From positions 930,001-994,000 of the forward strand of contig NZ_JAFBBY010000001.1 in NCBI RefSeq assembly GCF_016907515.1: a stretch of DNA of 64,000 nt, written 5' to 3'. This stretch comes from Nocardioides nitrophenolicus (GTDB taxonomy: Bacteria > Actinomycetota > Actinomycetes > Propionibacteriales > Nocardioidaceae). The notes beneath the pieces are model-generated. The model had not been told where the DNA came from, did not search any database, and saw nothing but the letters and a program-made list of their open reading frames with translations. The translations under genes were made by a program, and so were the position numbers. Below are positions 1 to 64,000 of this stretch, piece by piece. The first letter of the stretch is position 1, and each line of letters begins with the position of its first letter.

Positions 1-834
1 CCCCACCCACGGGAAGTGCGGGTTGCCGAGCAGCATCCCGCGCCCGGTCGAGCTGGCGTCGCCGCCGATCGCGGTCGCGTTCGAGCCGAACGCGCTGTCC
101 TGGCCCAGCGAGCGGCGCAGCTCCTCGCGCTGCTCGTCACTGAGCTGCGCGGCGTACGCCGGCACCTCCTCGCTCGTGGTCGGCAGCGGCAGCTTCAGGC
201 CGAGGTCGGGCAGTCCCGGGTCCTGCAGGGTGGGCGGGTCGGCCTCCACGATCTCCTTGACGAAGTTGCCGGACGAGGCGATCAGGTTGGCCAGGTAGAC
301 GCCGTACCAGAGGTCGAGCTCGGTCGCGTCGGGCTTCAGCCAGGTCGCGTCGGCGCAGGCCGGGTCGGTGACGGTGTTGTCGCGCAGCCAGCGGTTGATG
401 CCGGCGGTGTAGCCCTTCACCATCTCGCGGGCCCGGGCGCTCGGACCGGCCGGCGAGGCGAGCAGGCCCTCGACGACCCGGCGGTTGCGCAGGTCGGTGA
501 CGAAGGCGTCGACCTGCAGATTCGACGCGTCGAGCGACACCCCGTCGAGGTAGCGGCCGGTCGCGCCGAGGTAGCGCGAGCGCTCGCCGCGGGCGGTCAG
601 CACCGTGTCGGCGAGATTGCAGATCGAGGAGCGGGCGGTGGCGTACCCGCTGCCGTAGCCCAGCGAGCCCCAGTCGGCGGCCGTGATGTGCGGGATGCCG
701 TGGTCGGTGATCGCGATCGTGGCGTGGTACGCCGGATCGGCGGCCGCCTCACGGGCGGCGGCCGGGTGGGACGCCGCGACGGCGGGGGCGACCAGGGCGG
801 CGACGAGCAGGCTCAGCAGACGTGGGGAGCGCAC
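1..834 (-). CDS. penicillin acylase family protein, N-terminal part (runs off window)
   Basis: The first 278 codons of a secreted Ntn-hydrolase amidase of the penicillin acylase / acyl-homoserine lactone acylase group; the rest lies beyond base 1. A GTG start at 834 gives a signal peptide (VRSPRLLSLLVAALVAPAVA). Then come an alpha-chain-like region with the family phrase YGSGYATARSSICNLAD and, at about residue 250, GSNATAIGGD. The Ser (about residue 251) after Gly would be the autocatalytic nucleophile and first residue of the beta chain; GMLLGNPHFPW follows as in aculeacin-A-acylase-type members. The substrate (acyl amide, lipopeptide or AHL) cannot be told from the N-terminus. The upstream ATG at 854 is out of frame, which favours the GTG start. 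It lies 35 bp after a groES-like gene on the same strand. Confidence 0.85.
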   Translation of the reverse strand, partial: MRSPRLLSLLVAALVAPAVAASHPAAAREAAADPAYHATIAITDHGIPHITAADWGSLGYGSGYATARSSICNLADTVLTARGERSRYLGATGRYLDGVSLDASNLQVDAFVTDLRNRRVVEGLLASPAGPSARAREMVKGYTAGINRWLRDNTVTDPACADATWLKPDATELDLWYGVYLANLIASSGNFVKEIVEADPPTLQDPGLPDLGLKLPLPTTSEEVPAYAAQLSDEQREELRRSLGQDSAFGSNATAIGGDASSTGRGMLLGNPHFPWVG

Positions 835-869
835 ACGGGTGTAACGCGTTCCATCGAACGTGAGTTACG

Positions 870-1193
870 TCACAGGTAGAGTCCGGCCGCCTCGTCGCCG
901 AGCCGGTCGGCGGCGACCGCGTGGATGTCGCGCTCGCGCATCACCACGTAGACCTCGCCGGACACCTCGACCTCGGCCTTGTCCTCGGGGTCGTAGAGCA
1001 CCCGGTCGCCGGTCACCACGGCGCGGCAATGGGGCCCGACGGCGACCACCCGCGACCAGGCCAGGCGCCGGGCGCCCATGGCCGCCGTGGCGGGGATGAC
1101 GATGCCACCGGACGAGCGGCGCTCGCCGGCCTCGCTGTCGGCCTCGCACAGGATGCGGTCGTGCAGCATCTTGATGGGGGTCTTGTCGGACAC
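870..1193 (-). CDS. GroES-like co-chaperonin (Cpn10 family)
   Basis: A 107-residue Cpn10-family protein. GroES forms the heptameric lid on GroEL in the cytoplasm. The sequence has the family start (IKMLHDRILCE), a GGIVIP segment where the mobile loop of GroES lies, VAVGP, and GDRVLYDPEDKAEVEVSGEVYVVMRERDI at the C-terminal beta-barrel. It carries a short C-terminal extension (VAADRLGDEAAGLYL). No groEL is adjacent, so this is a solitary and somewhat divergent copy rather than the main groES-groEL operon. It sits 23 bp downstream of the DUF3618 gene and may be the tail of the same transcript. Whether it partners a chaperonin is inference. Confidence 0.8.
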   Translation of the reverse strand: MSDKTPIKMLHDRILCEADSEAGERRSSGGIVIPATAAMGARRLAWSRVVAVGPHCRAVVTGDRVLYDPEDKAEVEVSGEVYVVMRERDIHAVAADRLGDEAAGLYL

Positions 1194-1216
1194 GAGCGGA
1201 TGACCTCGGCGCGGGC

Positions 1217-1461
1217 TCAGTGGGTGATCTTGCGCAGCACGACGAACAGCGCGATCACGCCGACGACGCCACCGGCCACCTTGAGGATGTTGTCGGTGCG
1301 CGGCTCGCCCGTGCGGACGTCGACGAAGTGCGCCTTCACCTGCGCCACCTCGCGGCTCACGATGGTCTTGGGGTGCGAGCGGTACAGCAGCTGGTCGATC
1401 GTGCCCGCGAGGCGCTCACGGGCCTCCTCGATCTCGCGCTCGATGTCAGAGGGAGTCTCAC

Positions 1462-1465
<4 letters not shown>
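1217..1465 (-). CDS. DUF3618 domain-containing protein
   Basis: An 82-residue protein with the DUF3618 pattern: a charged N-terminal helix (DIEREIEEARERLAGTIDQL), a short conserved middle (RSHPKTIVSREVAQVKAHF) and one hydrophobic C-terminal segment (about residues 62-78, VAGGVVGVIALFVVLRKI) that probably anchors it in the membrane. The family is widespread in Actinobacteria and often sits near phage-shock or small membrane proteins, but its function is not established. The ATG start overlaps the cbiO stop by 4 bp (ATGA), so it is co-transcribed with the metal-transport operon. A direct role in transport is not supported by anything in the sequence. Confidence 0.85.
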
Positions 1466-2228
<763 letters not shown>

Positions 2229-2232
<4 letters not shown>

Positions 2233-2918
2233 CGCGTCGCCTCCGGGAGCTTTCCGTCGTACCCCCGGGACAGCATGGCCAGATGCACCCGCTCCCCCCT
2301 CTCGTAGGACCTCACGAACAACGCCCCGAGCGTACGCGCCAGGGCGGGCCAGTGCCGCGGCGAGCGTGGGTCGACGCCGCGCGAGCGCATCGCCGTGACC
2401 ATCCGGGCGAGGTCGCCGGTGACGACGTCGAGGTAGCGGATCATGAAGCCCATGATCTGCACGATCAGGTCCGGCATCCGCAGCCGCTGCAGCCCGCGCA
2501 GCACGTCCGTCGCCTCGGTCGTGGCGGCCAGGGTCAGCGACGCCAGCACGCCCAGCGTGCCCTTGGCGACCAGGCCCCAGGCCGCCTGCAGGCCCGACTC
2601 GGAGAGCGAGACCTCCCACCCCCCGATCGGCACGCCCACCCGCGGTCCCTCGGCGACGAACGGCATCAGCGCGGCGAAGACCAGGAAGGGCACCTCCACG
2701 ACCATCCGCGGCAGCAGGTAGGTCACCGGCACCCGCGCCAGCAGCACCACCCCGAGCAGCAGCACGAGATAGCCGCCGAAGACCGGGTACCACTCCCGCG
2801 GCGTGGCGACCACGGTCAGCACGAAGCCCAGCAGCACCAGGACCTTGAGGTGCGCCGGGGCGCGGTGCACCACGGAGTGGCCGTGGAAGTGCAGCCGGTG
2901 CCCGTGCCCCGCCCCCAC
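2229..2918 (-). CDS. cbiQ: energy-coupling factor transmembrane protein CbiQ
   Basis: A 229-residue T-component of the Co/Ni ECF transporter, which couples the ATPase to the substrate-binding CbiM. About five membrane segments are visible (residues ~25-45, 45-65, 72-92, 112-132, plus a C-terminal region). The cytoplasmic coupling region contains AMRSRGVDPRS and MLSRGYDGK, the Ala/Ser-Arg-Gly signatures that contact CbiO in this family. The N-terminus is unusually His-rich (seven His among the first about 22 residues: HGHRLHFHGHSVVH), which could bind metal; that role is inference. It starts 3 nt after the cbiN stop and overlaps cbiO by 4 bp. Confidence 0.92.
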
Positions 2919-2921
2919 GGC

Positions 2922-3233
2922 TCAGTCCTGCGACTCGGTGGCCGGACCGCGCCGGCGCAGCACCCAGAACAGCCCGCCGCCGAGGCCCAGGGTGAGCAGG
3001 ACGCCGGCCACGCCCGCGATCCCCCCGCTCAGCCGTGCGTCGTCGACGCCCTTGGTGCTGTAGTCCGCGAACGGGCTCCCGGTGTCGACCGGGTCCTTGG
3101 CCGAGTCGATGAAGCCAGTCTGGTGGGCGACGTACTCCAGGCCGTCGGGGTGGCTGCTGGCGTAGTAGCTGCCGACACCGGCGACGAGCAGGGCGACGAA
3201 CAGCCCGATCACGAGGAAGCGACGGCTCTTCAC
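2922..3233 (-). CDS. cbiN: cobalt/nickel transport protein CbiN-like (PDGLE domain)
   Basis: A 103-residue small membrane subunit of the CbiMNQO/NikMNQO transporter. An N-terminal membrane helix (about residues 5-22) is followed by SSHPDGLEYVAHQTGF, the PDGL motif of the family, an extracytoplasmic loop and a second helix (about 68-90) before an Arg-rich tail. In the characterised transporters CbiN/NikN works together with CbiM/NikM in metal loading. The GTG start at 3233 overlaps the cbiM stop (GTGA). Upstream in-frame sequence is only the wrong frame of cbiM. Confidence 0.88.
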   Translation of the reverse strand: MKSRRFLVIGLFVALLVAGVGSYYASSHPDGLEYVAHQTGFIDSAKDPVDTGSPFADYSTKGVDDARLSGGIAGVAGVLLTLGLGGGLFWVLRRRGPATESQD

Positions 3234-3919
3234 GCGACGACCTCCTCGCTGCCGAGCAGGGGCCGTCTCCCGGCGAGCCCGCGGGCGCCGTGGACCAGGT
3301 CGGGCCGCGAGGCGACGACCGCGCTGACGACCAGGCCGGTGATCACCGCCTCGCCGATGCCGATCACGGTGTGCCAGCCGACCATGGCGGCGAACACCTT
3401 GCCGGTGGCGATGTCGGCGGTGCCGCCGACCGCGAACAGGAGGGCGAACACCGTGGCTGCGGCCGGCACCGACACCAGGGCGCCGAACGCGGCGGCGGCC
3501 GGCACCGAGCCGAGCTTGCGCGGCAGCACCGCGAGGGCGAGCCGGAACCCGGCGTACCCGACGAAGACGCCGACCAGGCCCATCAGGGTGATGTTCGTGC
3601 CGAGCGCGGTCAACCCGCCGTCGGCCATGAACAGGCCCTGGACCAGCAGGACCACGCTGATGCACAGCGCGCCCGTCCACGGGCCGACCAGGACCGCGGC
3701 GAGCGCACCGCCGAGGAGGTGACCGCTGGTTCCGGCGCCGACCGGGAAGTTGATCATCTGGCCCGCGAACACGAAGGCGGCGACCAGGCCGGCCATCGGC
3801 GCCGTGCGGTCGTCGAGCTCGGCGCGCGCCTTGCGCAGCGCGACCCCGACGCCGGCCGCGGCGACGACGCCCGTCACGACCGAGGTCGGGGCGTCGAGGA
3901 AGCCGTCGGGGACGTGCAT
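3230..3919 (-). CDS. cbiM: energy-coupling factor substrate-binding protein CbiM (Co/Ni)
   Basis: A 229-residue S-component of the metal ECF transporter. It begins MHVPDGFLD: in known CbiM/NikM structures the N-terminal amine, His2 and downstream His residues (here in the FPVGAGTSGHLLGGALA segment) form the square-planar Ni/Co site inside the membrane. Six to seven hydrophobic segments fill the rest. It is the first gene of the operon cbiM-N-Q-O-DUF3618 (then groES-like). The RBS GGAGG is about 6 nt before ATG. A candidate nickel-regulator operator lies 80 bp upstream (3999-4013), which favours nickel over cobalt, but metal specificity cannot be read from the protein alone. Confidence 0.93.
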   Translation of the reverse strand: MHVPDGFLDAPTSVVTGVVAAAGVGVALRKARAELDDRTAPMAGLVAAFVFAGQMINFPVGAGTSGHLLGGALAAVLVGPWTGALCISVVLLVQGLFMADGGLTALGTNITLMGLVGVFVGYAGFRLALAVLPRKLGSVPAAAAFGALVSVPAAATVFALLFAVGGTADIATGKVFAAMVGWHTVIGIGEAVITGLVVSAVVASRPDLVHGARGLAGRRPLLGSEEVVA

Positions 3920-3998
3920 GGTTGCTCCTCCACTCGATCCGGTGTTCGGACAGCCGGCACCGGGGTAGTTAGATGGTCACGAGCACCGACCACTTTAT

Positions 3999-4013
3999 TG
4001 CATGTTGCTTGCA
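3999..4013. promoter_or_regulatory. candidate Nur (nickel-responsive Fur-family) box
   Basis: The sequence TGCAT-GTTGC-TTGCA matches the Nur box described from Streptomyces (tGCaa-N5-ttGCA) at all but one position and lies in a local AT-rich patch. It is also framed by a wider inverted repeat, TTGCA(N7)TGCAA. It sits in the divergent region between cbiM (80 bp away) and bcp (27 bp from its ATG). Nur represses nickel uptake genes when nickel is plentiful, which fits a NikMNQO-like operon. No Nur protein is in the window. A Zur or other Fur-family site cannot be excluded. Confidence 0.5.
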
Positions 4014-4039
4014 ACAGCAGCACCGCGTCAGGAGAACCC

Positions 4040-4534
4040 ATGAGCGACCAGGCCAGGCTGGCGGCGGGCGACCGCGCCCCGGACTTCTCCCTCGCCTCCG
4101 ACGAGGGCGGCGAGGTCAACCTCTACGACCTGCTGAAGCAGGGCCGCAAGGTGATCGTCTACTTCTACCCCGCCGCGATGACTCCCGGCTGCACCAAGCA
4201 GGCGTGCGACTTCACCGACTCGCTCGACGCGCTCCAGGGCGCCGGGTACACCGTGGTCGGCATCTCCAAGGACGCCACCACCAAGCTGGCGAAGTTCCGC
4301 GAGCGCGACGGCCTCACCATCACCCTGCTCTCCGACCCCGAGCTGGCGGTGCACCGCGCCTATGGCGCCTACGGCGAGAAGAAGCTCTACGGCAAGCTCG
4401 TCGAGGGTGTCATCCGCTCCACCTTCGTCATCGACACCGACGGCGCTGTCGAGCTCGCGCAGTACAACGTCAAGGCGACCGGTCACGTGGCCAAGCTCCG
4501 GCGGGATCTCGGACTCCCGGTTCCGCCTGCCTGA
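4040..4534 (+). CDS. bcp: thioredoxin-dependent peroxiredoxin, Bcp/PrxQ type
   Basis: A 164-residue cytoplasmic thiol peroxidase that reduces H2O2 and organic hydroperoxides. The active site TPGCTKQAC holds the peroxidatic Cys51 and, five residues on, Cys56 as resolving Cys, the 1-Cys/atypical 2-Cys layout of the PrxQ branch. The FYPAAMTPGC region is normally FYPKDxTPGC, so the position before the motif differs slightly. The C-terminal RSTFVIDTDGAVELA is typical of the thioredoxin fold. The ATG at 4040 is preceded by GGAG at 7-10 nt; longer in-frame translation upstream is the complement of cbiM. It is divergent from cbiM. Confidence 0.93.
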   Translation: MSDQARLAAGDRAPDFSLASDEGGEVNLYDLLKQGRKVIVYFYPAAMTPGCTKQACDFTDSLDALQGAGYTVVGISKDATTKLAKFRERDGLTITLLSDPELAVHRAYGAYGEKKLYGKLVEGVIRSTFVIDTDGAVELAQYNVKATGHVAKLRRDLGLPVPPA

Positions 4535-4587
4535 CCCACGACCGCCCGGCACCGCCCCGGCCCCATCTCGTACCTGAAGGACTCCCG

Positions 4588-5844
4588 ATGAAGCTGCACC
4601 AGTCGCTCGCCGAGCTCGCCCGCGACCACGGCACCGCGCTGTTCCGCGACGCGACCGCGTTCCGCGGCTCCCTCGACGACTACCTCGACGAGGGACAGGC
4701 CTCCGGCGGCACCATCAACCTGCTGACCGACGCGGTCCGGCTCGGTGCCCTCGACGGCCTGCTGACGATGCTCGCCAGCGGCGCCAACCCGGCCGACGCC
4801 GTGGAGTCCGCCGGCCAGCGCCTGGCCCGCGATCGCGGCAGTGCCGACGTCCGCGGCTGCCAGTGGGCGATCGCGGTCCTCGGGTTCGCCCTCGGCAAGG
4901 TCCCGGAGTCGCTCGTCGACGGGCTCGACCCCGACGCCGGCACGGCCGCTCCGCCGAGCCACGGCCCCGGCGGCACCGCCCCCACGCAGCCTCCGGTGAC
5001 CTCGCCGGTGCACCAGCCGGTCACCTCGCCGGTCCAGCAGCCGTTCGCGGCCCCGGGCCACCAGTCGGGCCAGCCGTCCGGCCAGCAGCCGATCGTCTCG
5101 CCGCCCCACCAGGCCGGCCCGCCCTCGTACGCCGCGCCGGGGCAGGCGTCCTGGAGTCAGCCGACGCCGCCGAAGAAGTCCAACACCGGCTTCATCGTCG
5201 GCGCCATCGCGGTGGCCCTGGTCGTGATCGTGGCCGGCATCATCGGCATCATCGCGATCGCCGGGAGCGGGGACGACAAGAAGGCCGACGACCCGACCTC
5301 GAAGACGACCGACGCCGAGACCGGCAGCACCGACCAGCCGACCGACGAGCCGACCGACGAGCAGAGCGACAAGCCGAGCGGCAATGTCGCCACCGGGACC
5401 GGCTACGAGACCGAGCTGCCCAAGGGCTGGGTCGACGGCACCGACGACTTCACCGCCCAGAACCCCGGCCTGAGCACCCTGGACCGGGTGTTCATCTGGG
5501 GCGCGACCTTCAACACCGCCCGCGGCAACGTGATCGTGGAGACCCAGTCGGCCTACGGCAGCACCGACCCCGCCGACCTGGCCGACGACTGGAAGACGGC
5601 GCTCACCGCCGACGACACCACCGCGACCACCACCGACATCGACGACACCACGATCGGCGGCGAGACGGCGCTCGGCGTCGACATCAGCCGCACCAACGAC
5701 AACGGGATCGACGTCGCGCAGCGGTCCTACCTGGTGATCAGCGGCGAGACGGCGTACTCGATCACGGTCTCGCTGAAGGACGGCGACGACGACGTGCTCA
5801 CCAAGTTCGACGAGATCCTCGGCAACTGGCAGTGGACGGAGTGA
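4588..5844 (+). CDS. hypothetical membrane protein with Pro/Gln-rich linker
   Basis: A 418-residue protein of unknown function. Residues 1 to about 115 form a helical cytoplasmic-looking domain, and about 120-190 are a low-complexity Pro/Gln/Ser/His linker with repeats of the type VTSPVHQP/VTSPVQQP. About 198-222 is a single transmembrane helix, followed by an acidic Asp/Thr-rich stretch. The C-terminal 150 residues form an exported domain (TELPKGWVDGTDDF ... ILGNWQWTE) resembling the small beta-rich domains seen on actinobacterial surface proteins. An RBS-like GAAGGA precedes the ATG. It ends one base before the next gene starts, so the two are a tight operon. No enzyme motif is seen. Confidence 0.75.
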   Translation: MKLHQSLAELARDHGTALFRDATAFRGSLDDYLDEGQASGGTINLLTDAVRLGALDGLLTMLASGANPADAVESAGQRLARDRGSADVRGCQWAIAVLGFALGKVPESLVDGLDPDAGTAAPPSHGPGGTAPTQPPVTSPVHQPVTSPVQQPFAAPGHQSGQPSGQQPIVSPPHQAGPPSYAAPGQASWSQPTPPKKSNTGFIVGAIAVALVVIVAGIIGIIAIAGSGDDKKADDPTSKTTDAETGSTDQPTDEPTDEQSDKPSGNVATGTGYETELPKGWVDGTDDFTAQNPGLSTLDRVFIWGATFNTARGNVIVETQSAYGSTDPADLADDWKTALTADDTTATTTDIDDTTIGGETALGVDISRTNDNGIDVAQRSYLVISGETAYSITVSLKDGDDDVLTKFDEILGNWQWTE

Positions 5845-5845
5845 G

Positions 5846-7840
5846 GTGACCCGGCGCGGCCGGCAGCTGCTCGGCTGCCTGCTGGCCGCGCTGCTGCTCG
5901 CCCTGCTGGCGTCGGCCCCGCCCGCCCGGGCCGACGACGGCGACGGCGACGGCGTCGAGGACGCCGCGAGCGCCGAGTCCGACCCGGTCGCGGCCGAGCA
6001 GGCGCTGGCGGAGAAGTTCGCGCCGGTGCTGATGCTGGTCCACCAGGACCACGCCTGCGGTCCGGGCGAGCCCTACTCCCCCAGCGCCGTCGAGGTGCTC
6101 TTCGACAACCCGACGGTCGCGCTGCGCGGGCCGTGGACCCAGCGCGACCTGGTGCGGGTCGGCCCCTCGGCCGAGGAGGTGTCGGCCGGGCTGCCGGGCT
6201 ACGAGCTGGACCTGCCCGGCAACCCGCTCGCCCCCGGTTGCGACTACGAGAAGTGGGCCGAGCGGCAGTGGCGGGGGACGAAGCCGACGATCTACGCACA
6301 CCTGGCCACCCAGAAGGGCGTCCCGGACCGGATCGCGCTGCAGTACTTCTTCTTCTACGCGTTCAACGACTACAACAACAAGCACGAGACCGACTGGGAG
6401 CGGATCCAGCTGGAGTTCGCCGCACCCGACGCCGCGACCGCGCTGGCCGACGGGCTGGTGCCCGAGGTGGCCGTCTACTCCCAGCACTACGGCGCCGAGC
6501 GGGCGACGTGGGGCGCCGACGACGACGCCAGGGACGACAAGCTCGAGCTCGACGACGACACCCACCCCGTCGTCTACGTCTCCGCCGGCTCCCACGCCAA
6601 CCAGTTCTCGGCCGGCGTGTTCATGGGCAACACGGCCGCCACCGGATTCGGCTGCGACACCACGGCCGGTGACCACGACGCGGTCCGGGCCGAGGTGCGG
6701 ACCATCCCGTCCGACCCGGAGCTGGCCCGGTCGGCGTACCCGTGGATCGGCTACGAGGGCCACTACGGAGAGGTCGGGCCGAAGCGGTTCTACGCCGGCC
6801 CCACCGGCCCGAACCGCAAGCAGGCCTGGACCAGGCCGTTCACCTGGTCGGGGAAGGCCCGCGACTCCTCGATCGAGGTGCCCGGCGGAGGTGCGAGCAG
6901 CACTGCCGTGGCCGAGACCTACTGCGACCTCGTCGGCGGCGGCAGCGACCTGTTCCGTCGCTACGTCGACGACCCGGGCCGCGGCCTGGTCGTGCTCGTC
7001 GCGGCGCTGCTGGCTGCCGGCTGGCTGGTGCGGCGTACGTCGTGGGCGACGACCGCGCTGCCGCTGCGGGTGCGCCGTTCCAGCGGCCAGGTGGTCGCCG
7101 CGTCGCTCGACGTGCTGCGCGCGCGGCCGGGACTGTTCGCGCTGGCGATGGCGCCACCGGCGGTGCTCAACGTGCTGGCCGCGGTGCTCCAGGGCGTCAC
7201 CGTCGCGAGCGCGGTCCCGGGCTGGGTCGGCGGCGCGGCCGTGCTGCTCGGAACCACCGCGCTGCCGGTGTCGGCCGGCGCACTCGCGGTAGTGGTGCGG
7301 GTGCTCGACGAGGACGGGCTCGACGCGCCCGTGGCCCTGCGCTCGGCGTACGCGACCAGCCTGCGCCGGCTCGCCGCGGGCCTGCCGGCCATGCTGGTGA
7401 CGGCGCTGCTCGTCATCGGCCTCACCACCTCGGTCGTGCTCGCGCCGTTGGCCCTGGTGGTGCTCACCGCCGGGGTGCTGCTGGTGCCGGTGGTGGTGCT
7501 GGAGCGACGGCGCGGCTTCGCGGGGCTGCCCCGCGCCGTCCGGCTGGTCCGGCACTCCTTCGGCACCCTGGTGCCGGTGCTGGCCCTCGGCCTGCTGCTG
7601 CTCACGACCGTCGGCGCGGTGGTGGCGGCGCTGCTGTTCGTGGTGGTGCCGGTGCCCTTCCTGGTGCTCAACACGGTGCCGTCTGTGGTGCTCGGCGTGG
7701 TGTGGCCGTTCGTGGCCCTGATGTGCGTCTACGCCTACGCCACCGCGCTCGCGCGCTCGGCTCAGCCGAGCCAGGAGCGCGCGGCCGTCACCAGCGCGGC
7801 CACACCGGACTCCAGCGTCGCGCCGGCGAGCGGCGCATAG
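5846..7840 (+). CDS. exported Vps62-like domain fused to a C-terminal membrane region
   Basis: A 664-residue protein in two halves. After a signal peptide (residues 1-29) comes a secreted domain of about 340 residues with features of the Vps62/DUF946 family: LAEKFAPVLMLV, FFFYAFNDYNNKHETDWERIQ, PVVYVSAGSHANQF and GYEGHYGEVGP. From about residue 375 there are six or more hydrophobic segments of a membrane domain with positively charged loops, ending in a Ser/Ala tail. The GTG start at 5846 lies 1 nt after the upstream stop. Vps62-like proteins occur in fungi, plants and bacteria; the bacterial role is not established. The last 79 bp overlap antisense with the M20 gene, so the true 3' end deserves a check. 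Confidence 0.75.
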   Translation: MTRRGRQLLGCLLAALLLALLASAPPARADDGDGDGVEDAASAESDPVAAEQALAEKFAPVLMLVHQDHACGPGEPYSPSAVEVLFDNPTVALRGPWTQRDLVRVGPSAEEVSAGLPGYELDLPGNPLAPGCDYEKWAERQWRGTKPTIYAHLATQKGVPDRIALQYFFFYAFNDYNNKHETDWERIQLEFAAPDAATALADGLVPEVAVYSQHYGAERATWGADDDARDDKLELDDDTHPVVYVSAGSHANQFSAGVFMGNTAATGFGCDTTAGDHDAVRAEVRTIPSDPELARSAYPWIGYEGHYGEVGPKRFYAGPTGPNRKQAWTRPFTWSGKARDSSIEVPGGGASSTAVAETYCDLVGGGSDLFRRYVDDPGRGLVVLVAALLAAGWLVRRTSWATTALPLRVRRSSGQVVAASLDVLRARPGLFALAMAPPAVLNVLAAVLQGVTVASAVPGWVGGAAVLLGTTALPVSAGALAVVVRVLDEDGLDAPVALRSAYATSLRRLAAGLPAMLVTALLVIGLTTSVVLAPLALVVLTAGVLLVPVVVLERRRGFAGLPRAVRLVRHSFGTLVPVLALGLLLLTTVGAVVAALLFVVVPVPFLVLNTVPSVVLGVVWPFVALMCVYAYATALARSAQPSQERAAVTSAATPDSSVAPASGA

Positions 7841-8988
7841 CGCGGCGAGTGGTTCGAGGGCAGGTCCGCGACCAGGGCGCGGATCTCCTCGACGGTCGTC
7901 GCGCCCGCGAACAGGGCCGGGTCGGCGCCGCCGAGCAGCCAGTAGGCACACGGCGCGCCGGCGGCGTCGGCGAGGATCCCGACGTCCTCGCTGCCCGTGA
8001 CCGGACCGGGGTCCACCACGATCCAGCGACCCGCGGCGGCGAACGCGTCGCGGAGCCTGTCGCAGGCCACGGCGTCGTTGACCACTGGCGGGAACGACGT
8101 GAGGGCCTCGATCTCGGGCTCCCGCGTCGCGCCGGCGGCGGTCGCCTCCGCGCGGGTCATCCGCCCGACCGCGTCCAGCACGCTGGTCCGCACCCGCTCG
8201 TCGGCGGTCCGGATGCTCAGCCCGAGCACAGCCTCGTCGGGGATGACATTGGGCGCGACCCCGGCGTGGAAGGAGCCGACCGTGACCACCACGGTGTCGG
8301 TCGCCGCGATCTCCCGCGACACCACCGTCTGCAGCCGCTGCACCAGCGCCGCTCCCATCACCACCGGGTCCACGGTGGCCTCCGGGCGCGATCCGTGACC
8401 CCCCGAGCCGTAGAGCGTGATCCGCAGCGCGTCGGACGCCGCGAACGCCGGCCCCGACCGCACTCCCAGGACGCCGACCGGTACCGGTGCGACATGCTGC
8501 CCGAGCACGACGTCCGGCGTGCCGAACCGCTCGAAGAGACCGTCGTCAACCATCGCCTGAGCCCCACCGCCGCCCTCCTCGTCGGGCTGGAACACCAGCA
8601 GCAGCCGGCCCTGCCAGGCCTCGTCGTCGACCAGCGCCGCCGCGGCACCGAGCAGGCAGGTGGTGTGCAGGTCGTGCCCGCAGGCGTGCATCACCGGCAC
8701 CGTCTCGCCGTCGTCGTTGACGGCCGTGGCGGTGCTGGCATAGGCCAGCCCGGTGTCCTCGCGCACCGGCAGCGCGTCCATGTCGGCGCGCAGCAGGACC
8801 GTGGGGCCCTCGCCCCGCTCGAGCACCCCGACCACGCCGGTGCCCCCGACGCCGGTGGTGACGGCGTAGCCGAGGGCGGTCAGCTGCTCGGCCACGATGC
8901 CGGCGGTGCGGTGCTCCTGCCGCCCGAGCTCGGGGTGGCGGTGCAGGTCCTGGTAGGTCGCGATCAGGGCGTCGAGCTCGATGGCCAT
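7762..8988 (-). CDS. M20D family amidohydrolase (metallopeptidase)
   Basis: A 408-residue cytoplasmic hydrolase of the M20D group (IAA-amino acid / N-acyl amino acid amidohydrolases, hippurate hydrolase). It carries ADMDALPV, the metal-binding MHACGHDLH, the catalytic Glu pair in PDEEGGGG, and the dimer/substrate region GSGGHGSRPEATVDP, with a late ...GSEDVG motif. Two di-metal ligands and the catalytic Glu can be placed, so it looks active; the physiological acyl-amino acid is unknown. The ATG at 8988 is preferred over a GTG nine bases upstream because it starts the family-typical N-terminus, but this is uncertain. Its 3' end overlaps the convergent Vps62-like gene by 79 bp. Confidence 0.88.
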   Translation of the reverse strand: MAIELDALIATYQDLHRHPELGRQEHRTAGIVAEQLTALGYAVTTGVGGTGVVGVLERGEGPTVLLRADMDALPVREDTGLAYASTATAVNDDGETVPVMHACGHDLHTTCLLGAAAALVDDEAWQGRLLLVFQPDEEGGGGAQAMVDDGLFERFGTPDVVLGQHVAPVPVGVLGVRSGPAFAASDALRITLYGSGGHGSRPEATVDPVVMGAALVQRLQTVVSREIAATDTVVVTVGSFHAGVAPNVIPDEAVLGLSIRTADERVRTSVLDAVGRMTRAEATAAGATREPEIEALTSFPPVVNDAVACDRLRDAFAAAGRWIVVDPGPVTGSEDVGILADAAGAPCAYWLLGGADPALFAGATTVEEIRALVADLPSNHSPRYAPLAGATLESGVAALVTAARSWLG

Positions 8989-9017
8989 GCCCCGCACCCT
9001 AGACTCGACCCGCTCGA

Positions 9018-9099
9018 GCCGGAGTGGTGGAACTGGCAGACACGCGGCACTTAGGATGCCGTGCCTTCGGGTGTGCGGGTTCGAGTCCCGCCTTCGGCA
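9018..9099 (+). tRNA. tRNA-Leu (anticodon UAG)
   Basis: A class II tRNA. The acceptor stem GCCGGAG pairs with CTTCGGC (one G-U), with discriminator A at 9099. The anticodon stem CGGCA/TGCCG carries loop CTTAGGA, so the anticodon is TAG (9052-9054), reading CUA and other CUN codons. The long variable arm (9062-9074, about 13 nt with its own hairpin) and the T-arm GCGGG-TTCGAGT-CCCGC agree with tRNA-Leu. The 3' CCA is not encoded. It stands alone between the M20 gene and rdgB. Confidence 0.96.
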
Positions 9100-9113
9100 C
9101 CGACCAGATCAGG

Positions 9114-9712
9114 TCAGCCCAGCAGCTGCGCCACCAGCGGAGCCACCTCGCGCAGCGCCTTGCCGCGGTGGGAGATGGCGTCCTTCTCCTCGCGGGTCAG
9201 CTCCGCGGTGGTGACGCCGGGGCGCTCGTCGGCGACGAAGAGCACGTCGTAGCCGAAGCCGCCGCTGCCCCGGACCTCGCGGATCACCCGGCCGTCCATC
9301 CGGCCCTCGACGACCAGCTCGCGGCCGTCGGGGTGGGCGACGGCGACGGCGCACGCGAAGTGCGCCGTACGACGCTCGTCGGGCACGTCGGCCAGCTGGG
9401 CGAGCAGCAGCTCGTTGTTGCGCTCGTCGCTCTTGGGCGGGCCGGACCACCTCGCGGACAGCACCCCCGGCATGCCGTTGAGGGCGTCGACGCAGAGACC
9501 GGAGTCGTCGGCGAGGGTCGGCAGTCCGGTGGCGGCGACGCCGGCGCGGGCCTTGACCAGGGCGTTGCCCTCGAAGGCCGGCTGGTCCTCGACCGGCTCG
9601 TCGAAGGCGTCGACGTCGTCGAGTCCGACCACCTCGACCGAGGTGAGGTGCTCGGCGAGGATCCGGCGCATCTCCTCGAGCTTCTTGGCGTTGCGGGAGG
9701 CGACCAGGACCT

Positions 9713-9716
<4 letters not shown>
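9114..9716 (-). CDS. rdgB: XTP/dITP diphosphatase (non-canonical purine NTP pyrophosphatase)
   Basis: A 200-residue Ham1/RdgB enzyme that hydrolyses dITP, dXTP and ITP to monophosphates, keeping deaminated purines out of DNA. Family motifs are [11 protein letters not shown] near the N-terminus, [28 protein letters not shown] and the C-terminal ISHRGKAL. The GTG start at 9716 overlaps the rph stop (GTGA); earlier in-frame sequence is only the wrong frame of rph. The rph-rdgB pair, preceded by murI and an MBL gene, is a conserved actinobacterial arrangement (as in the Rv1338-Rv1341 region of M. tuberculosis). Confidence 0.95.
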
Positions 9717-10420
<704 letters not shown>

Positions 10421-10429
10421 GGACTCAAC

Positions 10430-11188
10430 CTACCGAGCGGCGGCGAGCGCCCTCCGCACCGCCCAGGGCCCCAGGTCCCGGGCACGGCGGCCGAACCAGG
10501 GCGCGCCCTCGGTGACCATCCAGGCGACGTCCCGCCGCCAGCTCGGCTCGCAGCCACCGCCCGGCTCGAGACCGGGCAGCGGGAAGTCCAGGCCCGCGGC
10601 CCGCAGCCGCTCGGCCCAGGCCCGGGCCAGTGCGCGGTGTCCCCGCTCGGACGGATGGAAGCGGTCGATCGACCAGCAGGCCCGGTCGGTGACCTCGGGC
10701 ATGAGGGCCAGGTCGAGCCGGAGCCCGCCGTACGTCGCGTACAGGTCGTCGTAGACCTCGTTGACCAGCCCGATCCGCTCGGCCATCGGCCTCACGATCA
10801 CCCGCGGCAGCCCGAGCACCGCGGCGTGGTCGTGCCAGCGCACCGTCATCAGGGTGGCGCCGCCGGCGACCAGGGCCCCGGCGACCTGGCTCAGGTCGGC
10901 GTGCAGCCGCTCGGGGTCCCAGGTGGAGCGGAGGGTGTCGTTGACGCCGACCAGCAGCGACGCCAGGTCCGGGCGGTGCGCGAGCGCCTGGTCGAGCTGC
11001 TCCTCGCGGACGACCGCGGCCGTGGCCCCGGAGAGGGCGACATTGCAGAACGACACGTCGTACGACGCTCGCAGCGCCTCGGCGAGCAGGCGCGCCCAGC
11101 CTCGCCACCCGCCTGCGGGGACCGGGTCGCCGAGCCCGACGGTGGTGCTGTCGCCGAGGGCGGCGAAGCGCAGGTATCCGTTGCCCAC
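10430..11188 (-). CDS. SGNH/GDSL hydrolase family protein
   Basis: A protein of about 252 residues of the SGNH hydrolase superfamily (esterases, lipases, acyl hydrolases). Block I FAALGDSTTVGLGD carries the nucleophile Ser, the NVALSGATA region block II, LVGVNDT block III (Gly-x-Asn) and SIDRFHPSERGHRALA block V with the catalytic Asp-x-x-His. No signal peptide, so cytoplasmic. The start is uncertain: GTG at 11188 and TTG at 11197 are both possible and neither has a clear RBS; GTG was chosen. The substrate is unknown. A strong inverted repeat lies just upstream (11198-11234). Confidence 0.85.
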   Translation of the reverse strand: MGNGYLRFAALGDSTTVGLGDPVPAGGWRGWARLLAEALRASYDVSFCNVALSGATAAVVREEQLDQALAHRPDLASLLVGVNDTLRSTWDPERLHADLSQVAGALVAGGATLMTVRWHDHAAVLGLPRVIVRPMAERIGLVNEVYDDLYATYGGLRLDLALMPEVTDRACWSIDRFHPSERGHRALARAWAERLRAAGLDFPLPGLEPGGGCEPSWRRDVAWMVTEGAPWFGRRARDLGPWAVRRALAAAR

Positions 11189-11197
11189 GTCAAGCAA

Positions 11198-11234
11198 CCG
11201 TGGCGGAGCCCGCTACGCGCAGGCCCCGCCACGG
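11198..11234 (-). terminator. candidate terminator hairpin after the ABC exporter operon
   Basis: CCGTGGCGG (11198-11206) and CCGCCACGG (11226-11234) form a perfect 9-bp GC-rich stem with a 19-nt loop. It lies 43 bp beyond the stop of the ABC permease gene (11277, minus strand) and just before the GDSL gene start. There is no T-tract, which is common for actinobacterial terminators. It could also affect GDSL gene expression as a leader structure. Confidence 0.5.
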
Positions 11235-11276
11235 TGACGTGTCCGGCAACCTTCGGTGAAGGCCCGGGGGTGGGTG

Positions 11277-12142
11277 CTACTTCACCTCGGCGCGCAGCAG
11301 CCGCCAGGTGCCGAGGAGCAGCGGGAGACCGACCCAGATCAGCACCGAGACGATGACGTGGGCCAGCCCGAGCCCACCGGTGTGGAGCGTGACGTCGAGG
11401 TCGTTCTCCAGGGAGCGGGCGTCGGCGTCGCTGACCTGGAAGGGCAGCAGCGCGATCCGCATGCTGATCCACGGCAGGATCGACTGGGCCCAGTCGAAGG
11501 CGATCCACAGCACGTACATGATGCCGGGCACGATCACGCCGCCCTCGAGGATCCACACGTAGACGTAGTAGAGCGCGAGCGCGCCGGGGCTGCTGAGCAG
11601 GAGCAGACCGAAGCCGAAGCCCATCAGCAGGTAGAGCACCTGGGTGGCCAGGGCCCAGCCGAAGGTGCCGGCGGTGACATTCCAGCTCGCGTCGGTGCCG
11701 GCGATCGCGGCACACAGGATGTTGCCGATCAGGCCGAGGACCAGCGCCAGCAGGATGGTCGCCACCCCCAGCGCCATCACCGCGACCAGCTTGGCGAGGA
11801 CGACGCGCAGCCGGCTGGACTCCAGCGCGAAGGTGACCATCGCGGTGCGCTGGCTCCACTCCTGGGTGACGATCGTGATCGCCATGACCGGGACCAGCAT
11901 CGAGACCGGGATGGTGAGGATGTTGAGCCAGTCGTTGGCCGACGGCGGGGTCGCGTCGGCCAACGCCACCACGAGCACCACGATGGCGAAGACCAGCGCC
12001 AGCAGGCCGGCGGTGATCGCGAGCAGCCAGCGGCCCGCCCGGGTGTCGAGCATCTTGCGCCACTCGACGCGGATCAGCCGCGAGAACGGGACCCGCGGGG
12101 TCCCCGAGACGTCGAGGGTCAGCTGGGGAGCGGCGATGCTGC

Positions 12143-12146
<4 letters not shown>
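11277..12146 (-). CDS. ABC-2 type transporter permease
   Basis: A 289-residue integral membrane subunit of an ABC exporter. A cytoplasmic N-terminus with the motif SRLIRVEWRKMLDTRAGRWLLA, typical of ABC-2 permeases encoded beside a NatA-like ATPase, leads into about six membrane segments (near residues 42-65, 85-105, 115-140, 160-180, 200-225 and 255-280). It overlaps the ATPase gene by 4 bp and is expressed from the same transcript. A DesK/NarL-type two-component system is divergently placed upstream, the layout of peptide-antibiotic-sensing or membrane-stress exporters; the cargo is unknown. Confidence 0.88.
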
Positions 12147-13060
<914 letters not shown>

Positions 13061-13189
13061 GGGTCCAGCCTGCCCGACCGGCCCGGCTCGGGCATCGAAC
13101 CGGCGTCGCGAGTCGCCCCGACCAAAGTAGGTGGTGGCTCGGTCCCCGGACGCTGCCGCTCCCCGCCCGGAGGCTCTAGGGTCGCTGTC

Positions 13190-14404
13190 GTGGAGGAGCC
13201 GACGCCGGACGACTACCAGCCTCGGCTGCGCTGGTACGGCCACGTCTGGCGCTACCTGCTGATGCTGGTCGTCAGCGCCCTGGTCTGGGCGCCGGCGGTC
13301 GACGAGCAGGTCGACGAGCTCCCGGTGCTGTTCTGGGTCGACATCGTGCTCGGCGTCGTCGCCTACGTCGCCGTCGCCTACCGGCGACGCTGGCCGGTGC
13401 CGATCGCGGTCGCGACCATCCTGATGACGCCGTTCAGCTCGATCGCGGCCGGGCCGGCGACCCTCGCGACGGTCTCGCTGGCCACCCGGCGGCGCTGGTG
13501 GCAGGTCATCGGGATCGGCCTGCTCAACCTGCTCGGCGGCTGGGCCTACTACTGGGTGCAGCCGATGCACGACACCGACCCGTGGTGGCTGACCGCCACC
13601 GTGAGCGTCGCGGTGTGCGCGGCGATCCTGGCCTGGGGCATGTTCATCGGCTCGCGTCGCGAGCTGATCTGGACGCTGCGGCAGCGGGCCGAGACCGCCG
13701 AGGCCGAGCGCGACCTGCGCGCCGCGCAGGCCCGGTCCAACGAACGGGCCCGGATCGCCCGCGAGATGCACGACGTGCTCGCCCACCGGATCTCGCAGAT
13801 CTCGATGCACGCCGGCGCGCTGACCTACCGCGAGGACCTGTCCGCCGACGAGATGCGCAGCAGCGTCGCCGTGATCCAGGCCAAGGCGCACGAGGCGCTG
13901 ACGGACCTGCGCGAGGTGCTCGGCGTGCTCCGCGACGTCGACGGAGCGGCGGCCGCCGGTCCGCTCACGGGTCCACAGCCGACGTACGGCGACCTCGAGG
14001 CGCTGGTCGTCGACGCGCGCGCGGCCGGCGCCGCCATCGAGTACGACGACGGGCTGAGCGGCCCGCTCCCCGACGCCGTCGGGCGCACCGTCTACCGGAT
14101 CGTCCAGGAGGGCATCACCAACGCCGGCAAGCACGCCCCCGCCGCCACCCTGCGGATCGCGGTGAGCGGCTCCCCCACGGACGGCGTGAGCGTCGTGCTC
14201 CGCAACGCGCTGGGCTTCGGCCCCACCCGCACCCCCGGCGCGGGGCTGGGCCTGGTCGGGCTCACCGAGCGGGCCGAGCTGCGTGGCGGCGTCCTCGAGC
14301 ACGGCATCGAGCACACCGCCGAACCCGCCGGCGCCGACGTCTTCGTGCTGCGCGCCTGGCTACCGTGGGCCGCCGAGCCCGGTCAGGGAGAGGACCACCC
14401 GTGA
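13190..14404 (+). CDS. sensor histidine kinase (DesK/NarX-type, HisKA_3)
   Basis: A 404-residue membrane kinase. Residues 18-150 hold four to five membrane segments with short loops (intramembrane-sensing layout), followed by a coiled linker (RQRAETAEAERDLRAAQARSN). The HisKA_3 dimerisation box ARIAREMHDVLAHRISQISM has its phospho-acceptor His near residue 194, and a short HATPase domain follows (VQEGITNAGKHAP N-box, GAGLGLVGLTERAELRGG G-box). It overlaps the response regulator gene by 4 bp (GTGA). Divergent from the ABC exporter it probably controls; the signal is unknown. The GTG start at 13190 has AGGG about 9 nt upstream. Confidence 0.9.
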   Translation: MEEPTPDDYQPRLRWYGHVWRYLLMLVVSALVWAPAVDEQVDELPVLFWVDIVLGVVAYVAVAYRRRWPVPIAVATILMTPFSSIAAGPATLATVSLATRRRWWQVIGIGLLNLLGGWAYYWVQPMHDTDPWWLTATVSVAVCAAILAWGMFIGSRRELIWTLRQRAETAEAERDLRAAQARSNERARIAREMHDVLAHRISQISMHAGALTYREDLSADEMRSSVAVIQAKAHEALTDLREVLGVLRDVDGAAAAGPLTGPQPTYGDLEALVVDARAAGAAIEYDDGLSGPLPDAVGRTVYRIVQEGITNAGKHAPAATLRIAVSGSPTDGVSVVLRNALGFGPTRTPGAGLGLVGLTERAELRGGVLEHGIEHTAEPAGADVFVLRAWLPWAAEPGQGEDHP

Positions 14405-15066
14405 GCGACCAGATCCGCGTCATCATCGTCGACGACGACCCCTTGGTGCGCTCCGCGCTGGGCCTGATGCTCGGCGGGCAGGCCGACATCGCCGTCGTCG
14501 GCGAGGCCGCCGACGGCCGGGCCGGCATCGCGCTGGCCCGGGAGCTGGCCCCCGACGTCGTCTTGATGGACATCCGGATGCCCGTCCTCGACGGGCTCGC
14601 CGCCACCCGGATCCTGCACGCCGACCCCCGGCCCCCGCGGGTGATCGTGCTGACCACCTTCGACGCCGACGACTACGTCGTGGGCGCCCTGGCCGCGGGC
14701 GCCGACGGCTTCCTGCTCAAGGACACCGCTCCCCCGGAGATCGTCGCCGCCCTCCGCAAGGTCGCCGACGGCGACCCGATGCTCTCCCCCTCCGTGACCC
14801 GCACCCTGATCGAGCGGGTCCGCACCGAGTCCGGCGACAGCCGGGCCGCCGACGCCCAGCGCCGCCTCGACCGGCTCACCGAGCGCGAGCTCGAGGTCGC
14901 CGGCGCCGTCGGGCGCGGACTGTCCAACGCCGAGATCGCCCGCGAGCTGCACCTGTCGGTGCCGACGGTGAAGGGCCACGTCTCGAAGCTGTTCGAGAAG
15001 CTGGAGACCACCAACCGGGTGCAGATCGCGCTGACGATCAGGGACGCGGGGCATCCGGTGGAGTGA
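14401..15066 (+). CDS. response regulator, NarL/FixJ (LuxR) type
   Basis: A 221-residue DNA-binding response regulator. The receiver domain (residues 1-120) begins IRVIIVDDDPLVR with the acidic pocket, has phospho-Asp in DVVLMDIRMPV (about residue 55), the conserved Thr of VLTTFDADDYV and Lys of GFLLKDTAPPE. The LuxR helix-turn-helix (about 155-215) contains LTERELEVAGAVGRGLSNAEIARELHLSVPTVKGHVSK. It pairs with the overlapping kinase gene and most likely activates the divergent ABC exporter operon. Confidence 0.94.
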   Translation: MSDQIRVIIVDDDPLVRSALGLMLGGQADIAVVGEAADGRAGIALARELAPDVVLMDIRMPVLDGLAATRILHADPRPPRVIVLTTFDADDYVVGALAAGADGFLLKDTAPPEIVAALRKVADGDPMLSPSVTRTLIERVRTESGDSRAADAQRRLDRLTERELEVAGAVGRGLSNAEIARELHLSVPTVKGHVSKLFEKLETTNRVQIALTIRDAGHPVE

Positions 15067-15075
15067 GGCCCCGGC

Positions 15076-15900
15076 CTACAGCTCGTAGACCGTGCCCTGC
15101 GCCGCCAGCTCCGTCGGCCCGTCGTACGCCGCCTCCGCCTCGGCCAGCATGGTGGCCGCGTCGTGCCACGGCGGGACGTGGGTGACCACGAGCCGCTTGG
15201 CGCCGGCCTTCGCGGCGACCTCGCCGGCCTCGGTGCCGGTGAGGTGCAGGTGCGGGGGGTTGTCGTCGCAGGAGCGGAAGGACGCCTCGCACAGGAACAG
15301 GTCGGCGTCGGCGGCGATGTCGGACAGCGTCGCCGTGGGGCCGGTGTCGCCGCTGTAGGCGAGCACCTTGCCGAAGGCGGAGACCCGCAGGCCGTAGGCC
15401 GGGACCGGGTGGTCGACCTCGTAGGGCTCGATCCGGAAGGGCCCGATCTCGATCGGGTCGCCGTAGACGCGGAAGGAGAACTCCTCGCGCATGCCGGGCT
15501 TGCGGGGCAGGTCGTAGGCCTTGGCCAGCCGCTTGGCGGTGCCCTTCGGTCCCCAGACGGGGATCTTCGGCTGGGTGCCGGTGGGGTGGTACTTGCGCAG
15601 CACGTAGTAGCTGGTCATGTCGACGCAGTGGTCGGCGTGCAGGTGGCTGATGAACACCGCGTCGACCTGCAGCGGGTCGACATAGCGCTGCAGTGCGCCG
15701 AGGGCGCCGTTGCCCATGTCGAGCACCAGGCTCCAGGTGCGCAGCGCGTCGACGGCCTGCACCAGGTAGCAGCTCGCGGGCGAGTCCGGGCCGGGGTAGG
15801 AGCCCGAGCAGCCCACGACGGTCACCTTCACCGTGTTCGGCGCTGGTGGCACGCGCAGCGCCGTCGTCGCCGGCGCCACCGTCGCGCTGTCGTCCACCAT
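15076..15900 (-). CDS. MBL-fold metallo-hydrolase, probable cAMP phosphodiesterase (Rv1339-like)
   Basis: A 274-residue metallo-beta-lactamase-fold enzyme close to the RNase Z/class II phosphodiesterase branch. The metal ligands are HLHADHCVDM (HxHxDH), DHPVPAYGLR, YSGDTGPTATL and LHLTGTEAG, with VVTHVPPWHD near the C-terminus. Its place directly after murI and before rph matches Rv1339 of M. tuberculosis, reported to lower cAMP as an atypical phosphodiesterase; the same role here is inferred from synteny and motifs. The ATG shares one base with the murI stop (TGATG), so the two are translationally coupled. A GTG one codon upstream is an alternative start. Confidence 0.85.
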   Translation of the reverse strand: MVDDSATVAPATTALRVPPAPNTVKVTVVGCSGSYPGPDSPASCYLVQAVDALRTWSLVLDMGNGALGALQRYVDPLQVDAVFISHLHADHCVDMTSYYVLRKYHPTGTQPKIPVWGPKGTAKRLAKAYDLPRKPGMREEFSFRVYGDPIEIGPFRIEPYEVDHPVPAYGLRVSAFGKVLAYSGDTGPTATLSDIAADADLFLCEASFRSCDDNPPHLHLTGTEAGEVAAKAGAKRLVVTHVPPWHDAATMLAEAEAAYDGPTELAAQGTVYEL

Positions 15901-16739
15901 CACCGCACACCCCCTGCGAACTGACCCGCCGCGACCAGCTCCGGTCCGAGGAACCGACGCCCGATCGTCTCGAACTCCGCCGGGGAGCCGGTCGTCGTGA
16001 AGGTGTACGACGGCTCGCCGGTCGGCCGCATGAGGCCGGAGTCGGCCAGCATCCGGTAGACGTCCTTGGCGCACTCCTCCGCGCTGCTCACCAAGGTGAC
16101 GTCGTCGCCCATCACATAGGAGATGACGCCGGTGAGCAGCGGGTAGTGGGTGCAGCCGAGGATCAGGGTGTCGATGCCGAGCTCGGTGAGCGGGTCGAGG
16201 TAGTCGTGGGCGACCGCGATCAGCTCCTCGCCTCCGGTCACCCCCGCCTCCACGAAGTCGACGAAGCGCGGGCAGGCCCGGGTGGTCAGGGAGATCTGGG
16301 GCGCCGCGGCGAAGGCGTCGTCGTAGGCCATCGACTCGGCGGTCGCGCGGGTGCAGATGACGCCGATCCGGCCGTTGCGGGTGGCGGCGACCGCGCGCCG
16401 GGCGGCGGGGTAGATCACCTCGACCACGGGGACGTCGTAGCGCTCACGGGCGTCGCGCAGCATCGCGGCCGACGCGGAGTTGCACGCGATGACGAGGGCC
16501 TTGACGCCCTGGTCGACGAGATGGTCGAGGCACTCGAGGGCGTACTCGCGCACCTCGCCGATCGGCTTGGGGCCGTAGGGCTGGCGGGCGGTGTCGCCGA
16601 CGTAGGTGATCGACTCGTGGGGCAGCTGGTCGATGACCGAGCGCGCGACGGTGAGCCCGCCGAAGCCGGAGTCGAAGATCCCGATCGGTGCATCGAGCTC
16701 GAAGCCGACGCCGCCGTCGGGATGGTTCACCTGCCGCAC
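15900..16739 (-). CDS. murI: glutamate racemase
   Basis: A 279-residue cofactor-independent racemase supplying D-glutamate for peptidoglycan. Residues [18 protein letters not shown] carry the substrate-binding Asp-Ser, [10 protein letters not shown] the first catalytic Cys and GCTHYPLL the second, followed by the partner His of that motif. The length is normal. The GTG at 16739 was taken as start, but a GTG three codons downstream (MNHPDGG... if used) has a better purine-rich stretch before it. It is coupled to the downstream MBL gene through TGATG and belongs to the conserved cysM-murI-MBL-rph-rdgB order. Confidence 0.95.
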
Positions 16740-16828
16740 CCGGTCAGACTACGGCGTCGATGTGCCCGCAGTCGGCATTCCGGGACCGAGATCACGTCCG
16801 GCCCGCGTCGCGACGTAGGGTCGTCAAG

Positions 16829-17854
16829 GTGACTTCCCTGCGCCGCCCCGCCGCCGTCCTCGCCGCCACGCTCGCCGCCGCGCTCCTCGCCGCCCCCGGG
16901 CCGGCCACGGCCGACCGCGCCGACGCCGGGCGCGCGACGGTCAACGGCAAGCACGTCATCGCGATCTCCGTCGACGGCCTCAACCCGCGCGCGCTCAACC
17001 GGCTCGGCCGCGCCGGTGCGCCGAACCTGCACCGGTTGATCAAGGACGAGGGCGCCGGCACCCTCAACGCCCGCACCCAGCTCGAGATGACGGTCACCCT
17101 GCCCAACCACACCAGCATGGTCACCGGGCGCCGGATCAAGGCGAGCAAGGGCGGGCACGGCGTCACCTGGAACGACGACAAGGTGACCAAGACCGTCCAG
17201 CAGGCCGCCGGCCACGACGTGGCCTCGGTGTTCACCCAGGTGCACGAGGCGGGCGGCACGACCGCGGTCTACGCGACGAAGTCGAAGTTCTGGCTCTTCG
17301 AGCGGTCCTGGCCCAAGGCGGTCGACAAGAACGTCATCCAGGTCGAGAAGAACGGTGCCGTCGTCAAGGCGCTGCGCAGCGACCTGGCCACCGACCCGGC
17401 GTCCTTCTCCTTCGTCCACCTCGGCAAGCCGGACCAGGTCGGCCACCACTCCGGGTGGATGTCGGCGAAGTACCTCAAGGCCGTCGCCAAGATGGACGCG
17501 CTGGTCGGCTCGATCATGGACCAGGTCAGCTCCACGCCGGCGCTGCGCGACAACACCGTCATCGTGCTGACCTCCGACCACGGCGGCATCCCCGGCACCA
17601 AGAACCACGCGATCAAGACCAACCGCGAGGACTACCGCGTCGCGTTCGCCTTCTGGGGCGCCGGCGTGGCCCAGAAGGACCTGTACGCGCTCAACCCGGA
17701 CCGGGCCAAGCCCGGTCGCTCCCGCCCCGGCTTCGGCGCGTCCCCGCAGCCGATCCGCAACGGCGAGGTCGCCAACGCCAGCCTCGACATCCTCGGCGTC
17801 GGACCGGTGCCCGACAGCCTGTGGAACGTCGAGCAGGACCTCGACTGGAAGTGA
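16829..17854 (+). CDS. exported alkaline phosphatase superfamily protein (phosphodiesterase/pyrophosphatase type)
   Basis: A 341-residue secreted enzyme of the nucleotide pyrophosphatase/phosphodiesterase branch. A signal peptide (about residues 1-30, AAALLAAPGPATA) precedes the core: VIAISVDGLNPRAL (metal Asp), LEMTVTLPNHTSMVTGR with the nucleophile Thr, FVHLGKPDQVGHHSGW (Asp and His metal ligands) and VLTSDHGG (Asp-His). The final His ligand is likely in KNHAIKTN. It may cleave extracellular phosphodiesters or nucleotides. It is divergent from murI across about 90 bp and nearly abuts the convergent DUF3152 gene (9 bp). Confidence 0.87.
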   Translation: MTSLRRPAAVLAATLAAALLAAPGPATADRADAGRATVNGKHVIAISVDGLNPRALNRLGRAGAPNLHRLIKDEGAGTLNARTQLEMTVTLPNHTSMVTGRRIKASKGGHGVTWNDDKVTKTVQQAAGHDVASVFTQVHEAGGTTAVYATKSKFWLFERSWPKAVDKNVIQVEKNGAVVKALRSDLATDPASFSFVHLGKPDQVGHHSGWMSAKYLKAVAKMDALVGSIMDQVSSTPALRDNTVIVLTSDHGGIPGTKNHAIKTNREDYRVAFAFWGAGVAQKDLYALNPDRAKPGRSRPGFGASPQPIRNGEVANASLDILGVGPVPDSLWNVEQDLDWK

Positions 17855-17863
17855 CGCCCGCGG

Positions 17864-18715
17864 TCAGCGGCGGCGCAGCTCGGCGGGCGTGGGCCAGGGG
17901 TTGAACCGGCAGCCGGCCGTGCCCTTGGACTGCTGCATCATCACCGGCGCGAGGGCGCCGCGCCGCGGGCAGGACGCATGTCCGTAGCCCAGCCAGTGTC
18001 CGGTCTCGTGGTTGACGACCATGTGCTGGTAGTCGCGCAGCGCGAGCCCCGCCTCGCGCCACGCCGGTGACGCCCCACGCCAGCGGTCGAGGTTGATGAT
18101 CACGTTGCGCCCGACCCGGCACGACCACTGGGCGCTGCAGGCGCCCGAGAACGCCGGCACCAGCCGCGCCTGCGCGAGCCACAGCGTGAACGCACCCCCG
18201 CGCCTGACCTGCTTGAAGCGCACGCCCCTGCCCCGCCAGCCCCGCGGGTCGTCGTACGTCTCCTGGACCAGGCCGCGCGCCTGGGCGAGATCGACGCCGC
18301 CGAGGCTGCCGCGGGTGCGGACCTCGTAGCGGACGGTGCGGCGCACCGGGACCCGGTGCTTGACCCGGCCGACCGGGAGACCGGCGGCGGTGTCGGCGTA
18401 CCCGGTGGCGCCGACGACCACGGTGACGTCGAGCCGGTGGCCGACGTCCTCGGGCGCGATCTCGTGCCTGCGCCCCACCGCCCCGGGGATCGGGACGCCG
18501 TCACGCAGCCACTGGTAGCCGACCCGCTCGGGGGCCGGTGACCAGGCGCCCGGGTCGGCCACCAGGGTGCGGCCGAACCTGCGCGCGCCGTCGTACGACG
18601 CCGGCTGGACCTGCACCAGCGGCGGCGGGTCGTCGGCGACCGCGGGCGCGGCGGGGATCGCCAGCGCGGCGGAGAGGGCGAGGGCCAGGCCGAGCAGGAC
18701 GCGGGTCACGCTCAT
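17864..18715 (-). CDS. exported DUF3152 protein with zincin motif
   Basis: A 283-residue secreted protein. A signal peptide (about residues 1-28, AIPAAPAVADD) leads into an immunoglobulin-like/Ig-repeat-like region (residues ~35-115, PGAWSPAPERVGYQWLRDG...) and a C-terminal DUF3152 domain. That domain contains VVNHETGHWLGYGHASC, an HExGHxxGxxH zinc-metalloprotease signature, with four Cys that could form disulfides (GACSAQWSC, SCPRRG, TAGC). The metalloprotease fold is well supported by the motif, but activity of the family is not established. The ATG at 18715 lies 13 bp downstream of the cysM stop, so it may be read through from the cysteine operon. Confidence 0.85.
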   Translation of the reverse strand: MSVTRVLLGLALALSAALAIPAAPAVADDPPPLVQVQPASYDGARRFGRTLVADPGAWSPAPERVGYQWLRDGVPIPGAVGRRHEIAPEDVGHRLDVTVVVGATGYADTAAGLPVGRVKHRVPVRRTVRYEVRTRGSLGGVDLAQARGLVQETYDDPRGWRGRGVRFKQVRRGGAFTLWLAQARLVPAFSGACSAQWSCRVGRNVIINLDRWRGASPAWREAGLALRDYQHMVVNHETGHWLGYGHASCPRRGALAPVMMQQSKGTAGCRFNPWPTPAELRRR

Positions 18716-18728
18716 CGAGCCTAGGCGT

Positions 18729-19721
<993 letters not shown>

Positions 19722-20000
19722 TCAGCGAGCGCCGCCGGCGACCGCCGGCAGGATGACGACCTGATCGCCGTCGGAGAGCGCGGCGTCGAGGCTGCCGATG
19801 AACCGGACGTCCTCGTCGTTGATGTAGATGTTGACGAACCGGCGCAGGTCCTCGCCCTCGATCAGGCGGTCCTTGATGCCGGGGTGGTTGGCCTCGAGGG
19901 AGTCGATCAGCGCGCTCAGCGTCGCTCCGTCGGCGTTGACCGCCTTCTCGCCACCGGTGTAGGTGCGCAGGATGGTCGGGATCCGGACCTCGATGGCCAT
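19722..20000 (-). CDS. cysO: sulfur-carrier protein CysO (MoaD/ThiS family)
   Basis: A 92-residue ubiquitin-fold sulfur carrier. In the known pathway its C-terminal Gly-Gly is converted to a thiocarboxylate, CysM attaches the serine-derived moiety, and Mec releases cysteine. The sequence IPTILRTYTGGEKAV, FVNIYINDEDVRF and DQVVILPAVAGG are close to the mycobacterial protein. Unusually the protein does not stop at Gly-Gly: Ala91-Arg92 follow, so proteolytic trimming would be needed before activation. The ATG is 1 nt after the mec stop (TGACATG), so translation is coupled. Confidence 0.93.
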   Translation of the reverse strand: MAIEVRIPTILRTYTGGEKAVNADGATLSALIDSLEANHPGIKDRLIEGEDLRRFVNIYINDEDVRFIGSLDAALSDGDQVVILPAVAGGAR

Positions 20001-20001
20001 G

Positions 20002-20448
20002 TCAGCTGGTCTCCTCTGCTGCTTCGTTGGCGCCGGCGACCACGACCTCTTCCTCGGTCACGACGCCGTCGACGATTCTGTACGACCTGAACTCCACCGG
20101 GCCGGGGTTATTCCCGTGCTCCCGCGTGCTCACCAGCACGTAGTGCGCGCCCGGCTCGCCGGCCAGGTTGATGTCGGTCACGCTCGGGTACGCCTCGGTC
20201 GCGGAGTGCGAGTGGTAGATCACCACCGGCTCCTCGTCGCGCTCGTCCATCTCCTTGTAGAGCTGGAAGAGGTCCGTCGAGTCGTACTCGTAGAACGTGG
20301 GACTGCCCGCCGCGTTGACCATCTCGATCAGCCGCGCCGGCCGATCGCTCCCGATCGGGCCCGCGACCATGCCGCACGCCTCGACGGGGTGGTCCCGCTT
20401 GGCGTGCCCCACGATGGCGTCGTACGTCGCCTGGTCGATCCGCAGCAC
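20002..20448 (-). CDS. mec: CysO-cysteine peptidase Mec (JAMM/MPN+ metalloprotease)
   Basis: A 148-residue zinc peptidase that hydrolyses the CysO-cysteine adduct to free cysteine. The complete JAMM set is visible: Glu23 (HPVEACG), His79-Ser-His81 (IYHSHS), and Ser89-x-x-Asp92 (YPSVTD). The length matches the mycobacterial enzyme. The GTG at 20448 is the only sensible start; in-frame sequence further up belongs to the repeat region and the desaturase complement. First gene of mec-cysO-cysM. Because the neighbouring CysO ends in Gly-Gly-Ala-Arg, this peptidase may also remove that dipeptide; that is inference. Confidence 0.92.
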   Translation of the reverse strand: MLRIDQATYDAIVGHAKRDHPVEACGMVAGPIGSDRPARLIEMVNAAGSPTFYEYDSTDLFQLYKEMDERDEEPVVIYHSHSATEAYPSVTDINLAGEPGAHYVLVSTREHGNNPGPVEFRSYRIVDGVVTEEEVVVAGANEAAEETS

Positions 20449-20511
20449 GCGGTCAAGGGTATGGGCTCCACCGTGGTGGGTCGGAATCGGGCCGGGTGGC
20501 GGGACGCAGTC

Positions 20512-20612
20512 GCTGTAACACGCTGTTCGCTGGTGTGGGGGACGCGGGCGTGCTGTAACACGCAGTTCGCTGGCGTGGGGGACGCGGGCGTGCTGTAACA
20601 CGCAGTTCGCTG
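20512..20612. repeat. 40-bp tandem direct repeat, 2.5 copies
   Basis: Between mec and the desaturase gene, a unit beginning GCTGTAACACGC and ending GTTCGCTG (21 bp) recurs at 20512, 20552 and 20592. The first two copies are each followed by a 19-bp spacer (g.gtgggggacgcgggcgt), so the period is exactly 40 bp. Units 2 and 3 are identical over 21 bp and unit 1 has one change. The third unit is also the left arm of the 114-bp element at 20592-20705. The 20449-20741 interval holds no gene. Confidence 0.9.
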
Positions 20613-20705
20613 CTCCTACCCACCCGTGCCGCATGTACCAGACCCCCACGGACGGGGTTTCGCGACGTCTCGGGTCCGGTAGGCCAGCGGACTGCGTGTT
20701 ACAGC
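20592..20705 (-). repeat. 114-bp inverted-repeat element, copy 1
   Basis: A 114-bp segment bounded by 21-bp inverted arms (20592-20612 and 20685-20705, one mismatch). Read on the minus strand it has the same layout and same exact length as the copy at 28564-28677: a 21-bp arm, 2 bp, a 24-bp core (20659-20682) that is identical in both copies, 46 bp of weaker similarity, and the opposite 21-bp arm. No coding capacity. The structure resembles a small non-autonomous (MITE-like) element or a structured intergenic repeat; target-site duplications were not clear. Confidence 0.8.
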
Positions 20706-20741
20706 GGCCGGAGCGCCACCCACCACGACTCCCGAGCAGGC

Positions 20742-21692
20742 TCACCCAGCAGACGTGACCGACTTGGCCCGGATCCGCTCGGCGGTGGGCCAGCGCACGT
20801 CGCGCACCCACCCGAGCTTCTCCAGCACCCAGATCACCCGCGCCGAGGTGTCGAGCTGGAACCTCTTCACGCCGTGCCGCGCCGACGTCGGGTCGGCGTG
20901 GTGGAGGTTGTGCCACGACTCGCCGCCCGACGGGATCGCGAGCCACCAGACGTTGCCGGAGAAGTCGCGGGAGGCGAAGGGGCGCTCGCCGAGGGTGTGG
21001 CAGATCGAGTTGATCGACCAGGTGACGTGGTGGATCAGCCCGATGCGTACGACGGTCCCCCAGAAGAACGCGGTCAGCGCGCCCTGCCAGGACCAGGTGA
21101 GCAGCCCTCCGAGGACGGGCGGGAGGAGGATCGAGGTGAGCACCCACAGCCAGAACAGCCGGGAGATCCGGATCAGGTCGCGGTCCTTGGCGAGGTCGGG
21201 CGCGTACTTGTCGATCGGGGTCTGCTCGGGGTCGAACAGCCAGCCGACGTGCGCCCACACGAAGCCCTTGGTGAGCCCGCGCAGGCTGTTGCCGTAGCGC
21301 CATGGCGAGTGGGGGTCGCCGTCCTTGTCGGAGTACTTGTGGTGCTTGCGGTGGTCGGCGACCCAGCGGATCACCGGGCCCTCGATCGCCATCGAGCCGA
21401 GGACCGCAAGGGTGACCTTCACGGCCCGGTTGGGCTTGAACGACTTGTGGGTGAAGAGCCGGTGGAAGCCGACGGTGATGCCGTGCAGCGTCAGGGCGTA
21501 CATCACGAAGGTGATCGCGACGTCGCTCCAGCCGAGCCAGCCGCCCCACGCGACGGGGATGGCGGCCAGGAAGGCGACGAAGGGTACGGCGATGAACAGG
21601 CCGAGGGCGAACCGTTCCCAGAAGCCCTGGGTGTCGCCACCCATGGTGGCCCTGGGGGTCGGCGGCTGCGGACGCTCGTCGATCGCGGTCAC
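20742..21692 (-). CDS. acyl-CoA / fatty-acid desaturase (delta-9 type)
   Basis: A 316-residue integral-membrane diiron desaturase that introduces a double bond into saturated acyl chains. The three His boxes are present: HRLFTH (first), HRKHH (second) and HNLHH (third), with membrane pairs at about residues 32-75 and 175-220. GWSDVAITFVMYALTLHGITVGFHR is typical of the stearoyl-CoA desaturase branch. In Mycobacterium the comparable enzyme draws electrons from a separate oxidoreductase, which is not encoded here. It lies between the cysteine operon and a two-component regulator gene, all on one strand, and follows that regulator by only 10 bp. Confidence 0.92.
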   Translation of the reverse strand: MTAIDERPQPPTPRATMGGDTQGFWERFALGLFIAVPFVAFLAAIPVAWGGWLGWSDVAITFVMYALTLHGITVGFHRLFTHKSFKPNRAVKVTLAVLGSMAIEGPVIRWVADHRKHHKYSDKDGDPHSPWRYGNSLRGLTKGFVWAHVGWLFDPEQTPIDKYAPDLAKDRDLIRISRLFWLWVLTSILLPPVLGGLLTWSWQGALTAFFWGTVVRIGLIHHVTWSINSICHTLGERPFASRDFSGNVWWLAIPSGGESWHNLHHADPTSARHGVKRFQLDTSARVIWVLEKLGWVRDVRWPTAERIRAKSVTSAG

Positions 21693-21702
21693 GCGGACCA
21701 GC

Positions 21703-22407
21703 CTAAGCGGTGACCCGGTACCTGCGCTCGGGCCGTCCGGTGCCGCCGTACCGGAGCCGGACCTCGGCGGCGCCGGTGTCGACGAAGTGCTCGAGATAGC
21801 GGCGAGCGGTCACCCGCGAGAGCCCCACCGCGTCGGCGGTCTCCGAGGCCGAGATCTCGCCGGCCGCGCGGGCCGCCTCGAGCACCAGGTCCGCCGTCTC
21901 GGCGCTGAGCCCCTTCGGCAGCCCCTGTGGTACGACGGCCGCCCGCCCCGCCCCGAACGCACGGTCGATCGTGGCCTGGTCGACCTCCTCCTCGCGCTCA
22001 CCACCGTCGGGCAGGGTGGCGAGCGTGGTCGCGACCCGGCGCAGGCGGTCGGCGAGGTCGGCGTACTCGAAGGGCTTGACCAGGTACTGGAGCGCACCGC
22101 CGTGGAGCGCGGCGCGCACGGCGGCGGCGCCGCGCTCGGCGGTGACCATCACGACCGCGACGTCGCGGCCCTGCTCGCGGGACTGGACGCGCAGCCGCTC
22201 GAGGACCTCGAGGCCGGAGAGGTCGGGCAGGTGGACGTCGAGGAGGACCAGGTCGGGCAGCAGGGCGGCGGCGAGCTCGAGCGCCTCGGCGCCGGTGCGG
22301 GCGGTGCCGGCCACCTCGAAGCCGTCGGTCTGCTCGACGAAGCGGCCGTGGATGCGCGCGACCATGAAGTCGTCGTCGACGACGAGGACCCGCAGCGTCC
22401 GGCTCAC
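21703..22407 (-). CDS. response regulator, CitB/DcuR type
   Basis: A 234-residue response regulator with an N-terminal receiver domain (LRVLVVDDDFMVARIH, phospho-Asp in DLVLLDVHLPDLSGLEVL at about residue 58, Lys in YLVKPFEY). The C-terminal winged or helix-turn-helix domain ends in GEISASETADAVGLSRVTARRYLEHFVDTG, as in DcuR/CitB regulators of dicarboxylate and citrate genes. The GTG start overlaps the kinase stop (GTGA). It very likely controls the divergent tctCBA operon; a 15-bp palindrome in that promoter region (24138-24152) is a possible binding site. Confidence 0.92.
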   Translation of the reverse strand: MSRTLRVLVVDDDFMVARIHGRFVEQTDGFEVAGTARTGAEALELAAALLPDLVLLDVHLPDLSGLEVLERLRVQSREQGRDVAVVMVTAERGAAAVRAALHGGALQYLVKPFEYADLADRLRRVATTLATLPDGGEREEEVDQATIDRAFGAGRAAVVPQGLPKGLSAETADLVLEAARAAGEISASETADAVGLSRVTARRYLEHFVDTGAAEVRLRYGGTGRPERRYRVTA

Positions 22408-24074
22408 GGTCGCCCATCCTGGCCGACGGCGCCGCTGATGGGGAGAACCACGCGGAACTCGGCGCCGCTCCCGTCGGCGAGGCCGGCGTCGTCGACGACC
22501 ACCTCGCCGCCGCGCTGGGCGCAGATCAGGCGCACGAGCGGCAGCCCGATCCCGCGCCCGCCCAGCACCTCCTCCTTCGTGGAGAAGCCGCGCACGAAGA
22601 TCGCGTCGCGCAGTTCGTCGGGGATGCCGGGGCCGTGGTCGCGCACCCGGAGGTGGACGGTCCGGTCGTCGGCGTGGATCCACACCTCGACCAGCGGGTC
22701 GGGGCGGCCGGCGCAGGCGTCGACCGCGTTGTCGACCAGGTTGCCGAGGACCGTCGTGAGGTCGGCGCTCTCGTCGGGGTCGAGCGCGGGCAGGCGGGAG
22801 CCGGGGTCCAGCTCGAGCGCCACGCCCCGCTCCTCGGCGACGGCGTGCTTGGCCACGACCAGGGCCGCGACGGCGGGGTCGGCGAGGCGCTCGGCGACCC
22901 GCTCCCCCACCTCGGCCCGGTGCCGGGTGAGGGTGCCGACCAGGGCCGCCACCTCGTCGTACTCCCCGAGCTGGACCAGCCCGGAGATGGTGTGCAGCCG
23001 GTTGTCGAACTCGTGGGTCTGCGCGCGCAGGGTGTCGGTGATGGAGAGGTTGGAGCTGAGCTGGCTCTGCAGCGAGACCAGCTCGGTGCGGTCGCGCAGG
23101 GTGGTGACGGTGCCGATGCCACGGCCGCCGGACGACGCGTCGCCGCGGTTGAAGACCACGACCCGGGAGCCGACGAGGGCCAGCGCGTCGCGGACCTCGG
23201 CGCCCTCGCCGGTCAGCAGCGCCACGACATGGGGGTCGAGGCCCAGCTCGTCGACCCGCCGCCCCACCGGGTCCGGACCGCGCTCCAGCCCGAGCGTGGC
23301 CCGGGCGGCGTCGTTCATCGCCGTCACCCGGCCGTCGGTGCCGACGCCGACCACGCCCTCCCGGATGGCGTGCAGCAGCGCCTCGCGGTGGTCGGCGAGG
23401 TGGGCCAGCTCGGTCGTGCCGAGGCCGCGCGTCGACCGGCGGACGACGCGCGCCACGAGCCAGGTGCCGACCAGGCCGAGCAGCGCGCCCAGGCCCAGGA
23501 AGAGACCCAGCTCGGGCACCGCCTCGGCGAGCTGGTCGCCCAGTGACGGGTACGCCGCCTCCGCCACGATCGCGCCGACCGCGCCGTTGTCACCGGGCAG
23601 GTCCGCGATGACCGGCGCGTACGCCGCCACCCGGCGCTCGCCCCCGGCCTCCACGTCGACCGTCCCGCCCCGCCCGGCCGCCACGTCGATCCCGGCCCGC
23701 TTCCCCACCCGGCTGGCGTCGGTGGCGGCGAGGACGATGCCGTCGGGCCCCACCACGAGCACGTCGGTCGCGCCGGAGAGGCGCACCCCGCGCTCGGCGT
23801 ACGACGTGAGGTCGGCCGTCACCTGCCACAGCTCGGTCCCGTCCCGCACCCCCTCGAGCGCGGTCCGGACGAAGTCCTGCACGGCGACGTACTCCGCCAC
23901 CGACCGCATCTGCGCGCCCCGCTCGTCGGCGAAGTCGGCGTTGGACTGGCGGATGCTGAGCACCCCGACGGCCACCAGCAGCACGACGATGACCAGGAGC
24001 TGGAGGAGCAGCACCTTCGCGGCGAGGGTCAGCTCCCCGCGACGCCACCGCAGCGGGTTCACCGGCGTGACCAC
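22404..24074 (-). CDS. sensor histidine kinase, CitA/DcuS type
   Basis: A 556-residue membrane kinase. After a first membrane helix (about residues 17-42) comes an extracytoplasmic PAS-like sensor domain (QSNADFADERGAQMRSVAEYVA ... GDQLAEAVPELG) and a second helix (about 180-205). A cytoplasmic PAS (LLHAIREGVVGVGTDGRVTAMNDAA) leads to the SPOB-type His region THEFDNRLHTISGLVQL and an HATPase domain (NLVDNAVDAC, DHGPGIP, GRGIGLPLVR). The GTG at 24074 lies 11 nt after AAAGGAGG; a closer GTG at 24083 is only 2 nt away and is less likely. It pairs with the overlapping CitB-type regulator; the ligand is probably a di- or tricarboxylate. Confidence 0.9.
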   Translation of the reverse strand: MVTPVNPLRWRRGELTLAAKVLLLQLLVIVVLLVAVGVLSIRQSNADFADERGAQMRSVAEYVAVQDFVRTALEGVRDGTELWQVTADLTSYAERGVRLSGATDVLVVGPDGIVLAATDASRVGKRAGIDVAAGRGGTVDVEAGGERRVAAYAPVIADLPGDNGAVGAIVAEAAYPSLGDQLAEAVPELGLFLGLGALLGLVGTWLVARVVRRSTRGLGTTELAHLADHREALLHAIREGVVGVGTDGRVTAMNDAARATLGLERGPDPVGRRVDELGLDPHVVALLTGEGAEVRDALALVGSRVVVFNRGDASSGGRGIGTVTTLRDRTELVSLQSQLSSNLSITDTLRAQTHEFDNRLHTISGLVQLGEYDEVAALVGTLTRHRAEVGERVAERLADPAVAALVVAKHAVAEERGVALELDPGSRLPALDPDESADLTTVLGNLVDNAVDACAGRPDPLVEVWIHADDRTVHLRVRDHGPGIPDELRDAIFVRGFSTKEEVLGGRGIGLPLVRLICAQRGGEVVVDDAGLADGSGAEFRVVLPISGAVGQDGRP

Positions 24075-24137
24075 AACGACCACAACCTCCTTTGCGTCCG
24101 CAAGCGTGACGGCCGCCACAGGCCACGGACATGCTGA

Positions 24138-24152
24138 CACGGATCGTCCGTG
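24138..24152. promoter_or_regulatory. 15-bp palindrome in the tctC/histidine-kinase divergent region
   Basis: CACGGA-TCG-TCCGTG is a perfect palindrome placed 33 bp upstream of the tctC ATG and 64 bp upstream of the histidine-kinase start. A CitB/DcuR-type response regulator encoded in the next operon is the natural candidate binder. The role is inferred from position and symmetry only. Confidence 0.45.
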
Positions 24153-24184
24153 ACGACGGTCACCACCCAACCCGGAGGTACCCC

Positions 24185-25171
24185 ATGCATCGCCCAGGAC
24201 GTGCCCTGACGGCACTCCTCGTCGCGCTGGCGCTCGCGGTCGTCGCGAGCGGCTGCGGCGTCACCCGCGGCTCGGACGACCCGAGCAACCGGCGGCTGCG
24301 GATGATGATCCCCAACAGCGTCGGCGGCGGCTACGACCTCACCGGCCGCGCCGCGGCGCGCGCCATGGAGGACAACGACCTCACCGGCCGCTTCGAGATC
24401 ACCAACGTGCAGGGCGCCAGCGGCACCGTCGCGATGCAGCGGCTGGTCAACGAGAAGGGCGCCGACGACCTCATGATGATCATGGGACTCGGCGTGGTCG
24501 GCGCGGTCTACACCAACAAGTCCAGCGCCACCCCGCTGAAGATGACGCCGATCGCGCGCCTGGTCGAGGAGCAGGAGGGCATCCTGGTGCCCGCCGACTC
24601 GCCGTTCGAGACGGTCGACGACCTGGTCGCCGCCTGGAAGAAGGACCCGGGCGGCCTCACCGTGGGCGGCGGCTCCAGCAACGGCGGGCCCGACCACCTG
24701 TTCCCGATGCAGCTGGCCGCGGCGATCGGGGTCGACCCGAAGCAGGTCAACTACATCCCCTACGACGGCGGCGGCCCCCTCACGACCGCGCTCCTCGGCG
24801 CCAAGATCGACGTCGGCATGTCCGGCCTGGGCGAGTTCGAGGGCCAGATCGCCGACGGCAAGCTGCGCGTGCTCGCCGTCTCCGGCGCCGAGCGCCTCGA
24901 CGGGATCGACGCGCCGACCCTCACCGAGGTGGGCGTCGACCTGGTCTTCACCAACTGGCGCGGGGTGCTCGCGCCGCCCGGCATCTCCGCGGAGCAGCGG
25001 GCCTACCTGACCGAGCTGCTGACCGAGATGCACGACACCGCCGAGTGGAAGGACGCGCTCGAGGCCAACGGCTGGACCGACAACTTCGCCACCGGCAAGG
25101 AGTTCGAGGACTTCCTCGCCGAGCAGGACGACCGCGTCGCCGACACCCTGAAGGAGCTGGGACTCGCATGA
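24185..25171 (+). CDS. tctC: tripartite tricarboxylate transporter substrate-binding protein TctC (Bug family)
   Basis: A 328-residue lipoprotein that captures substrate outside the membrane. The signal sequence ends in a lipobox (VVASGCG, Cys near residue 23). The mature protein shows Bug-family features: [19 protein letters not shown] near the start, [21 protein letters not shown] and the late APPGIS-type segment. The ATG has GGAGG 7 nt upstream. It is the first gene of tctC-tctB-tctA-uspA, each overlapping the next by 1-4 bp, divergent from a CitA/CitB-type two-component system. The substrate is probably citrate or another carboxylate. Confidence 0.93.
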
Positions 25172-25677
25172 GCGCGACCACCAACCAACCCACCCGCCTG
25201 GTCGACAAGGCACAGTACGGCCTGGCCGCCTTCCTCGTCCTTGCCGGCGGCTACGTCCTCCTCGACGCCGCCGGCCTCGAGAACGGCTTCGCCGACCAGC
25301 CGGTCCAGCCCCACACGCTGCCGTACGTCGTCGGCGCGGGCCTGGTGCTCCTCGGCATCCTGCTCGCCGTCGCCACCGCGCGCGGGGACCGGCCCGAGGC
25401 GGAGGAGGGCGAGGACGTCGACCTGACCCAGGGCACCGACGTCCGCACGGTCGGGCTGCTCGCCCTCGTCCTCGTCGCCAACATCGCCCTGATCGACCTG
25501 CTCGGCTGGGCGATCACCGGGGCGCTGCTGTTCGCCGGCTCGGCCGTCGTCCTCGGCAGCCGCAGCTGGGTGCGCGACCTGGCCGTCGGCGTCGCCCTGT
25601 CGGTCGGCAGCTGGTACGGCTTCTACGTCGGCCTCGGGATCCCGATCCCCGCCGGCATCCTGGACGGAGTGCTCTGA
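25168..25677 (+). CDS. tctB: tripartite tricarboxylate transporter small membrane subunit TctB
   Basis: A 169-residue membrane protein with four predicted helices (about residues 16-35, 50-67, 95-120 and 135-160), the usual layout of TctB. The acidic loop ([16 protein letters not shown]) lies between helices 2 and 3. The ATG overlaps the tctC stop (ATGA) and the stop overlaps the tctA start (TGATG). It works as the small subunit partnering TctA; a separate function is not known. Confidence 0.9.
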
Positions 25678-27188
25678 TGGACCTGCTGCTCGACGGCTTC
25701 CAGACCGCCCTCACCCCGGAGAACCTGCTCTTCGCCGCCCTCGGCGTGCTGCTCGGCACCGCCGTCGGCGTACTGCCCGGCATCGGCCCCGCGATGACCC
25801 TGGCCCTGCTGTTGCCGGTGACCTACAGCGTCGGCGCGGACAGCGCGATCATCATGTTCGCCGGCATCTACTACGGCGGCATGTACGGCGGCTCGACCAC
25901 CTCGATCCTGCTCAACACCCCCGGCGAGTCCTCGTCGGTGATCACCGCCATCGAGGGCAACAAGATGGCCAAGGCGGGACGAGCGGCCCAGGCCCTCGCC
26001 ACCGCCGCGATCGGCTCGTTCGTGGCGGGCAGCATCGCGACCGTGCTGCTGTGGGTCGTCACCCCGCAGGTCGCCGACATCGTCGTCACGCTCGGCTCGC
26101 CGTCGTACTTCGCGCTGATGGTGCTGGCGCTGTTCGCCGTCACCGCGGTGCTCGGCTCGTCCAAGCTGCGCGGCTTCATCGCGCTCTTCCTCGGCCTGGC
26201 GATCGGCCTGGTCGGCACCAGCACCGGCCAGGCCCGGCTGACCTTCGGCGAGCCGCTGCTCGCCGACGGCATCGACATCGTCGTGGTCGCGGTCGCGCTG
26301 TTCGCGGTCGGCGAGGCACTGTGGGTCGCCGCGCACCTGCGCCGCAAGCCGCTGGAGATCATCCCCGTCGGCCAGCCCTGGATGAGCCGCGAGGACTGGG
26401 GCCGCTCCTGGAAGCCCTGGCTGCGCGGCACGGCGTTCGGCTTCCCGTTCGGGGCGCTGCCGGCCGGTGGTGCGGAGCTGCCGACCTTCTTGTCGTACGC
26501 GACCGAGAAGCGGCTCTCCAAGCACCCCGAGGAGTTCGGCAAGGGCGCCATCGAGGGCGTCGCCGGCCCGGAGGCCGCCAACAACGCCTCGGCCGCCGGC
26601 ACCCTGGTGCCGCTGCTCGCGCTGGGCCTGCCGACCACGGCGACCGCCGCGATCATGCTGGTCGCGCTGCAGGGCTACGGCTTCCAGACCGGCCCGACCC
26701 TGATGGACGACCACCCCGACCTGGTGTGGGGGCTGCTCGCCAGCCTGTTCGTGGCCAATGCACTGCTGCTCGTGCTGAACCTGCCGATGGCGCCGCTGTG
26801 GGCCAAGCTGCTGCGGATCCCCCGCCCCTACCTGTACGCCGGCATCCTGTTCTTCGCCTCGCTCGGCGCCTACAGCGTCAACTTCCAGGCCTTCGACCTG
26901 GCGCTGCTGCTGGTGATCGGCGCACTCGGCTTCTTCATGCGCCGCTTCGGCGTCCCGGTGCTGCCGCTGATCATCGGCGTGATCCTCGGTCCCAAGCTCG
27001 AGGAGCAGCTCACCACCGCGCTGAAGATCTCCCAGGGCGACGTCAGCACGCTGTGGAGCGAGCCGGTCGCCGTCGTGGTCTACGTCGTGATCGCGCTGCT
27101 GCTCGTCGCGATGGCGTTCGCCGGCCTGCGCCGCCGGCCCGCCGAGCCCACCCACCCGCAGGACGAGAAGGAGCTGATCGAGCGATGA
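25677..27188 (+). CDS. tctA: tripartite tricarboxylate transporter permease TctA
   Basis: A 503-residue permease with about 11-12 membrane segments. Family motifs are plain: [20 protein letters not shown] near residues 28-50, [20 protein letters not shown], and the second repeat with [17 protein letters not shown] and [32 protein letters not shown]. The C-terminus ends in a basic cytoplasmic tail. Its start shares bases with the tctB stop and its stop overlaps the uspA start by 4 bp. Carboxylate uptake is secondary (ion-gradient driven) in characterised systems. Confidence 0.95.
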
Positions 27189-27589
27189 ACCAGCCCGCGA
27201 GCATCGTGGTCGCCTACAGCGCGGACCGGTACGGCGAGGCCGCCCTCGAGCACGCCGCCGACCTGGCCCGCAAGGACCGCGCCCGGCTGGTCGTCGTCAA
27301 CGCGACGCTCGGCAGCAGCCTGGTCGACGCCCGGTTCGCGCACGACGCGGACATCACCGCGCTGCGCGACCGGCTGGCCGCCGAGGGACTCGACGTCGTC
27401 GTACGTCACGACGTGGTCGAGGACGTCGCCGACGCCGTGGTCGCCACGGCCGACGAGGAGCAGGCGGCGTTGATCGTGGTCGGCATCCGGCACCGCACGC
27501 CGGTCGGCAAGCTGCTGCTGGGCAGCGTGGCCCAGCGGATCATCCTCGAGGCGCACTGCCCGGTGCTGGCGGTCAAGCCGGCGGGCTGA
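27185..27589 (+). CDS. universal stress protein (UspA family)
   Basis: A 134-residue single-domain UspA protein: [23 protein letters not shown] at the N-terminus and the ATP-binding signature [31 protein letters not shown] at the C-terminus (Gly-x2-Gly-x9-Gly-Ser pattern), which suggests the ATP-binding class. It is the last gene of the tctCBA operon (4-bp overlap). UspA proteins often accompany transporters and may modulate their activity; here that is inference. The gene ends 2 bp from the convergent DUF2017 gene. Confidence 0.9.
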
Positions 27590-27591
27590 GC

Positions 27592-28176
27592 TCAGCGCAC
27601 CGCGGCGACCAGCGTCTCCTGCAGGAAGCCCAGCCACTCGTAGATGTGGTGCGCCTGGGCACGCGGGTCGTCGTCGGGCAGCGAGTACCAGTAGTCCTCG
27701 TCGCCCTCCTCGACCTCGAGACGGGTGCCGAGGGCCAGCCGCAGGTCGGTGAACGAGCGCATCCAGACCAGCGCGGTCTCCGGATCGAGCTCGACGTCGA
27801 TGGTGATCTCCTCGTCGGTGGGCTCGGCCGGCAGCCCGGCCTCCTCCAGTACGTCGATCACGCTCGCCGCGGCCCGGGCCTTCCCGTCGCGCAGGGTGCC
27901 CTCGGTGTAGCGCCGGAACTCGCCCGCCGCCTCCTCGTCACCCTGGTAGGCGTTGGGGAAGAGCCGGCGCAGCACCGGGTCCTCGGGCTCGGTGGTCGGA
28001 CCGGAGAAGTCGAGCAGCGCCTCGAGCGGGTCGCGCTCGGTCGCGGCGACGGCCGACTCGTTGTGGAGCAGCTCGATCAGCTGGGCGGCCAGCGAGCGCA
28101 GCAGGTCGGCCTCGAACGCCGAGAAGGTCGCGATGGCGCGCTTGCTCCGGCGGTGCCGCACGAATCCAGAGGTCAC
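27592..28176 (-). CDS. DUF2017 family protein
   Basis: A 194-residue protein of the DUF2017 family, found almost only in Actinobacteria and nearly always next to clpS. Conserved parts visible are FSAFEADLLRSLAAQLIELL, PVLRRLFPNAYQGDEEAAGEFRR, WMRSFTDLRLALGTRL and the C-terminal YEWLGFLQETLV. It is mostly helical and acidic and lacks membrane segments. The GTG shares one base with the clpS stop (TAGTG), so translation is coupled. The link to ClpS suggests a role in regulated proteolysis, not demonstrated. Confidence 0.88.
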   Translation of the reverse strand: MTSGFVRHRRSKRAIATFSAFEADLLRSLAAQLIELLHNESAVAATERDPLEALLDFSGPTTEPEDPVLRRLFPNAYQGDEEAAGEFRRYTEGTLRDGKARAAASVIDVLEEAGLPAEPTDEEITIDVELDPETALVWMRSFTDLRLALGTRLEVEEGDEDYWYSLPDDDPRAQAHHIYEWLGFLQETLVAAVR

Positions 28177-28484
28177 TACTCGGCCTTCGACAGGGTCGCC
28201 CACAGGCCGTACTCGTGCATCGCCTGCACGTCGCGCTCCATCTCCTCGCGACTGCCACTGCTGACCACGGACCTGCCGTCCTCGTGGACCTCCATCATCA
28301 GCTTCTCGGCCTTCTTCTTGCCGTAGCCGAAGTGCTTCTGGAAGACGAAGGTGACATAGGACATCAGGTTCACGGGGTCGTTCCACACCACCGTCACCCA
28401 GGGGGTGTCGGCGAGGGTGATGTCATCCGGGGCGAGGTCCTGCTGGACTCCCGGATCGACCTTCTCCGGACTCGCGGTCGTCAC
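28176..28484 (-). CDS. clpS: ATP-dependent Clp protease adaptor ClpS
   Basis: A 102-residue adaptor that delivers N-degron substrates to ClpCP/ClpAP. The N-terminal tail (about 25 residues) is followed by the core: [21 protein letters not shown] with the Asn-Asp of the substrate pocket, [23 protein letters not shown] and the His of MMEVHEDG. The GTG start is taken at 28484. It is coupled to the DUF2017 gene. In M. tuberculosis the comparable locus is followed within a few genes by mec-cysO-cysM; here the tct and desaturase modules intervene. Confidence 0.95.
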
Positions 28485-28563
28485 GGCCCCATGGTGTCAC
28501 AGGGGCCTGGCTGGCTCGCACGGGCCGGCGCTGGGGTGGGGGGCGGAGCGGGGCGGCCCGGCC

Positions 28564-28677
28564 GCTGTAACACGCAGTTCGCTGCTCTACCGGACCCGAG
28601 ACGTCGCGAAGCCGGGTCCGTACGGGTCCCGAACAGCAGACAGGAGTCGGACAGACCGGCGAACTACGTGTTACAGC
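28564..28677 (+). repeat. 114-bp inverted-repeat element, copy 2
   Basis: A 114-bp intergenic element upstream of clpS, in the opposite orientation to the copy at 20592-20705 and of identical length. The left arm 28564-28584 is identical to the tandem units there, and the right arm 28657-28677 is its inverse with two mismatches. The 24-bp core 28587-28610 (CTACCGGACCCGAGACGTCG then CGAA) is identical between copies. The 10-bp sequence TTACAGCGGC is duplicated in tandem at the right edge (28671-28690), extending past the arm. The rest of 28485-28759 holds no gene. Confidence 0.8.
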
Positions 28678-28759
28678 GGCTTACAGCGGCTCCGAGATGA
28701 CACCCGCCGCTCCCACGACAGCCGCGCCCCACGCTGAGGCCTGGCGCGGCGTCCGCCCC

Positions 28760-29311
28760 TCAGGAGCACCACTTGTCGGCGATCGTGGTGACCACGTTGT
28801 AGTTGCGGTTGGTGGCCACCACCTGCAGCACCTTCTCGCACTTGAACGGGTCCACCCCACCGGCCTGGTAGCCGGGCCCGAGCAGGAGGTGGACCGCCCG
28901 GCGGCGTACGACGGCCGCGTTGACCTGGTCGCCGCGGGCCTCGAGCTCGGCGGCCCGCGCGGGGTCGGGCTCCTCCTTGAGCAGGTAGACGTAGTGGCGC
29001 TCCAGGTCGGGACGGGAGGCGGTGAGCTCGCGCGCGTCGTCGGCGATCGCACGCAGCTCGGCGGGGGTGTAGACGATGGTCGGCACCTCGAAGCCGGCCT
29101 GCTCCCGATAGGCCCGCTCGAGTGTCGCCTCGACCTTGGCCCGTGAGCGCAGCGGCATGGTGAGCCGGACGTTGCCGGTGTTGATGTGGGTGAGCACGTC
29201 GGCGCCGCCGGCCGCCTCGGTCGCGGTGACGATGTCGACCTTGGCGAACTTGCGGTTCGGCCCGAGGTTGATGGCGCGCAGGAAGGCGACGTAGGTCGGC
29301 ATGGCGCTCAT
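28760..29311 (-). CDS. DUF1697 domain-containing protein
   Basis: A 183-residue cytoplasmic protein of the DUF1697 family. It has the typical start PTYVAFLRAINLGPNRK (usually xYVALLRGINVG), the middle INTGNVRL (normally TGNVVF), and the ending ATNRNYNVVTTIADK that resembles the family's RNWNTV. The function of the family is unknown. The ATG at 29311 was chosen; a second ATG three codons later would start directly at the family motif and is equally possible. It is divergent from a MarR regulator gene across 57 bp that holds a palindromic operator, so MarR may control it too. Confidence 0.85.
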   Translation of the reverse strand: MSAMPTYVAFLRAINLGPNRKFAKVDIVTATEAAGGADVLTHINTGNVRLTMPLRSRAKVEATLERAYREQAGFEVPTIVYTPAELRAIADDARELTASRPDLERHYVYLLKEEPDPARAAELEARGDQVNAAVVRRRAVHLLLGPGYQAGGVDPFKCEKVLQVVATNRNYNVVTTIADKWCS

Positions 29312-29342
29312 TGTGGCGTGCGCCACCGACCCTCGACTTTTC

Positions 29343-29357
29343 CATAGGTTTCCTATG
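29343..29357. promoter_or_regulatory. palindromic operator upstream of the MarR-type regulator
   Basis: CATAGG-TTT-CCTATG is a perfect 15-bp palindrome with a further half-site (AATAGG) immediately downstream. It lies 11 bp before the marR GTG and 31 bp from the divergent DUF1697 start, in a short AT-rich island. MarR proteins normally bind such 14-18 bp palindromes and repress their own operon; here that would be marR plus the MFS exporter. Confidence 0.6.
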
Positions 29358-29368
29358 CAATAGGGGTC

Positions 29369-29797
29369 GTGAGCGATGTCGACGGCCTCAGCAGCGATCT
29401 CACGGTGTACGCCGCCCGCCTGGTCCGGCTGGTCCGCCGCGAGCACGCCCCGTCCGCCGGCATCCGGGTGCTGTCGATCCTCGACGAGCTCGGCCCGCTC
29501 GCGATCACCGCGCTGGCCCAGGTCGACCGGTGCTCGCAGCCGACGATGACCGGGCAGGTCAACCAGCTCGTCGAGGTCGGCTGGGTCACCAAGCAGCCCA
29601 ACCCCGCCGACGCGCGCAGCAGCCTCGTCGACCTCACCCCCGCCGGCCGCGCCGAGCTCGGGCGGATCCGCCGGCTCAGCGCCGCGCTCGTCTCCGAGCG
29701 GCTGGCGCGTCGTACCGACCTCACCGCCGACGACCTCGCGACCGCCGTGGCCGTGCTCCGGGCCGTCCTCGAACCCCCCTCGGAAGGAAACTCGTGA
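29369..29797 (+). CDS. MarR family transcriptional regulator
   Basis: A 142-residue winged-helix regulator. The centre shows the wHTH: LGPLAITALAQVDRCSQPTMTGQVNQLVEVGWVTKQPNPADARSSLVDLTPAGRAEL, in which NPADARSS is the beta-wing motif equivalent to the DxRDxR of MarR. N- and C-terminal helices form the dimer interface. The GTG start follows the palindromic operator closely. It overlaps the MFS transporter gene by 4 bp and most likely represses it until an effector binds. Confidence 0.93.
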   Translation: MSDVDGLSSDLTVYAARLVRLVRREHAPSAGIRVLSILDELGPLAITALAQVDRCSQPTMTGQVNQLVEVGWVTKQPNPADARSSLVDLTPAGRAELGRIRRLSAALVSERLARRTDLTADDLATAVAVLRAVLEPPSEGNS

Positions 29798-31065
29798 CCG
29801 CCACCGCCGATCCTGGCACCCACTCCCCCGCCCACGCCGCCCCGGGCGGCTCGTTCCTGCGCCAGCCGCGCGCGGTGTGGGCGGTCGCCTTCGCCTGCGT
29901 CATCGCCTTCATGGGCATCGGCCTGGTCGACCCGATCCTCAAGGAGATCGCCGCCAAGCTCGAGGCGACGCCGAGCCAGGTGTCGCTGCTGTTCACCAGC
30001 TACATGGCGGTGATGGGCGTCGCGATGCTCATCACCGGCGTCGTGTCCACCCGGATCGGCGCCAAGCGCACCCTGCTCACCGGCCTCGTGCTGATCATCG
30101 TCTTCGCCGGCCTGGCCGGCATGTCCGGCTCGGTCGGCGCCGTGATCGGCTTCCGCGCCGGCTGGGGCCTCGGCAACGCGCTGTTCATCGCCACCGCGCT
30201 GTCCACCATCGTCAGCGCCTCGAAGGGCTCCCTGGCCCAGGCGATCATCCTGTTCGAGGCCGCCCTCGGCCTCGGCATCGCCTCCGGCCCGCTCGTCGGT
30301 GGCCTGCTCGGCGAGCACTCGTGGCGCGGGCCCTTCTTCGGCGTCTCGGTGCTGATGACGATCGCGCTCGTCGCGACCGCGATCTTCCTCCCGGCCACCC
30401 CGCCGGCCGCCCGGCGTACGACCCTGCTCGACCCGTTCCGCGCCCTCGCCTACCCGGCGCTCGCGGTGATCGCCGTGGTCGCGGTCTGCTACAACCTCGG
30501 CTTCTTCTCGCTGCTCGCCGCGGGGCCGTTCGCGCTGCCCGAGGCCGGGATCATGCAGATCGGCTGGATCTTCTTCGGCTGGGGCGTGCTGCTCGCGGTC
30601 GCCTCCGTCGCGCTGGCGCCGTGGGTGCAGCGCAGGGTCGGCACCGTGCCCGCACTGATCGGTGCGCTCGCCCTGTTCGCGCTCGACCTGATCGCGATGG
30701 CCCTCGGCGCCGCCCACTCGGGCGTCGTGATCGCCGGCATCGTCGTCGCCGGCGCCTTCCTCGGCGTCATCAACACCCTGGTCACCGAGGCGGTGATGGG
30801 CGCGGCCCCGGTCGAGCGCCCGGTCGCGTCGGCGGCGTACTCGTTCGTGCGGTTCACCGGCGGCGCCGTCGGCCCGTACGTCGCCCTCAAGCTCGCCGAG
30901 CACCAGGGCTCCGCGGCGCCCTTCTGGTTCGGCGGGATCGCGGTCGCCGTCGGCGTCGTGGTCCTCGTGGTCGGCGCCCGCACCATCCACACCGCCCTCC
31001 ACGGCGCCCCCGCCGCCCACTCCCCCGAGGAGGCCGAGGCCGAGGCGCTGGGGGATCTCGCCTAG
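29794..31065 (+). CDS. MFS transporter (12-helix drug-efflux type)
   Basis: A 423-residue permease with about 12 membrane helices. Characteristic pieces are the start of helix 1 (AFACVIAFMGIGLVDPILKEIAAKL), the loop 2-3 motif TGVVSTRIGAKRTLL and helix 5 ALGLGIASGPLVGGLLG (antiporter motif C-like), pointing to proton-driven efflux. The C-terminus is an acidic hydrophilic tail. It is co-transcribed with the overlapping MarR repressor, which supports a role in exporting a toxic compound or antibiotic; the substrate is unknown. A cluster of repeats begins 3 bp after the stop. Confidence 0.92.
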   Translation: MTATADPGTHSPAHAAPGGSFLRQPRAVWAVAFACVIAFMGIGLVDPILKEIAAKLEATPSQVSLLFTSYMAVMGVAMLITGVVSTRIGAKRTLLTGLVLIIVFAGLAGMSGSVGAVIGFRAGWGLGNALFIATALSTIVSASKGSLAQAIILFEAALGLGIASGPLVGGLLGEHSWRGPFFGVSVLMTIALVATAIFLPATPPAARRTTLLDPFRALAYPALAVIAVVAVCYNLGFFSLLAAGPFALPEAGIMQIGWIFFGWGVLLAVASVALAPWVQRRVGTVPALIGALALFALDLIAMALGAAHSGVVIAGIVVAGAFLGVINTLVTEAVMGAAPVERPVASAAYSFVRFTGGAVGPYVALKLAEHQGSAAPFWFGGIAVAVGVVVLVVGARTIHTALHGAPAAHSPEEAEAEALGDLA

Positions 31066-31067
31066 CG

Positions 31068-31199
31068 CGACCCGGCAGAAACTGGCTCTGGTTTTGCGCC
31101 GACCCGGCAGAAACTGGCTCGGGATCTGCGCCGACCCGGCAGAAAGTAGCTCGCGCGACCGCGACTTTCTGCCGGGTCGGCGCGACACAAGAGCCAGTT
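31068..31199. repeat. 32-bp-period repeat cluster with inverted copy (probable bidirectional terminator)
   Basis: A 21-bp unit (CGACCCGGCAGAAA then CTGGCTC) occurs at 31068, 31100 and, with two changes, 31132; 11-bp spacers give a period of exactly 32. An inverted unit split by an 11-bp spacer follows at 31164-31199. The third unit and the inverted unit form a perfect 20-bp stem (31128-31147 with 31164-31183) around a 16-nt loop. It fills the gap between the convergent MFS and thioesterase genes, so termination is the simplest role, but tandem units would not be needed for that. Confidence 0.75.
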
Positions 31200-31208
31200 C
31201 GTGACGGG

Positions 31209-31658
31209 TCAGCTGAAGATCATGCAGCTGGAGCTGGCGTAGGCGACCAGCTTGCCGGCGCCGTCGTAGAGCTTCGCCTCCGCGAGAGCGGTACGACGGC
31301 CGCGCTGGAGCACCGTGCCGACGGCGCGCAGCCGGCCGGAGTCGACGGTGACCGGCTTGAGGAACTTCACGGTCAGGTCGAGGGAGGTGTAGGCCTCGCC
31401 GACGGCGAGGGTGGAGTGCACGGCGCAGCCGCAGGCGGAGTCCAGCAGGGTGGCGAAGACGCCGCCGTGGACGCTGCCGATCGGGTTGTAGTGGCGCAGC
31501 TCGGGATCGAGCTCGAAGATCGCGGTGCCGCGCTCGGGGACGTCCATCCCCGCGAAGCCGAGGGTCTCCGCGATCGGGGCACCGGGGATCAGCCCGTCGC
31601 GGATCGCCTGCAGCTGCTCGAAGCCGTCGAGCTGGGTCTGGGTCGCGGACTCAGTCAT
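31209..31658 (-). CDS. PaaI-type acyl-CoA thioesterase (hotdog fold)
   Basis: A 149-residue single hotdog-domain thioesterase. The signature RHYNPIGSVHGGVFATLLDSACGCAV contains the His-Gly-Gly motif and the catalytic Asp, and SLDLTVKFLKPVTVDSGRLRA is the usual second strand region. The substrate is likely an aryl- or acyl-CoA. The ATG at 31658 coincides with the expected transcription start of a TTGACA-N17-TCTGAT promoter, so the message is probably leaderless. It is divergent from an HxlR-type regulator gene whose operator overlaps this promoter. Confidence 0.9.
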   Translation of the reverse strand: MTESATQTQLDGFEQLQAIRDGLIPGAPIAETLGFAGMDVPERGTAIFELDPELRHYNPIGSVHGGVFATLLDSACGCAVHSTLAVGEAYTSLDLTVKFLKPVTVDSGRLRAVGTVLQRGRRTALAEAKLYDGAGKLVAYASSSCMIFS

Positions 31659-31664
31659 GGAGCC

Positions 31665-31700
31665 ATCAGACCAACCCGGGCTGAGTCTGTCAATGAGACT
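31665..31700 (-). promoter_or_regulatory. thioesterase promoter with overlapping HxlR operator
   Basis: On the minus strand a consensus -35 TTGACA (31688-31693) is separated by exactly 17 bp from TCTGAT (31665-31670), six bases before the ATG, which implies a leaderless transcript. The -35 box is overlapped by the inverted repeat AGTCT-N7-AGACT (31684-31700), a plausible binding site of the divergently encoded HxlR regulator. That regulator would then block RNA polymerase directly. Confidence 0.6.
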
Positions 31701-31720
31701 TGGGTCGCTATGCTGGTCCG

Positions 31721-32197
31721 ATGAGCACCCCGCCGGCACTCGCCTGGTCGGTCGACAACTGCACCCTCGGCCGGGCCATGGCGATCCTCGGCGAGCGGTG
31801 GACGGTGGTGGTGCTGCGCGAGGTGTTCCTCGGCGTACGCCGGTTCGACGACATCCGGCGGCACGCCGGCATCCCCCGCCAGGTGCTGACCGACCGGCTC
31901 GCCACCCTGGTCGCGCACGGCATCCTGCGCAAGGAGCCCTACCGCGAGGACGGCGCCCGCACCCGCCACGAGTACCGGCTCACTGAGAAGGGACTCGAGC
32001 TCCAGCCGATCCTGCTCGCGATCAGCCACTGGGGCGATCGCCATCTCGCCGATCCGGGCGGGCCGCCGACGGTGTTCGTGCACCGCGAGTGCGAGCAGCC
32101 GGTCCACGTCGAGGTGCGCTGCGCCGCCGGGCACGCCGTCGAGCCGCGCGGGGTCGCCACCCGGCCCGGCCCCGGCGTCCGTCCGTTCGCGGGCTGA
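31721..32197 (+). CDS. HxlR family transcriptional regulator
   Basis: A 158-residue winged-helix regulator of the HxlR/YodB type. Cys14 in SVDNCTLGRAMAILGERWTVVVLRE sits at the position of the redox-sensing Cys of YodB/HypR-like members. The wHTH contains GVRRFDDIRRHAGIPRQVLTDRLATLVAHGIL and the wing TRHEYRLTEKG. A C-terminal extension of about 45 residues carries two more Cys (HRECEQPVHVEVRCAAGH), spaced like a possible metal or redox site. It probably regulates the divergent thioesterase gene. The stop is 3 bp from the convergent siderophore permease gene. Confidence 0.9.
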   Translation: MSTPPALAWSVDNCTLGRAMAILGERWTVVVLREVFLGVRRFDDIRRHAGIPRQVLTDRLATLVAHGILRKEPYREDGARTRHEYRLTEKGLELQPILLAISHWGDRHLADPGGPPTVFVHRECEQPVHVEVRCAAGHAVEPRGVATRPGPGVRPFAG

Positions 32198-32200
32198 CCC

Positions 32201-34324
32201 TCAGGCGCGCGAGCGCGCCAGCAGGTAGACGAAGTACGGCGCCCCGATCAACGCCACCACCAGGCCGGCCGGGATCTGCGCCGGCGCGATCACGGTCCGG
32301 CCGACCAGGTCGGCGAGGCCGAGCAGCACCGCGCCGACCAGGACCGCCACGGGGACCGAACGGGCGTGCCGGCCGCCGACCAGGGCCCGGGCGAGGTGCG
32401 GCGCGACCAGGCCGACGAAGCCGACCACGCCGACCGCGGCCACGCTGGTCGCGGCGAGCAGCGCGGCCGTCACCAGCACCACCAGGCGCACCGACTCCAG
32501 CCGTACGCCGACCAGCCGCGGCGTGTCCTCGTCGAGCGCGAGCAGGTCGAGCTCGCGGCGTACCAGCCAGGCGAGCGGCAGCGCGACGACGAGGACGACA
32601 GCGACGGGCAGGACCTGCTCGAAGGTGCGGCCGTAGGTGGTGCCGGACATCCAGGTGTAGATGCGCGGCGTGTCCCAGGGGTTCGAGCGGACCAGCAGGA
32701 AGGTCGTGAGCGCCGCGGCGCCGTACCAGGTGCCGATGCCGATCAGCAGCAGCCGGTCGGCGTTCAGGCCGTGCCGCCAGGACAGCCCGTAGACGAGGGC
32801 GAAGGAGAGCAGTGCGCCGACGACCGCGCCGATGAGGATCGCGGTGTTGCCGGCCGCCTGCGAGACGCCCGCGCCGGTCACCACGACGACCGCGCCGACG
32901 CCCGCGCCACCGGTGATGCCGAGGATGCCGGGCTCGGCGAGCGGGTTGCGGCAGGTCGCCTGGACCAGGGCGCCGGACAGCGCCAGCGCCGCGCCGCCCA
33001 GGACGGCAGCCGCGACCCGCGGCGCCCGCTCGTCGAGCGCGAACTGGATGAGGGGCGCGGCCTCGCCGTCGAGCCACAGCCCCAGGTCGCCGGCCTTGAG
33101 CCAGGTGTCGCCGGCGAGCAGCCCGAGCAGCACGACGGTCGCGGTCGCGAGCAGCACGACGGTGAGGACGACGAGGAAGCGCAGCCGGGTGCCGACCCGT
33201 ACCCGCGCCGCGGCCGGCTGCCGGGTGGGCCCCGAGTCCCGGCTGCGGCGCGCGAGCACGACCATCACCAACGCGCCCAGCAGGGTGGTGGTGATGCCGG
33301 TCGGGATCGAGATCGCCTGGTCGGCGCCGAGCACCGCCCGGATCAGGGCGTCGGCGAGCACCACCACGACCGCGCCGGTCAGGCCGGCGGCCGGGATCAG
33401 GACGGCGTGCCGGTTCAGTGCGGGCACCAGCCGACCGCACAGCCGCACGATCACGGGTGCGAACAGGCCGACGAAGCCGATCGGGCCGGCCAGGGTCACC
33501 GACGCCGCCGTGAGCAGGACGGCGAGCACCGTCCCTGCCGCGCGCGTCGACCGGACGGGTACGCCGAGCACCGCCGCGCTGTCGTCGCCGAGCCCGAGCA
33601 GGTCGAGCCGCCGGGCGAGGAGCAGCGCCGCGAGCGTGCACACGACCACGACCGGCGCCGCCTGCTCGAAGGCGCGCAGCCCGAGCTGGCTCAGTGACCC
33701 GCTCCCCCAGGCGAACAGGCTGGTGGTCTCCTCCTGGAAGAGGATGAGCAGGGTCGAGGTGGCCGCCTGCAGCGCGAGGGCGACCGCGGAGCCGGCCAGC
33801 ACCAGCCGGGTGGTCGCCGTACCGGCACCGCCGGCGAGACCGAGCACCAGGAAGGCCGCGAGGGAGCCGCCGACGAAGGCGGTCAGGCCCGAGGCCCAGA
33901 TCGGGACGGAGATCCCGAAGGCGGCGACGACGGTCACCGCGAGGTAGGCGCCGCCGGTGACGGCGAGGGTGTCCGGGGACGCCAGCGCGTTGCGGGCCAG
34001 CGACTGGAACAGCGCGCCGGCCACGCCGAGGGCGAACCCGACCGCGATCCCGGCGGCCAGCCGCGGCACCCGCGACCCGATGAGCACGTCACCCGCGTCG
34101 GCGCCGGCACCCGTCCCGGACCGGTCGCCGAGCAGCCAGCGGACCAGGTCACCCGCGCCGATCGCGGAGGTGCCCTGGGTGAGATGCCAGGCCGAGACGC
34201 CCAGGAGGACGACGACGAGCAGCAGGGCACCCGTGGCGCCGGTGACACCCGCCCGTCCCAGGCGAGGCCGAGCCTCGGCCGGCCCGGGAGGCGTGGTGAT
34301 GCGCTGCTGCTGCTCGACGCTCAT
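32201..34324 (-). CDS. fused FecCD-type iron-siderophore ABC permease (two permease domains)
   Basis: A 707-residue membrane protein made of two complete FecCD permeases in tandem, about 10 helices each, like FhuB. The repeated motifs are RVPRLAAGIAVGFALGVAGALFQ (first half) and RAPRVAAAVLGGAALALSGALVQ (second half), followed by NALASPDTLAVTGGA and NPLAEPGILGITGGAG. The coupling regions are GPIGFVGLFAPVIVRL and GVVGFVGLVAPHLARAL. It replaces the usual two separate permease genes. It is the last gene of an ATPase-binding protein-permease operon, 11 bp after the binding-protein stop, under a likely iron box. Confidence 0.93.
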   Translation of the reverse strand: MSVEQQQRITTPPGPAEARPRLGRAGVTGATGALLLVVVLLGVSAWHLTQGTSAIGAGDLVRWLLGDRSGTGAGADAGDVLIGSRVPRLAAGIAVGFALGVAGALFQSLARNALASPDTLAVTGGAYLAVTVVAAFGISVPIWASGLTAFVGGSLAAFLVLGLAGGAGTATTRLVLAGSAVALALQAATSTLLILFQEETTSLFAWGSGSLSQLGLRAFEQAAPVVVVCTLAALLLARRLDLLGLGDDSAAVLGVPVRSTRAAGTVLAVLLTAASVTLAGPIGFVGLFAPVIVRLCGRLVPALNRHAVLIPAAGLTGAVVVVLADALIRAVLGADQAISIPTGITTTLLGALVMVVLARRSRDSGPTRQPAAARVRVGTRLRFLVVLTVVLLATATVVLLGLLAGDTWLKAGDLGLWLDGEAAPLIQFALDERAPRVAAAVLGGAALALSGALVQATCRNPLAEPGILGITGGAGVGAVVVVTGAGVSQAAGNTAILIGAVVGALLSFALVYGLSWRHGLNADRLLLIGIGTWYGAAALTTFLLVRSNPWDTPRIYTWMSGTTYGRTFEQVLPVAVVLVVALPLAWLVRRELDLLALDEDTPRLVGVRLESVRLVVLVTAALLAATSVAAVGVVGFVGLVAPHLARALVGGRHARSVPVAVLVGAVLLGLADLVGRTVIAPAQIPAGLVVALIGAPYFVYLLARSRA

Positions 34325-34335
34325 CGTCCGGGCCG

Positions 34336-35355
34336 CTACTTGGTCAGCAGGTCGACGTACGCGTCGACGATCTGCTCGGCCGAGCGGGGGCCGCCGAAGG
34401 TCCAGATGCCGGCGGGGAACGCGAAGGAGCGGCCCTCGGCGACGGCTGGGATCTTCTGCCACACCGGGTTCTCGGCGAGGGCGGCGTTGATGTCGCCGTC
34501 GGGGTCGACGGTGCCGGTGTGGAAGAAGGTCGCGTCGCCGAGCTCGCTCATCCCCTCGACGTCGGTCTGGCCCAGGCCGTAGGCCTCGTCGACCTCGCCG
34601 GTCCAGGCGTTCTCGAGACCGAGCTCCTCACCGAGCTCACCGATCAGCGAGCCCTGGCCGAAGGGACGGATGGAGACGTTGCCGCCCTGGATCCAGCCGT
34701 CGAAGTAGACGAACCTCCCCGCCGCGTCGGAGACCTGCTCCTTGGCGTCCGCCAGGTGCTCGTTGAAGTCGTCGACGACGACCTTCGCGCGCTCCTCGCG
34801 CCCGGTCGCCTGGGCGATCAGCTCGAAGGTGTCGATCATGTTGGCGACCGGGTCCTTGGCGTCGGCGCCCTTGGTGGCGAGCACCGGGACGTCGTACTTC
34901 GCGAGCTGCTTGAGGATCTCGTCCTCGGGCGTGTACGCCTCGACGATGACCAGGTCGGGGTTGGTGCCGAACAGGGTCTCCAGGTTGGGCTCGCCGCGGG
35001 TGCCGACGTCGGTCACGCCGTCGGGCAGCTTCTCGGCGGTGTCCCAGGTGGTGTAGCCCTCGACGTCGGCGACCGCGACGGGCGTCAGGCACAGGGTCAG
35101 CACGTCCTCGACCTGCTGCCACTCCAGGACGGCGACCCGCTCGGCCGGCTTGTCGAGCTCGACGGAGCGGCCGTAGCTGTCGGTCAGGCTCACCGGACCG
35201 GTGGCGGTCGTCGTCTCGTCGGCGGTGCAGTCCGCCGAGGCGTTCGCCTTCGGCGCCGCCTCCTTGTCGGCGCCGGTGTCGGTCGTCCCACAGGCGGCCA
35301 GCAGCAGTGGCAGCACCGCCACGGGAGCCAGGGCGGCGATCGGTCGGGTCTTCAT
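34336..35355 (-). CDS. iron-siderophore ABC transporter substrate-binding lipoprotein
   Basis: A 339-residue lipoprotein of the FecB/FepB class (helical-backbone, type III binding protein). The signal peptide ends LLLAACGTTD with Cys near residue 22. The mature part shows DSYGRSVELDKPAERVAVLEWQQVEDVLTL, TRGEPNLETLFGTNPDLVIVEAYTP and the long central helix between lobes. An ATG at 35355 with GAGGA 6-10 nt upstream is preferred over a GTG 12 bases earlier. It delivers a ferric siderophore (type unknown) to the fused permease encoded next. Confidence 0.92.
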   Translation of the reverse strand: MKTRPIAALAPVAVLPLLLAACGTTDTGADKEAAPKANASADCTADETTTATGPVSLTDSYGRSVELDKPAERVAVLEWQQVEDVLTLCLTPVAVADVEGYTTWDTAEKLPDGVTDVGTRGEPNLETLFGTNPDLVIVEAYTPEDEILKQLAKYDVPVLATKGADAKDPVANMIDTFELIAQATGREERAKVVVDDFNEHLADAKEQVSDAAGRFVYFDGWIQGGNVSIRPFGQGSLIGELGEELGLENAWTGEVDEAYGLGQTDVEGMSELGDATFFHTGTVDPDGDINAALAENPVWQKIPAVAEGRSFAFPAGIWTFGGPRSAEQIVDAYVDLLTK

Positions 35356-35388
35356 CGGATTCCTCACTGGTGGGGGTCGGCCGCGGAG

Positions 35389-36189
35389 TCAGCGGCGTCG
35401 GTGGTGGTGCCGGCCCTGGGCCTCCACCCGCACCGCGCCCGTGTCCGGGTCGACGAGGCAGCGGATGGGCAGCCCGTACACGGCCGAGAGGTGCTCGGCG
35501 GTGAGGACGTCGGCGGGTGCGCCGACTGCGCGGACCGCGCCCTGGTGCAGCAGCACGACCTGGTCGGCCACGGTGGCGGCGTGGTTCAGGTCGTGGAGGA
35601 CGACGCCGAGCGCCGCCCCGTGCTGGTCCGCGAGGTCGCGGACCAGGTCGAGCGTCTCGACCTGGTAGCGCAGGTCGAGGTGGTTGGTGGGCTCGTCGAG
35701 GAGGACGACGGCGGTGTCCTGGGCCAGGCACGTCGCCAGCCAGACCCGCTGCAGCTCCCCGCCGGAGAGCTGGTCGACGGCACGGTCCGCCATCGCGTCG
35801 ATCCCGGTGACCGCCATCGCATGGTCGATCGCCTCCCGGTCGGCGTCCGTCACCCCGGCGAACCGGCCGCGATGGGGGTGGCGGCCGAACGCGACCACGT
35901 CGCGCACCTCGAGCCCGGAGGGGTGTGGGCGCGACTGCGAGAGGAGGGTCACCCGGCGCGCGAACTCCTTCGCACTCAGCGGGGCCGCATCGGCGTCGTC
36001 CAGCGTGATCCGGCCCTCCGCGACGGGGTGGAGGCGGGCCAGCGAGCGCAGCACCGTCGACTTGCCGCTGCCGTTGGGGCCGATCAGCGCGGTCACCTCG
36101 CCGGGGGCGAGGCGCACGGAGACGCCGTGCACCACCGTGCTGCGCTGGTAGCCCAGCACCAGGTCGCGTCCTTCGAGCACCGTCGTCAC
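35389..36189 (-). CDS. iron-siderophore ABC transporter ATP-binding protein (FecE/FepC type)
   Basis: A 266-residue ATPase. It has Walker A GPNGSGKSTV (about residue 37), Q-loop LLSQSRPHP, the FecE-type FGRHPHRGRFAGVTDADREA, the signature LSGGELQRVWLA, Walker B AVVLLDEPTNHLD and switch His in VVLHDLNHA. The C-terminus is His/Arg-rich (QGRHHHRRR). Start GTG at 36189. It is the first gene of the operon, 22 bp downstream of a DtxR/IdeR-type box, so expression should rise when iron is scarce. Confidence 0.94.
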   Translation of the reverse strand: MTTVLEGRDLVLGYQRSTVVHGVSVRLAPGEVTALIGPNGSGKSTVLRSLARLHPVAEGRITLDDADAAPLSAKEFARRVTLLSQSRPHPSGLEVRDVVAFGRHPHRGRFAGVTDADREAIDHAMAVTGIDAMADRAVDQLSGGELQRVWLATCLAQDTAVVLLDEPTNHLDLRYQVETLDLVRDLADQHGAALGVVLHDLNHAATVADQVVLLHQGAVRAVGAPADVLTAEHLSAVYGLPIRCLVDPDTGAVRVEAQGRHHHRRR

Positions 36190-36210
36190 GGGAAGGAAGC
36201 GTAGCCTAAG

Positions 36211-36229
36211 TTAGGGCAGGCTTTCCTTT
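36211..36229. promoter_or_regulatory. IdeR/DtxR iron box
   Basis: TTAGGGCAGGCTTTCCTTT fits the 19-bp IdeR/DtxR consensus TWAGGTWAGSCTWACCTWA at 15 of 19 positions (my count), including the central AGGCT and both outer half-site cores. It lies 22 bp before the FecE-type ATPase start. A nearby GCCTAAG on the left may belong to the same promoter. Iron-loaded IdeR bound here would shut off siderophore uptake. Confidence 0.65.
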
Positions 36230-36241
36230 GGGGGGGTGGGG

Positions 36242-36304
36242 GTGCAGGAATCACCTGTCGACAGGCGAAACTGTCACTTGACGGGCAAAACTGTCACTTG
36301 ACGG
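36242..36304. repeat. short direct repeats and a GTCGAC-centred palindrome
   Basis: GTGCAGGAATC (36242-36252) is followed by a CCTGTCGACAGG palindrome, and then AAACTGTCACTTGACGG occurs twice with a 20-bp period (36268-36284, 36288-36304). GTGCAGGAATC recurs at 36324 in front of another GTCGAC-centred palindrome. These lie between the iron box and the helicase gene. No function is evident; together with 36324-36359 they form a small structured cluster. Confidence 0.7.
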
Positions 36305-36323
36305 CCGTTGCAACGCCCGACAA

Positions 36324-36359
36324 GTGCAGGAATCGCCGGTCGACCGGCGATCCCTGCAC
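36324..36359. terminator. 36-bp near-perfect palindrome after the helicase gene
   Basis: GTGCAGGAATCGCCGGTC followed directly by its inverse GACCGGCGATCCCTGCAC, with a single mismatched pair. It begins 5 bp after the stop codon of the minus-strand helicase gene (36365), so an intrinsic terminator is likely. The arms meet with no loop, so as RNA the hairpin would open a few base pairs at the tip. Confidence 0.6.
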
Positions 36360-36364
36360 CCCCG

Positions 36365-38128
36365 TTACGACGACTTGCGAACCGCCCACTCCCGAATCCG
36401 CTCGATTCGCTTCTGCAGCTGATCAGCATTGGCCACCGCGGCGGCCGGGCCGCCGCACTCCTTGCGGAGCGCCGCGTGGGTGATGCCGTGGGCCTGGCCG
36501 GTGCGGTGGTGCCAGGACGCGACGAGGGAGTTGAGCTCGCGCCGCAGCAGACCGAGGTGCTCGTGGGTGGTGACCTCGGCGACGGTGTCGGCGGGGCGCT
36601 CCTCGACCGCCGAGGTGCGGGTACGACGACGGTCGGCCTGCCGCTGCTGGAGCAGTGCGCTCACCTGGTCGGGCTCGAGCAGGCCCGGGATGCCGAGGAA
36701 GTCCATCTCCTCGTCGGAGCCGACGTGGACCTCGCCCTCGTGCCCGAACTGGGCGCCGTCGTAGAGCGCGTGGTCGAAGCGGGCCTCGGAGCCGAGGGCC
36801 TCGAAGGGCCCCAGCTCGAGCTCCTCCGAGGCCGCCTCGGAGGCGTTGGCCTGGTTCATCAGGTCCTCTTCGGCGGCGAAGATGTCGCCGTCGTCGCTGA
36901 CCTTGCGCTTGAGCACGTGGTCGCGCTGCGCCTCGAGCTCGGCGGCGAAGGAGAGCAGGTTGGGCACCGACGGGAGGAAGACCGACGCGATCTCGCCGCG
37001 CTTGCGGGCGCGCACGAAGCGGCCGACGGCCTGGGCGAAGAAGAGGGGGGTCGAGGTGGTGGTCGCCCACACCCCGACCGCCAGCCGCGGGACGTCGACG
37101 CCCTCGGACACCATCCGGACCGCGACCATCCAGCGGGAGTCGTTCTCGCTGAACGCCGAGATCTTCTTCGACGACGCCTTCTCGTCGGAGAGTACGACGG
37201 TCGCCGACTCGCCGCTGATCTGCTTGAGCAGCTTGGCGTAGGCCCGCGCGCTGTCCTGGTCGGAGGCGATCACCAGGCCGCCGGCGTCGGGCACGTGGCG
37301 GCGTACCTCCGAGAGCCGCTTGTCGGCCGCCGCGAGCACCGACGGCATCCACGAGCCGTTGGGGTCGAGGGCGGTGCGCAGGGCCTGCGAGGTCATGTCC
37401 TTGGTGAGCGGCTCGCCCAGGGAGGCCGCGACCTCGTCGCCGGCGCGGGTGCGCCAGCTCATCTGGCCGGAGTAGGCCAGGAACAGGACCGGGCGCACGA
37501 CGTGGTCGGCGAGCGCCTCGGAGTAGCCGTAGGTGTAGTCGGCCACCGAGGTCGGTACGCCGTCCTCCCCGGGCGCGTAGGTGACGAACGGGATCGGGTT
37601 GATGTCGGAGCGGAAGGGCGTGCCGGTCAGCGCGAGGCGGCGCGCGGCCGGCTCGAACGCCTCCCGCACCCCCTCGCCCCAGCTCAGCGAGTCGCCGGCG
37701 TGGTGGATCTCGTCGAGGATCACCAGGGTCTTGAACCGCTCGGTGCGGATCCGCATCGCGAGCGGGTTCACCCCGACGCCGGCATAGGTGACCGCGACGC
37801 CGACGTAGTCGCTGGCGATCTTGCCGGAGCCCGCCGAGTACGTCGGGTCGATCGGGATGCCCGCGCGCGCCGCGGCCTCGGCCCACTGCAGCTTGAGGTG
37901 CTCGGTGGGCGCGACGATGACCAGCCGGTCGACGAGGCGCCGGCCGAGCAGCTCGGCGGCGACGGTGAGCGCGAAGGTGGTCTTGCCGGCGCCCGGGGTC
38001 GCGACGGCGAGGAAGTCACGAGGGTTGCGGGCGAGGTAGTCGGTGAGCGCAGCGGACTGCCAGGCACGCAGCGACGGCGCCGTGCCCCAGGCTGCCCGCT
38101 CCGGCCATGCCGGACCGAGCGAGGTCAT
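36365..38128 (-). CDS. DEAD/DEAH-box helicase (SF2, actinobacterial type)
   Basis: A 587-residue superfamily 2 helicase. Motif I ATPGAGKTTFAL (about residue 55), Ia APTEHLKLQW, motif II LDEIHHAG (DEIH variant), motif III LTGTPFR, motif V VSEGVDVPRL and motif VI QAVGRFVRAR. A C-terminal region of about 180 residues (acidic, EEDLMNQANASEAASEELELG, then a helical basic end) is specific to this actinobacterial group, which is usually encoded next to a DUF3039 gene. Its nucleic-acid substrate and pathway are not known. The ATG at 38128 overlaps the DUF3039 stop (ATGA). Confidence 0.9.
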   Translation of the reverse strand: MTSLGPAWPERAAWGTAPSLRAWQSAALTDYLARNPRDFLAVATPGAGKTTFALTVAAELLGRRLVDRLVIVAPTEHLKLQWAEAAARAGIPIDPTYSAGSGKIASDYVGVAVTYAGVGVNPLAMRIRTERFKTLVILDEIHHAGDSLSWGEGVREAFEPAARRLALTGTPFRSDINPIPFVTYAPGEDGVPTSVADYTYGYSEALADHVVRPVLFLAYSGQMSWRTRAGDEVAASLGEPLTKDMTSQALRTALDPNGSWMPSVLAAADKRLSEVRRHVPDAGGLVIASDQDSARAYAKLLKQISGESATVVLSDEKASSKKISAFSENDSRWMVAVRMVSEGVDVPRLAVGVWATTTSTPLFFAQAVGRFVRARKRGEIASVFLPSVPNLLSFAAELEAQRDHVLKRKVSDDGDIFAAEEDLMNQANASEAASEELELGPFEALGSEARFDHALYDGAQFGHEGEVHVGSDEEMDFLGIPGLLEPDQVSALLQQRQADRRRTRTSAVEERPADTVAEVTTHEHLGLLRRELNSLVASWHHRTGQAHGITHAALRKECGGPAAAVANADQLQKRIERIREWAVRKSS

Positions 38129-38400
38129 GCGTCGGGACCGGACCCTTCCGGGCCCTTGTCGTCGGACAGGCCCTCCCAGATCTCCTTGCAGTCGGGGCAG
38201 ACCGGGAACTTCTCCGGGGCCCGGCTGGGCACCCAGACCTTCCCGCACAGGGCCACCACCGGCGTGCCCATGACCATCGCCTCGGTCAGCTTGTCCTTCT
38301 CCACGTAGTGGGAGAAACGCTCGTGGTCGCCCTCGTCGGTCGGGACGGTACGGCGGTCCTCCCGGACGTCCGTGTCTGTCGAGAATCCGATCGTGGTCAC
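38125..38400 (-). CDS. DUF3039 domain-containing protein
   Basis: A 91-residue protein. The C-terminal half carries the DUF3039 core: HYVEKDKLTEAMVMGTPVVALCGKVWVPSR...FPVCPDCKEI, with Cys residues in ALCGK and CPDC that could form a zinc ribbon. It nearly always precedes the DEAD/DEAH helicase gene in Actinobacteria and overlaps it here by 4 bp, so a joint function is likely. The GTG at 38400 is chosen because the in-frame sequence upstream is not conserved-looking; an earlier start is possible. Confidence 0.85.
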   Translation of the reverse strand: MTTIGFSTDTDVREDRRTVPTDEGDHERFSHYVEKDKLTEAMVMGTPVVALCGKVWVPSRAPEKFPVCPDCKEIWEGLSDDKGPEGSGPDA

Positions 38401-38410
38401 ATCTCGCAGT

Positions 38411-39895
38411 CTAGTGCCCCCCGCTGACATCCACGTCCTTCGGGAGCTGACGCCACACCACGATCGCGACCAGCAGCGTGATGACCGCCCCGACCAGACC
38501 GACCGTCGCGAACGCGTCGGTGTACGACGCCAGCGCGGCCGGCTCCACGGGGGTGCCGAGGGCGCCGGTGACGGACTCCACGGCGGCGTCCGGCGCGCCG
38601 CCGGGGAGCCCGTGGCGGTAGACGACGCCGGCGAGGCTGCCGAGCAGGGCGATGCCGAGCACGCCGCCGACCTCGTAGGACATCTCCTCGACCGCGGCGG
38701 CCGAGCCGGCCTGGTGGACCGGCGCGGCGCCCATGATCAGCGCGGACGCCAGGCCCAGTGCCGCCGTGCCGAAGCCCACGAGCAGCAGCGCGCCGGCGAC
38801 GCCGGCGTAGGGCATCGGGTGGGGCAGCAGCCGGAGCAGGGCCAGGCCGGCGGCGAGCACGACCAGGCCGGCGACGATCACGTTGCGTGCCCCGAACCGG
38901 GCGGCGACGGCGGGCGCGAGCGGCGGGCCGACCAGGCCGCCGAGGGCCATCGGGAGCAGCGCGACGCCGGCCCGCAGCGGGCTCCAGCCCTGGACCAGCT
39001 GCAGCCACTGGGAGCCGACGAACAGCAGCGCCATCATCGCGGTGCTGCTGACCAGCGCGGTCACGACGCCCGAGCGGAAGACGGGGTTCGCGAACAGGCG
39101 CACGGCGAGCATCGGGTCGTCCTGGTGCAGGCAGCGCAGCACGAACAGCGCCAGCATCGCGACACCGGCCGCGAGCACGAGCAGGGTGACGACGTCGACG
39201 TCGCCCTTGCCGAGGTGCTTGACGCCGTAGACGGCCGCGACCATGCCGCCGACCGAGAGCACGGTGCCGAGCACGTCGACCCGGCCGGGCCGCTCGGAGC
39301 GGCTCTCCGGGAGCAGCAGCAGGCCGGCGACCAGCGCGGCCACCATGAGTGGCACGTTGACCAGGAAGGCGGCGTGCCAGCTGAACGCGCTGAGCAGCGC
39401 GCCGCCGACGATCGGGCCGACGGCGCCGCCGACGGCCGCGGTGGCCGCCCACAGGCCGAGCGCGAACGCGCGCTCGCGGGCGTCGGGGAACAGCGCCCGG
39501 ATCAGCGAGAGCGTCGCCGGCATGATCATCGCGCCACCGACGCCGAGCAGGGCACGCACGGCGATCACGTCGCCCGGGCTGCGCGCGACCAGCGCCGCCA
39601 ACGACGCGACGGCGAAGATGGCGAAGCCGGTGAGCAGCATCCGGCGCCGCCCCCAGCGGTCGGCGAGCGCCGCCACCGGGACCAGCAGGCCGGCGAGGAC
39701 CAGCGAGTAGACGTCGACGATCCACAGCTGGGCGAGCGCGCCGGCGTGCAGGTCCTCGGTCAGGTCGGGCAGCGCGACGTTGAGGACGGTCATGTCCATC
39801 ACGACGACGAGCAGGCTGGCCGCCAGCACGGCCAGTCCGCCCCACCGGCGGCGGTCCCGCGCCGGAGCGGACCGCGGGGCGGAGAGCGCGCTCAT
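38411..39895 (-). CDS. MFS transporter, DHA2 family (14-helix drug efflux)
   Basis: A 494-residue permease with about 14 membrane helices. The DHA2 motifs are visible: D1-like DMTVLNVALPDL in helix 1, ALADRWGRRRMLLTG between helices 2 and 3, AVGGAVGPIVGGALL (antiporter motif C) and FLVNVPLMV. It is expected to export drugs or quaternary compounds with proton antiport, as EmrB/QacA relatives do. It overlaps the TetR gene by 4 bp and so lies under the control of that repressor and its two tandem operators at 40468-40505. Confidence 0.93.
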   Translation of the reverse strand: MSALSAPRSAPARDRRRWGGLAVLAASLLVVVMDMTVLNVALPDLTEDLHAGALAQLWIVDVYSLVLAGLLVPVAALADRWGRRRMLLTGFAIFAVASLAALVARSPGDVIAVRALLGVGGAMIMPATLSLIRALFPDARERAFALGLWAATAAVGGAVGPIVGGALLSAFSWHAAFLVNVPLMVAALVAGLLLLPESRSERPGRVDVLGTVLSVGGMVAAVYGVKHLGKGDVDVVTLLVLAAGVAMLALFVLRCLHQDDPMLAVRLFANPVFRSGVVTALVSSTAMMALLFVGSQWLQLVQGWSPLRAGVALLPMALGGLVGPPLAPAVAARFGARNVIVAGLVVLAAGLALLRLLPHPMPYAGVAGALLLVGFGTAALGLASALIMGAAPVHQAGSAAAVEEMSYEVGGVLGIALLGSLAGVVYRHGLPGGAPDAAVESVTGALGTPVEPAALASYTDAFATVGLVGAVITLLVAIVVWRQLPKDVDVSGGH

Positions 39896-40452
39896 CGGGC
39901 GGCACCGCCGTCGAGGAAGGTCGAGCGCACCAGGTCCTGGGCGTCGTTGCGGGCGATGTCGCCCGCGACGAGCCCGTCGCGGGCGGCGACGAGCAGGCCG
40001 TAGACGCTGTGTCCCAGCCAGCGCGCGGGCACGTCGGCCCGGAGTACGCCGGCGGCCTGGGCCGCGGCGTACAGCGCGACCTCGTCGGCGAACAGCGCGT
40101 CGGCGCGCTCGCGCAGGTCGGGGGCGTTGACGACGGTCGGGTCGGTGAGCGCGATGCCGAGCTCGTCGGCGTCGACCACGAACTGACCGAGCATCTCGTC
40201 CAGGCAGGCCCGGATCCGCGCCGGGTCGCCGGAGGCCGCGACCGCCGCCACCTCGCACTCGTCCAGCGTCGCGGCCCACCGGTCGAGCGAGCGGACGCCG
40301 ATCTCGTGCAGCAGGTCCTCGCGGCTGGCGAAGTGGCGGTGGACGGTGGCTCGGCCGACCCCCGCGGCGGTGGCGATCTGCGCCATCGATGCGGTCGGGT
40401 CGGTGGTGAGCAGGCGCTGGGCGGCGGCCAGCACCGTGTCGCGGGTGGGCAT
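39892..40452 (-). CDS. TetR family transcriptional regulator (repressor of MFS exporter)
   Basis: A 186-residue TetR-type regulator. The N-terminal HTH region reads AAQRLLTTDPTASMAQIATAAGVGRATVHRHFASREDLLHEI; the rest is the helical ligand-binding domain (FVVDADELGIALTDPTVVNAPDLRERADALF). The ATG is preceded by the sequence AGGAGGCACGATG (RBS AGGAGG). Two 18-bp palindromes 16 bp upstream are almost certainly its operators, giving autoregulation and repression of the overlapping exporter gene. The effector is unknown. Confidence 0.93.
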   Translation of the reverse strand: MPTRDTVLAAAQRLLTTDPTASMAQIATAAGVGRATVHRHFASREDLLHEIGVRSLDRWAATLDECEVAAVAASGDPARIRACLDEMLGQFVVDADELGIALTDPTVVNAPDLRERADALFADEVALYAAAQAAGVLRADVPARWLGHSVYGLLVAARDGLVAGDIARNDAQDLVRSTFLDGGAAR

Positions 40453-40467
40453 CGTGCCTCCTGGTCG

Positions 40468-40505
40468 TGAGACATCAATGTCTCACATGAGACACTATTG
40501 TCTCA
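40468..40505. promoter_or_regulatory. two tandem 18-bp TetR operators
   Basis: TGAGACA-TCAA-TGTCTCA (40468-40485) and TGAGACA-CTAT-TGTCTCA (40488-40505) are perfect palindromes with identical half-sites and different centres, spaced 20 bp centre to centre (two helical turns). They lie just upstream of the TetR/MFS operon. The spacing would allow two dimers to bind the same DNA face cooperatively. Confidence 0.8.
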
Positions 40506-40539
40506 ACTCCGCGAGCGCCCCGCGCTCGCGCCAGAGAGC

Positions 40540-41100
40540 TCAGTTGAGCTCGGGATCCGCCGGCCGGGTGGCGTGGAAGGCGAGCTCGCCCGGCTGGCGC
40601 CGCAGCACCCGGCGGCGCAGGTCGTGGGTGTCGCCGAGGAAGACGTCCTCGACCCGGCTGGGCACGACGTACCAGCTGCCCTCGGCGATCTCGGCCTGGA
40701 GCTGGCCGGCGCCCCAGCCGGCATACCCGGCGAAGATCCGCAGTCGGTCGACGGTGCCGTCGACCAGCTCGCGCGGGGTGTCGAGGTCGAGCAGGCCGAC
40801 CCGGTCCCACAGCGGCCGGAAGCCGGCGGCATGCTCGCCGCCCGGGGAGGCCAGCGCGACGGCCAGGGCGCCGTCGGTGGCGACCGGTCCGCCCTGGAAG
40901 AGCACCTCGGGCTCCTCCACCACCTCGCCCCACTCCCCCAGCACCTCCGACACCGGCAGCGCGGTGGGCCGGTTGAGGACGACGCCGAGCGCGCCCTCGT
41001 CGTTGACGTCGAGCAGCAGCACGACGGTGTCGACGAAGTTGGGGTCGAGCAGGTCGGGCGACGCCAGCAGCAGGCGTCCGGCGCTCAGCTCGCGAGACAT
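40540..41100 (-). CDS. YqgE/UPF0301 family protein
   Basis: A 186-residue protein of the YqgE/AlgH family: SAGRLLLASPDLLDPNFVDTVVLLL, GALGVVLNRPT, LFQGGPVATDGALAVA and RIFAGYAGWGAGQLQAEIAEGSWYVV are the conserved blocks. The family is widely conserved in bacteria; its biochemical role is not settled. It is a single-domain cytoplasmic protein with no neighbour on the same transcript. The ATG at 41100 begins the usual family N-terminus. Confidence 0.93.
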   Translation of the reverse strand: MSRELSAGRLLLASPDLLDPNFVDTVVLLLDVNDEGALGVVLNRPTALPVSEVLGEWGEVVEEPEVLFQGGPVATDGALAVALASPGGEHAAGFRPLWDRVGLLDLDTPRELVDGTVDRLRIFAGYAGWGAGQLQAEIAEGSWYVVPSRVEDVFLGDTHDLRRRVLRRQPGELAFHATRPADPELN

Positions 41101-41221
41101 GGCTCCATCATCCCCCCTGCGTACGCAAAGCGACCCCGGGCCCGGCGCGAGGTTGGGAGGGAGACGCGCGGGGCCCGGGGCCGCACCCGGGAGGGGGCTG
41201 GTGCCGGTTGGCTCGGGAGGG

Positions 41222-41767
41222 TCAGGCCGCGACCACGGCCCGGAGGCGCTCGAGGAGGGTGCCGCGCACCTCGGGCTCGGCGTACACGGCGTCGGGGGTG
41301 ACGATCGGCATGCCGCGGTGCAGCAGCCGGGCCCGCTCCTCGATCTCGGCACCGATCCGGTCGGCGGCCTCGTCGCCGATGCTGGTGCGCCCGGCCATCA
41401 CGGCCAGCAGGTGGTGCTCCTTGAACGAGGCGGCCGCCATCGCGGTGGCCATCGCCTCGTCGATCGGGTGGGCGCGGTAGTGGTCGATGATCATCCGGAC
41501 GCCGGGCAGCTCGTGGGCGGTGTTGCTCCACGCGATCTCGACGGCCTCGTGGAGGTCCATCGGCTGGTGGGCGAGCATCCGCTCGATCTGCCCGGAGAGC
41601 CGGGTGTGCCACTTCAGGGTCAGCGCGGCGAGCAGGTCGAGCTCGTCGCGGAAGGCGGTGGACACGCCGTCGACGTCCATGGGCAGCAGGCCGTCGCGGC
41701 GGACGGCAGAGGTCGCGATGACGGAGCGGAGGGTCTCGCCCCGGTTGTGAAAGGCCGTCCAGGTCAT
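41222..41767 (-). CDS. uncharacterised helical protein, divergent from a TetR regulator
   Basis: A 181-residue protein that I do not recognise. It is mostly helical, has no signal peptide or membrane segment, and contains LTLKWHTRLSGQIERMLAHQP, a His-rich stretch (HEAVEIAWSNTAHELPGVRMIIDHYRAHP), SFKEHHLLAVMAG and a final EVRGTLLERLRAVVAA. The several conserved-looking His and Glu could bind metal or haem, but no motif is diagnostic. The ATG at 41767 has GGAG 8 nt upstream and a promoter (TTGGGC-N17-CATACT) at 41841-41869. It is divergent from a TetR gene that probably regulates it. Confidence 0.75.
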   Translation of the reverse strand: MTWTAFHNRGETLRSVIATSAVRRDGLLPMDVDGVSTAFRDELDLLAALTLKWHTRLSGQIERMLAHQPMDLHEAVEIAWSNTAHELPGVRMIIDHYRAHPIDEAMATAMAAASFKEHHLLAVMAGRTSIGDEAADRIGAEIEERARLLHRGMPIVTPDAVYAEPEVRGTLLERLRAVVAA

Positions 41768-41840
41768 GGTCAGCACTCCTGTATCGATCGGCGGTCGTCC
41801 GGAACTCCGGGTATCCGACATACCGCTGGTACGTACTACG

Positions 41841-41935
41841 AGTATGGAGCCGACCGCGGGTATGCCCAAGGCTCCGGCACCGTGATCCCGCCCACCCCGG
41901 GCAGTGACCGGTGTCACGTGGGTGACTCCTATGCT
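41841..41935. promoter_or_regulatory. divergent promoter region with candidate TetR operator
   Basis: Minus strand: TTGGGC (41864-41869), 17 bp, CATACT (41841-41846), serving the unknown gene at 41222-41767. Plus strand: TATGCT (41930-41935) lies 6 bp before the TetR GTG, implying a leaderless message. The palindrome GTCAC-GTGG-GTGAC (41913-41926) overlaps the spacer of the TetR promoter and is a plausible autoregulatory operator. Confidence 0.4.
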
Positions 41936-41941
41936 GAAGCG

Positions 41942-42661
41942 GTGGCGAAGGCATCGGTGTCGAAACTCGTCCCCAAGGTCCCCGTCCCGGGGGTCCCCGG
42001 GGCCTCCCGGCGAGCGGCGTACTCCGCCTCCACCAAGCGCGCGCTGGTCGAGGTCGCCGAGCAGCTGTTCGCCGAGAAGGGGTACGCCGCGACCTCCCTC
42101 GACGCCATCGTGTCCGGCGCCCGGGTCACCAAGGGCGCGCTCTACCACCACTTCTCCGGCAAGCAGGCGCTCTTCGAGTCGGTCTTCGAGCGCGTCGAGC
42201 AGGAGGCCGCCAAGCGGATCCAGAAGTCGCTGCGCGGCCAGAAGGACCCCTGGCGCAAGGCCACCCAGGGACTGCGCTCGTTCCTCGACGTGGTCCAGGA
42301 GCCGCCGTACCGGCGGATCGTGATCCAGGACGGCCCGGCCGTGCTCGGCTACGAGCGCTACCGCGAGCAGGAGGAGCGCTCCACCTTCGCCAACATCGTC
42401 GAGATCGTGCGCGCCACCCTCGACGCGGGATCCTGGGACCTCGACGACGACATGCTGCAGACCTTCGCGCGGATCTTCTTCGGCGCGATGTCCTCGGCCG
42501 GCGAGTCCGTCGCCACCGCCGCGGACCCCGAGGCCGCCGCTCGACGGGTCGAGGCCGCGATCGGCTTCCTGCTGGCCGGCGTGCAGAGCCTGGTCGAGCA
42601 GGGCATCGCGATGCCGAGCATCCCCGGCCCGGACGCCGACGCGAGCGCCGAGGAGGAGTGA
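41942..42661 (+). CDS. TetR/AcrR family transcriptional regulator
   Basis: A 239-residue TetR-type regulator. A basic N-terminal extension (about 30 residues, AKASVSKLVPKVPVPG) precedes the HTH: VEVAEQLFAEKGYAATSLDAIVSGARVTKGALYHHFSGKQALFESVF. The ligand domain matches the branch with a TetR_C domain carrying EEPPYRRIVIQDGPAVLGYERYR-like sequence (here QEPPYRRIVIQDG). The GTG at 41942 is preferred because a -10-like TATGCT lies directly before it. It is divergent from an uncharacterised gene that it probably regulates. Confidence 0.9.
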   Translation: MAKASVSKLVPKVPVPGVPGASRRAAYSASTKRALVEVAEQLFAEKGYAATSLDAIVSGARVTKGALYHHFSGKQALFESVFERVEQEAAKRIQKSLRGQKDPWRKATQGLRSFLDVVQEPPYRRIVIQDGPAVLGYERYREQEERSTFANIVEIVRATLDAGSWDLDDDMLQTFARIFFGAMSSAGESVATAADPEAAARRVEAAIGFLLAGVQSLVEQGIAMPSIPGPDADASAEEE

Positions 42662-42682
42662 GCCGGGCGGCTCAGCGGCGGC

Positions 42683-43726
42683 TCAGTTGTAGGTGACCGC
42701 CCCGGTCGACGCGGCGCCCTTGCCGGGCACCAGCTCGAGCCAGGTCTTGCCGGCGGGCACCGCGACCTCGTTGCCGGCGGCGTCGCGGAAGGTCAGCTCG
42801 GCACCCTCGTCGGCCTTCTCCCAGGTGACGTCGACGGCCTGGCCGCCGTGGAAGATGACCGCCTTGCCCTTGCCCTCGAAGTGGGAGACCGGGACCGGGT
42901 TGCCGGCGGGGTCCTTGTACGGCGCCAGGCTGGTGCGCACCGTCGCCGCGATCACGGTGTCGGGCTTGAAGACGTCGCCGTCGGCCATGTAGCCGTTCTG
43001 GAGGACGTACTTCGCGCCGTCGTACTTCCAGCGCGAGGTGCGCCCCGCCGACAGCTTGATGTCGAGGTTGGTCGCCGCGGCGCCGGCGGGCAGCGGGGTG
43101 TCGCCGAACGGGAGGTAGTCGGCGGGCCGGGTGGCCGTGCCGCGCGCGGACGCGCCGATCTTCTTCAGGTTGGCCATCACGCTGTGCAGCGAGTCGTGGG
43201 TGCCGTCGTTGATCCGCACCACGTTCGGGTTGTTCATGTCGAGGAACTTGATGCCGGCCTTGCGCAGCCCGTTGAGCGTCACCGGCGCCGCGCCCGAGGT
43301 GATGATGGTGGCGCCGAGGGGCTTGGCGATCCCGACGTCGGTGAGCCGCATCGACCGCACCGGGCCGGCCTTCTCGGGGAGCTTCTCGTAGAAGAACACC
43401 GCGAGCCGGGTGATGCCGCCCTCGACCAGCTCCTCGACGACCAGGTCGGCCTGGCCGACCCCGATCTGCGGGTCGCTGGCCGAGGAGTTGTCGATCTTGA
43501 CGATGTACGCCGGGTGCTTGCGCGCCGGGTCCGCGCCGCCCTCGGTCAGCTGACCGGTCAGCGGCCAGGTCGCCGGCGGCGCCGGGGTCTCGCTCGCCGC
43601 CGTCGGGCTCTCGTCGCCGCCGCCCGACTTCTTCTCGCCGTCGTCACCGCCCCCACAGCCCGCGAGCGCGAGGCTCAGCACGACGAGGGAGGCGGGCAGG
43701 GCACGGCGGAGGATCGAAGGACGCAC
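42683..43726 (-). CDS. DUF3048 domain-containing lipoprotein (YerB-like)
   Basis: A 347-residue exported lipoprotein. The lipobox is SLALAGCGGG (Cys near residue 24), followed by a Gly/Ser/Thr-rich linker. The two DUF3048 parts are present: HPAYIVKIDNSSASDPQIGVGQADLVVEELVEGGITRLAVFF ... GPVRSMRLTDV, and the C-terminal half with DPAGNPVPVSHFEGKGKAVIFHGGQAVDVTW. The family (Bacillus YerB) is of unknown function, probably at the cell envelope. The GTG at 43726 gives a compact signal peptide. It is convergent with the TetR gene. Confidence 0.92.
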   Translation of the reverse strand: MRPSILRRALPASLVVLSLALAGCGGGDDGEKKSGGGDESPTAASETPAPPATWPLTGQLTEGGADPARKHPAYIVKIDNSSASDPQIGVGQADLVVEELVEGGITRLAVFFYEKLPEKAGPVRSMRLTDVGIAKPLGATIITSGAAPVTLNGLRKAGIKFLDMNNPNVVRINDGTHDSLHSVMANLKKIGASARGTATRPADYLPFGDTPLPAGAAATNLDIKLSAGRTSRWKYDGAKYVLQNGYMADGDVFKPDTVIAATVRTSLAPYKDPAGNPVPVSHFEGKGKAVIFHGGQAVDVTWEKADEGAELTFRDAAGNEVAVPAGKTWLELVPGKGAASTGAVTYN

Positions 43727-43842
43727 GCGGCAAGTCTGACCCACCAGCGAGCCAGACGACGGAGCCGGCCCCGCGTGTCGCGTGTGACGGATCCGGCCGC
43801 GGATGCGTCGTACCGGGAAAGCAACCGTCCTCCGGGAGAGAC

Positions 43843-44343
43843 ATGATCGAGCCCGTGCCCGACTCCTTCGACGCCTTCGCCCGTGCGCAGGCCGCCCGGC
43901 TGCACCGTGCGGCCTGGCTGCTGTGCGGTGAGCGCACCCAGGCCGAGGACCTGGTCCAGGAGACGCTGGCGAAGGTCTACGTCCGGATGCACCGTCGGCT
44001 GGGTCCGCGGCTGGACAACCCGGCGGCGTACGCCCACACGGTGCTGGCCCGCACCTACATCAGTGCGCGCCGGCGGCGCAGCAGCACCGAGACGCCGTAC
44101 GCCGACCTGCCGGGGCTCGAGGTCGAGGGCACCCCCGACCATGCCGAGGCGACCGACCTGCGGCTGGCGCTCGACGAGGCGCTCGCCGGGCTGACGCCGG
44201 TCGACCGGGCGGTCGTGGTGCTGCGCCATCTCGAGGACCTGTCGGTCGAGGAGGTGGCCACGACCCTCGGCCTCTCCCTCGGGGCGGTCCGCAACCGCAG
44301 CATGCGCGCGCTGGCGCGGATGCGGAAGGAGGTAGTGCGATGA
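43843..44343 (+). CDS. SigE-family ECF RNA polymerase sigma factor
   Basis: A 166-residue ECF sigma factor of the actinobacterial SigE family (TIGR02983 type). Region 2: [41 protein letters not shown]; region 4: LTPVDRAVVVLRHLEDLSVEEVATTLGLSLGAVRNRSMRALARMRKEV, with the linker between. The ATG at 43843 follows GGGAGAG; a GTG four codons later is an alternative. It overlaps by 4 bp a gene for a single-pass membrane protein that may act as its anti-sigma factor. Target promoters are unknown. Confidence 0.93.
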   Translation: MIEPVPDSFDAFARAQAARLHRAAWLLCGERTQAEDLVQETLAKVYVRMHRRLGPRLDNPAAYAHTVLARTYISARRRRSSTETPYADLPGLEVEGTPDHAEATDLRLALDEALAGLTPVDRAVVVLRHLEDLSVEEVATTLGLSLGAVRNRSMRALARMRKEVVR

Positions 44344-45302
44344 ACGAGCAGGAGCTGAGCGCCGTCCTGACCCGGGCCGGCGAGCGTCTGGACCCCGATG
44401 TCGCGGCGCTGGTCGCGGGTGGGGTCCGCCGCGGCCGTCGGCGCCGGCGGCGCGCCAGCGCGACGGTCGCGCTCGGCGCCGCCACGGTCCTCGCCCTCGG
44501 GGGGATCGCCTGGCAGAGCGCGCCCGGCGGCGGCGGCCGGAGGGCCGAGGACCTCGCCGTGGCGACCTCGCCCAGCTCGCCGGACGACCAGCGCCGGCTG
44601 CCCCCGGACGACGTGCTGGTCGAGCGGCTGCTCGACCACCTGCCGGAGGGCGAGGTCACCGACGTGACGACGGAGGCGAGCGGCGGCGGGCCAGACTCGC
44701 CCATCCAGCGCGGGCTGGAGATCAGCCTGCTGCTCGACGGCGTGCGGGTCGAGGTGCGCCTCGGCGACATGAGCATCGATCCCACGCGCTGGGCGAGGTT
44801 CGTCGCTCCCGGGTCGATGCCCGAGGGCTGCGACGCGTCGCTGGTCGACGCCGACAAGGCGACCTGGCACGAGGCGATGCGCACCGCCAGCGAGAACGCG
44901 CCGACCTTCTCCTCGCCCGAGGAGGTCGAGCTCACCCCGGAGCAGGAGTGCGTCTCGTGGGTCAGCCGCAAGCGAGAGCAGCGGTGCGCGGCGAAGCCGG
45001 CCTGCCTGGCCAAGCGGACGACGTACTCGGCGAAGGAGACGTGCGGCGCGCCCGAGTGCCGCGAGCTCGCCGACGGCTCCTGGCTGTGGCCGCGCACCGG
45101 CGACGGCGGCGACGGCTCCGACACCAGCGGGTTCCGCGGCAACTGGGCCGGCCTGTTCGCGCCCGACGGCTGGATGATCGACGTGGCGGCGTTCAACAGC
45201 CCGGATCCCGACGCGGGCAGGCCGCGGGTGCTGCGCGACGACCCGCCGCTCAGCCTGGACCAGGTGAGCGCACTGGCGACCGCCGCCTTCTGGTTCGACT
45301 GA
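44340..45302 (+). CDS. single-pass membrane protein, putative anti-sigma partner
   Basis: A 320-residue protein encoded with a 4-bp overlap behind an ECF sigma factor. Residues 1-35 are cytoplasmic and Arg-rich at the end (RRGRRRRRRAS), about 38-56 form one membrane helix, and the rest is exported. The exported part contains seven Cys within about 110 residues (C-D-ASL, ECVSW, RCAAKPACL, TCGAPEC), which suggests disulfides. The position and topology fit a membrane anti-sigma factor, but there is no ZAS zinc motif (HxxxCxxC) in the short N-terminal part, so that role is inference. Confidence 0.7.
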   Translation: MNEQELSAVLTRAGERLDPDVAALVAGGVRRGRRRRRRASATVALGAATVLALGGIAWQSAPGGGGRRAEDLAVATSPSSPDDQRRLPPDDVLVERLLDHLPEGEVTDVTTEASGGGPDSPIQRGLEISLLLDGVRVEVRLGDMSIDPTRWARFVAPGSMPEGCDASLVDADKATWHEAMRTASENAPTFSSPEEVELTPEQECVSWVSRKREQRCAAKPACLAKRTTYSAKETCGAPECRELADGSWLWPRTGDGGDGSDTSGFRGNWAGLFAPDGWMIDVAAFNSPDPDAGRPRVLRDDPPLSLDQVSALATAAFWFD

Positions 45303-45350
45303 GTCGGGAGGGTGAGGGTGACCTCTGGGTCACCCTCACCCTCCCGACTC
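45301..45350. terminator. perfect 23-bp hairpin between convergent genes
   Basis: GAGTCGGGAGGGTGAGGGTG plus ACC (45301-45323) is exactly complementary to 45328-45350 with a TCTG tetraloop. The stem begins inside the TGA of the upstream gene and ends 9 bp before the stop of the convergent SDR gene, so it can terminate transcription from both sides. There are no T-tracts. Confidence 0.85.
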
Positions 45351-45358
45351 GGGCTGGC

Positions 45359-46129
45359 TCAGGTGCCGAGGCTGATGCCGCCGTCGACGTAGAGCGTCTG
45401 TCCGGTGATGTACGACGCCTCGTCGCTGGACAGGAAGGTCACCGCCGCGGCGATGTCCTCGGGGAAGCCGACCCGCTTGACCGGGTTGGCCTCGGCGTTG
45501 AGGCGGCGGAACTCGTCGACGTCGAGCTTGAGCCGGGCCGCGGTCGCGTCGGTCATCTCGGTCGCGATGAACCCCGGCGCCACCGCGTTGACGTTGATCC
45601 CGAACGGCCCCAGCTCGATGCCCAGGGTCCGGGTGAAGCCCTGCACCCCCATCTTCGCGGCCGAGTAGTTGGCCTGCCCCCGGTTGCCCAGCGCCGAGAT
45701 CGAGGAGATGTTCACGACCTTGCCGTACTTCTGCTCCACGAAGTGCCTCTGCGCGGCCTTGGTCATCAAGAACGCACCCTTGAGGTGCACGCCCATGACC
45801 AGGTCCCAGTCCTCCTCGGTCATCTTGAACAGCAGGTTGTCGCGCGTGATGCCCGCGTTGTTGACCAGGATGTGGATCCCGCCCAGCTCCGTGACGACCC
45901 GCTCGACCGCGGCGTCGACCGACGCCCCGTCGGAGACGTTCGCGCCCACGCCGACGGCCTTCGCGCCCTCGACCAGGGGCAGCTTCGCCGCGGCCTCGGC
46001 CGCCGCGGCCTCGTCGAGGTCGACGATCGCGACCGAGGCGCCCTCCTCGGCGTACCGGCTGGCGGTGCCGAACCCGATCCCTCGTGCGGCTCCGGTGATG
46101 ACGGCGACTCGCCCGTCGAAACGACCCAT
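45359..46129 (-). CDS. fabG: 3-oxoacyl-ACP reductase-like SDR (FabG type)
   Basis: A 256-residue short-chain dehydrogenase. The cofactor motif is TGAARGIGFG, the structural NNAG is in LVNNAGITRD, and the catalytic set is Ser in ISSISALG and Tyr-x-x-x-Lys in YSAAKMG. Asp in IVDLDEA suggests NAD(H) preference, in contrast to the basic residue of typical NADPH-dependent FabG. The stand-alone location makes a role in beta-oxidation or polyhydroxyalkanoate-type 3-hydroxyacyl conversion as possible as fatty-acid synthesis. The C-terminus (VDGGISLGT) is complete. Confidence 0.88.
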   Translation of the reverse strand: MGRFDGRVAVITGAARGIGFGTASRYAEEGASVAIVDLDEAAAAEAAAKLPLVEGAKAVGVGANVSDGASVDAAVERVVTELGGIHILVNNAGITRDNLLFKMTEEDWDLVMGVHLKGAFLMTKAAQRHFVEQKYGKVVNISSISALGNRGQANYSAAKMGVQGFTRTLGIELGPFGINVNAVAPGFIATEMTDATAARLKLDVDEFRRLNAEANPVKRVGFPEDIAAAVTFLSSDEASYITGQTLYVDGGISLGT

Positions 46130-46170
46130 GGGTGCTGACCTCTCAACTCGGGTAGACGATCGGCCGCAGC

Positions 46171-46584
46171 CTACGACCCCAACGCCGCGCGCAGGCGGGC
46201 GGCATGCTCCGCGGACTCCCCGGCGGCGTACGTGGTGCGCGGCCAGAAGAAGCCGCGCAGCCCGTCGCCCTTGGTCCGGGGGACGACGTGCAGGTGCAGG
46301 TGGGGCACCGACTGGCTCACCACGTTGTTCATCGCCACGAAGCTGCCCTGCGCGCCCAGCCCCTCGACCACGGCGGTCGCCAGCCGCTGGGCGGCACCCA
46401 GGAAGCCGTCACGCTGCCCGGCCGGGAGGTCGGGCAGCGTGACGACGTGGTCGCGGGGCACGAGCAGGACGTGGCCCTTGAACACCGGGCGCCGGTCGAG
46501 GAAGGCGAGCAGCTCGGGCTCGTCGAGCACGATGTCGGCCTCGGAGTCGCCGGCGACGATGGAGCAGAAGATGCAGTCCGCCAT
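46171..46584 (-). CDS. HIT family nucleotide-binding protein
   Basis: A 137-residue histidine-triad protein. CIFCSIVAG at the N-terminus is the Hint/FHIT-like Cys pair (CxxC), VLLVPRDHVVTLPDL follows, and the triad PHLHLHVVPR gives the HxHxHxx active site. Such proteins hydrolyse AMP-lysine, AMP-NH2 or related adenylates. The C-terminus FWPRTTYAAG is common to an actinobacterial subgroup. It has 30 bp to the next gene on the same strand. Confidence 0.94.
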   Translation of the reverse strand: MADCIFCSIVAGDSEADIVLDEPELLAFLDRRPVFKGHVLLVPRDHVVTLPDLPAGQRDGFLGAAQRLATAVVEGLGAQGSFVAMNNVVSQSVPHLHLHVVPRTKGDGLRGFFWPRTTYAAGESAEHAARLRAALGS

Positions 46585-46614
46585 GCCGCCGAATCTAGAC
46601 CGGTCCGGGGACGG

Positions 46615-47715
46615 TCAGGCCGCGCCCTCGCCCGCCAGCCAGGAGTCGCGGGTGGCGACGGCGAGGTCCGGGTTGTCGGAGAACAGCGCGTCGACCCCGG
46701 CGTCGAGGAAGGCGTCGATCTCCCCGGCGAGGTCGCCCTTCGCGTTGGGGTCGGTGCCGATGCGGTGGTTGGTCGGCAGGAACTGGTTCTCCACGCGCAT
46801 GGTCCAGGTCACCACCCGCAGGCCCACGGCGTGCGCGTCGGCGACGAGGGAGCTCGGCGCTCCGATCGCGCCCGCGGGATCGCGCGGGATGACCAGGTTC
46901 TTGGTCGGCGCCACCCAGTCGGCGTAGGTCGCGATGTCGGCGAGCCGCGCCGGCGTGACCTGCTCGGCCCGCTCCACCAGCTGGGCCAGCGGCACCCGGG
47001 TCATCCCGGCGAGCCGGCGCAGGTTGCCGTCCTCGAACGACTGGATGACGACCTTGGCGTTCGGCCGGTCCAGCCCGTTGCGGCGCAGGGTGCGCACCAG
47101 CGGCTCCTCCAGGCCGAGCCCGATCGAGCCGAAGTACGTCGGGTGCTTGGTCTCGGGCGCGATCCCGATGGTGCGACCGGTGCGGCCCGACTCGCGCTTC
47201 ACCAGCCGGATCACCTCGTCGAGGGTGGGGATCTCGAACTGCCCGTCGTAGCGGGTGTTGTCGGGCCGGACCTGCGGCAGCCGCTCCTTGGCCCGCAGCG
47301 TCTTCAGCTCGGCGAGGGTGAAGTCCTCGGTGAACCAGCCGGTGATCGCGACCCCGTCGATGGTCTTCGTGGTGCGCCGGTCGGCGAACTCCGGGTGGGT
47401 GGCGACGTCGGTGGTGCCGCTGATCTCGTTCTCGTGGCGGGCCACGAGGACGCCGTCCTTGGTGGAGACCAGGTCGGGCTCGACGTAGTCGGCGCCCATC
47501 CGGATCGCGAGGCGGTACGCCGCGAGGGTGTGCTCGGGCCGGTAGCCGGACGCGCCGCGGTGCGCGATCACGATCGGCTCGGCGCCGGGGTGGCGGTCGG
47601 GGCGGCCCGCGCCGTGGCCGGGCGCGGCCTGGGCGGGTACGGCGGCGGCGCCGAGGGCGACGACGGCAGCGGTGGTGGCCATGAGGGTCCTCCCGAGGAG
47701 GCTCGTCCGAGTCAT
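46615..47715 (-). CDS. glycerophosphodiester phosphodiesterase, exported (GlpQ type)
   Basis: A 366-residue secreted enzyme that hydrolyses glycerophosphodiesters to glycerol-3-phosphate. The signal peptide ends at AAAVPAQAA (about residue 31). The catalytic and calcium-site residues are in IVIAHRGASGYRPEHTLAAYRLAIRMGADYVEPDLVSTKDGVLVARHE (two catalytic His, Arg, Glu, Asp), with the late TWTMRVENQFLPTNHRIG segment as in GlpQ rather than UgpQ. The ATG at 47715 is preferred over a GTG 21 bases upstream. It may scavenge phospholipid head groups or wall teichoic acid breakdown products. Confidence 0.92.
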   Translation of the reverse strand: MTRTSLLGRTLMATTAAVVALGAAAVPAQAAPGHGAGRPDRHPGAEPIVIAHRGASGYRPEHTLAAYRLAIRMGADYVEPDLVSTKDGVLVARHENEISGTTDVATHPEFADRRTTKTIDGVAITGWFTEDFTLAELKTLRAKERLPQVRPDNTRYDGQFEIPTLDEVIRLVKRESGRTGRTIGIAPETKHPTYFGSIGLGLEEPLVRTLRRNGLDRPNAKVVIQSFEDGNLRRLAGMTRVPLAQLVERAEQVTPARLADIATYADWVAPTKNLVIPRDPAGAIGAPSSLVADAHAVGLRVVTWTMRVENQFLPTNHRIGTDPNAKGDLAGEIDAFLDAGVDALFSDNPDLAVATRDSWLAGEGAA

Positions 47716-47833
47716 GGCCCTCAGCCGACCAGGCACAGGTGGCCCGGCGGGGAGACGCGGATGAACGTCAGGCGAGCAGGAGGATGCCGAGCCCGATCAC
47801 CGGCGCGGCGCCGGCCTCCGGGACAATGAGCCG

Positions 47834-48601
47834 GTGGCGTACTGGCACCGGACCGCACCGCACACCTTCTCCCCCACCGAGCACGTCGGCGGCGCGTGGG
47901 ACGACACCACCCAGCACATCGCCCCCGCGCTCGGCATCCTCGCCCACGAGGTGGAGCGCGACCGCGACGCGCGACGGTCGGACGGGCTGGTGGTGAGCCG
48001 GCTGTCGTACGACATCCTCGGCACGGTGCCGATCGAGCCGCTCGACGTGGTCGTCGAGGTGCTCCGACCGGGCCGCACCATCGAGCTGGTCCAGGCCACG
48101 GCGTCGTACGCCGGCCGGTCGGTGGTCGTGCTGCGGGCCTGGCTGGTCGAGCCCCACGACACCACGCCCCTCGCCGGCACCGACCTGCCGTCGATCCCCG
48201 GCCCCGACGAGCTGGCGCCGTGGGACATGGCCGGGCTGTGGCCAGGCGGCTTCATCGCCTCGATCGAGGTGCGGCGCCAGGAGCTGGGCCCGGGCCGCTC
48301 GATGGTGTGGGTGCGCACCCCGCACGACCTGGTCGCCGACGAGCCGGTCAGCCGGCTGGCGGCGGTGGCCGGCCTGATCGACGTCACCAACGGCATCGCG
48401 GTGCGCACCGATCCAACGAAGGTCGCCTTCCCGAATCTCGACCTCACCGCCCACTTCCTGCACCACCCGGCCCCGGGCTGGCTGGGGCTGGACACCACCC
48501 AGTCCTACGGCGCCGGCGGGATCGGCGTCACCAGCTCGAAGATGCACGACGAGAACGGCCCCCTCGGCACGATCGCCCAGACGCTCACCGTGCGTCCCTA
48601 G
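47834..48601 (+). CDS. acyl-CoA thioesterase-like protein, double hotdog
   Basis: A 255-residue protein with two hotdog halves, related to the TesB/4HBT_3 group found in Actinobacteria. The N-terminal half includes SPTEHVGGAWDDTTQHIAPALGILAHEVER, the second half DEPVSRLAAVAGLIDVTNGIAVRTDPTKVAFPNLDLTAHFLHHP, with the family's Asp and a His-rich strand. The C-terminal SYGAGGIGVTSSKMHDENGPLGTIAQTL is characteristic. It probably hydrolyses medium or long acyl-CoAs. The GTG start at 47834 is used; the upstream gene is divergent. Confidence 0.85.
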   Translation: MAYWHRTAPHTFSPTEHVGGAWDDTTQHIAPALGILAHEVERDRDARRSDGLVVSRLSYDILGTVPIEPLDVVVEVLRPGRTIELVQATASYAGRSVVVLRAWLVEPHDTTPLAGTDLPSIPGPDELAPWDMAGLWPGGFIASIEVRRQELGPGRSMVWVRTPHDLVADEPVSRLAAVAGLIDVTNGIAVRTDPTKVAFPNLDLTAHFLHHPAPGWLGLDTTQSYGAGGIGVTSSKMHDENGPLGTIAQTLTVRP

Positions 48602-48709
48602 CCACGGCGTTCTCCGGAGCCGCGCGATCTCTCATCGGTCACCTGCCCGATCCGCTGGTCCCGCGCACCGTCCTACGGTGCGCCGAAGACCCCGAGCAGA
48701 GGAGCCGAG

Positions 48710-50161
48710 ATGACCGACCAGAACACCCCCGGGCCAGACGAGATCGGGTGGCTGAGCGCCACCGACCTGGTTGCCGCCGTCCGCTCGCGCCGACTCCGGG
48801 TGGCCGAGATCGCCGAGGCCATGATCGCGCGGGTCAAGCAACTGAACCCCGCGCTCAACGCCCTCGTCTGGTTCGACGCCGAGCAGGTACGCCGGGACGC
48901 CGCCGCCCTCGACGCCGCCCAGGACGCCGGCGCCGACCTCGGCCCGCTGCACGGCGTGCCGTTCACGATCAAGGACCTGACGGCGGTCGCCGGGGTGCCG
49001 CTGACCTTCGGCATGAAGCCGCTCGCCGAGAGCGTGGCCGACCATGACGCCGTCATCGTCGAGCGGCTGGTCGGCGCCGGCGGGCTCTTCCTCGGCAAGA
49101 CCAACACGCCGGAGTCGGGCTACAAGGCCTGCACCGACAACCACCTGTTCGGTCCGACGCACAACCCATGGCGGCCGGGCTTCAACGCGGGCGGCTCGTC
49201 CGGCGGCGCCGGGGCGGCCGTGGCGGCCGGCCTCGGGCCGCTCGCCGAGGCGAGCGACGGGGGCGGGTCGGTGCGAATCCCCGCGTCCCTGTGCGGTGTC
49301 GTCGGGGTCAAGGCCTCGACCGGCCGGATCCCGCAGACCGTGCTCCCGGGCCGCTACTACTCCTGGGCCTATCACGGCCCGATCGCCCGGACCGTCGCCG
49401 ACGCCGCGCTGATGCTGGACGTCGTCTCCGGTCCCGACCCGCGCGATCCGCTCAGCCTGCCCGACCGGGTCGACTTCACCGCCGCGATCGCCGACCGCGA
49501 CCTCAGCGGGGTCCGGGTGGCGTGGTCACCGGACCTCGGCCTGGGCATCCCCGTCGACCCCGAGATCCTGGCCGTGTGTGAGGAGGCCGTCGGCGCGCTG
49601 GCCGCCGCCGGCGCCGAGGTCGAGAAGGCGGAGCCGGACTGGGGTGAGCTCGACCCGCAGCTCGCGATGTGGCACGGGATCTGGGTCCCGGGCTTCGCCT
49701 CGGAGCACGACCTGCTCGACTGGCCCGCCCTGCGCGGCGAGGTGGACGACGAGCTGATCGAGCTGATCGCCGAGGGCGAGCGGCTCACCGGGGTCGAGGT
49801 CGGCCGTGCCGACGCGGCCCGCGGCCAGATGTGGGACGTCTTCAGCCGCTTCATGCAGCGGTACGACGTGCTGGTCTCGCCGACCGTCGCCGCGCGCACC
49901 TTCCCGCACGGCCAGTTCGCCCCGGACCATCTCGCCGGCCGTCCGCTGCGCGAGCAGCTCCTCGGCTGGTTCCTGACCTATCCCTTCAACCTGCTGACCA
50001 CCCCCGCCCTGTCCGTGCCGGCCGGCTTCACTTCCGACGGCGGCCCGGTCGGGCTGCAGCTGGCCACCGGCCTGCACCAGGACGCCCTGCTGCTCCGGAC
50101 GGCGGCGGCGCTGGAGGAGCAGCGGCCATGGGCGCACCACTTCCCGGCGTCCTGCCGCTGA
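48710..50161 (+). CDS. amidase (amidase-signature family)
   Basis: A 483-residue amidase-signature enzyme. The Ser-cisSer-Lys triad can be placed: Lys in GVPFTIKDL (about residue 88), Ser in FNAGGSSGGAGAAVAAG and nucleophile Ser in ASDGGGSVRIPASLCGVVG. The usual GSDxGGS is here SDGGGS, so one Gly differs by local spacing but the catalytic Ser remains. It hydrolyses carboxylic amides; the substrate is unknown. The ATG at 48710 has GAGGAGCCGAG 4-10 nt upstream. A LuxR regulator gene begins 15 bp downstream on the same strand. Confidence 0.93.
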   Translation: MTDQNTPGPDEIGWLSATDLVAAVRSRRLRVAEIAEAMIARVKQLNPALNALVWFDAEQVRRDAAALDAAQDAGADLGPLHGVPFTIKDLTAVAGVPLTFGMKPLAESVADHDAVIVERLVGAGGLFLGKTNTPESGYKACTDNHLFGPTHNPWRPGFNAGGSSGGAGAAVAAGLGPLAEASDGGGSVRIPASLCGVVGVKASTGRIPQTVLPGRYYSWAYHGPIARTVADAALMLDVVSGPDPRDPLSLPDRVDFTAAIADRDLSGVRVAWSPDLGLGIPVDPEILAVCEEAVGALAAAGAEVEKAEPDWGELDPQLAMWHGIWVPGFASEHDLLDWPALRGEVDDELIELIAEGERLTGVEVGRADAARGQMWDVFSRFMQRYDVLVSPTVAARTFPHGQFAPDHLAGRPLREQLLGWFLTYPFNLLTTPALSVPAGFTSDGGPVGLQLATGLHQDALLLRTAAALEEQRPWAHHFPASCR

Positions 50162-50175
50162 CCAATACTGGGGCG

Positions 50176-50859
50176 GTGCCCGTCGCCGTGCCGTCTCCGC
50201 CCCGTGCGTATCCGTCGACCTCGCGCCGTGCTCGCCAGCTCCTCGAGCTGGCGAGCACGGCCGTGCCGTTCTGTGCCTGGGCCGTCGGCTATCGGGACGC
50301 ACGGTCGGGCACGATGCGGCCGCTGGTGCACGCGGGCTACCGACCGGAGCTGATCGACTTCATCTTCGGCGAGTTCGGCGAGCTGCCGCTGACGCGGCGG
50401 CTGCTGGCGCGGACCGGGACGCCGTACTTCTGGGAGGACATCGCCGGCTTCGCCGACGGCCCCGTGGCGCGGGACGTGCTCCGCCCGAGCGGCTTCACCG
50501 AGGGCAGCTCGATGTCGCTGCGCGGGACGGACGGTCGCCCCGTCGGCGTCGCCCACCTGAGCCTGGCCGAGGATCGCGTCCCCGCCAACGCCCGAGCGAT
50601 CCTCGCGAGCCTCACCGAGGCGTTGGGCGAGCTGGCGGAGACGACCTCCCGGGCCTCCGGCCTGTCGCTGACGCCGCGCGAGGGCGAGGTCCTCGCGCTG
50701 GTCGCGAAGGGCCGCACGAACCCGCAGATCTGCGCCGAGCTGAGGTTGTCCCGCAGCACCGTCGGCACCCACATCGAGCACATCCTGGCCAAGATGGGCG
50801 TGGCGACCCGGGTCGAGGCCGTGGCGCGGGCGTTCGCGCTGGACCTGGTCGCCCCCTGA
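50176..50859 (+). CDS. LuxR family regulator with N-terminal sensory (GAF-like) domain
   Basis: A 227-residue regulator without a receiver domain. Residues about 20-150 form a GAF/PAS-like ligand domain (FCAWAVGYRDARSG ... GTDGRPVGVAHLSLAEDRV), followed by a LuxR HTH: LTPREGEVLALVAKGRTNPQICAELRLSRSTVGTHIEHILAKMGVATRVEAVARAF. The GTG at 50176 lies 6 nt after AATACT (50164-50169), so it could be transcribed separately from the amidase as a leaderless message. It may control the amidase gene; that is inference. Confidence 0.88.
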   Translation: MPVAVPSPPRAYPSTSRRARQLLELASTAVPFCAWAVGYRDARSGTMRPLVHAGYRPELIDFIFGEFGELPLTRRLLARTGTPYFWEDIAGFADGPVARDVLRPSGFTEGSSMSLRGTDGRPVGVAHLSLAEDRVPANARAILASLTEALGELAETTSRASGLSLTPREGEVLALVAKGRTNPQICAELRLSRSTVGTHIEHILAKMGVATRVEAVARAFALDLVAP

Positions 50860-50877
50860 CGACGTACGGTGGACGGC

Positions 50878-51540
50878 ATGCGCGTCGCCGTCGTCGGAGG
50901 TCACGGAAAGATCGCTCGCCTGCTCCACCCGCTGCTGGTCGCGGCCGGTCACCAGCCGGTGGCGCTGGTGCGCCGCGAGGAGCAGCGCGCGACGCTCGAG
51001 GCGCTCGGCGCCGAGGTGCGCCTGCTCGACATCGAGAACGACGACGTCGCGGCCTTCACCCGCGCGTTCGAGGACTGCGACGCCGTGGTGTTCAGCGCGG
51101 GCGGCGGTCCCGACGGCAATGCCCGGCGCAAGCGGACGGTCGACCTGGAGGGCTCGCTGAAGTCGGCCGCCGCGGCGTCGGCAGCGGGCATCCGGCGGTT
51201 CGTGCAGGTCTCCGCGATCGACGTCGACCAGCCCGTGGCGCCCGACGCCGGCGAGGTCTGGGCCGCCTATGTCGCGGCGAAGCGCGATGCGGACGCCGCG
51301 CTGCGGGCCGGCCCGCTGGACTGGACGATCCTGCGCCCCGGACGGCTCACCGACGACCCGCCGACCGGCCGGGTCACTCTGGGCACCGACGTGCCGCGCG
51401 GGGAGGTCCCCCGCGCGGACGTCGCCGCCGTGCTCGCCGCCGTCCTGGACCACCCCACGTCCGTGGGGCACCAGTGGAACCTGGTCGGCGGCGAGCTTCC
51501 GGTCGCGGACGCGGTCAGACTCTGCTCCCTCGACCGTTGA
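50878..51540 (+). CDS. NAD(P)H-binding protein (atypical SDR, YwnB/BVR-like)
   Basis: A 220-residue extended/atypical short-chain dehydrogenase. The N-terminal MRVAVVGGHGKIARLLHPLL carries the Gly-x-x-Gly-x-x cofactor loop, DAVVFSAGGG and VDLEGSLKSAAAASAAGIRRFVQVSAI fit the NAD(P)H-binding family PF13460. The usual Tyr-x-x-x-Lys is replaced by YVAAKRDAD, which has the Tyr and Lys in place. The ATG at 50878 is preferred to a GTG three codons upstream; TACGGT lies just before it. The last 26 bp overlap the convergent small membrane gene. The substrate is unknown. Confidence 0.87.
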   Translation: MRVAVVGGHGKIARLLHPLLVAAGHQPVALVRREEQRATLEALGAEVRLLDIENDDVAAFTRAFEDCDAVVFSAGGGPDGNARRKRTVDLEGSLKSAAAASAAGIRRFVQVSAIDVDQPVAPDAGEVWAAYVAAKRDADAALRAGPLDWTILRPGRLTDDPPTGRVTLGTDVPRGEVPRADVAAVLAAVLDHPTSVGHQWNLVGGELPVADAVRLCSLDR

Positions 51541-51676
51541 AGATCGAGAAGCCGCCCGGGCCGACGAGCAGGCCGAGGACGATCAGCACGATGCCGAGCA
51601 CCACGCTGCCCTGGATCAGGGTCACGACGCCCACGATGACCAGGATGACGGCTGCGATCCACAAGAGCATGCCCAT
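51515..51676 (-). CDS. small two-helix membrane protein
   Basis: A 53-residue membrane peptide. Two hydrophobic segments (about residues 2-20 and 22-40, GMLLWIAAVILVIVGVVTL then SVVLGIVLIVLGLLVG) are joined by a short turn (QG), and the polar tail is GPGGFSIFNGRGSRV. Start ATG at 51676 with a strong AAGGAG 7-12 nt upstream; a second ATG follows two codons later. Similar tiny proteins are common in Actinobacteria with no assigned role. It is convergent with and overlaps the upstream NAD(P)H-binding gene by 26 bp. Confidence 0.75.
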   Translation of the reverse strand: MGMLLWIAAVILVIVGVVTLIQGSVVLGIVLIVLGLLVGPGGFSIFNGRGSRV

Positions 51677-51747
51677 GGCGGGCTCCTTTCCTTCGCCCAC
51701 CGGCGGTGGGGTCCCCCGGAGGTACCCGCCGGACAGGCCGGCAGACC

Positions 51748-52473
51748 TCACGCCGGCGGGCTCGTCGTAGCCGCCCGCACCAGCCCGGCGAAGAGCCCGG
51801 TGTCGGCGTCGACCTCGGGATGCCACTGCACCGCGAGCCGGAACGGATGGTCCGGATCCTCGATCGCCTCGAGCAGGCCGTCGGCGGCCCAGGCGACCGC
51901 GGTGAAGCCGGGGTGCTCGCGCACCGACTGGTGGTGGTGGCAGGCGACCGGTGGCGGGCCGGCGAGCAGCGCGCCGAGGCGGCTGCCGTCGGCGACCCGG
52001 ACGGTGGTGCGGCCGTAGGCGTCGCCACCCGGGCTGTGCTGCTCGTGGTCGACCAGATCGGGCACGTGCTGGTCGAGGGTGCCGCCGGCGTGGACGGCCA
52101 TCACCTGCATGCCCCGGCAGATCCCGAGGACCGGCAGCGCCGGGTCGGTCGCGGCGGCCGCGTCGAGCAGCGCCAACTCCCACGCGTCCCGGTCGCGCCG
52201 CGGCCCACCCGTCTCCGGGTGGGCCGGGGCGGCGTACCGCTCGGGGTCGACGTCGGCGCCGCCGCTGATGACCAGCCCGTCCAGCCGTCGTACGACGTCG
52301 CGGGCCGCGTCCGCGAAGGGCTCGGTCGGCGGCAGCAGCACCGGCACCCCGCCCGCCGCCTCGACCGCCCGCGCGTAGGCGGCCGGCAGCAGGTCGGCGG
52401 TGGTGTCCCAGACGCCCCACCGGGCGGGCTCGCGATAGGTCGAGAGCCCGATCAGCGGCCGCACCGGGATCAC
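51748..52473 (-). CDS. puuD: gamma-glutamyl-gamma-aminobutyrate hydrolase-like protein (PuuD type)
   Basis: A 241-residue class I glutamine-amidotransferase-fold peptidase (C26). The nucleophile Cys is in LGICRGMQVMAVHAGG, the catalytic His and Glu in AVQWHPEVDAD, with PLIGLSTYREPARWGVW at the N-terminus and LVISGGADVDPERY as in PuuD. It cleaves the gamma-glutamyl bond at the end of the pathway to release glutamate and the catabolised amine. The GTG start overlaps the SDR stop (GTGA). It is the last gene in the cluster with ligase, ALDH and SDR. The exact substrate depends on that pathway. Confidence 0.9.
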   Translation of the reverse strand: MIPVRPLIGLSTYREPARWGVWDTTADLLPAAYARAVEAAGGVPVLLPPTEPFADAARDVVRRLDGLVISGGADVDPERYAAPAHPETGGPRRDRDAWELALLDAAAATDPALPVLGICRGMQVMAVHAGGTLDQHVPDLVDHEQHSPGGDAYGRTTVRVADGSRLGALLAGPPPVACHHHQSVREHPGFTAVAWAADGLLEAIEDPDHPFRLAVQWHPEVDADTGLFAGLVRAATTSPPA

Positions 52474-53270
52474 AGGGGCGTGACGTAGGCGCCCGAGATG
52501 CCGCCGTCGACCAGGAAGGTGGAGGCGGTGATGAAGGACGACTCGTCGGAGGCGAGGAAGAGGACCGCGTTGGCCATCTCCTCGGGCTCGCCGAACCGGC
52601 CCATCGGGACGTGCACCAGCCGGCGCGCGGCCCGCTCCTCGTCCTTGGCGAACAGCTCCTGCAGCAGCGGGGTGTTGACCGGTCCGGGGCACAGCGCGTT
52701 GACCCGCACCCCCTCGCGGGCGAACTGCACGCCGAGCTCGCGCGACATCGACAGCACCCCGCCCTTGGACGCCGAGTAGGAGATCTGCGAGGTCGCCGCT
52801 CCCATCACCGCGACGAAGGACGCGGTGTTGATGATCGAGCCCTTGCCCTGCTCGAGCATGTACGGCAGGGCGGCCTTGCAGCACAGGTAGACCGAGGTCA
52901 GGTTGACCTCCTGCACCTTGCGCCACGCGTCGAGGTCGGTGTCGAGGATCGAGTCGTCCTCCGGCGGGCTGATGCCCGCGTTGTTGAAGGCGATGTCGAC
53001 CGATCCGTAGGTGTCCTTCGCCGTGGCGAAGAGGGCGTCGACCTCCTCCTTCGACGTCACGTCGACGTGGGCGTAGGTCACGCCCAGCTCGTCCGCGATC
53101 TCCTTGCCGCGGGCGTCGTCGACGTCGCCGATGACGACCTTCGCCCCCTCCTCGACGAACCTGCGGACCGTGGCCAGCCCGATCCCGGAGCACCCCCCGG
53201 TCACGACGGCGACCTTGCCTTCCAGACGACCAGACAACGCGTTCTTCCTTCCGTTCGGTGAGTCAGTCAT
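52470..53270 (-). CDS. SDR oxidoreductase of the gamma-glutamyl pathway cluster
   Basis: A 266-residue short-chain dehydrogenase. TGGCSGIGLA is the cofactor loop, Asp in IGDVDDARG favours NAD+, FNNAGISPPEDD follows, and Ser in TASFVAVMG with YSASKGG forms the catalytic set. It overlaps the ALDH gene by 8 bp and the PuuD-like gene by 4 bp, so it belongs to the same pathway. In an ethanolamine-type route it would oxidise a gamma-glutamylated alcohol to the aldehyde taken by ALDH; in the Puu route it has no counterpart. That role is inference. Confidence 0.85.
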   Translation of the reverse strand: MTDSPNGRKNALSGRLEGKVAVVTGGCSGIGLATVRRFVEEGAKVVIGDVDDARGKEIADELGVTYAHVDVTSKEEVDALFATAKDTYGSVDIAFNNAGISPPEDDSILDTDLDAWRKVQEVNLTSVYLCCKAALPYMLEQGKGSIINTASFVAVMGAATSQISYSASKGGVLSMSRELGVQFAREGVRVNALCPGPVNTPLLQELFAKDEERAARRLVHVPMGRFGEPEEMANAVLFLASDESSFITASTFLVDGGISGAYVTPL

Positions 53271-54633
53271 GAGCGATGAAGACGTTCTTCTCCTCGGTGA
53301 AGGCGTTCGGCGCCTCCGGGCCCAGCTCGCGGCCGAGTCCGGACTGCTTGAAGCCGCCGAACGGGGTCCAGTAGCGGACCGAGGAGTGCGAGTTGACGCT
53401 GAGGTTGCCGGCCTCGACCGCGCGGGCCACGCGCAGCGCGCGCCCGACGTCGCGGGTGAAGATCGAGCCGGACAGGCCGTACTCGGTGTCGTTGGCGAGC
53501 CGGACCGCGTCGGCCTCGTCGTCGAACGGCAGCACCGCGACGAGCGGACCGAACACCTCCTCGCGCCACACCGGCGCGCGGGTGTCCTCCGCGACCACCA
53601 CCGTCGGGGGCAGCCAGAAGCCGTCGGCGAAGGATGCGTCGCCGGGCACGCTGCCGGTGATCACTGCCTCGGCGCCGTCGAGATAGCGGGCGACGCTGTC
53701 GCGCTGCTGCGCCGAGACGAGCGGCCCCATCTCGCTGTCGGGGCTGGCCGGGTCGGCGACCCGCAGGGCCTTGACGGCCGTCTCCAGGCCGGCCATGAAC
53801 TCGTCGTACGCCGAGCGCTGGACGAGGATCCGCGAGCGCGCACAGCAGTCCTGGCCGGCGTTGTCGAAGACGGCGTACGGCGCCGTGGCGGCGGCTTTGG
53901 CCACGTCGGCGTCGGCGAAGACGATGTTGGCGCTCTTGCCGCCGAGCTCGAGGGTCAGCCGCTTCACCTGGTCGGCGCAGCCGGCCATGATCCGCTTGCC
54001 GACCTCGGTGGAGCCGGTGAAGCACACCTTGCGGACGCCCGGATGGGTCACGAAGCGCTCCCCCACGACCGAGCCCTTGCCGGGGATCACGGTGAACACG
54101 CCCTCAGGGAGGCCCGCCTCCAGGGCCAGCTCCCCGAGCCGGATCGCGGTGAGCGGCGTCAGCTCGGCCGGCTTGAGCACCACCGTGTTGCCGGCCGCCA
54201 GCGCGGGCGCGAAGCCCCAGCCGGCGATCGGCATCGGGAAGTTCCACGGCACGATCACGCCCACCACGCCCAGCGGCTCGCGGAAGGTGACGTCGATGCC
54301 GCCCGGCACCGGGATCTGGCGGCCGAAGAGCCGCTCCGGCGCGGCGGAGTAGTAGTTCAGGACGTCCCGGACGTTGCCTGCCTCCCACCGGGCGTTGCCC
54401 AGGGTGTGCCCGGCGTTGGCGACCTCCAGCAGAGCGAGCTCCTCGAGGTGGGCGTCGACCACGGCGGCGAAGGAGCGCAGCAGCCGGGCCCGCTCCCCCG
54501 GCGCGAGATCCCGCCACGCGGGGAAGGCCGCCTGGGCGCGGGCGATCAGCGCGTCGGTCTCCTCGACCGAGGCCTGGCTGACCTCCGTGATGGGGACGGC
54601 GGTCGCCGGGTTGAGGACGGTGACGGTGGACAT
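53263..54633 (-). CDS. aldehyde dehydrogenase (NAD+), gamma-glutamyl pathway
   Basis: A 456-residue ALDH superfamily enzyme. VIVPWNFPMPIAGWGFAPALAAGNTVVLKPAE holds the conserved Asn-Phe-Pro and Lys, FTGSTEVGK is the NAD loop, LELGGKSANIVF carries the catalytic Glu and NAGQDCCARSRI the nucleophile Cys. The C-terminus FGGFKQSGLGRELG is typical of gamma-glutamyl-aminobutyraldehyde/betaine-type dehydrogenases. An RBS GGGAGAG precedes ATG 54633. It follows the glutamine-synthetase-like ligase by 11 bp and is expected to oxidise gamma-glutamylated aldehyde. Confidence 0.92.
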   Translation of the reverse strand: MSTVTVLNPATAVPITEVSQASVEETDALIARAQAAFPAWRDLAPGERARLLRSFAAVVDAHLEELALLEVANAGHTLGNARWEAGNVRDVLNYYSAAPERLFGRQIPVPGGIDVTFREPLGVVGVIVPWNFPMPIAGWGFAPALAAGNTVVLKPAELTPLTAIRLGELALEAGLPEGVFTVIPGKGSVVGERFVTHPGVRKVCFTGSTEVGKRIMAGCADQVKRLTLELGGKSANIVFADADVAKAAATAPYAVFDNAGQDCCARSRILVQRSAYDEFMAGLETAVKALRVADPASPDSEMGPLVSAQQRDSVARYLDGAEAVITGSVPGDASFADGFWLPPTVVVAEDTRAPVWREEVFGPLVAVLPFDDEADAVRLANDTEYGLSGSIFTRDVGRALRVARAVEAGNLSVNSHSSVRYWTPFGGFKQSGLGRELGPEAPNAFTEEKNVFIAHD

Positions 54634-54644
54634 CTCTCCCTTTC

Positions 54645-56009
54645 TCACATGCGCTCGAAGCTGCGGCGCAGCTCCCAGTCGGTGACGGCGGCGTCGAAGG
54701 CGGCGAGCTCGACGTCGGCCATGTTGGTGTAGTGGTCGACGACCTCGTCGCCCAGGGCTGCTCGGGCGACCGCGGAGTCACGGAAGGCGTCGCGGGCGTC
54801 GCGCAGGGTGCCGGGGACGCGCGGCCGGTCGGAAGCATAGGCGTTGCCGACCAGGGCGGGCTCCAGCTCGAGCCCCTTCTCGATGCCGTGCAGGCCGCCG
54901 GCCAGCATCGCGGCCAGCGCCAGGTAGGGGTTCACGTCGCCGCCGGGCACCCGGTTCTCCATCCGGGCGCCGGCGCCTCGGCCGACCAGGCGCACCGCGC
55001 AGGTGCGGTTGTCCTCACCCCAGGCGATGGTGGTCGGCGCGAACGACCCGTCCGCGAACCGCTTGTAGGAGTTGACGTTCGGCGCGTAGAGCAGGGTCAG
55101 GTCCGGCATGGTGTCGAGGACGCCGGCGACGAACGAGTCGTAGAGCGCCGAGCGGGTGCCGGCGGCCTCGTCCCAGAAGACCAGCGAGCCGTCGGTCCCG
55201 CGCAGGGACAGGTGGATGTGGCAGGAGTTCCCCTCCCGCTGGTCGTACTTCGCCATGAAGGTGAGCGACTTGCCGTGCGCCGCGGCGATCTCCTTGGCCG
55301 CCGTCTTGTAGACGGCGTGGTTGTCGGCGGTGACCAGCGCCTCGTCGTACAGGAAGCCGATCTCGTGCTGACCGAGATTGCACTCGCCCTTGGAGCCCTC
55401 GACGTTCATGCCGGCGCCGTACATGGCGTTGCGGATGTCGCGGATGACCGGCTCGATCCGGGTGCCGCCGAGGATCGAGTAGTCGACGTTGTACTGGTTC
55501 GCCGGGGTCAGGCCGACATAGCGCCGGTCGGAGGCCGACTCGTAGCTGTCCTCGAACAGGATGAACTCCAGCTCGGTGCCGGCCAGGGCGGTGTAGCCGA
55601 GCGCCGCCGCCCGGTCGAGCTGGGCGCGCAGGATCGCGCGCGGCGAGGCCGCCACCGGCCGGTGGTCGGGCCAGGTCAGGTCGCACTGCACCAGCGCCGT
55701 GGCGGGCAGGTGGGGCAGCAGCCGCAGGGTGTCGAAGTCGGGCACGAACTCCATGTCGCCGTACCCGCGCTCCCACGAGGTCATCGCGTAGCCGTCGACG
55801 GTGTTCATCTCGATGTCGACGCCCAGCAGGTAGTTGCAGCCCTCGGTGCCGTGGGCGAGGACGACGTCGAGGAAGTACTGCCCGTGCAGCCGCTTGCCCT
55901 GCAGCCGGCCCTGCATGTCGGTGAACGCGACGACCACGGTGTCGACGCTGCCCTCGCCGATCAGCGTGCGCAGGCGGTCGAGGGTCAGGTGGCGGTCGTT
56001 GCGGGTCAT
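54645..56009 (-). CDS. gamma-glutamylamine ligase, glutamine synthetase family (GlnA3/GlnA4/PuuA-like)
   Basis: A 454-residue glutamine synthetase homologue of the non-assimilatory class. VVVAFTDMQGRLQGKRLHG and DIEMNTVDGYAMTSWERGYGD lie in the N-terminal domain; metal and glutamate residues are in AGTELEFILFED, EGSKGECNLGQHEIGF and GNSCHIHLSL; the nucleotide loop is GEDNRTCAVRLVG and RMENRVPGGDVNPYLALAA. The adenylylation-site Tyr segment of GlnA is absent, as in PuuA. Next to ALDH, SDR and a gamma-glutamyl hydrolase it should ligate glutamate to an amine such as a polyamine or ethanolamine. Confidence 0.9.
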   Translation of the reverse strand: MTRNDRHLTLDRLRTLIGEGSVDTVVVAFTDMQGRLQGKRLHGQYFLDVVLAHGTEGCNYLLGVDIEMNTVDGYAMTSWERGYGDMEFVPDFDTLRLLPHLPATALVQCDLTWPDHRPVAASPRAILRAQLDRAAALGYTALAGTELEFILFEDSYESASDRRYVGLTPANQYNVDYSILGGTRIEPVIRDIRNAMYGAGMNVEGSKGECNLGQHEIGFLYDEALVTADNHAVYKTAAKEIAAAHGKSLTFMAKYDQREGNSCHIHLSLRGTDGSLVFWDEAAGTRSALYDSFVAGVLDTMPDLTLLYAPNVNSYKRFADGSFAPTTIAWGEDNRTCAVRLVGRGAGARMENRVPGGDVNPYLALAAMLAGGLHGIEKGLELEPALVGNAYASDRPRVPGTLRDARDAFRDSAVARAALGDEVVDHYTNMADVELAAFDAAVTDWELRRSFERM

Positions 56010-56051
56010 GGGTCTCCCTGTCCGTGCTGGTGTCGGTCGGTGCGCACCGGC

Positions 56052-56807
56052 TCAGCCGAGGAGGCCACGCAGCAGCGCGGCCGTGTCGTCGCAGTGCTGC
56101 TCCATCGCCCGGCGGGCCCGGGTCGGGTCGCCGCCCAGGATCGCGGTCACGATCGCGCGGTGCTGCGCACCGGAGTGCTCGATGTTGACGTCCAGGACCG
56201 GGATCGCCTGGAGCATGTCGTGCAGGCAGGCCTGCACGTCGGTGACCGCGGCGACGGTCCGCGGCGAGCCGGTCACGCCGGCGATCGCGAGGTGCAGTCG
56301 CGAGTCGGCCTGCCGGTGCTCGGCCGGGTCGGCGGCGCCGTCCACCGCGGCCAGTGCGGTGGTCAGCAGCATCCGTTCGCTCGCGCTCAGCTCCCGGCTC
56401 GCCGCCAGGTGGCAGGCGCCCGGCTCCACGACCCGCCGGAACACCAGCGAGTCGAGCAGCTCCTCGCGGCGCTCGGCGATCCCCCCGTCGGGGCGCGGCT
56501 CGCCGGGCGCCGTGGGCCGGTACGCCACCACCGTGCCGCCGCCCCGGCCCCTCGTCGTACGGACCATGCCGGCGGCGCGCAGGCCCGCGATCGCCTCCCG
56601 CAGGGTGGCCCGGGCCACCCCCATCCGCTCGGCGAGCTCGCGCTCGGGCGGCAGCGCCGCGCCGTACGCGAACACGCCGAGCCGGATCGCCGTCGCGAGC
56701 TGCTCGACGCAGCTCTCGAAGGCGTGCCCGCGCACGGGGCGGAGCACGATGTCGCCGAGAGGACGGGCCTGATCGAGGTCCGGCGCCGGGTCCGGGGAAG
56801 GAGTCAT
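56052..56807 (-). CDS. FadR/GntR family transcriptional regulator
   Basis: A 251-residue GntR regulator of the FadR subfamily. The winged HTH reads LATAIRLGVFAYGAALPPERELAERMGVARATLREAIAGLRAAGMVRTTRGRGGGTVV; the C-terminal FCD domain shows VFRRVVEPGACHLAA, DSRLHLAIAGVTGS and EHSGAQHRAIVTAILGGD with His/Asp metal-site residues. It lies between the permease and the ligase gene on the same strand and is likely the pathway-specific regulator. The effector would be the amine or a gamma-glutamyl intermediate; that is inference. Confidence 0.92.
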   Translation of the reverse strand: MTPSPDPAPDLDQARPLGDIVLRPVRGHAFESCVEQLATAIRLGVFAYGAALPPERELAERMGVARATLREAIAGLRAAGMVRTTRGRGGGTVVAYRPTAPGEPRPDGGIAERREELLDSLVFRRVVEPGACHLAASRELSASERMLLTTALAAVDGAADPAEHRQADSRLHLAIAGVTGSPRTVAAVTDVQACLHDMLQAIPVLDVNIEHSGAQHRAIVTAILGGDPTRARRAMEQHCDDTAALLRGLLG

Positions 56808-56831
56808 GGTCCGAGTGTCGACCCGTGGTGG

Positions 56832-58424
56832 CTAGACGGCCCCGGCCGGGTCCGCCTCGTCGACGGTGCGGATCGGGCCCTTGAACCAGTTCTTCGCCGA
56901 CAGCTGCCACCACACCGTGATCCCGAGCAGGATGCCGAGGGTCACGATCGGCGCGTAGTTGACGAACTTCCACTCGAAGTCGTCGCTGAAGGGCACCGCA
57001 CCGGGCACGAAGGGCATCATCAGGTAGATCGAGACGATGACGATCTCGGCGACCGCGAGCGGGTTCATCCACTTGTACTTCGCGCCGTTGTTCCACGGCC
57101 CCACCTCGAACTTGTCGCCGTGTCGCCAGCGCAGGAAGATCGGGATCGCGAAGGACAGGTAGAGCCCGATCACGGCGATCGAGGTGACGGCGTAGAACGC
57201 CACCGGCACCACGATCGTCCCGACGTTGACCTCGATCAGCGCCGGCGCCGTCACGATCGCGCTCACCACCGCCACCAGGCCGACGGCCTTGGCCGGGACC
57301 CGGCTCGCCGAGAGCTGTTGCCAGTGCCGCGAGCCCGGCACCGCGCCGTCACGGCTGAACGCGTAGAGCATCCGGGACGCCGAGGTCATGCACGCCGTCG
57401 CGCAGAAGACCTGCGCGGTGGCCGAGATGAACAGGACCAGACCTGCCTTGGTGCTCCCCAGCGCGCTCACGAAGATGTAGGCCACCCCGCCCCCGCCGAC
57501 GCCGGCGTTGTCCGGCGCGCCGTTGAGGTCGGGGATCGCGAAGGTGACGGCGAGCAGCAGGATGTAGCCGCCGACCGCGGAGTAGGCGATCGACTTCCAC
57601 ACGCCCTGCGCCGCACCCTGCGAGGCCGACTGGGTCTCCTCGGAGAGGTGGACCGAGGCGTCGAAGCCGGTGATCGTGTACTGCGTCAGCAGGAAGCCGA
57701 ACGGGATGATCGCGAAGAAGAAGCCGAAGCTCGACGTGCTGCCGTCGCCGAAGCCGGAGTTGTTGAACCGCTCGGTGAAGACGTAGCTGAAGCTCTGGTG
57801 GTGGTCGGGGACGACGACCAGCAGCACCACGATCGCGGCCGCGCCGAAGACGTGCCACCACACCGAGATGTTGTTCATGACCGCCATCAGATGACCGCTG
57901 AAGATGTTGACCACCGCGGTGAACGCCAGCACCACCAGGAAGGTGAGGAACACCCGCGAGAGCGAGTAGTCGGCGGCATAGCTCTCCGACCAGGTGCTGA
58001 TGGTCAGGTCGATGAAGGTCGCGCACCCGTAGGCGACGCCCGCGGTCACCGCGATCAGGCCGACCATGTTGAGCCAGCCGGCGTAGAACCCGGCGCGCGG
58101 CCCCCCGAGCTTGGAGGCCCACCAGTAGATGCCGCCCGAGGTGGGGTACGACGACACCAGCTCGGACATGGTGAACCCGATGATCAGGATCAGGATCGAC
58201 AGGATCGGCCAGGACCACGAGATCGAGATCGGGCCGCCGTTGTTGAAGCCGGCACCGTAGTTGGTGAAGCAGCCGGCCAGGATCGAGATGATCGAGAAGG
58301 AGATCGCGAAGTTCGAGAAGCTCGACCAGCTCCGCTTGAGGTCCTGCTTGTAGCCGAGCTCGGCCAGCCGCTTCGCGTCCGCATCGAGATGCGGATCGGC
58401 ACCCGGGTCGTTGGTCACTGCCAT
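56832..58424 (-). CDS. APC family amino acid/amine permease
   Basis: A 530-residue transporter with about 12 membrane helices. The start LAELGYKQDLKRSWSSFSNFAISFSIISILAGCFTNYGAGFNNGGP resembles the GABA/choline (ACT) branch of APC permeases, and the family segment ELVSSYPTSGGIYWWASKLGGPRAGFYAGWLN is intact. The first gene of the gamma-glutamyl cluster, it should import the amine, amino alcohol or GABA-like substrate. The ATG at 58424 follows AGAGGA 7-12 nt upstream; more upstream in-frame codons are not conserved-looking. Substrate is unknown. Confidence 0.92.
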   Translation of the reverse strand: MAVTNDPGADPHLDADAKRLAELGYKQDLKRSWSSFSNFAISFSIISILAGCFTNYGAGFNNGGPISISWSWPILSILILIIGFTMSELVSSYPTSGGIYWWASKLGGPRAGFYAGWLNMVGLIAVTAGVAYGCATFIDLTISTWSESYAADYSLSRVFLTFLVVLAFTAVVNIFSGHLMAVMNNISVWWHVFGAAAIVVLLVVVPDHHQSFSYVFTERFNNSGFGDGSTSSFGFFFAIIPFGFLLTQYTITGFDASVHLSEETQSASQGAAQGVWKSIAYSAVGGYILLLAVTFAIPDLNGAPDNAGVGGGGVAYIFVSALGSTKAGLVLFISATAQVFCATACMTSASRMLYAFSRDGAVPGSRHWQQLSASRVPAKAVGLVAVVSAIVTAPALIEVNVGTIVVPVAFYAVTSIAVIGLYLSFAIPIFLRWRHGDKFEVGPWNNGAKYKWMNPLAVAEIVIVSIYLMMPFVPGAVPFSDDFEWKFVNYAPIVTLGILLGITVWWQLSAKNWFKGPIRTVDEADPAGAV

Positions 58425-58522
58425 CAGCCGTCCTCTTTCGCCAGGGGGATGAGGGGGAACTGGCGGCAAGTGTGATCCGGACCACGATCCGGTGTCAATG
58501 GTCCGACTTCAAACCTTTAAAT

Positions 58523-58768
58523 TCAGGGCTGGTCCCGCACCTCGACCCGACCGACCCGCAGCACCTTCACGTCCAGCTCGTCGATCACCAGCCTCCGCAC
58601 CCGCCCCTCCCCCAGCACCAGCCGCTCGATCGCGACCGCACCGACCGCCACCGCGCCGAGCGCGAGAGCGCCCACGGCGGCGGCGCCGAGCGCGGAGGCG
58701 CCGTACGCCGAGAGCGCGGTGGCGGTGCTGGGGCGGGGTCCAGGGATCTGGTGGTTCGTGGGGTGCAT
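58523..58768 (-). CDS. small Ala/Gly-rich membrane protein, uncharacterised
   Basis: An 81-residue protein with a low-complexity hydrophobic centre built from Ala-Val-Gly-Ala/Leu units (residues ~25-48, ALGAAAVGALALGAVAVGAV), and a charged C-terminal half (GEGRVRRLVIDELDVKVLRVGRVEVRDQP) whose alternating pattern resembles a beta-strand segment. I do not recognise a family. It may be real because the third-codon GC bias and ATG start are consistent, but the repetitive composition weakens confidence. It stands alone between the permease gene and ssrA. Confidence 0.5.
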   Translation of the reverse strand: MHPTNHQIPGPRPSTATALSAYGASALGAAAVGALALGAVAVGAVAIERLVLGEGRVRRLVIDELDVKVLRVGRVEVRDQP

Positions 58769-58999
58769 GCGTCGATCCTGGCAGGCGCAAGCCCAGGCGC
58801 GAGTCGGGCGACTCAGCGGCCGACGGCGCCTGGTCGGCCCGCCGGCCCCGTCACGCGTACGTCGTGATGCGGATGGCCGCCTTGGGCTTGGGCTCACTCA
58901 CCGTCGACCTCGAGGCGGGTCCGACGGAACCGACCCCCGCCAGGGGGTGCGGGCGGCGAAGCCCCCGCCCGCCGAGCGGAGCGAGGCATGACATGACGA

Positions 59000-59037
59000 A
59001 CCGACGTGGCCCGCGCACAGCGCGGGCACACGTCGGT
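59000..59037 (-). terminator. terminator hairpin downstream of ssrA
   Basis: ACCGACGTG (59000-59008) pairs with CACGTCGGT (59029-59037), and inside it CCCGCGC (59010-59016) pairs with GCGCGGG (59020-59026) around an ACA loop, giving a long GC-rich hairpin 10 nt beyond the tmRNA 3' end. The rest of the 58769-59047 interval shows no gene. Confidence 0.7.
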
Positions 59038-59047
59038 CAGAGGTGAG

Positions 59048-59414
59048 TGGAGCTGCGGGGAATCGAACCCCGGTCCTCGAGCGCCGAGCCAGGTCTTCTC
59101 CGGGTGCAGTTCGTGATGGCGTGTTCTCGGCCCCGACGCTCGCACGAACACGTCGTCGACAGGCCCAGTCAGGTTTGAGTCCCGATCAGCCACCCTGACG
59201 GCAGCTGAGCAGCAAGTCTCCTAGATGACGCCTGGGTCCGGGACGGAGACGGATGCCCGGTCAGACGCTTCGATCACCGCTCAGGCGGCGAGAGCGAAGG
59301 AACTGCGCTTAGCGTTGGCAGTTATTGGTTTCCAGCGATCGTTTACGAGATGACGCTGGCTTCTCGACCCGCTTCCCCTGGAACAAACGTCCCAAGTCGA
59401 AACCGATCAGCCCC
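59048..59414 (-). ncRNA. ssrA: tmRNA (transfer-messenger RNA)
   Basis: A 367-nt tmRNA. The 5' end GGGGCTGATCGGTTTCGAC and 3' end CGGGGTTCGATTCCCCGCAG then CTCCA form the tRNA-like domain: acceptor GGGGCTG pairs with CAGCTCC, and the T-arm is standard. The 3' CCA is not encoded. The resume codon GCC starts a tag (59319-59281) encoding ANAKRSSFALAA followed by stop; the Ala-Leu-Ala-Ala end is the usual degradation signal. Its partner gene smpB lies 1.9 kb away on the same strand, with a trypsin-like protease and an amidohydrolase between them. Confidence 0.96.
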
Positions 59415-59458
59415 TCTTGAGTTGTGTCGACGTCAGTCTACCCAGTGCCAACGACACC

Positions 59459-59485
59459 GGCCCACCGGATAATCCCCGGTGGGCC
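59459..59485. terminator. 10-bp stem hairpin between protease gene and ssrA
   Basis: GGCCCACCGG (59459-59468) and CCGGTGGGCC (59476-59485) form a perfect 10-bp stem with a 7-nt loop (ataatcc). It lies 24 bp downstream of the protease stop (minus strand) and 45 bp before the tmRNA 5' end, so it most likely ends the protease transcript. Confidence 0.65.
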
Positions 59486-59509
59486 CGTGCCGGTGCGGCC
59501 GGAGCCGGG

Positions 59510-60352
59510 TCAGCCCAGGAAACCGGCCAGCCAGTCGGCGACGACGGGGATGTCGATGCGCTGGTAGCCGTCGATGTAGCGGCAGTTCTGGGTCAGGCCG
59601 TACGACGTGACGCCGACGACCTGGCCACCGAGCCACAGCGATCCGCCGGAGTCGCCGAAGCAGGTGCCGCCGGTGCCGAACGGGTCCTTCTCGTTGCCGT
59701 TGGTCTGGATGATCTGCGGCGTGATCTTCTGGCCGGGCATCTCGACGTACCGGCGGATGATCGGGTAGCTCATCGGGGTGGGCTTCTGGGGGCCGGACTC
59801 GGCCTGCCGGACCTCGGTGCCGTAGCCGACGGCGGTGAACAGGGTCTTGCGCGGCTGCTTGACCGCGTCGACGGTGCCGACGGGCGCGAGCGGCGCCGGG
59901 GCGATGGTGGTGACCGGCTGGTCGAGGACGACGACGCCGACGTCGTTCCAGTTCCGCAGGTCGGTGAAGTCGCTGTACTGCGGGTGCGTGTACGCCGTGC
60001 CGGACAGGTAGCCGGCCGCGGCGAGCTCGGCGGCGGTGTAGCCGGCGCTCGGGTCGGCGGCGACGGGCAGCGGCGACGGCGGGGCCTCGGCGACCACGCT
60101 GGCGAAGGTGACCAGGGTCTTGCCGAGGGTGCCGGAGGTGCAGTGCGCGGCGGTCACCAGGACGGTGGGGCTGATCAGTGTCGCCGAGCAGCGGAACCTG
60201 CCGTCGGCGTCGTAGAACGCGATCAGGCCCACGTTGGGGTGGGTGTCACCGTCGACGGTGCCACCGGTGCTGGCCGACGCCGGCGAGGAGGGTACGACGA
60301 GCCCCAGGCCGGCCAGGGCGGCGACGGCGAGGGCCAGGAGACGAGCGCGCAT
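59510..60352 (-). CDS. secreted trypsin-like serine protease (S1 family)
   Basis: A 280-residue exported protease. A signal peptide (about residues 1-28, VVPSSPASAS) precedes the chymotrypsin fold: His in VLVTAAHCTSG, Asp in NWNDVGVVVLDQPV and Ser in GTCFGDSGGSLWLGG. Six Cys occur (RCSATL, AHC, GTCFG, QNCRY) and could form disulfides. The start of the mature chain is TVDGDTHPNVGLIAFYD, without the typical Ile-Val-Gly-Gly activation site, so maturation is unclear. It follows the amidohydrolase by 72 bp on the same strand and has its own signal, so a separate promoter is likely. Confidence 0.92.
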   Translation of the reverse strand: MRARLLALAVAALAGLGLVVPSSPASASTGGTVDGDTHPNVGLIAFYDADGRFRCSATLISPTVLVTAAHCTSGTLGKTLVTFASVVAEAPPSPLPVAADPSAGYTAAELAAAGYLSGTAYTHPQYSDFTDLRNWNDVGVVVLDQPVTTIAPAPLAPVGTVDAVKQPRKTLFTAVGYGTEVRQAESGPQKPTPMSYPIIRRYVEMPGQKITPQIIQTNGNEKDPFGTGGTCFGDSGGSLWLGGQVVGVTSYGLTQNCRYIDGYQRIDIPVVADWLAGFLG

Positions 60353-60424
60353 GGTTCTCCTACGTGCTGGATGTGGGAGGACCAGTCCAGCACCGCCAGG
60401 CTGGCGGCGGAAGAGGCTCTTCGG

Positions 60425-61339
60425 TCAAGATCCTCCGGCCGGGAGGCCGAACAGCCGGACGGCGTTGCGCCAGCACACGTCGCGCAGCCAGTCGTCGCCG
60501 AGGTCGAGGCGGGCCAGGCCCTCGAGCTGGTGGTGGTAGGGGTACGGGATGGTCGGGAAGTCCGAGCCGAGCAGCACCTTGGCCCGCAGCTCCCTCAGCC
60601 GCGGCACCAGCGCGGCCGGGTAGGCGCCGTCGCGGTCGAAGAAGTCGGTGAAGACCATGGTCGTGTCGAGGTGGACGTTCTCGTAGCGCTCGGCGAGCAC
60701 CAGGAAGTCCTCGTACTCCGGAGCCCCCAGGTGCGCGATGAACAGCCGCAGCCGCGGGAACCGGCGCAGCAGCCGGGCGACCGAGTCGGGGCCGGTGAAG
60801 GCGTTGCCGACCGGCCCGGATCCGGCGTGCACCGTGACGGGCGTCCCGGCGTCCTCGAGGACTCCCCACACCGGGTCGAGGATCGGGTCGTCGGCGACGA
60901 ACTCCCCCACCTGCAGGTGGATCTTGAAGATCCGGACCCCGTCGTCGACCAGCTCGGCGACGTACTTCTCGGCCTCGGGCTCGGGGTAGAAGGTCGCCGA
61001 GCGCAGGATCTCGGGCGCGGTCGCCGCGAAGTCCCGCGACCAGTCGTTGAGGTACGACGCAACGCCCGGCTTGTGGGCGTAGGGATGGGTCGGGAAGGCG
61101 CGCAGTCCGAAGGCGCGGAGCAGGGCGAGCCGCTCCTCGTGGGAGTCGCGGTAGCGGATCGGCCAGGGCCGGCCGATCTTCGGTCCGGCCTCGTCGAAGA
61201 CCGCCCACACGGCGCGCTGGATGTTGGGCGGCAGGAAGTGGGTGTGGACGTCGACCAGGCCGGGGAGCCCGAGCGGCTCCCAGAACGCGCGCACGGCGGC
61301 GGCGTCCGCCGCCCGGTCCTGGGTCACCTCCTCAGTCAC
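60425..61339 (-). CDS. amidohydrolase (TIM-barrel, amidohydrolase_2 type)
   Basis: A 304-residue metal-dependent hydrolase/decarboxylase-like protein. [10 protein letters not shown] holds the metal-binding Hx[10 protein letters not shown] follows, TVHAGSGP and [13 protein letters not shown] hold further His, and [13 protein letters not shown] the conserved Asp. These fit the amidohydrolase_2 (ACMSD-like) group whose members act as hydrolases or decarboxylases of ring compounds. It overlaps the smpB stop by 8 bp, so it is translated from the smpB transcript. The substrate is unknown. Confidence 0.87.
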
Positions 61340-61844
61340 TCATGCCCTTGAGCCGGCGGCCGATCGCCTCCTGCTTCTCGCGGTCGGCGGTGCGCTCCGC
61401 GATCGCCTGCCGCTTGTCCCACGACTTCTTGCCCTTGGCGAGGCCGATCTCGATCTTGGCCCGGCCCTTGACGAAGTAGAGCGACAGCGGGATGACGGTG
61501 TGCCCCTTCTCGCTGACCTTGCGCTCGATCTTGTCGATCTCGACCCGGTTGAGGAGCAGCTTGCGCTTGCGGCGCGCGGCGTGGTTGGTCCAGGTTCCCT
61601 GGGCGTACTCGGGGATGTGGACGCCGTGCAGCCAGGCCTCGCCGCCCTCGATGTCGACGAAGCCGTCGACCAGGCTGGCGCGGCCCATCCGCAGCGACTT
61701 CACCTCGGTGCCCTGGAGCACCATGCCGGCCTCGAAGGTGTCCTCGATGTGGTAGTCGTGGCGCGCCTTCTTGTTGGACGCGACGAGCTTGCGCCCGCTC
61801 GCGTCCTCCTTCTTCGCGCTCGACTTCCCCGACGACTTGGCCAT
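61332..61844 (-). CDS. smpB: SsrA-binding protein SmpB
   Basis: A 170-residue tmRNA-binding protein that brings tmRNA to stalled ribosomes. A basic, Ser/Lys-rich N-terminal extension ([18 protein letters not shown]) precedes the usual oligonucleotide-binding barrel: [37 protein letters not shown], and the C-terminal tail [27 protein letters not shown] that inserts in the mRNA channel. It follows the M23 peptidase gene by 35 bp and overlaps the amidohydrolase gene by 8 bp; ssrA is 1.9 kb downstream. Confidence 0.97.
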
Positions 61845-61879
61845 GCCCCGATTCTCTCAGGAGCACGCAACGGGGTTTG

Positions 61880-63190
61880 TCACAGGTAGCCCATCGGGTC
61901 GACGGTGTCGCCGTTGCGCATCACGATGAAGTGCAGGTGGCAGCCGGTGGACCAGCCGGTCGAGCCGGAGTACCCGACGACCTGGCCGCGGGAGACCTTC
62001 GCGCCCTCCTTGACGGCGTACTTGCTGAGGTGGTTGTAGACCAGCACGATGTCGGCACCGTTGACCTTGCCGATGGCGAGGTAGAGCCGGTTGCCGTAGA
62101 CCTCGTCGTAGTACTCGTCGATCACGGTGCCGGACTCGCCGGCCCACAGCGCCGCGCCGCAGCCGGTGCCGAAGTCGGTGCCGTTGTGCAGGCCCCAGTA
62201 GCCGTAGATCGGGTGGATCCGGTAGCCGTAGGGCGAGGTGACCGGGCCCGGGCCGGGACGGGCGAGCAGCCCGGCGGTGGCGCCGTTGTAGCTGCCGCCC
62301 TGCTTCTTCGACAGCTCGATGATCTTCTGCCGGATCTTCGCCTCGCGCTTCTCCAGCCGCCGCAGCGCCTCGCGGTCGGCCTCCCGGGCCGCGACGACCT
62401 CCTGGCGCAGGCCCTTGTTGTGGGCGACCAGGTTCGCGACCTGGGTCTCGGTGGCGGCGGCCTGGTCGACCAGGGCGCGCACCGTCGCGACGTTGTCGTC
62501 GGCGGCCTGCTTGGCCGCGGCGACCTGGTCGCGAGCGGCGCGGACCGCGGCCCGCTGCTGGGCCATCGCGTCCTCGGCGGCGACCAGCGCCACCAGTGCG
62601 TCGTGCTGACGGCCCATCACCAGGTCGTTGGCGGTCTGCCCCACCAGCACGTCCTCGATGTCGCCCGCGTCGGCGTACGCCGAGAGCAGGGCGAGCCGGC
62701 TGTCGCCACCGGTGGCGATCCCGATGACGGTCTCGCGGCTGGCGCTGCGCTGGGCGGCGACGTCGGCGCGGGCCTGGGCCAGCGCGGCCCGGGCCGTCGT
62801 GAGCTGGGCCTGGGCCTCGGTCAGCCGGCCGGCCAGGGTCGCGGCCTGCGCCTGCGCGTCGGCCAGCTCGGCCTGGACGGAGGCGAGCCGGCTGCGGGCG
62901 GTGCCGAGCCGGGCCTTGGCCTTCGCGAGCCGGTTGGCGATCTTCGCGACCTGCTGGCTGGCCTCGTGGATGTCGCCCTTGACGCTGGCGATCTCGCCCT
63001 GGACCTGGTTCTGCTTGTTCTTGAGGTCGTCGCGGTCGTCGGCGTGGGCCAGCGGGACGGCCAGCCCGGCCACGGCGACGAGGGTGGCGACGCCGGTCAC
63101 CAGCCACTGCGGGTGAGCCCACACGGGCAGCCGGTCGCGCAGGTCGGGCAGGGCACGGCGCAGCCACGGGGCGCTGGGGAAGGAGCGCAC
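61880..63190 (-). CDS. M23 peptidase with coiled-coil (EnvC-like, FtsEX-associated)
   Basis: A 436-residue exported peptidoglycan hydrolase-type protein. A membrane anchor/signal (about residues 28-50, VTGVATLVAVAGLAVPLAHA) is followed by a long coiled coil (about 55-300) and a LytM/M23 domain: HNGTDFGTGCG (HxxxD) and GCHLHFIVMRNGDTVDP (HxH). In EnvC/RipC-like proteins the coiled coil binds FtsEX, which activates cell separation; the gene lies directly after ftsX, 55 bp downstream, in agreement. The zinc His/Asp residues are present, so it may be catalytically active. The GTG start has no clear RBS. Confidence 0.9.
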   Translation of the reverse strand: MRSFPSAPWLRRALPDLRDRLPVWAHPQWLVTGVATLVAVAGLAVPLAHADDRDDLKNKQNQVQGEIASVKGDIHEASQQVAKIANRLAKAKARLGTARSRLASVQAELADAQAQAATLAGRLTEAQAQLTTARAALAQARADVAAQRSASRETVIGIATGGDSRLALLSAYADAGDIEDVLVGQTANDLVMGRQHDALVALVAAEDAMAQQRAAVRAARDQVAAAKQAADDNVATVRALVDQAAATETQVANLVAHNKGLRQEVVAAREADREALRRLEKREAKIRQKIIELSKKQGGSYNGATAGLLARPGPGPVTSPYGYRIHPIYGYWGLHNGTDFGTGCGAALWAGESGTVIDEYYDEVYGNRLYLAIGKVNGADIVLVYNHLSKYAVKEGAKVSRGQVVGYSGSTGWSTGCHLHFIVMRNGDTVDPMGYL

Positions 63191-63245
63191 GGTAAGACCA
63201 ATCAGTGTTCGGGGAAGTGAACCCCTCGACCGTATCGGCCGACGA

Positions 63246-64000
63246 TCAGACTTTGACGTATTTGCGGGTCAGCAGGAGTGTCGGGATCAGCGTCAGCGCC
63301 GGGCCGAGGATGACGATGCCCGGCGGGAACAGCCCGATCAGGGCCTGGGTGTAGTCGTTCCAGTCCACCCAGGGCAGGAACGAGACGTGCTCCGCCAGCG
63401 CCTGCTCGACCCCCCAGTGCTGGAAGGCCGCGAGGACGCCGGCCGCCAAGGCGACGCCGACGATCGCGGCCACCAGCGACTCGAGCAGGAAGGGCAGCGC
63501 GATGTAGAGCGTCGAGGCGCCCACCAGCCGCATGATCGCGATCTCCCGGCGCCGGGCCAGGGCCGCCAGCCGGATCGTGTTGGTGACCTGGAGCAGCGCC
63601 GCGAACAACAGGAAGCCGGCGCCGATCCACGAGCCGTACTTGAGCACCGTCATGATCCCGAAGATCTGGCCGAGCGCCTTGCGCTGGTCCTTGATCCCGG
63701 AGACGCCGTCGAGGCCCTCCAGGGCGCTGATGATGCCGTCGGCACGCTCCGGGGTCTTCAGGGTCACCCAGTACGCCGCCGGCCAGCCCTCGGCCGTGAC
63801 GATCGGGTCCGGCCCGGTGTACGTCGACTCCGGGAGGGTCTTCTTGGCCTTCTCGAAGCCCTCCTCCTTCGACTGGTAGGCGAAGGAGCGGACCTCGTCG
63901 TTGTCCTCGATCTCCTTCTCGATGCGCTGCTGCTGGTCGGCGGTGACCTCGCCGCTCGCGCAGTTCGGGCTGTGGGAGGGGTCGTCGTCGGTGCACAGGT
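63246..64000 (-). CDS. ftsX: cell division ABC-type permease FtsX, C-terminal part
   Basis: The last 251 or so codons of FtsX; the start lies beyond base 64000. The visible part begins in the extracellular loop (CTDDDPSHSPNCASGEVTADQQQ, with two Cys near one another) and continues with SFAYQSKEEGFEKAKKTLPES and GWPAAYWVTLKTPE, then three membrane helices and LARRREIAIMRLVGASTLYIALPFLLE. With FtsE it would transmit ATP-driven signals to the M23 peptidase encoded next. The ATPase gene ftsE should lie just outside the window. Confidence 0.95.
   Translation of the reverse strand, partial: LCTDDDPSHSPNCASGEVTADQQQRIEKEIEDNDEVRSFAYQSKEEGFEKAKKTLPESTYTGPDPIVTAEGWPAAYWVTLKTPERADGIISALEGLDGVSGIKDQRKALGQIFGIMTVLKYGSWIGAGFLLFAALLQVTNTIRLAALARRREIAIMRLVGASTLYIALPFLLESLVAAIVGVALAAGVLAAFQHWGVEQALAEHVSFLPWVDWNDYTQALIGLFPPGIVILGPALTLIPTLLLTRKYVKV

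Follow-up and report, generated by a model that had tools for sequence, protein, structure and literature searches.

Dispersed palindromic repeats with a dedicated enzyme retained by the host have already been described for HUH enzymes (RAYT/TnpA_REP). Excerpts of the REPIN/RAYT literature describe many short palindromic repeats of two inverted units, dedicated genes lying beside repeats of their own type, a number of repeat groups that each belong to one gene, and tandem higher-order arrays (PMC3116915); the same layout is given in part of PMC8266576, and insertion sequences within REP-type repeats are described in a portion of PMC8450116. The repeats of Nocardioides nitrophenolicus resemble them as follows: they are inverted pairs of units, they flank a cognate gene, they form gene-tied groups and tandem arrays, and they carry IS insertions. 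The partner is nevertheless different, being an AbiEi-like protein with a Vsr/EDxHD-type fold and not an HUH enzyme, and the elements are longer, fall into fixed size classes and give no compensatory pairing signal. A RAYT partner (Y1/HUH, PF01797) was sought and rejected, with 0 matches in this genome and matches in 5 of 14 control genomes.

Since the RAYT enzyme is absent from the genome and the fold of the partner is unrelated, the system works in a REPIN-RAYT-like manner without being a member of that group, and it looks like an independently evolved counterpart. We consider it probable (roughly 0.7) that this is a two-part repeat system, i.e. dispersed, non-autonomous 114-bp elements together with an element-flanked, vertically inherited AbiEi-like winged-helix/Vsr-EDxHD gene, spread by nicking or cutting and repair.

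Two elements in the window and their chromosomal family

The window, i.e. the whole stretch of 64,000 nucleotides that was analysed, comprises bases 930001-994000 of a single-contig genome of 5,815,017 bp. It holds two palindromic elements of 114 bp, both of subfamily A, which lie in opposite orientation: copy 1 at 20592..20705 (minus strand) and copy 2 at 28564..28677 (plus strand). Each is bounded by inverted 21-bp arms, at 20592..20612 (plus) and 20685..20705 (minus) in copy 1 and at 28564..28584 (plus) and 28657..28677 (minus) in copy 2. The two copies have the same base at 90 of their 114 positions, including an exact 24-bp run at 20659..20682 (minus) and 28587..28610 (plus). The lengths, arms, opposite orientation and shared core reported in the earlier note are all confirmed; what it overlooked are two 40-bp arm units immediately upstream of copy 1, the first, at 20512..20551 (plus), consisting of the 21-bp arm and 19 bp, and the second, at 20552..20591 (plus), 95% identical to it. 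In total, the window contains 6 arm matches compared to 0.05 expected from shuffles. Neither element matches a known RNA family in Rfam at the gathering threshold.

The genome-wide copy count that the earlier note had left to be made reveals a multi-copy family: with a strict pattern that requires both ends, 79 complete members are recovered in the 5.8-Mb chromosome, and with the reversed control pattern none. The 21-bp arm has 119 genome matches with at most 3 mismatches, and BLAST with copy 1 as query identifies at least 57 places (the query and 56 at 72-84%, 2 of them partial; 40 of 71 candidates were scored). Among the 57 distinct copies read at fetched loci, 50 are 114 bp long, with a mean likeness of about 75% to one another, and 7 are 113 bp long and differ from the former in their core. 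The elements end in TGT...ACA, and the GC pair adjoining them is conserved at either end. Some copies are accompanied, on one flank or on both, by further 21-bp arms spaced 40 bp apart; 20512-20591 in the window is an example, and the same stacking is found in relatives.

Genomic placement was assessed for the 30 best-matching copies of this genome, with open reading frames called by codon-position GC and not from annotation. Twenty-seven of these 30 are intergenic, 16 lying in co-directional gaps, 11 in convergent gaps and none between divergent genes; 2 fall in a predicted frame and 1 is unresolved. The dispersed unit is therefore a two-ended, extragenic, inverted pair of repeat units, as it is in REPIN-RAYT systems. 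In a relative (G001:512700-512774, L139), a 75-bp copy sits, on visual inspection, right where an oxidoreductase-like frame begins, and would add 25 in-frame codons to it.

Overall, we found no compensatory covariation between the complementary arms, either among the copies of this genome or in the sets from relatives, so that covariation lends hairpin pairing no support. In subfamily A of this genome, several stem positions pair less often than expected (0 of 2000 permutations; 0.027 once copies at least 90% alike are left out), with positions 12/103 and 13/102 leaning the opposite way, toward pairing. Elsewhere, pairs are too few in G044 (P=0.007) and slightly too many in G041 (P=0.07), and four other small sets show nothing.

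Occupied and empty sites

The earlier note had allowed for both copies being kept at the same loci in all relatives, which is not the case. At site 2, the site of copy 2, 22 of 29 relatives' loci align on both flanks, and copy 2 is absent in all 21 relatives in which the junction was inspected. In 20 relatives the gap measures -1 to 41 bp, compared to about 255 bp in the present genome, so that the gain at this site is longer than the element alone; one further aligned relative, in addition to the 21, has a 1265-bp stretch. At site 1, 13 of 15 fetched relatives align: elements are present in G093 and G084, a single 40-bp unit in G041, and none in the other 10. Beside clpS at the position of copy 2, G169 (L166) carries a different palindrome, of 170 bp, with the ends AGGGCGTGGCTCTCCCCTCAGCG.

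The earlier note had also described the copies as bracketing an 8-kb segment and suggested that they could be sites for its homologous inversion. They do not delimit a unit, being 2 of 79 family members. Their opposite orientation is what recombination sites inverting the 8-kb segment would have, yet they share only the 90 positions and the exact 24-bp run given above, site 2 is without the element in relatives, and the flanks of site 1 are collinear in 13 of 13 aligned relatives and positioned as the clpS coordinates predict. There is thus no inversion at that end, and we give this explanation next to no credence.

Six sites are shared with G093, as judged at the loci fetched from the present genome; the remaining G093 loci matched none of these. 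At the shared sites, where aligned flanks are 79-94% identical, the identity of the elements is 0.63-0.81, compared to 0.76 within each genome and 0.71 for random cross-genome pairs, and at 4 of the 6 the elements are no more alike than such random pairs.

Transposons and insertion sequences

The elements resemble MITEs in being non-coding and multi-copy with terminal inverted repeats. They could accordingly be ordinary MITEs of a DDE transposon since lost or unrecognised, given also their intergenic position and their TGT...ACA ends. In 148 isolated copies from several species, however, a test of 3-10 bp at five offsets against shuffled pairings gave no clear excess of target-site duplications (the largest being 13 observed vs. 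8.2 expected, at 4 bp), with the proviso that the copies may be old enough for duplications to have decayed. The partner is no DDE transposase; the consistent association is with an AbiEi-nuclease gene (see below), and the sole IS detected within these ends belongs to the IS256 family and has itself inserted into the elements, flanked in two of the three cases by 8-bp duplications of its own. We thus regard a MITE origin as hardly probable. The suggestion in the earlier note of MITE-like copies of a transposon outside the window holds insofar as the family is multi-copy and MITE-like and its partner gene lies outside the window; it fails in that target duplication is not clear and the partner is not of a known transposase type.

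The IS256-family element is 1394 bp long and has four full copies in this genome, all outside the window (L100, L101, L102 and L103). Three are situated inside 114-bp elements, two of these with exact 8-bp duplications, and the fourth sits between fragments of another copy of the same IS. The IS strongly targets the 114-bp repeats, and its insertion there with duplications of its own identifies the elements as IS targets. Two 1516-bp stretches that were candidates for an autonomous transposon turned out to be IS256-family copies inserted into 114-bp elements. The elements were also considered as non-autonomous derivatives of the IS, and this was rejected because the IS ends differ from the element ends and the IS lies within the elements. 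No intact DDE element with these ends at its borders was seen in the relatives compared. Viral contigs contain no relative of the partner gene; their 26 element-pattern matches, of many lengths, are taken as chance.

A gene flanked by cognate elements

In relatives, arms about 1.4-1.6 kb apart enclose one type of gene. A search for this gene in 12 genomes gave 13 matches below 1e-80, all 13 of them with arms (at most 2 mismatches) in both flanks. A de novo test that is independent of the arm motif, in which 400-bp flanks scoring at least 18 count as a match, detected matching repeats in both flanks of 26 of the 30 top gene loci (the failures being L252, L263, L268 and L275), compared to 0 of 29 clpS control loci (maximum score 16). 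Explicit extraction recovers elements on both sides of 27 of 29 chosen gene loci, G128 being without the left one and G069 without the right one. The TGT...ACA lengths at the gene flanks are 70/71, 90, 109 or 110, and the left and right lengths agree in 26 of 27 loci (the exception is G205); we read the step of about 20 bp between size classes as approximately two helical turns.

A contig scan, whose gene set largely overlaps the 30 loci of the flank test, sees close relatives because only two short peptide patterns were used. It returned 54 loci, all from Nocardioides, Pimelobacter or unnamed Nocardioidaceae except for one from Jiangella and one from Aldersonia, and a matching repeat is found in both flanks of 40 of 49 scorable loci (41 less L322, an artefact of masked N). 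The Aldersonia locus has no matching flank repeat.

The gene and the elements also occur together. Among 215 genomes of the genus, a close gene copy is present in 22 of 26 arm-positive genomes vs. 28 of 189 arm-negative ones. Two-ended patterns covering both size ranges place elements in 87 of the 215, namely in 48 of the 53 that have the gene at E<1e-79 vs. 39 of the 162 others, an odds ratio of 30, with p-values that are inflated by shared ancestry; at looser gene cut-offs the ratio drops to 4-9. Ten genomes have elements without a gene at 1e-30 (up to 19 copies, in G045), and five have a close gene without an element by pattern (G048, G134, G173, G182 and G208).

Sequence types match as well. 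Protein identity correlates with the identity of the flanking elements (Mantel r=0.754, 22 of 29 genes, 0 of 2000 permutations). The present genome has two close copies of the gene and two element subfamilies, matched pairwise: gene b (4131648-4132709 of the chromosome, minus strand) has 114-bp elements on both flanks, and gene a (4033099-4034148) is flanked by 113-bp elements. All 48 scattered subfamily A copies are nearer to the gene b flanks, and 4 of 5 subfamily B copies are nearer to the gene a flanks. Here and in G093, which also has two genes, the flank elements of each gene are nearest to the elements that other species have beside a gene of that type. In G049, where an a-type protein occupies the b locus, the elements are nearest to a-type, slightly (0.67 at best). 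That the elements and the AbiEi-nuclease gene belong together is well supported: the elements flank the gene and co-occur with it, sizes and sequence types match, and one genome contains two matched pairs.

The partner protein and its possible activity

Gene b has a Peptidase_M15_4 gene on one side and a UvrD helicase gene on the other; gene a is bordered by genes for a trypsin-PDZ protease and for an AMP-binding enzyme. The genome has two further matches, much more distant than genes a and b. Among 21 gene loci compared, 12 have the outer flanks of gene b and 6 those of gene a, and dN/dS is 0.15-0.22 (8 pairs); the partner gene is vertically inherited and not hopping.

Residues 1-198 of the 354-aa partner protein have the AbiEi architecture, i.e. 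a wHTH followed by an AbiEi-type domain, and are fused to a fold that matches the I-Bth0305I homing endonuclease and Vsr. The conserved residues include acidic ones of catalytic type and a lysine. No solved structure was matched by a sequence-profile search. The first part recalls AbiE type IV toxin-antitoxin systems, in which, according to an excerpt of PMC7319586, AbiEi binds paired 23-bp inverted repeats; here, however, there is the extra nuclease-like domain, no AbiEii-type toxin gene stands beside gene a or gene b, and the repeats occur on both sides of the gene and throughout the genome. The catalytic domain shares its fold with Vsr and EDxHD homing endonucleases such as I-Bth0305I, which binds as a dimer to a target almost 60 bp long (PMC3943268, in part); the differences are an AbiEi-like DNA-binding part, no intron or intein seen, and dispersed repeats instead of one homing site.

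By analogy with AbiEi on paired inverted repeats and with the I-Bth0305I dimer on its long target, the fusion should bind paired arms and cut. Under the two-part reading, the winged-helix part would bind the inverted 21-bp arms as a pair, as its fold and known AbiEi behaviour suggest, and the nuclease-like part would nick or cut at the elements. Homing-like repair may then copy element sequence to new intergenic sites and between existing copies, which would leave no target duplication and yield 40-bp tandem additions. It is from these analogies that we infer the spread of elements by cutting and repair. A more far-reaching version, to which we assign even odds, is that a homing-type (Vsr/EDxHD) endonuclease became fused to an AbiEi repeat-binding domain, independently of HUH enzymes, and gave rise to palindromic repeats across the genome, which the enzyme would bind and cut, with repair spreading them; many actinobacterial "AbiEi antitoxins" would in that case be repeat-mobilising enzymes.

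The protein may instead be a regulator or nucleoid-type binder of scattered operators, its nuclease-like domain having no part in moving the repeats, which would spread by other means. AbiEi antitoxins autoregulate through inverted repeats in their own promoter (PMC7319586, in part), and the gene is kept at one locus in many species. On the other hand, the elements stand at both ends of the gene, beyond the promoter side, the catalytic-type residues are conserved, and binding alone does not account for the copy number or the empty sites; that none of the 30 best copies lies between divergent genes also argues against promoter control. We consider such a role unlikely. Self-marking or defence, in which a nuclease acts against element-free DNA and the elements either protect the chromosome from it or recruit it, appears very unlikely: AbiE-type proteins are listed as defence genes and 45 of 45 homologues match PADLOC AbiEi models, but neither gene has an AbiEii-type neighbour and genomes that have a close copy of the gene carry anywhere between 0 and 79 elements.

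A search of titles and abstracts in the open-licence literature found no description of these repeats or of the repeat-gene pairing. If the two-part reading is true, a second, unrelated enzyme has the same genomic signature, which would show that such a way of life has arisen repeatedly; proteins at present classed as type IV antitoxins would be relabelled as a family of repeat-associated nucleases. The two cognate gene-element pairs in one genome suit binding and cutting tests.

Other repeats near distant homologues

In Jiangella rhizosphaerae (L328), a homologue of 30% identity is bordered on each side by a repeat whose inverted ends (CTTGGCACGC) are unrelated to those above. This pairing suggests that the gene-repeat association is older than the TGTAAC ends and hints at an extension beyond Nocardioides. 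G041 has a second element family, of 80 bp, with the ends TGTAACTCGGTGT; this end also adjoins a diverged paralogue (L233, L322), the other flank of which is masked. Finally, paralogues of about 42% identity in G129, G199 and G154 (L227, L231 and L232, respectively) have a different repeat in their flanks, GCTGTAACCCTTAGTTACAAGCG or sequences very similar to it.
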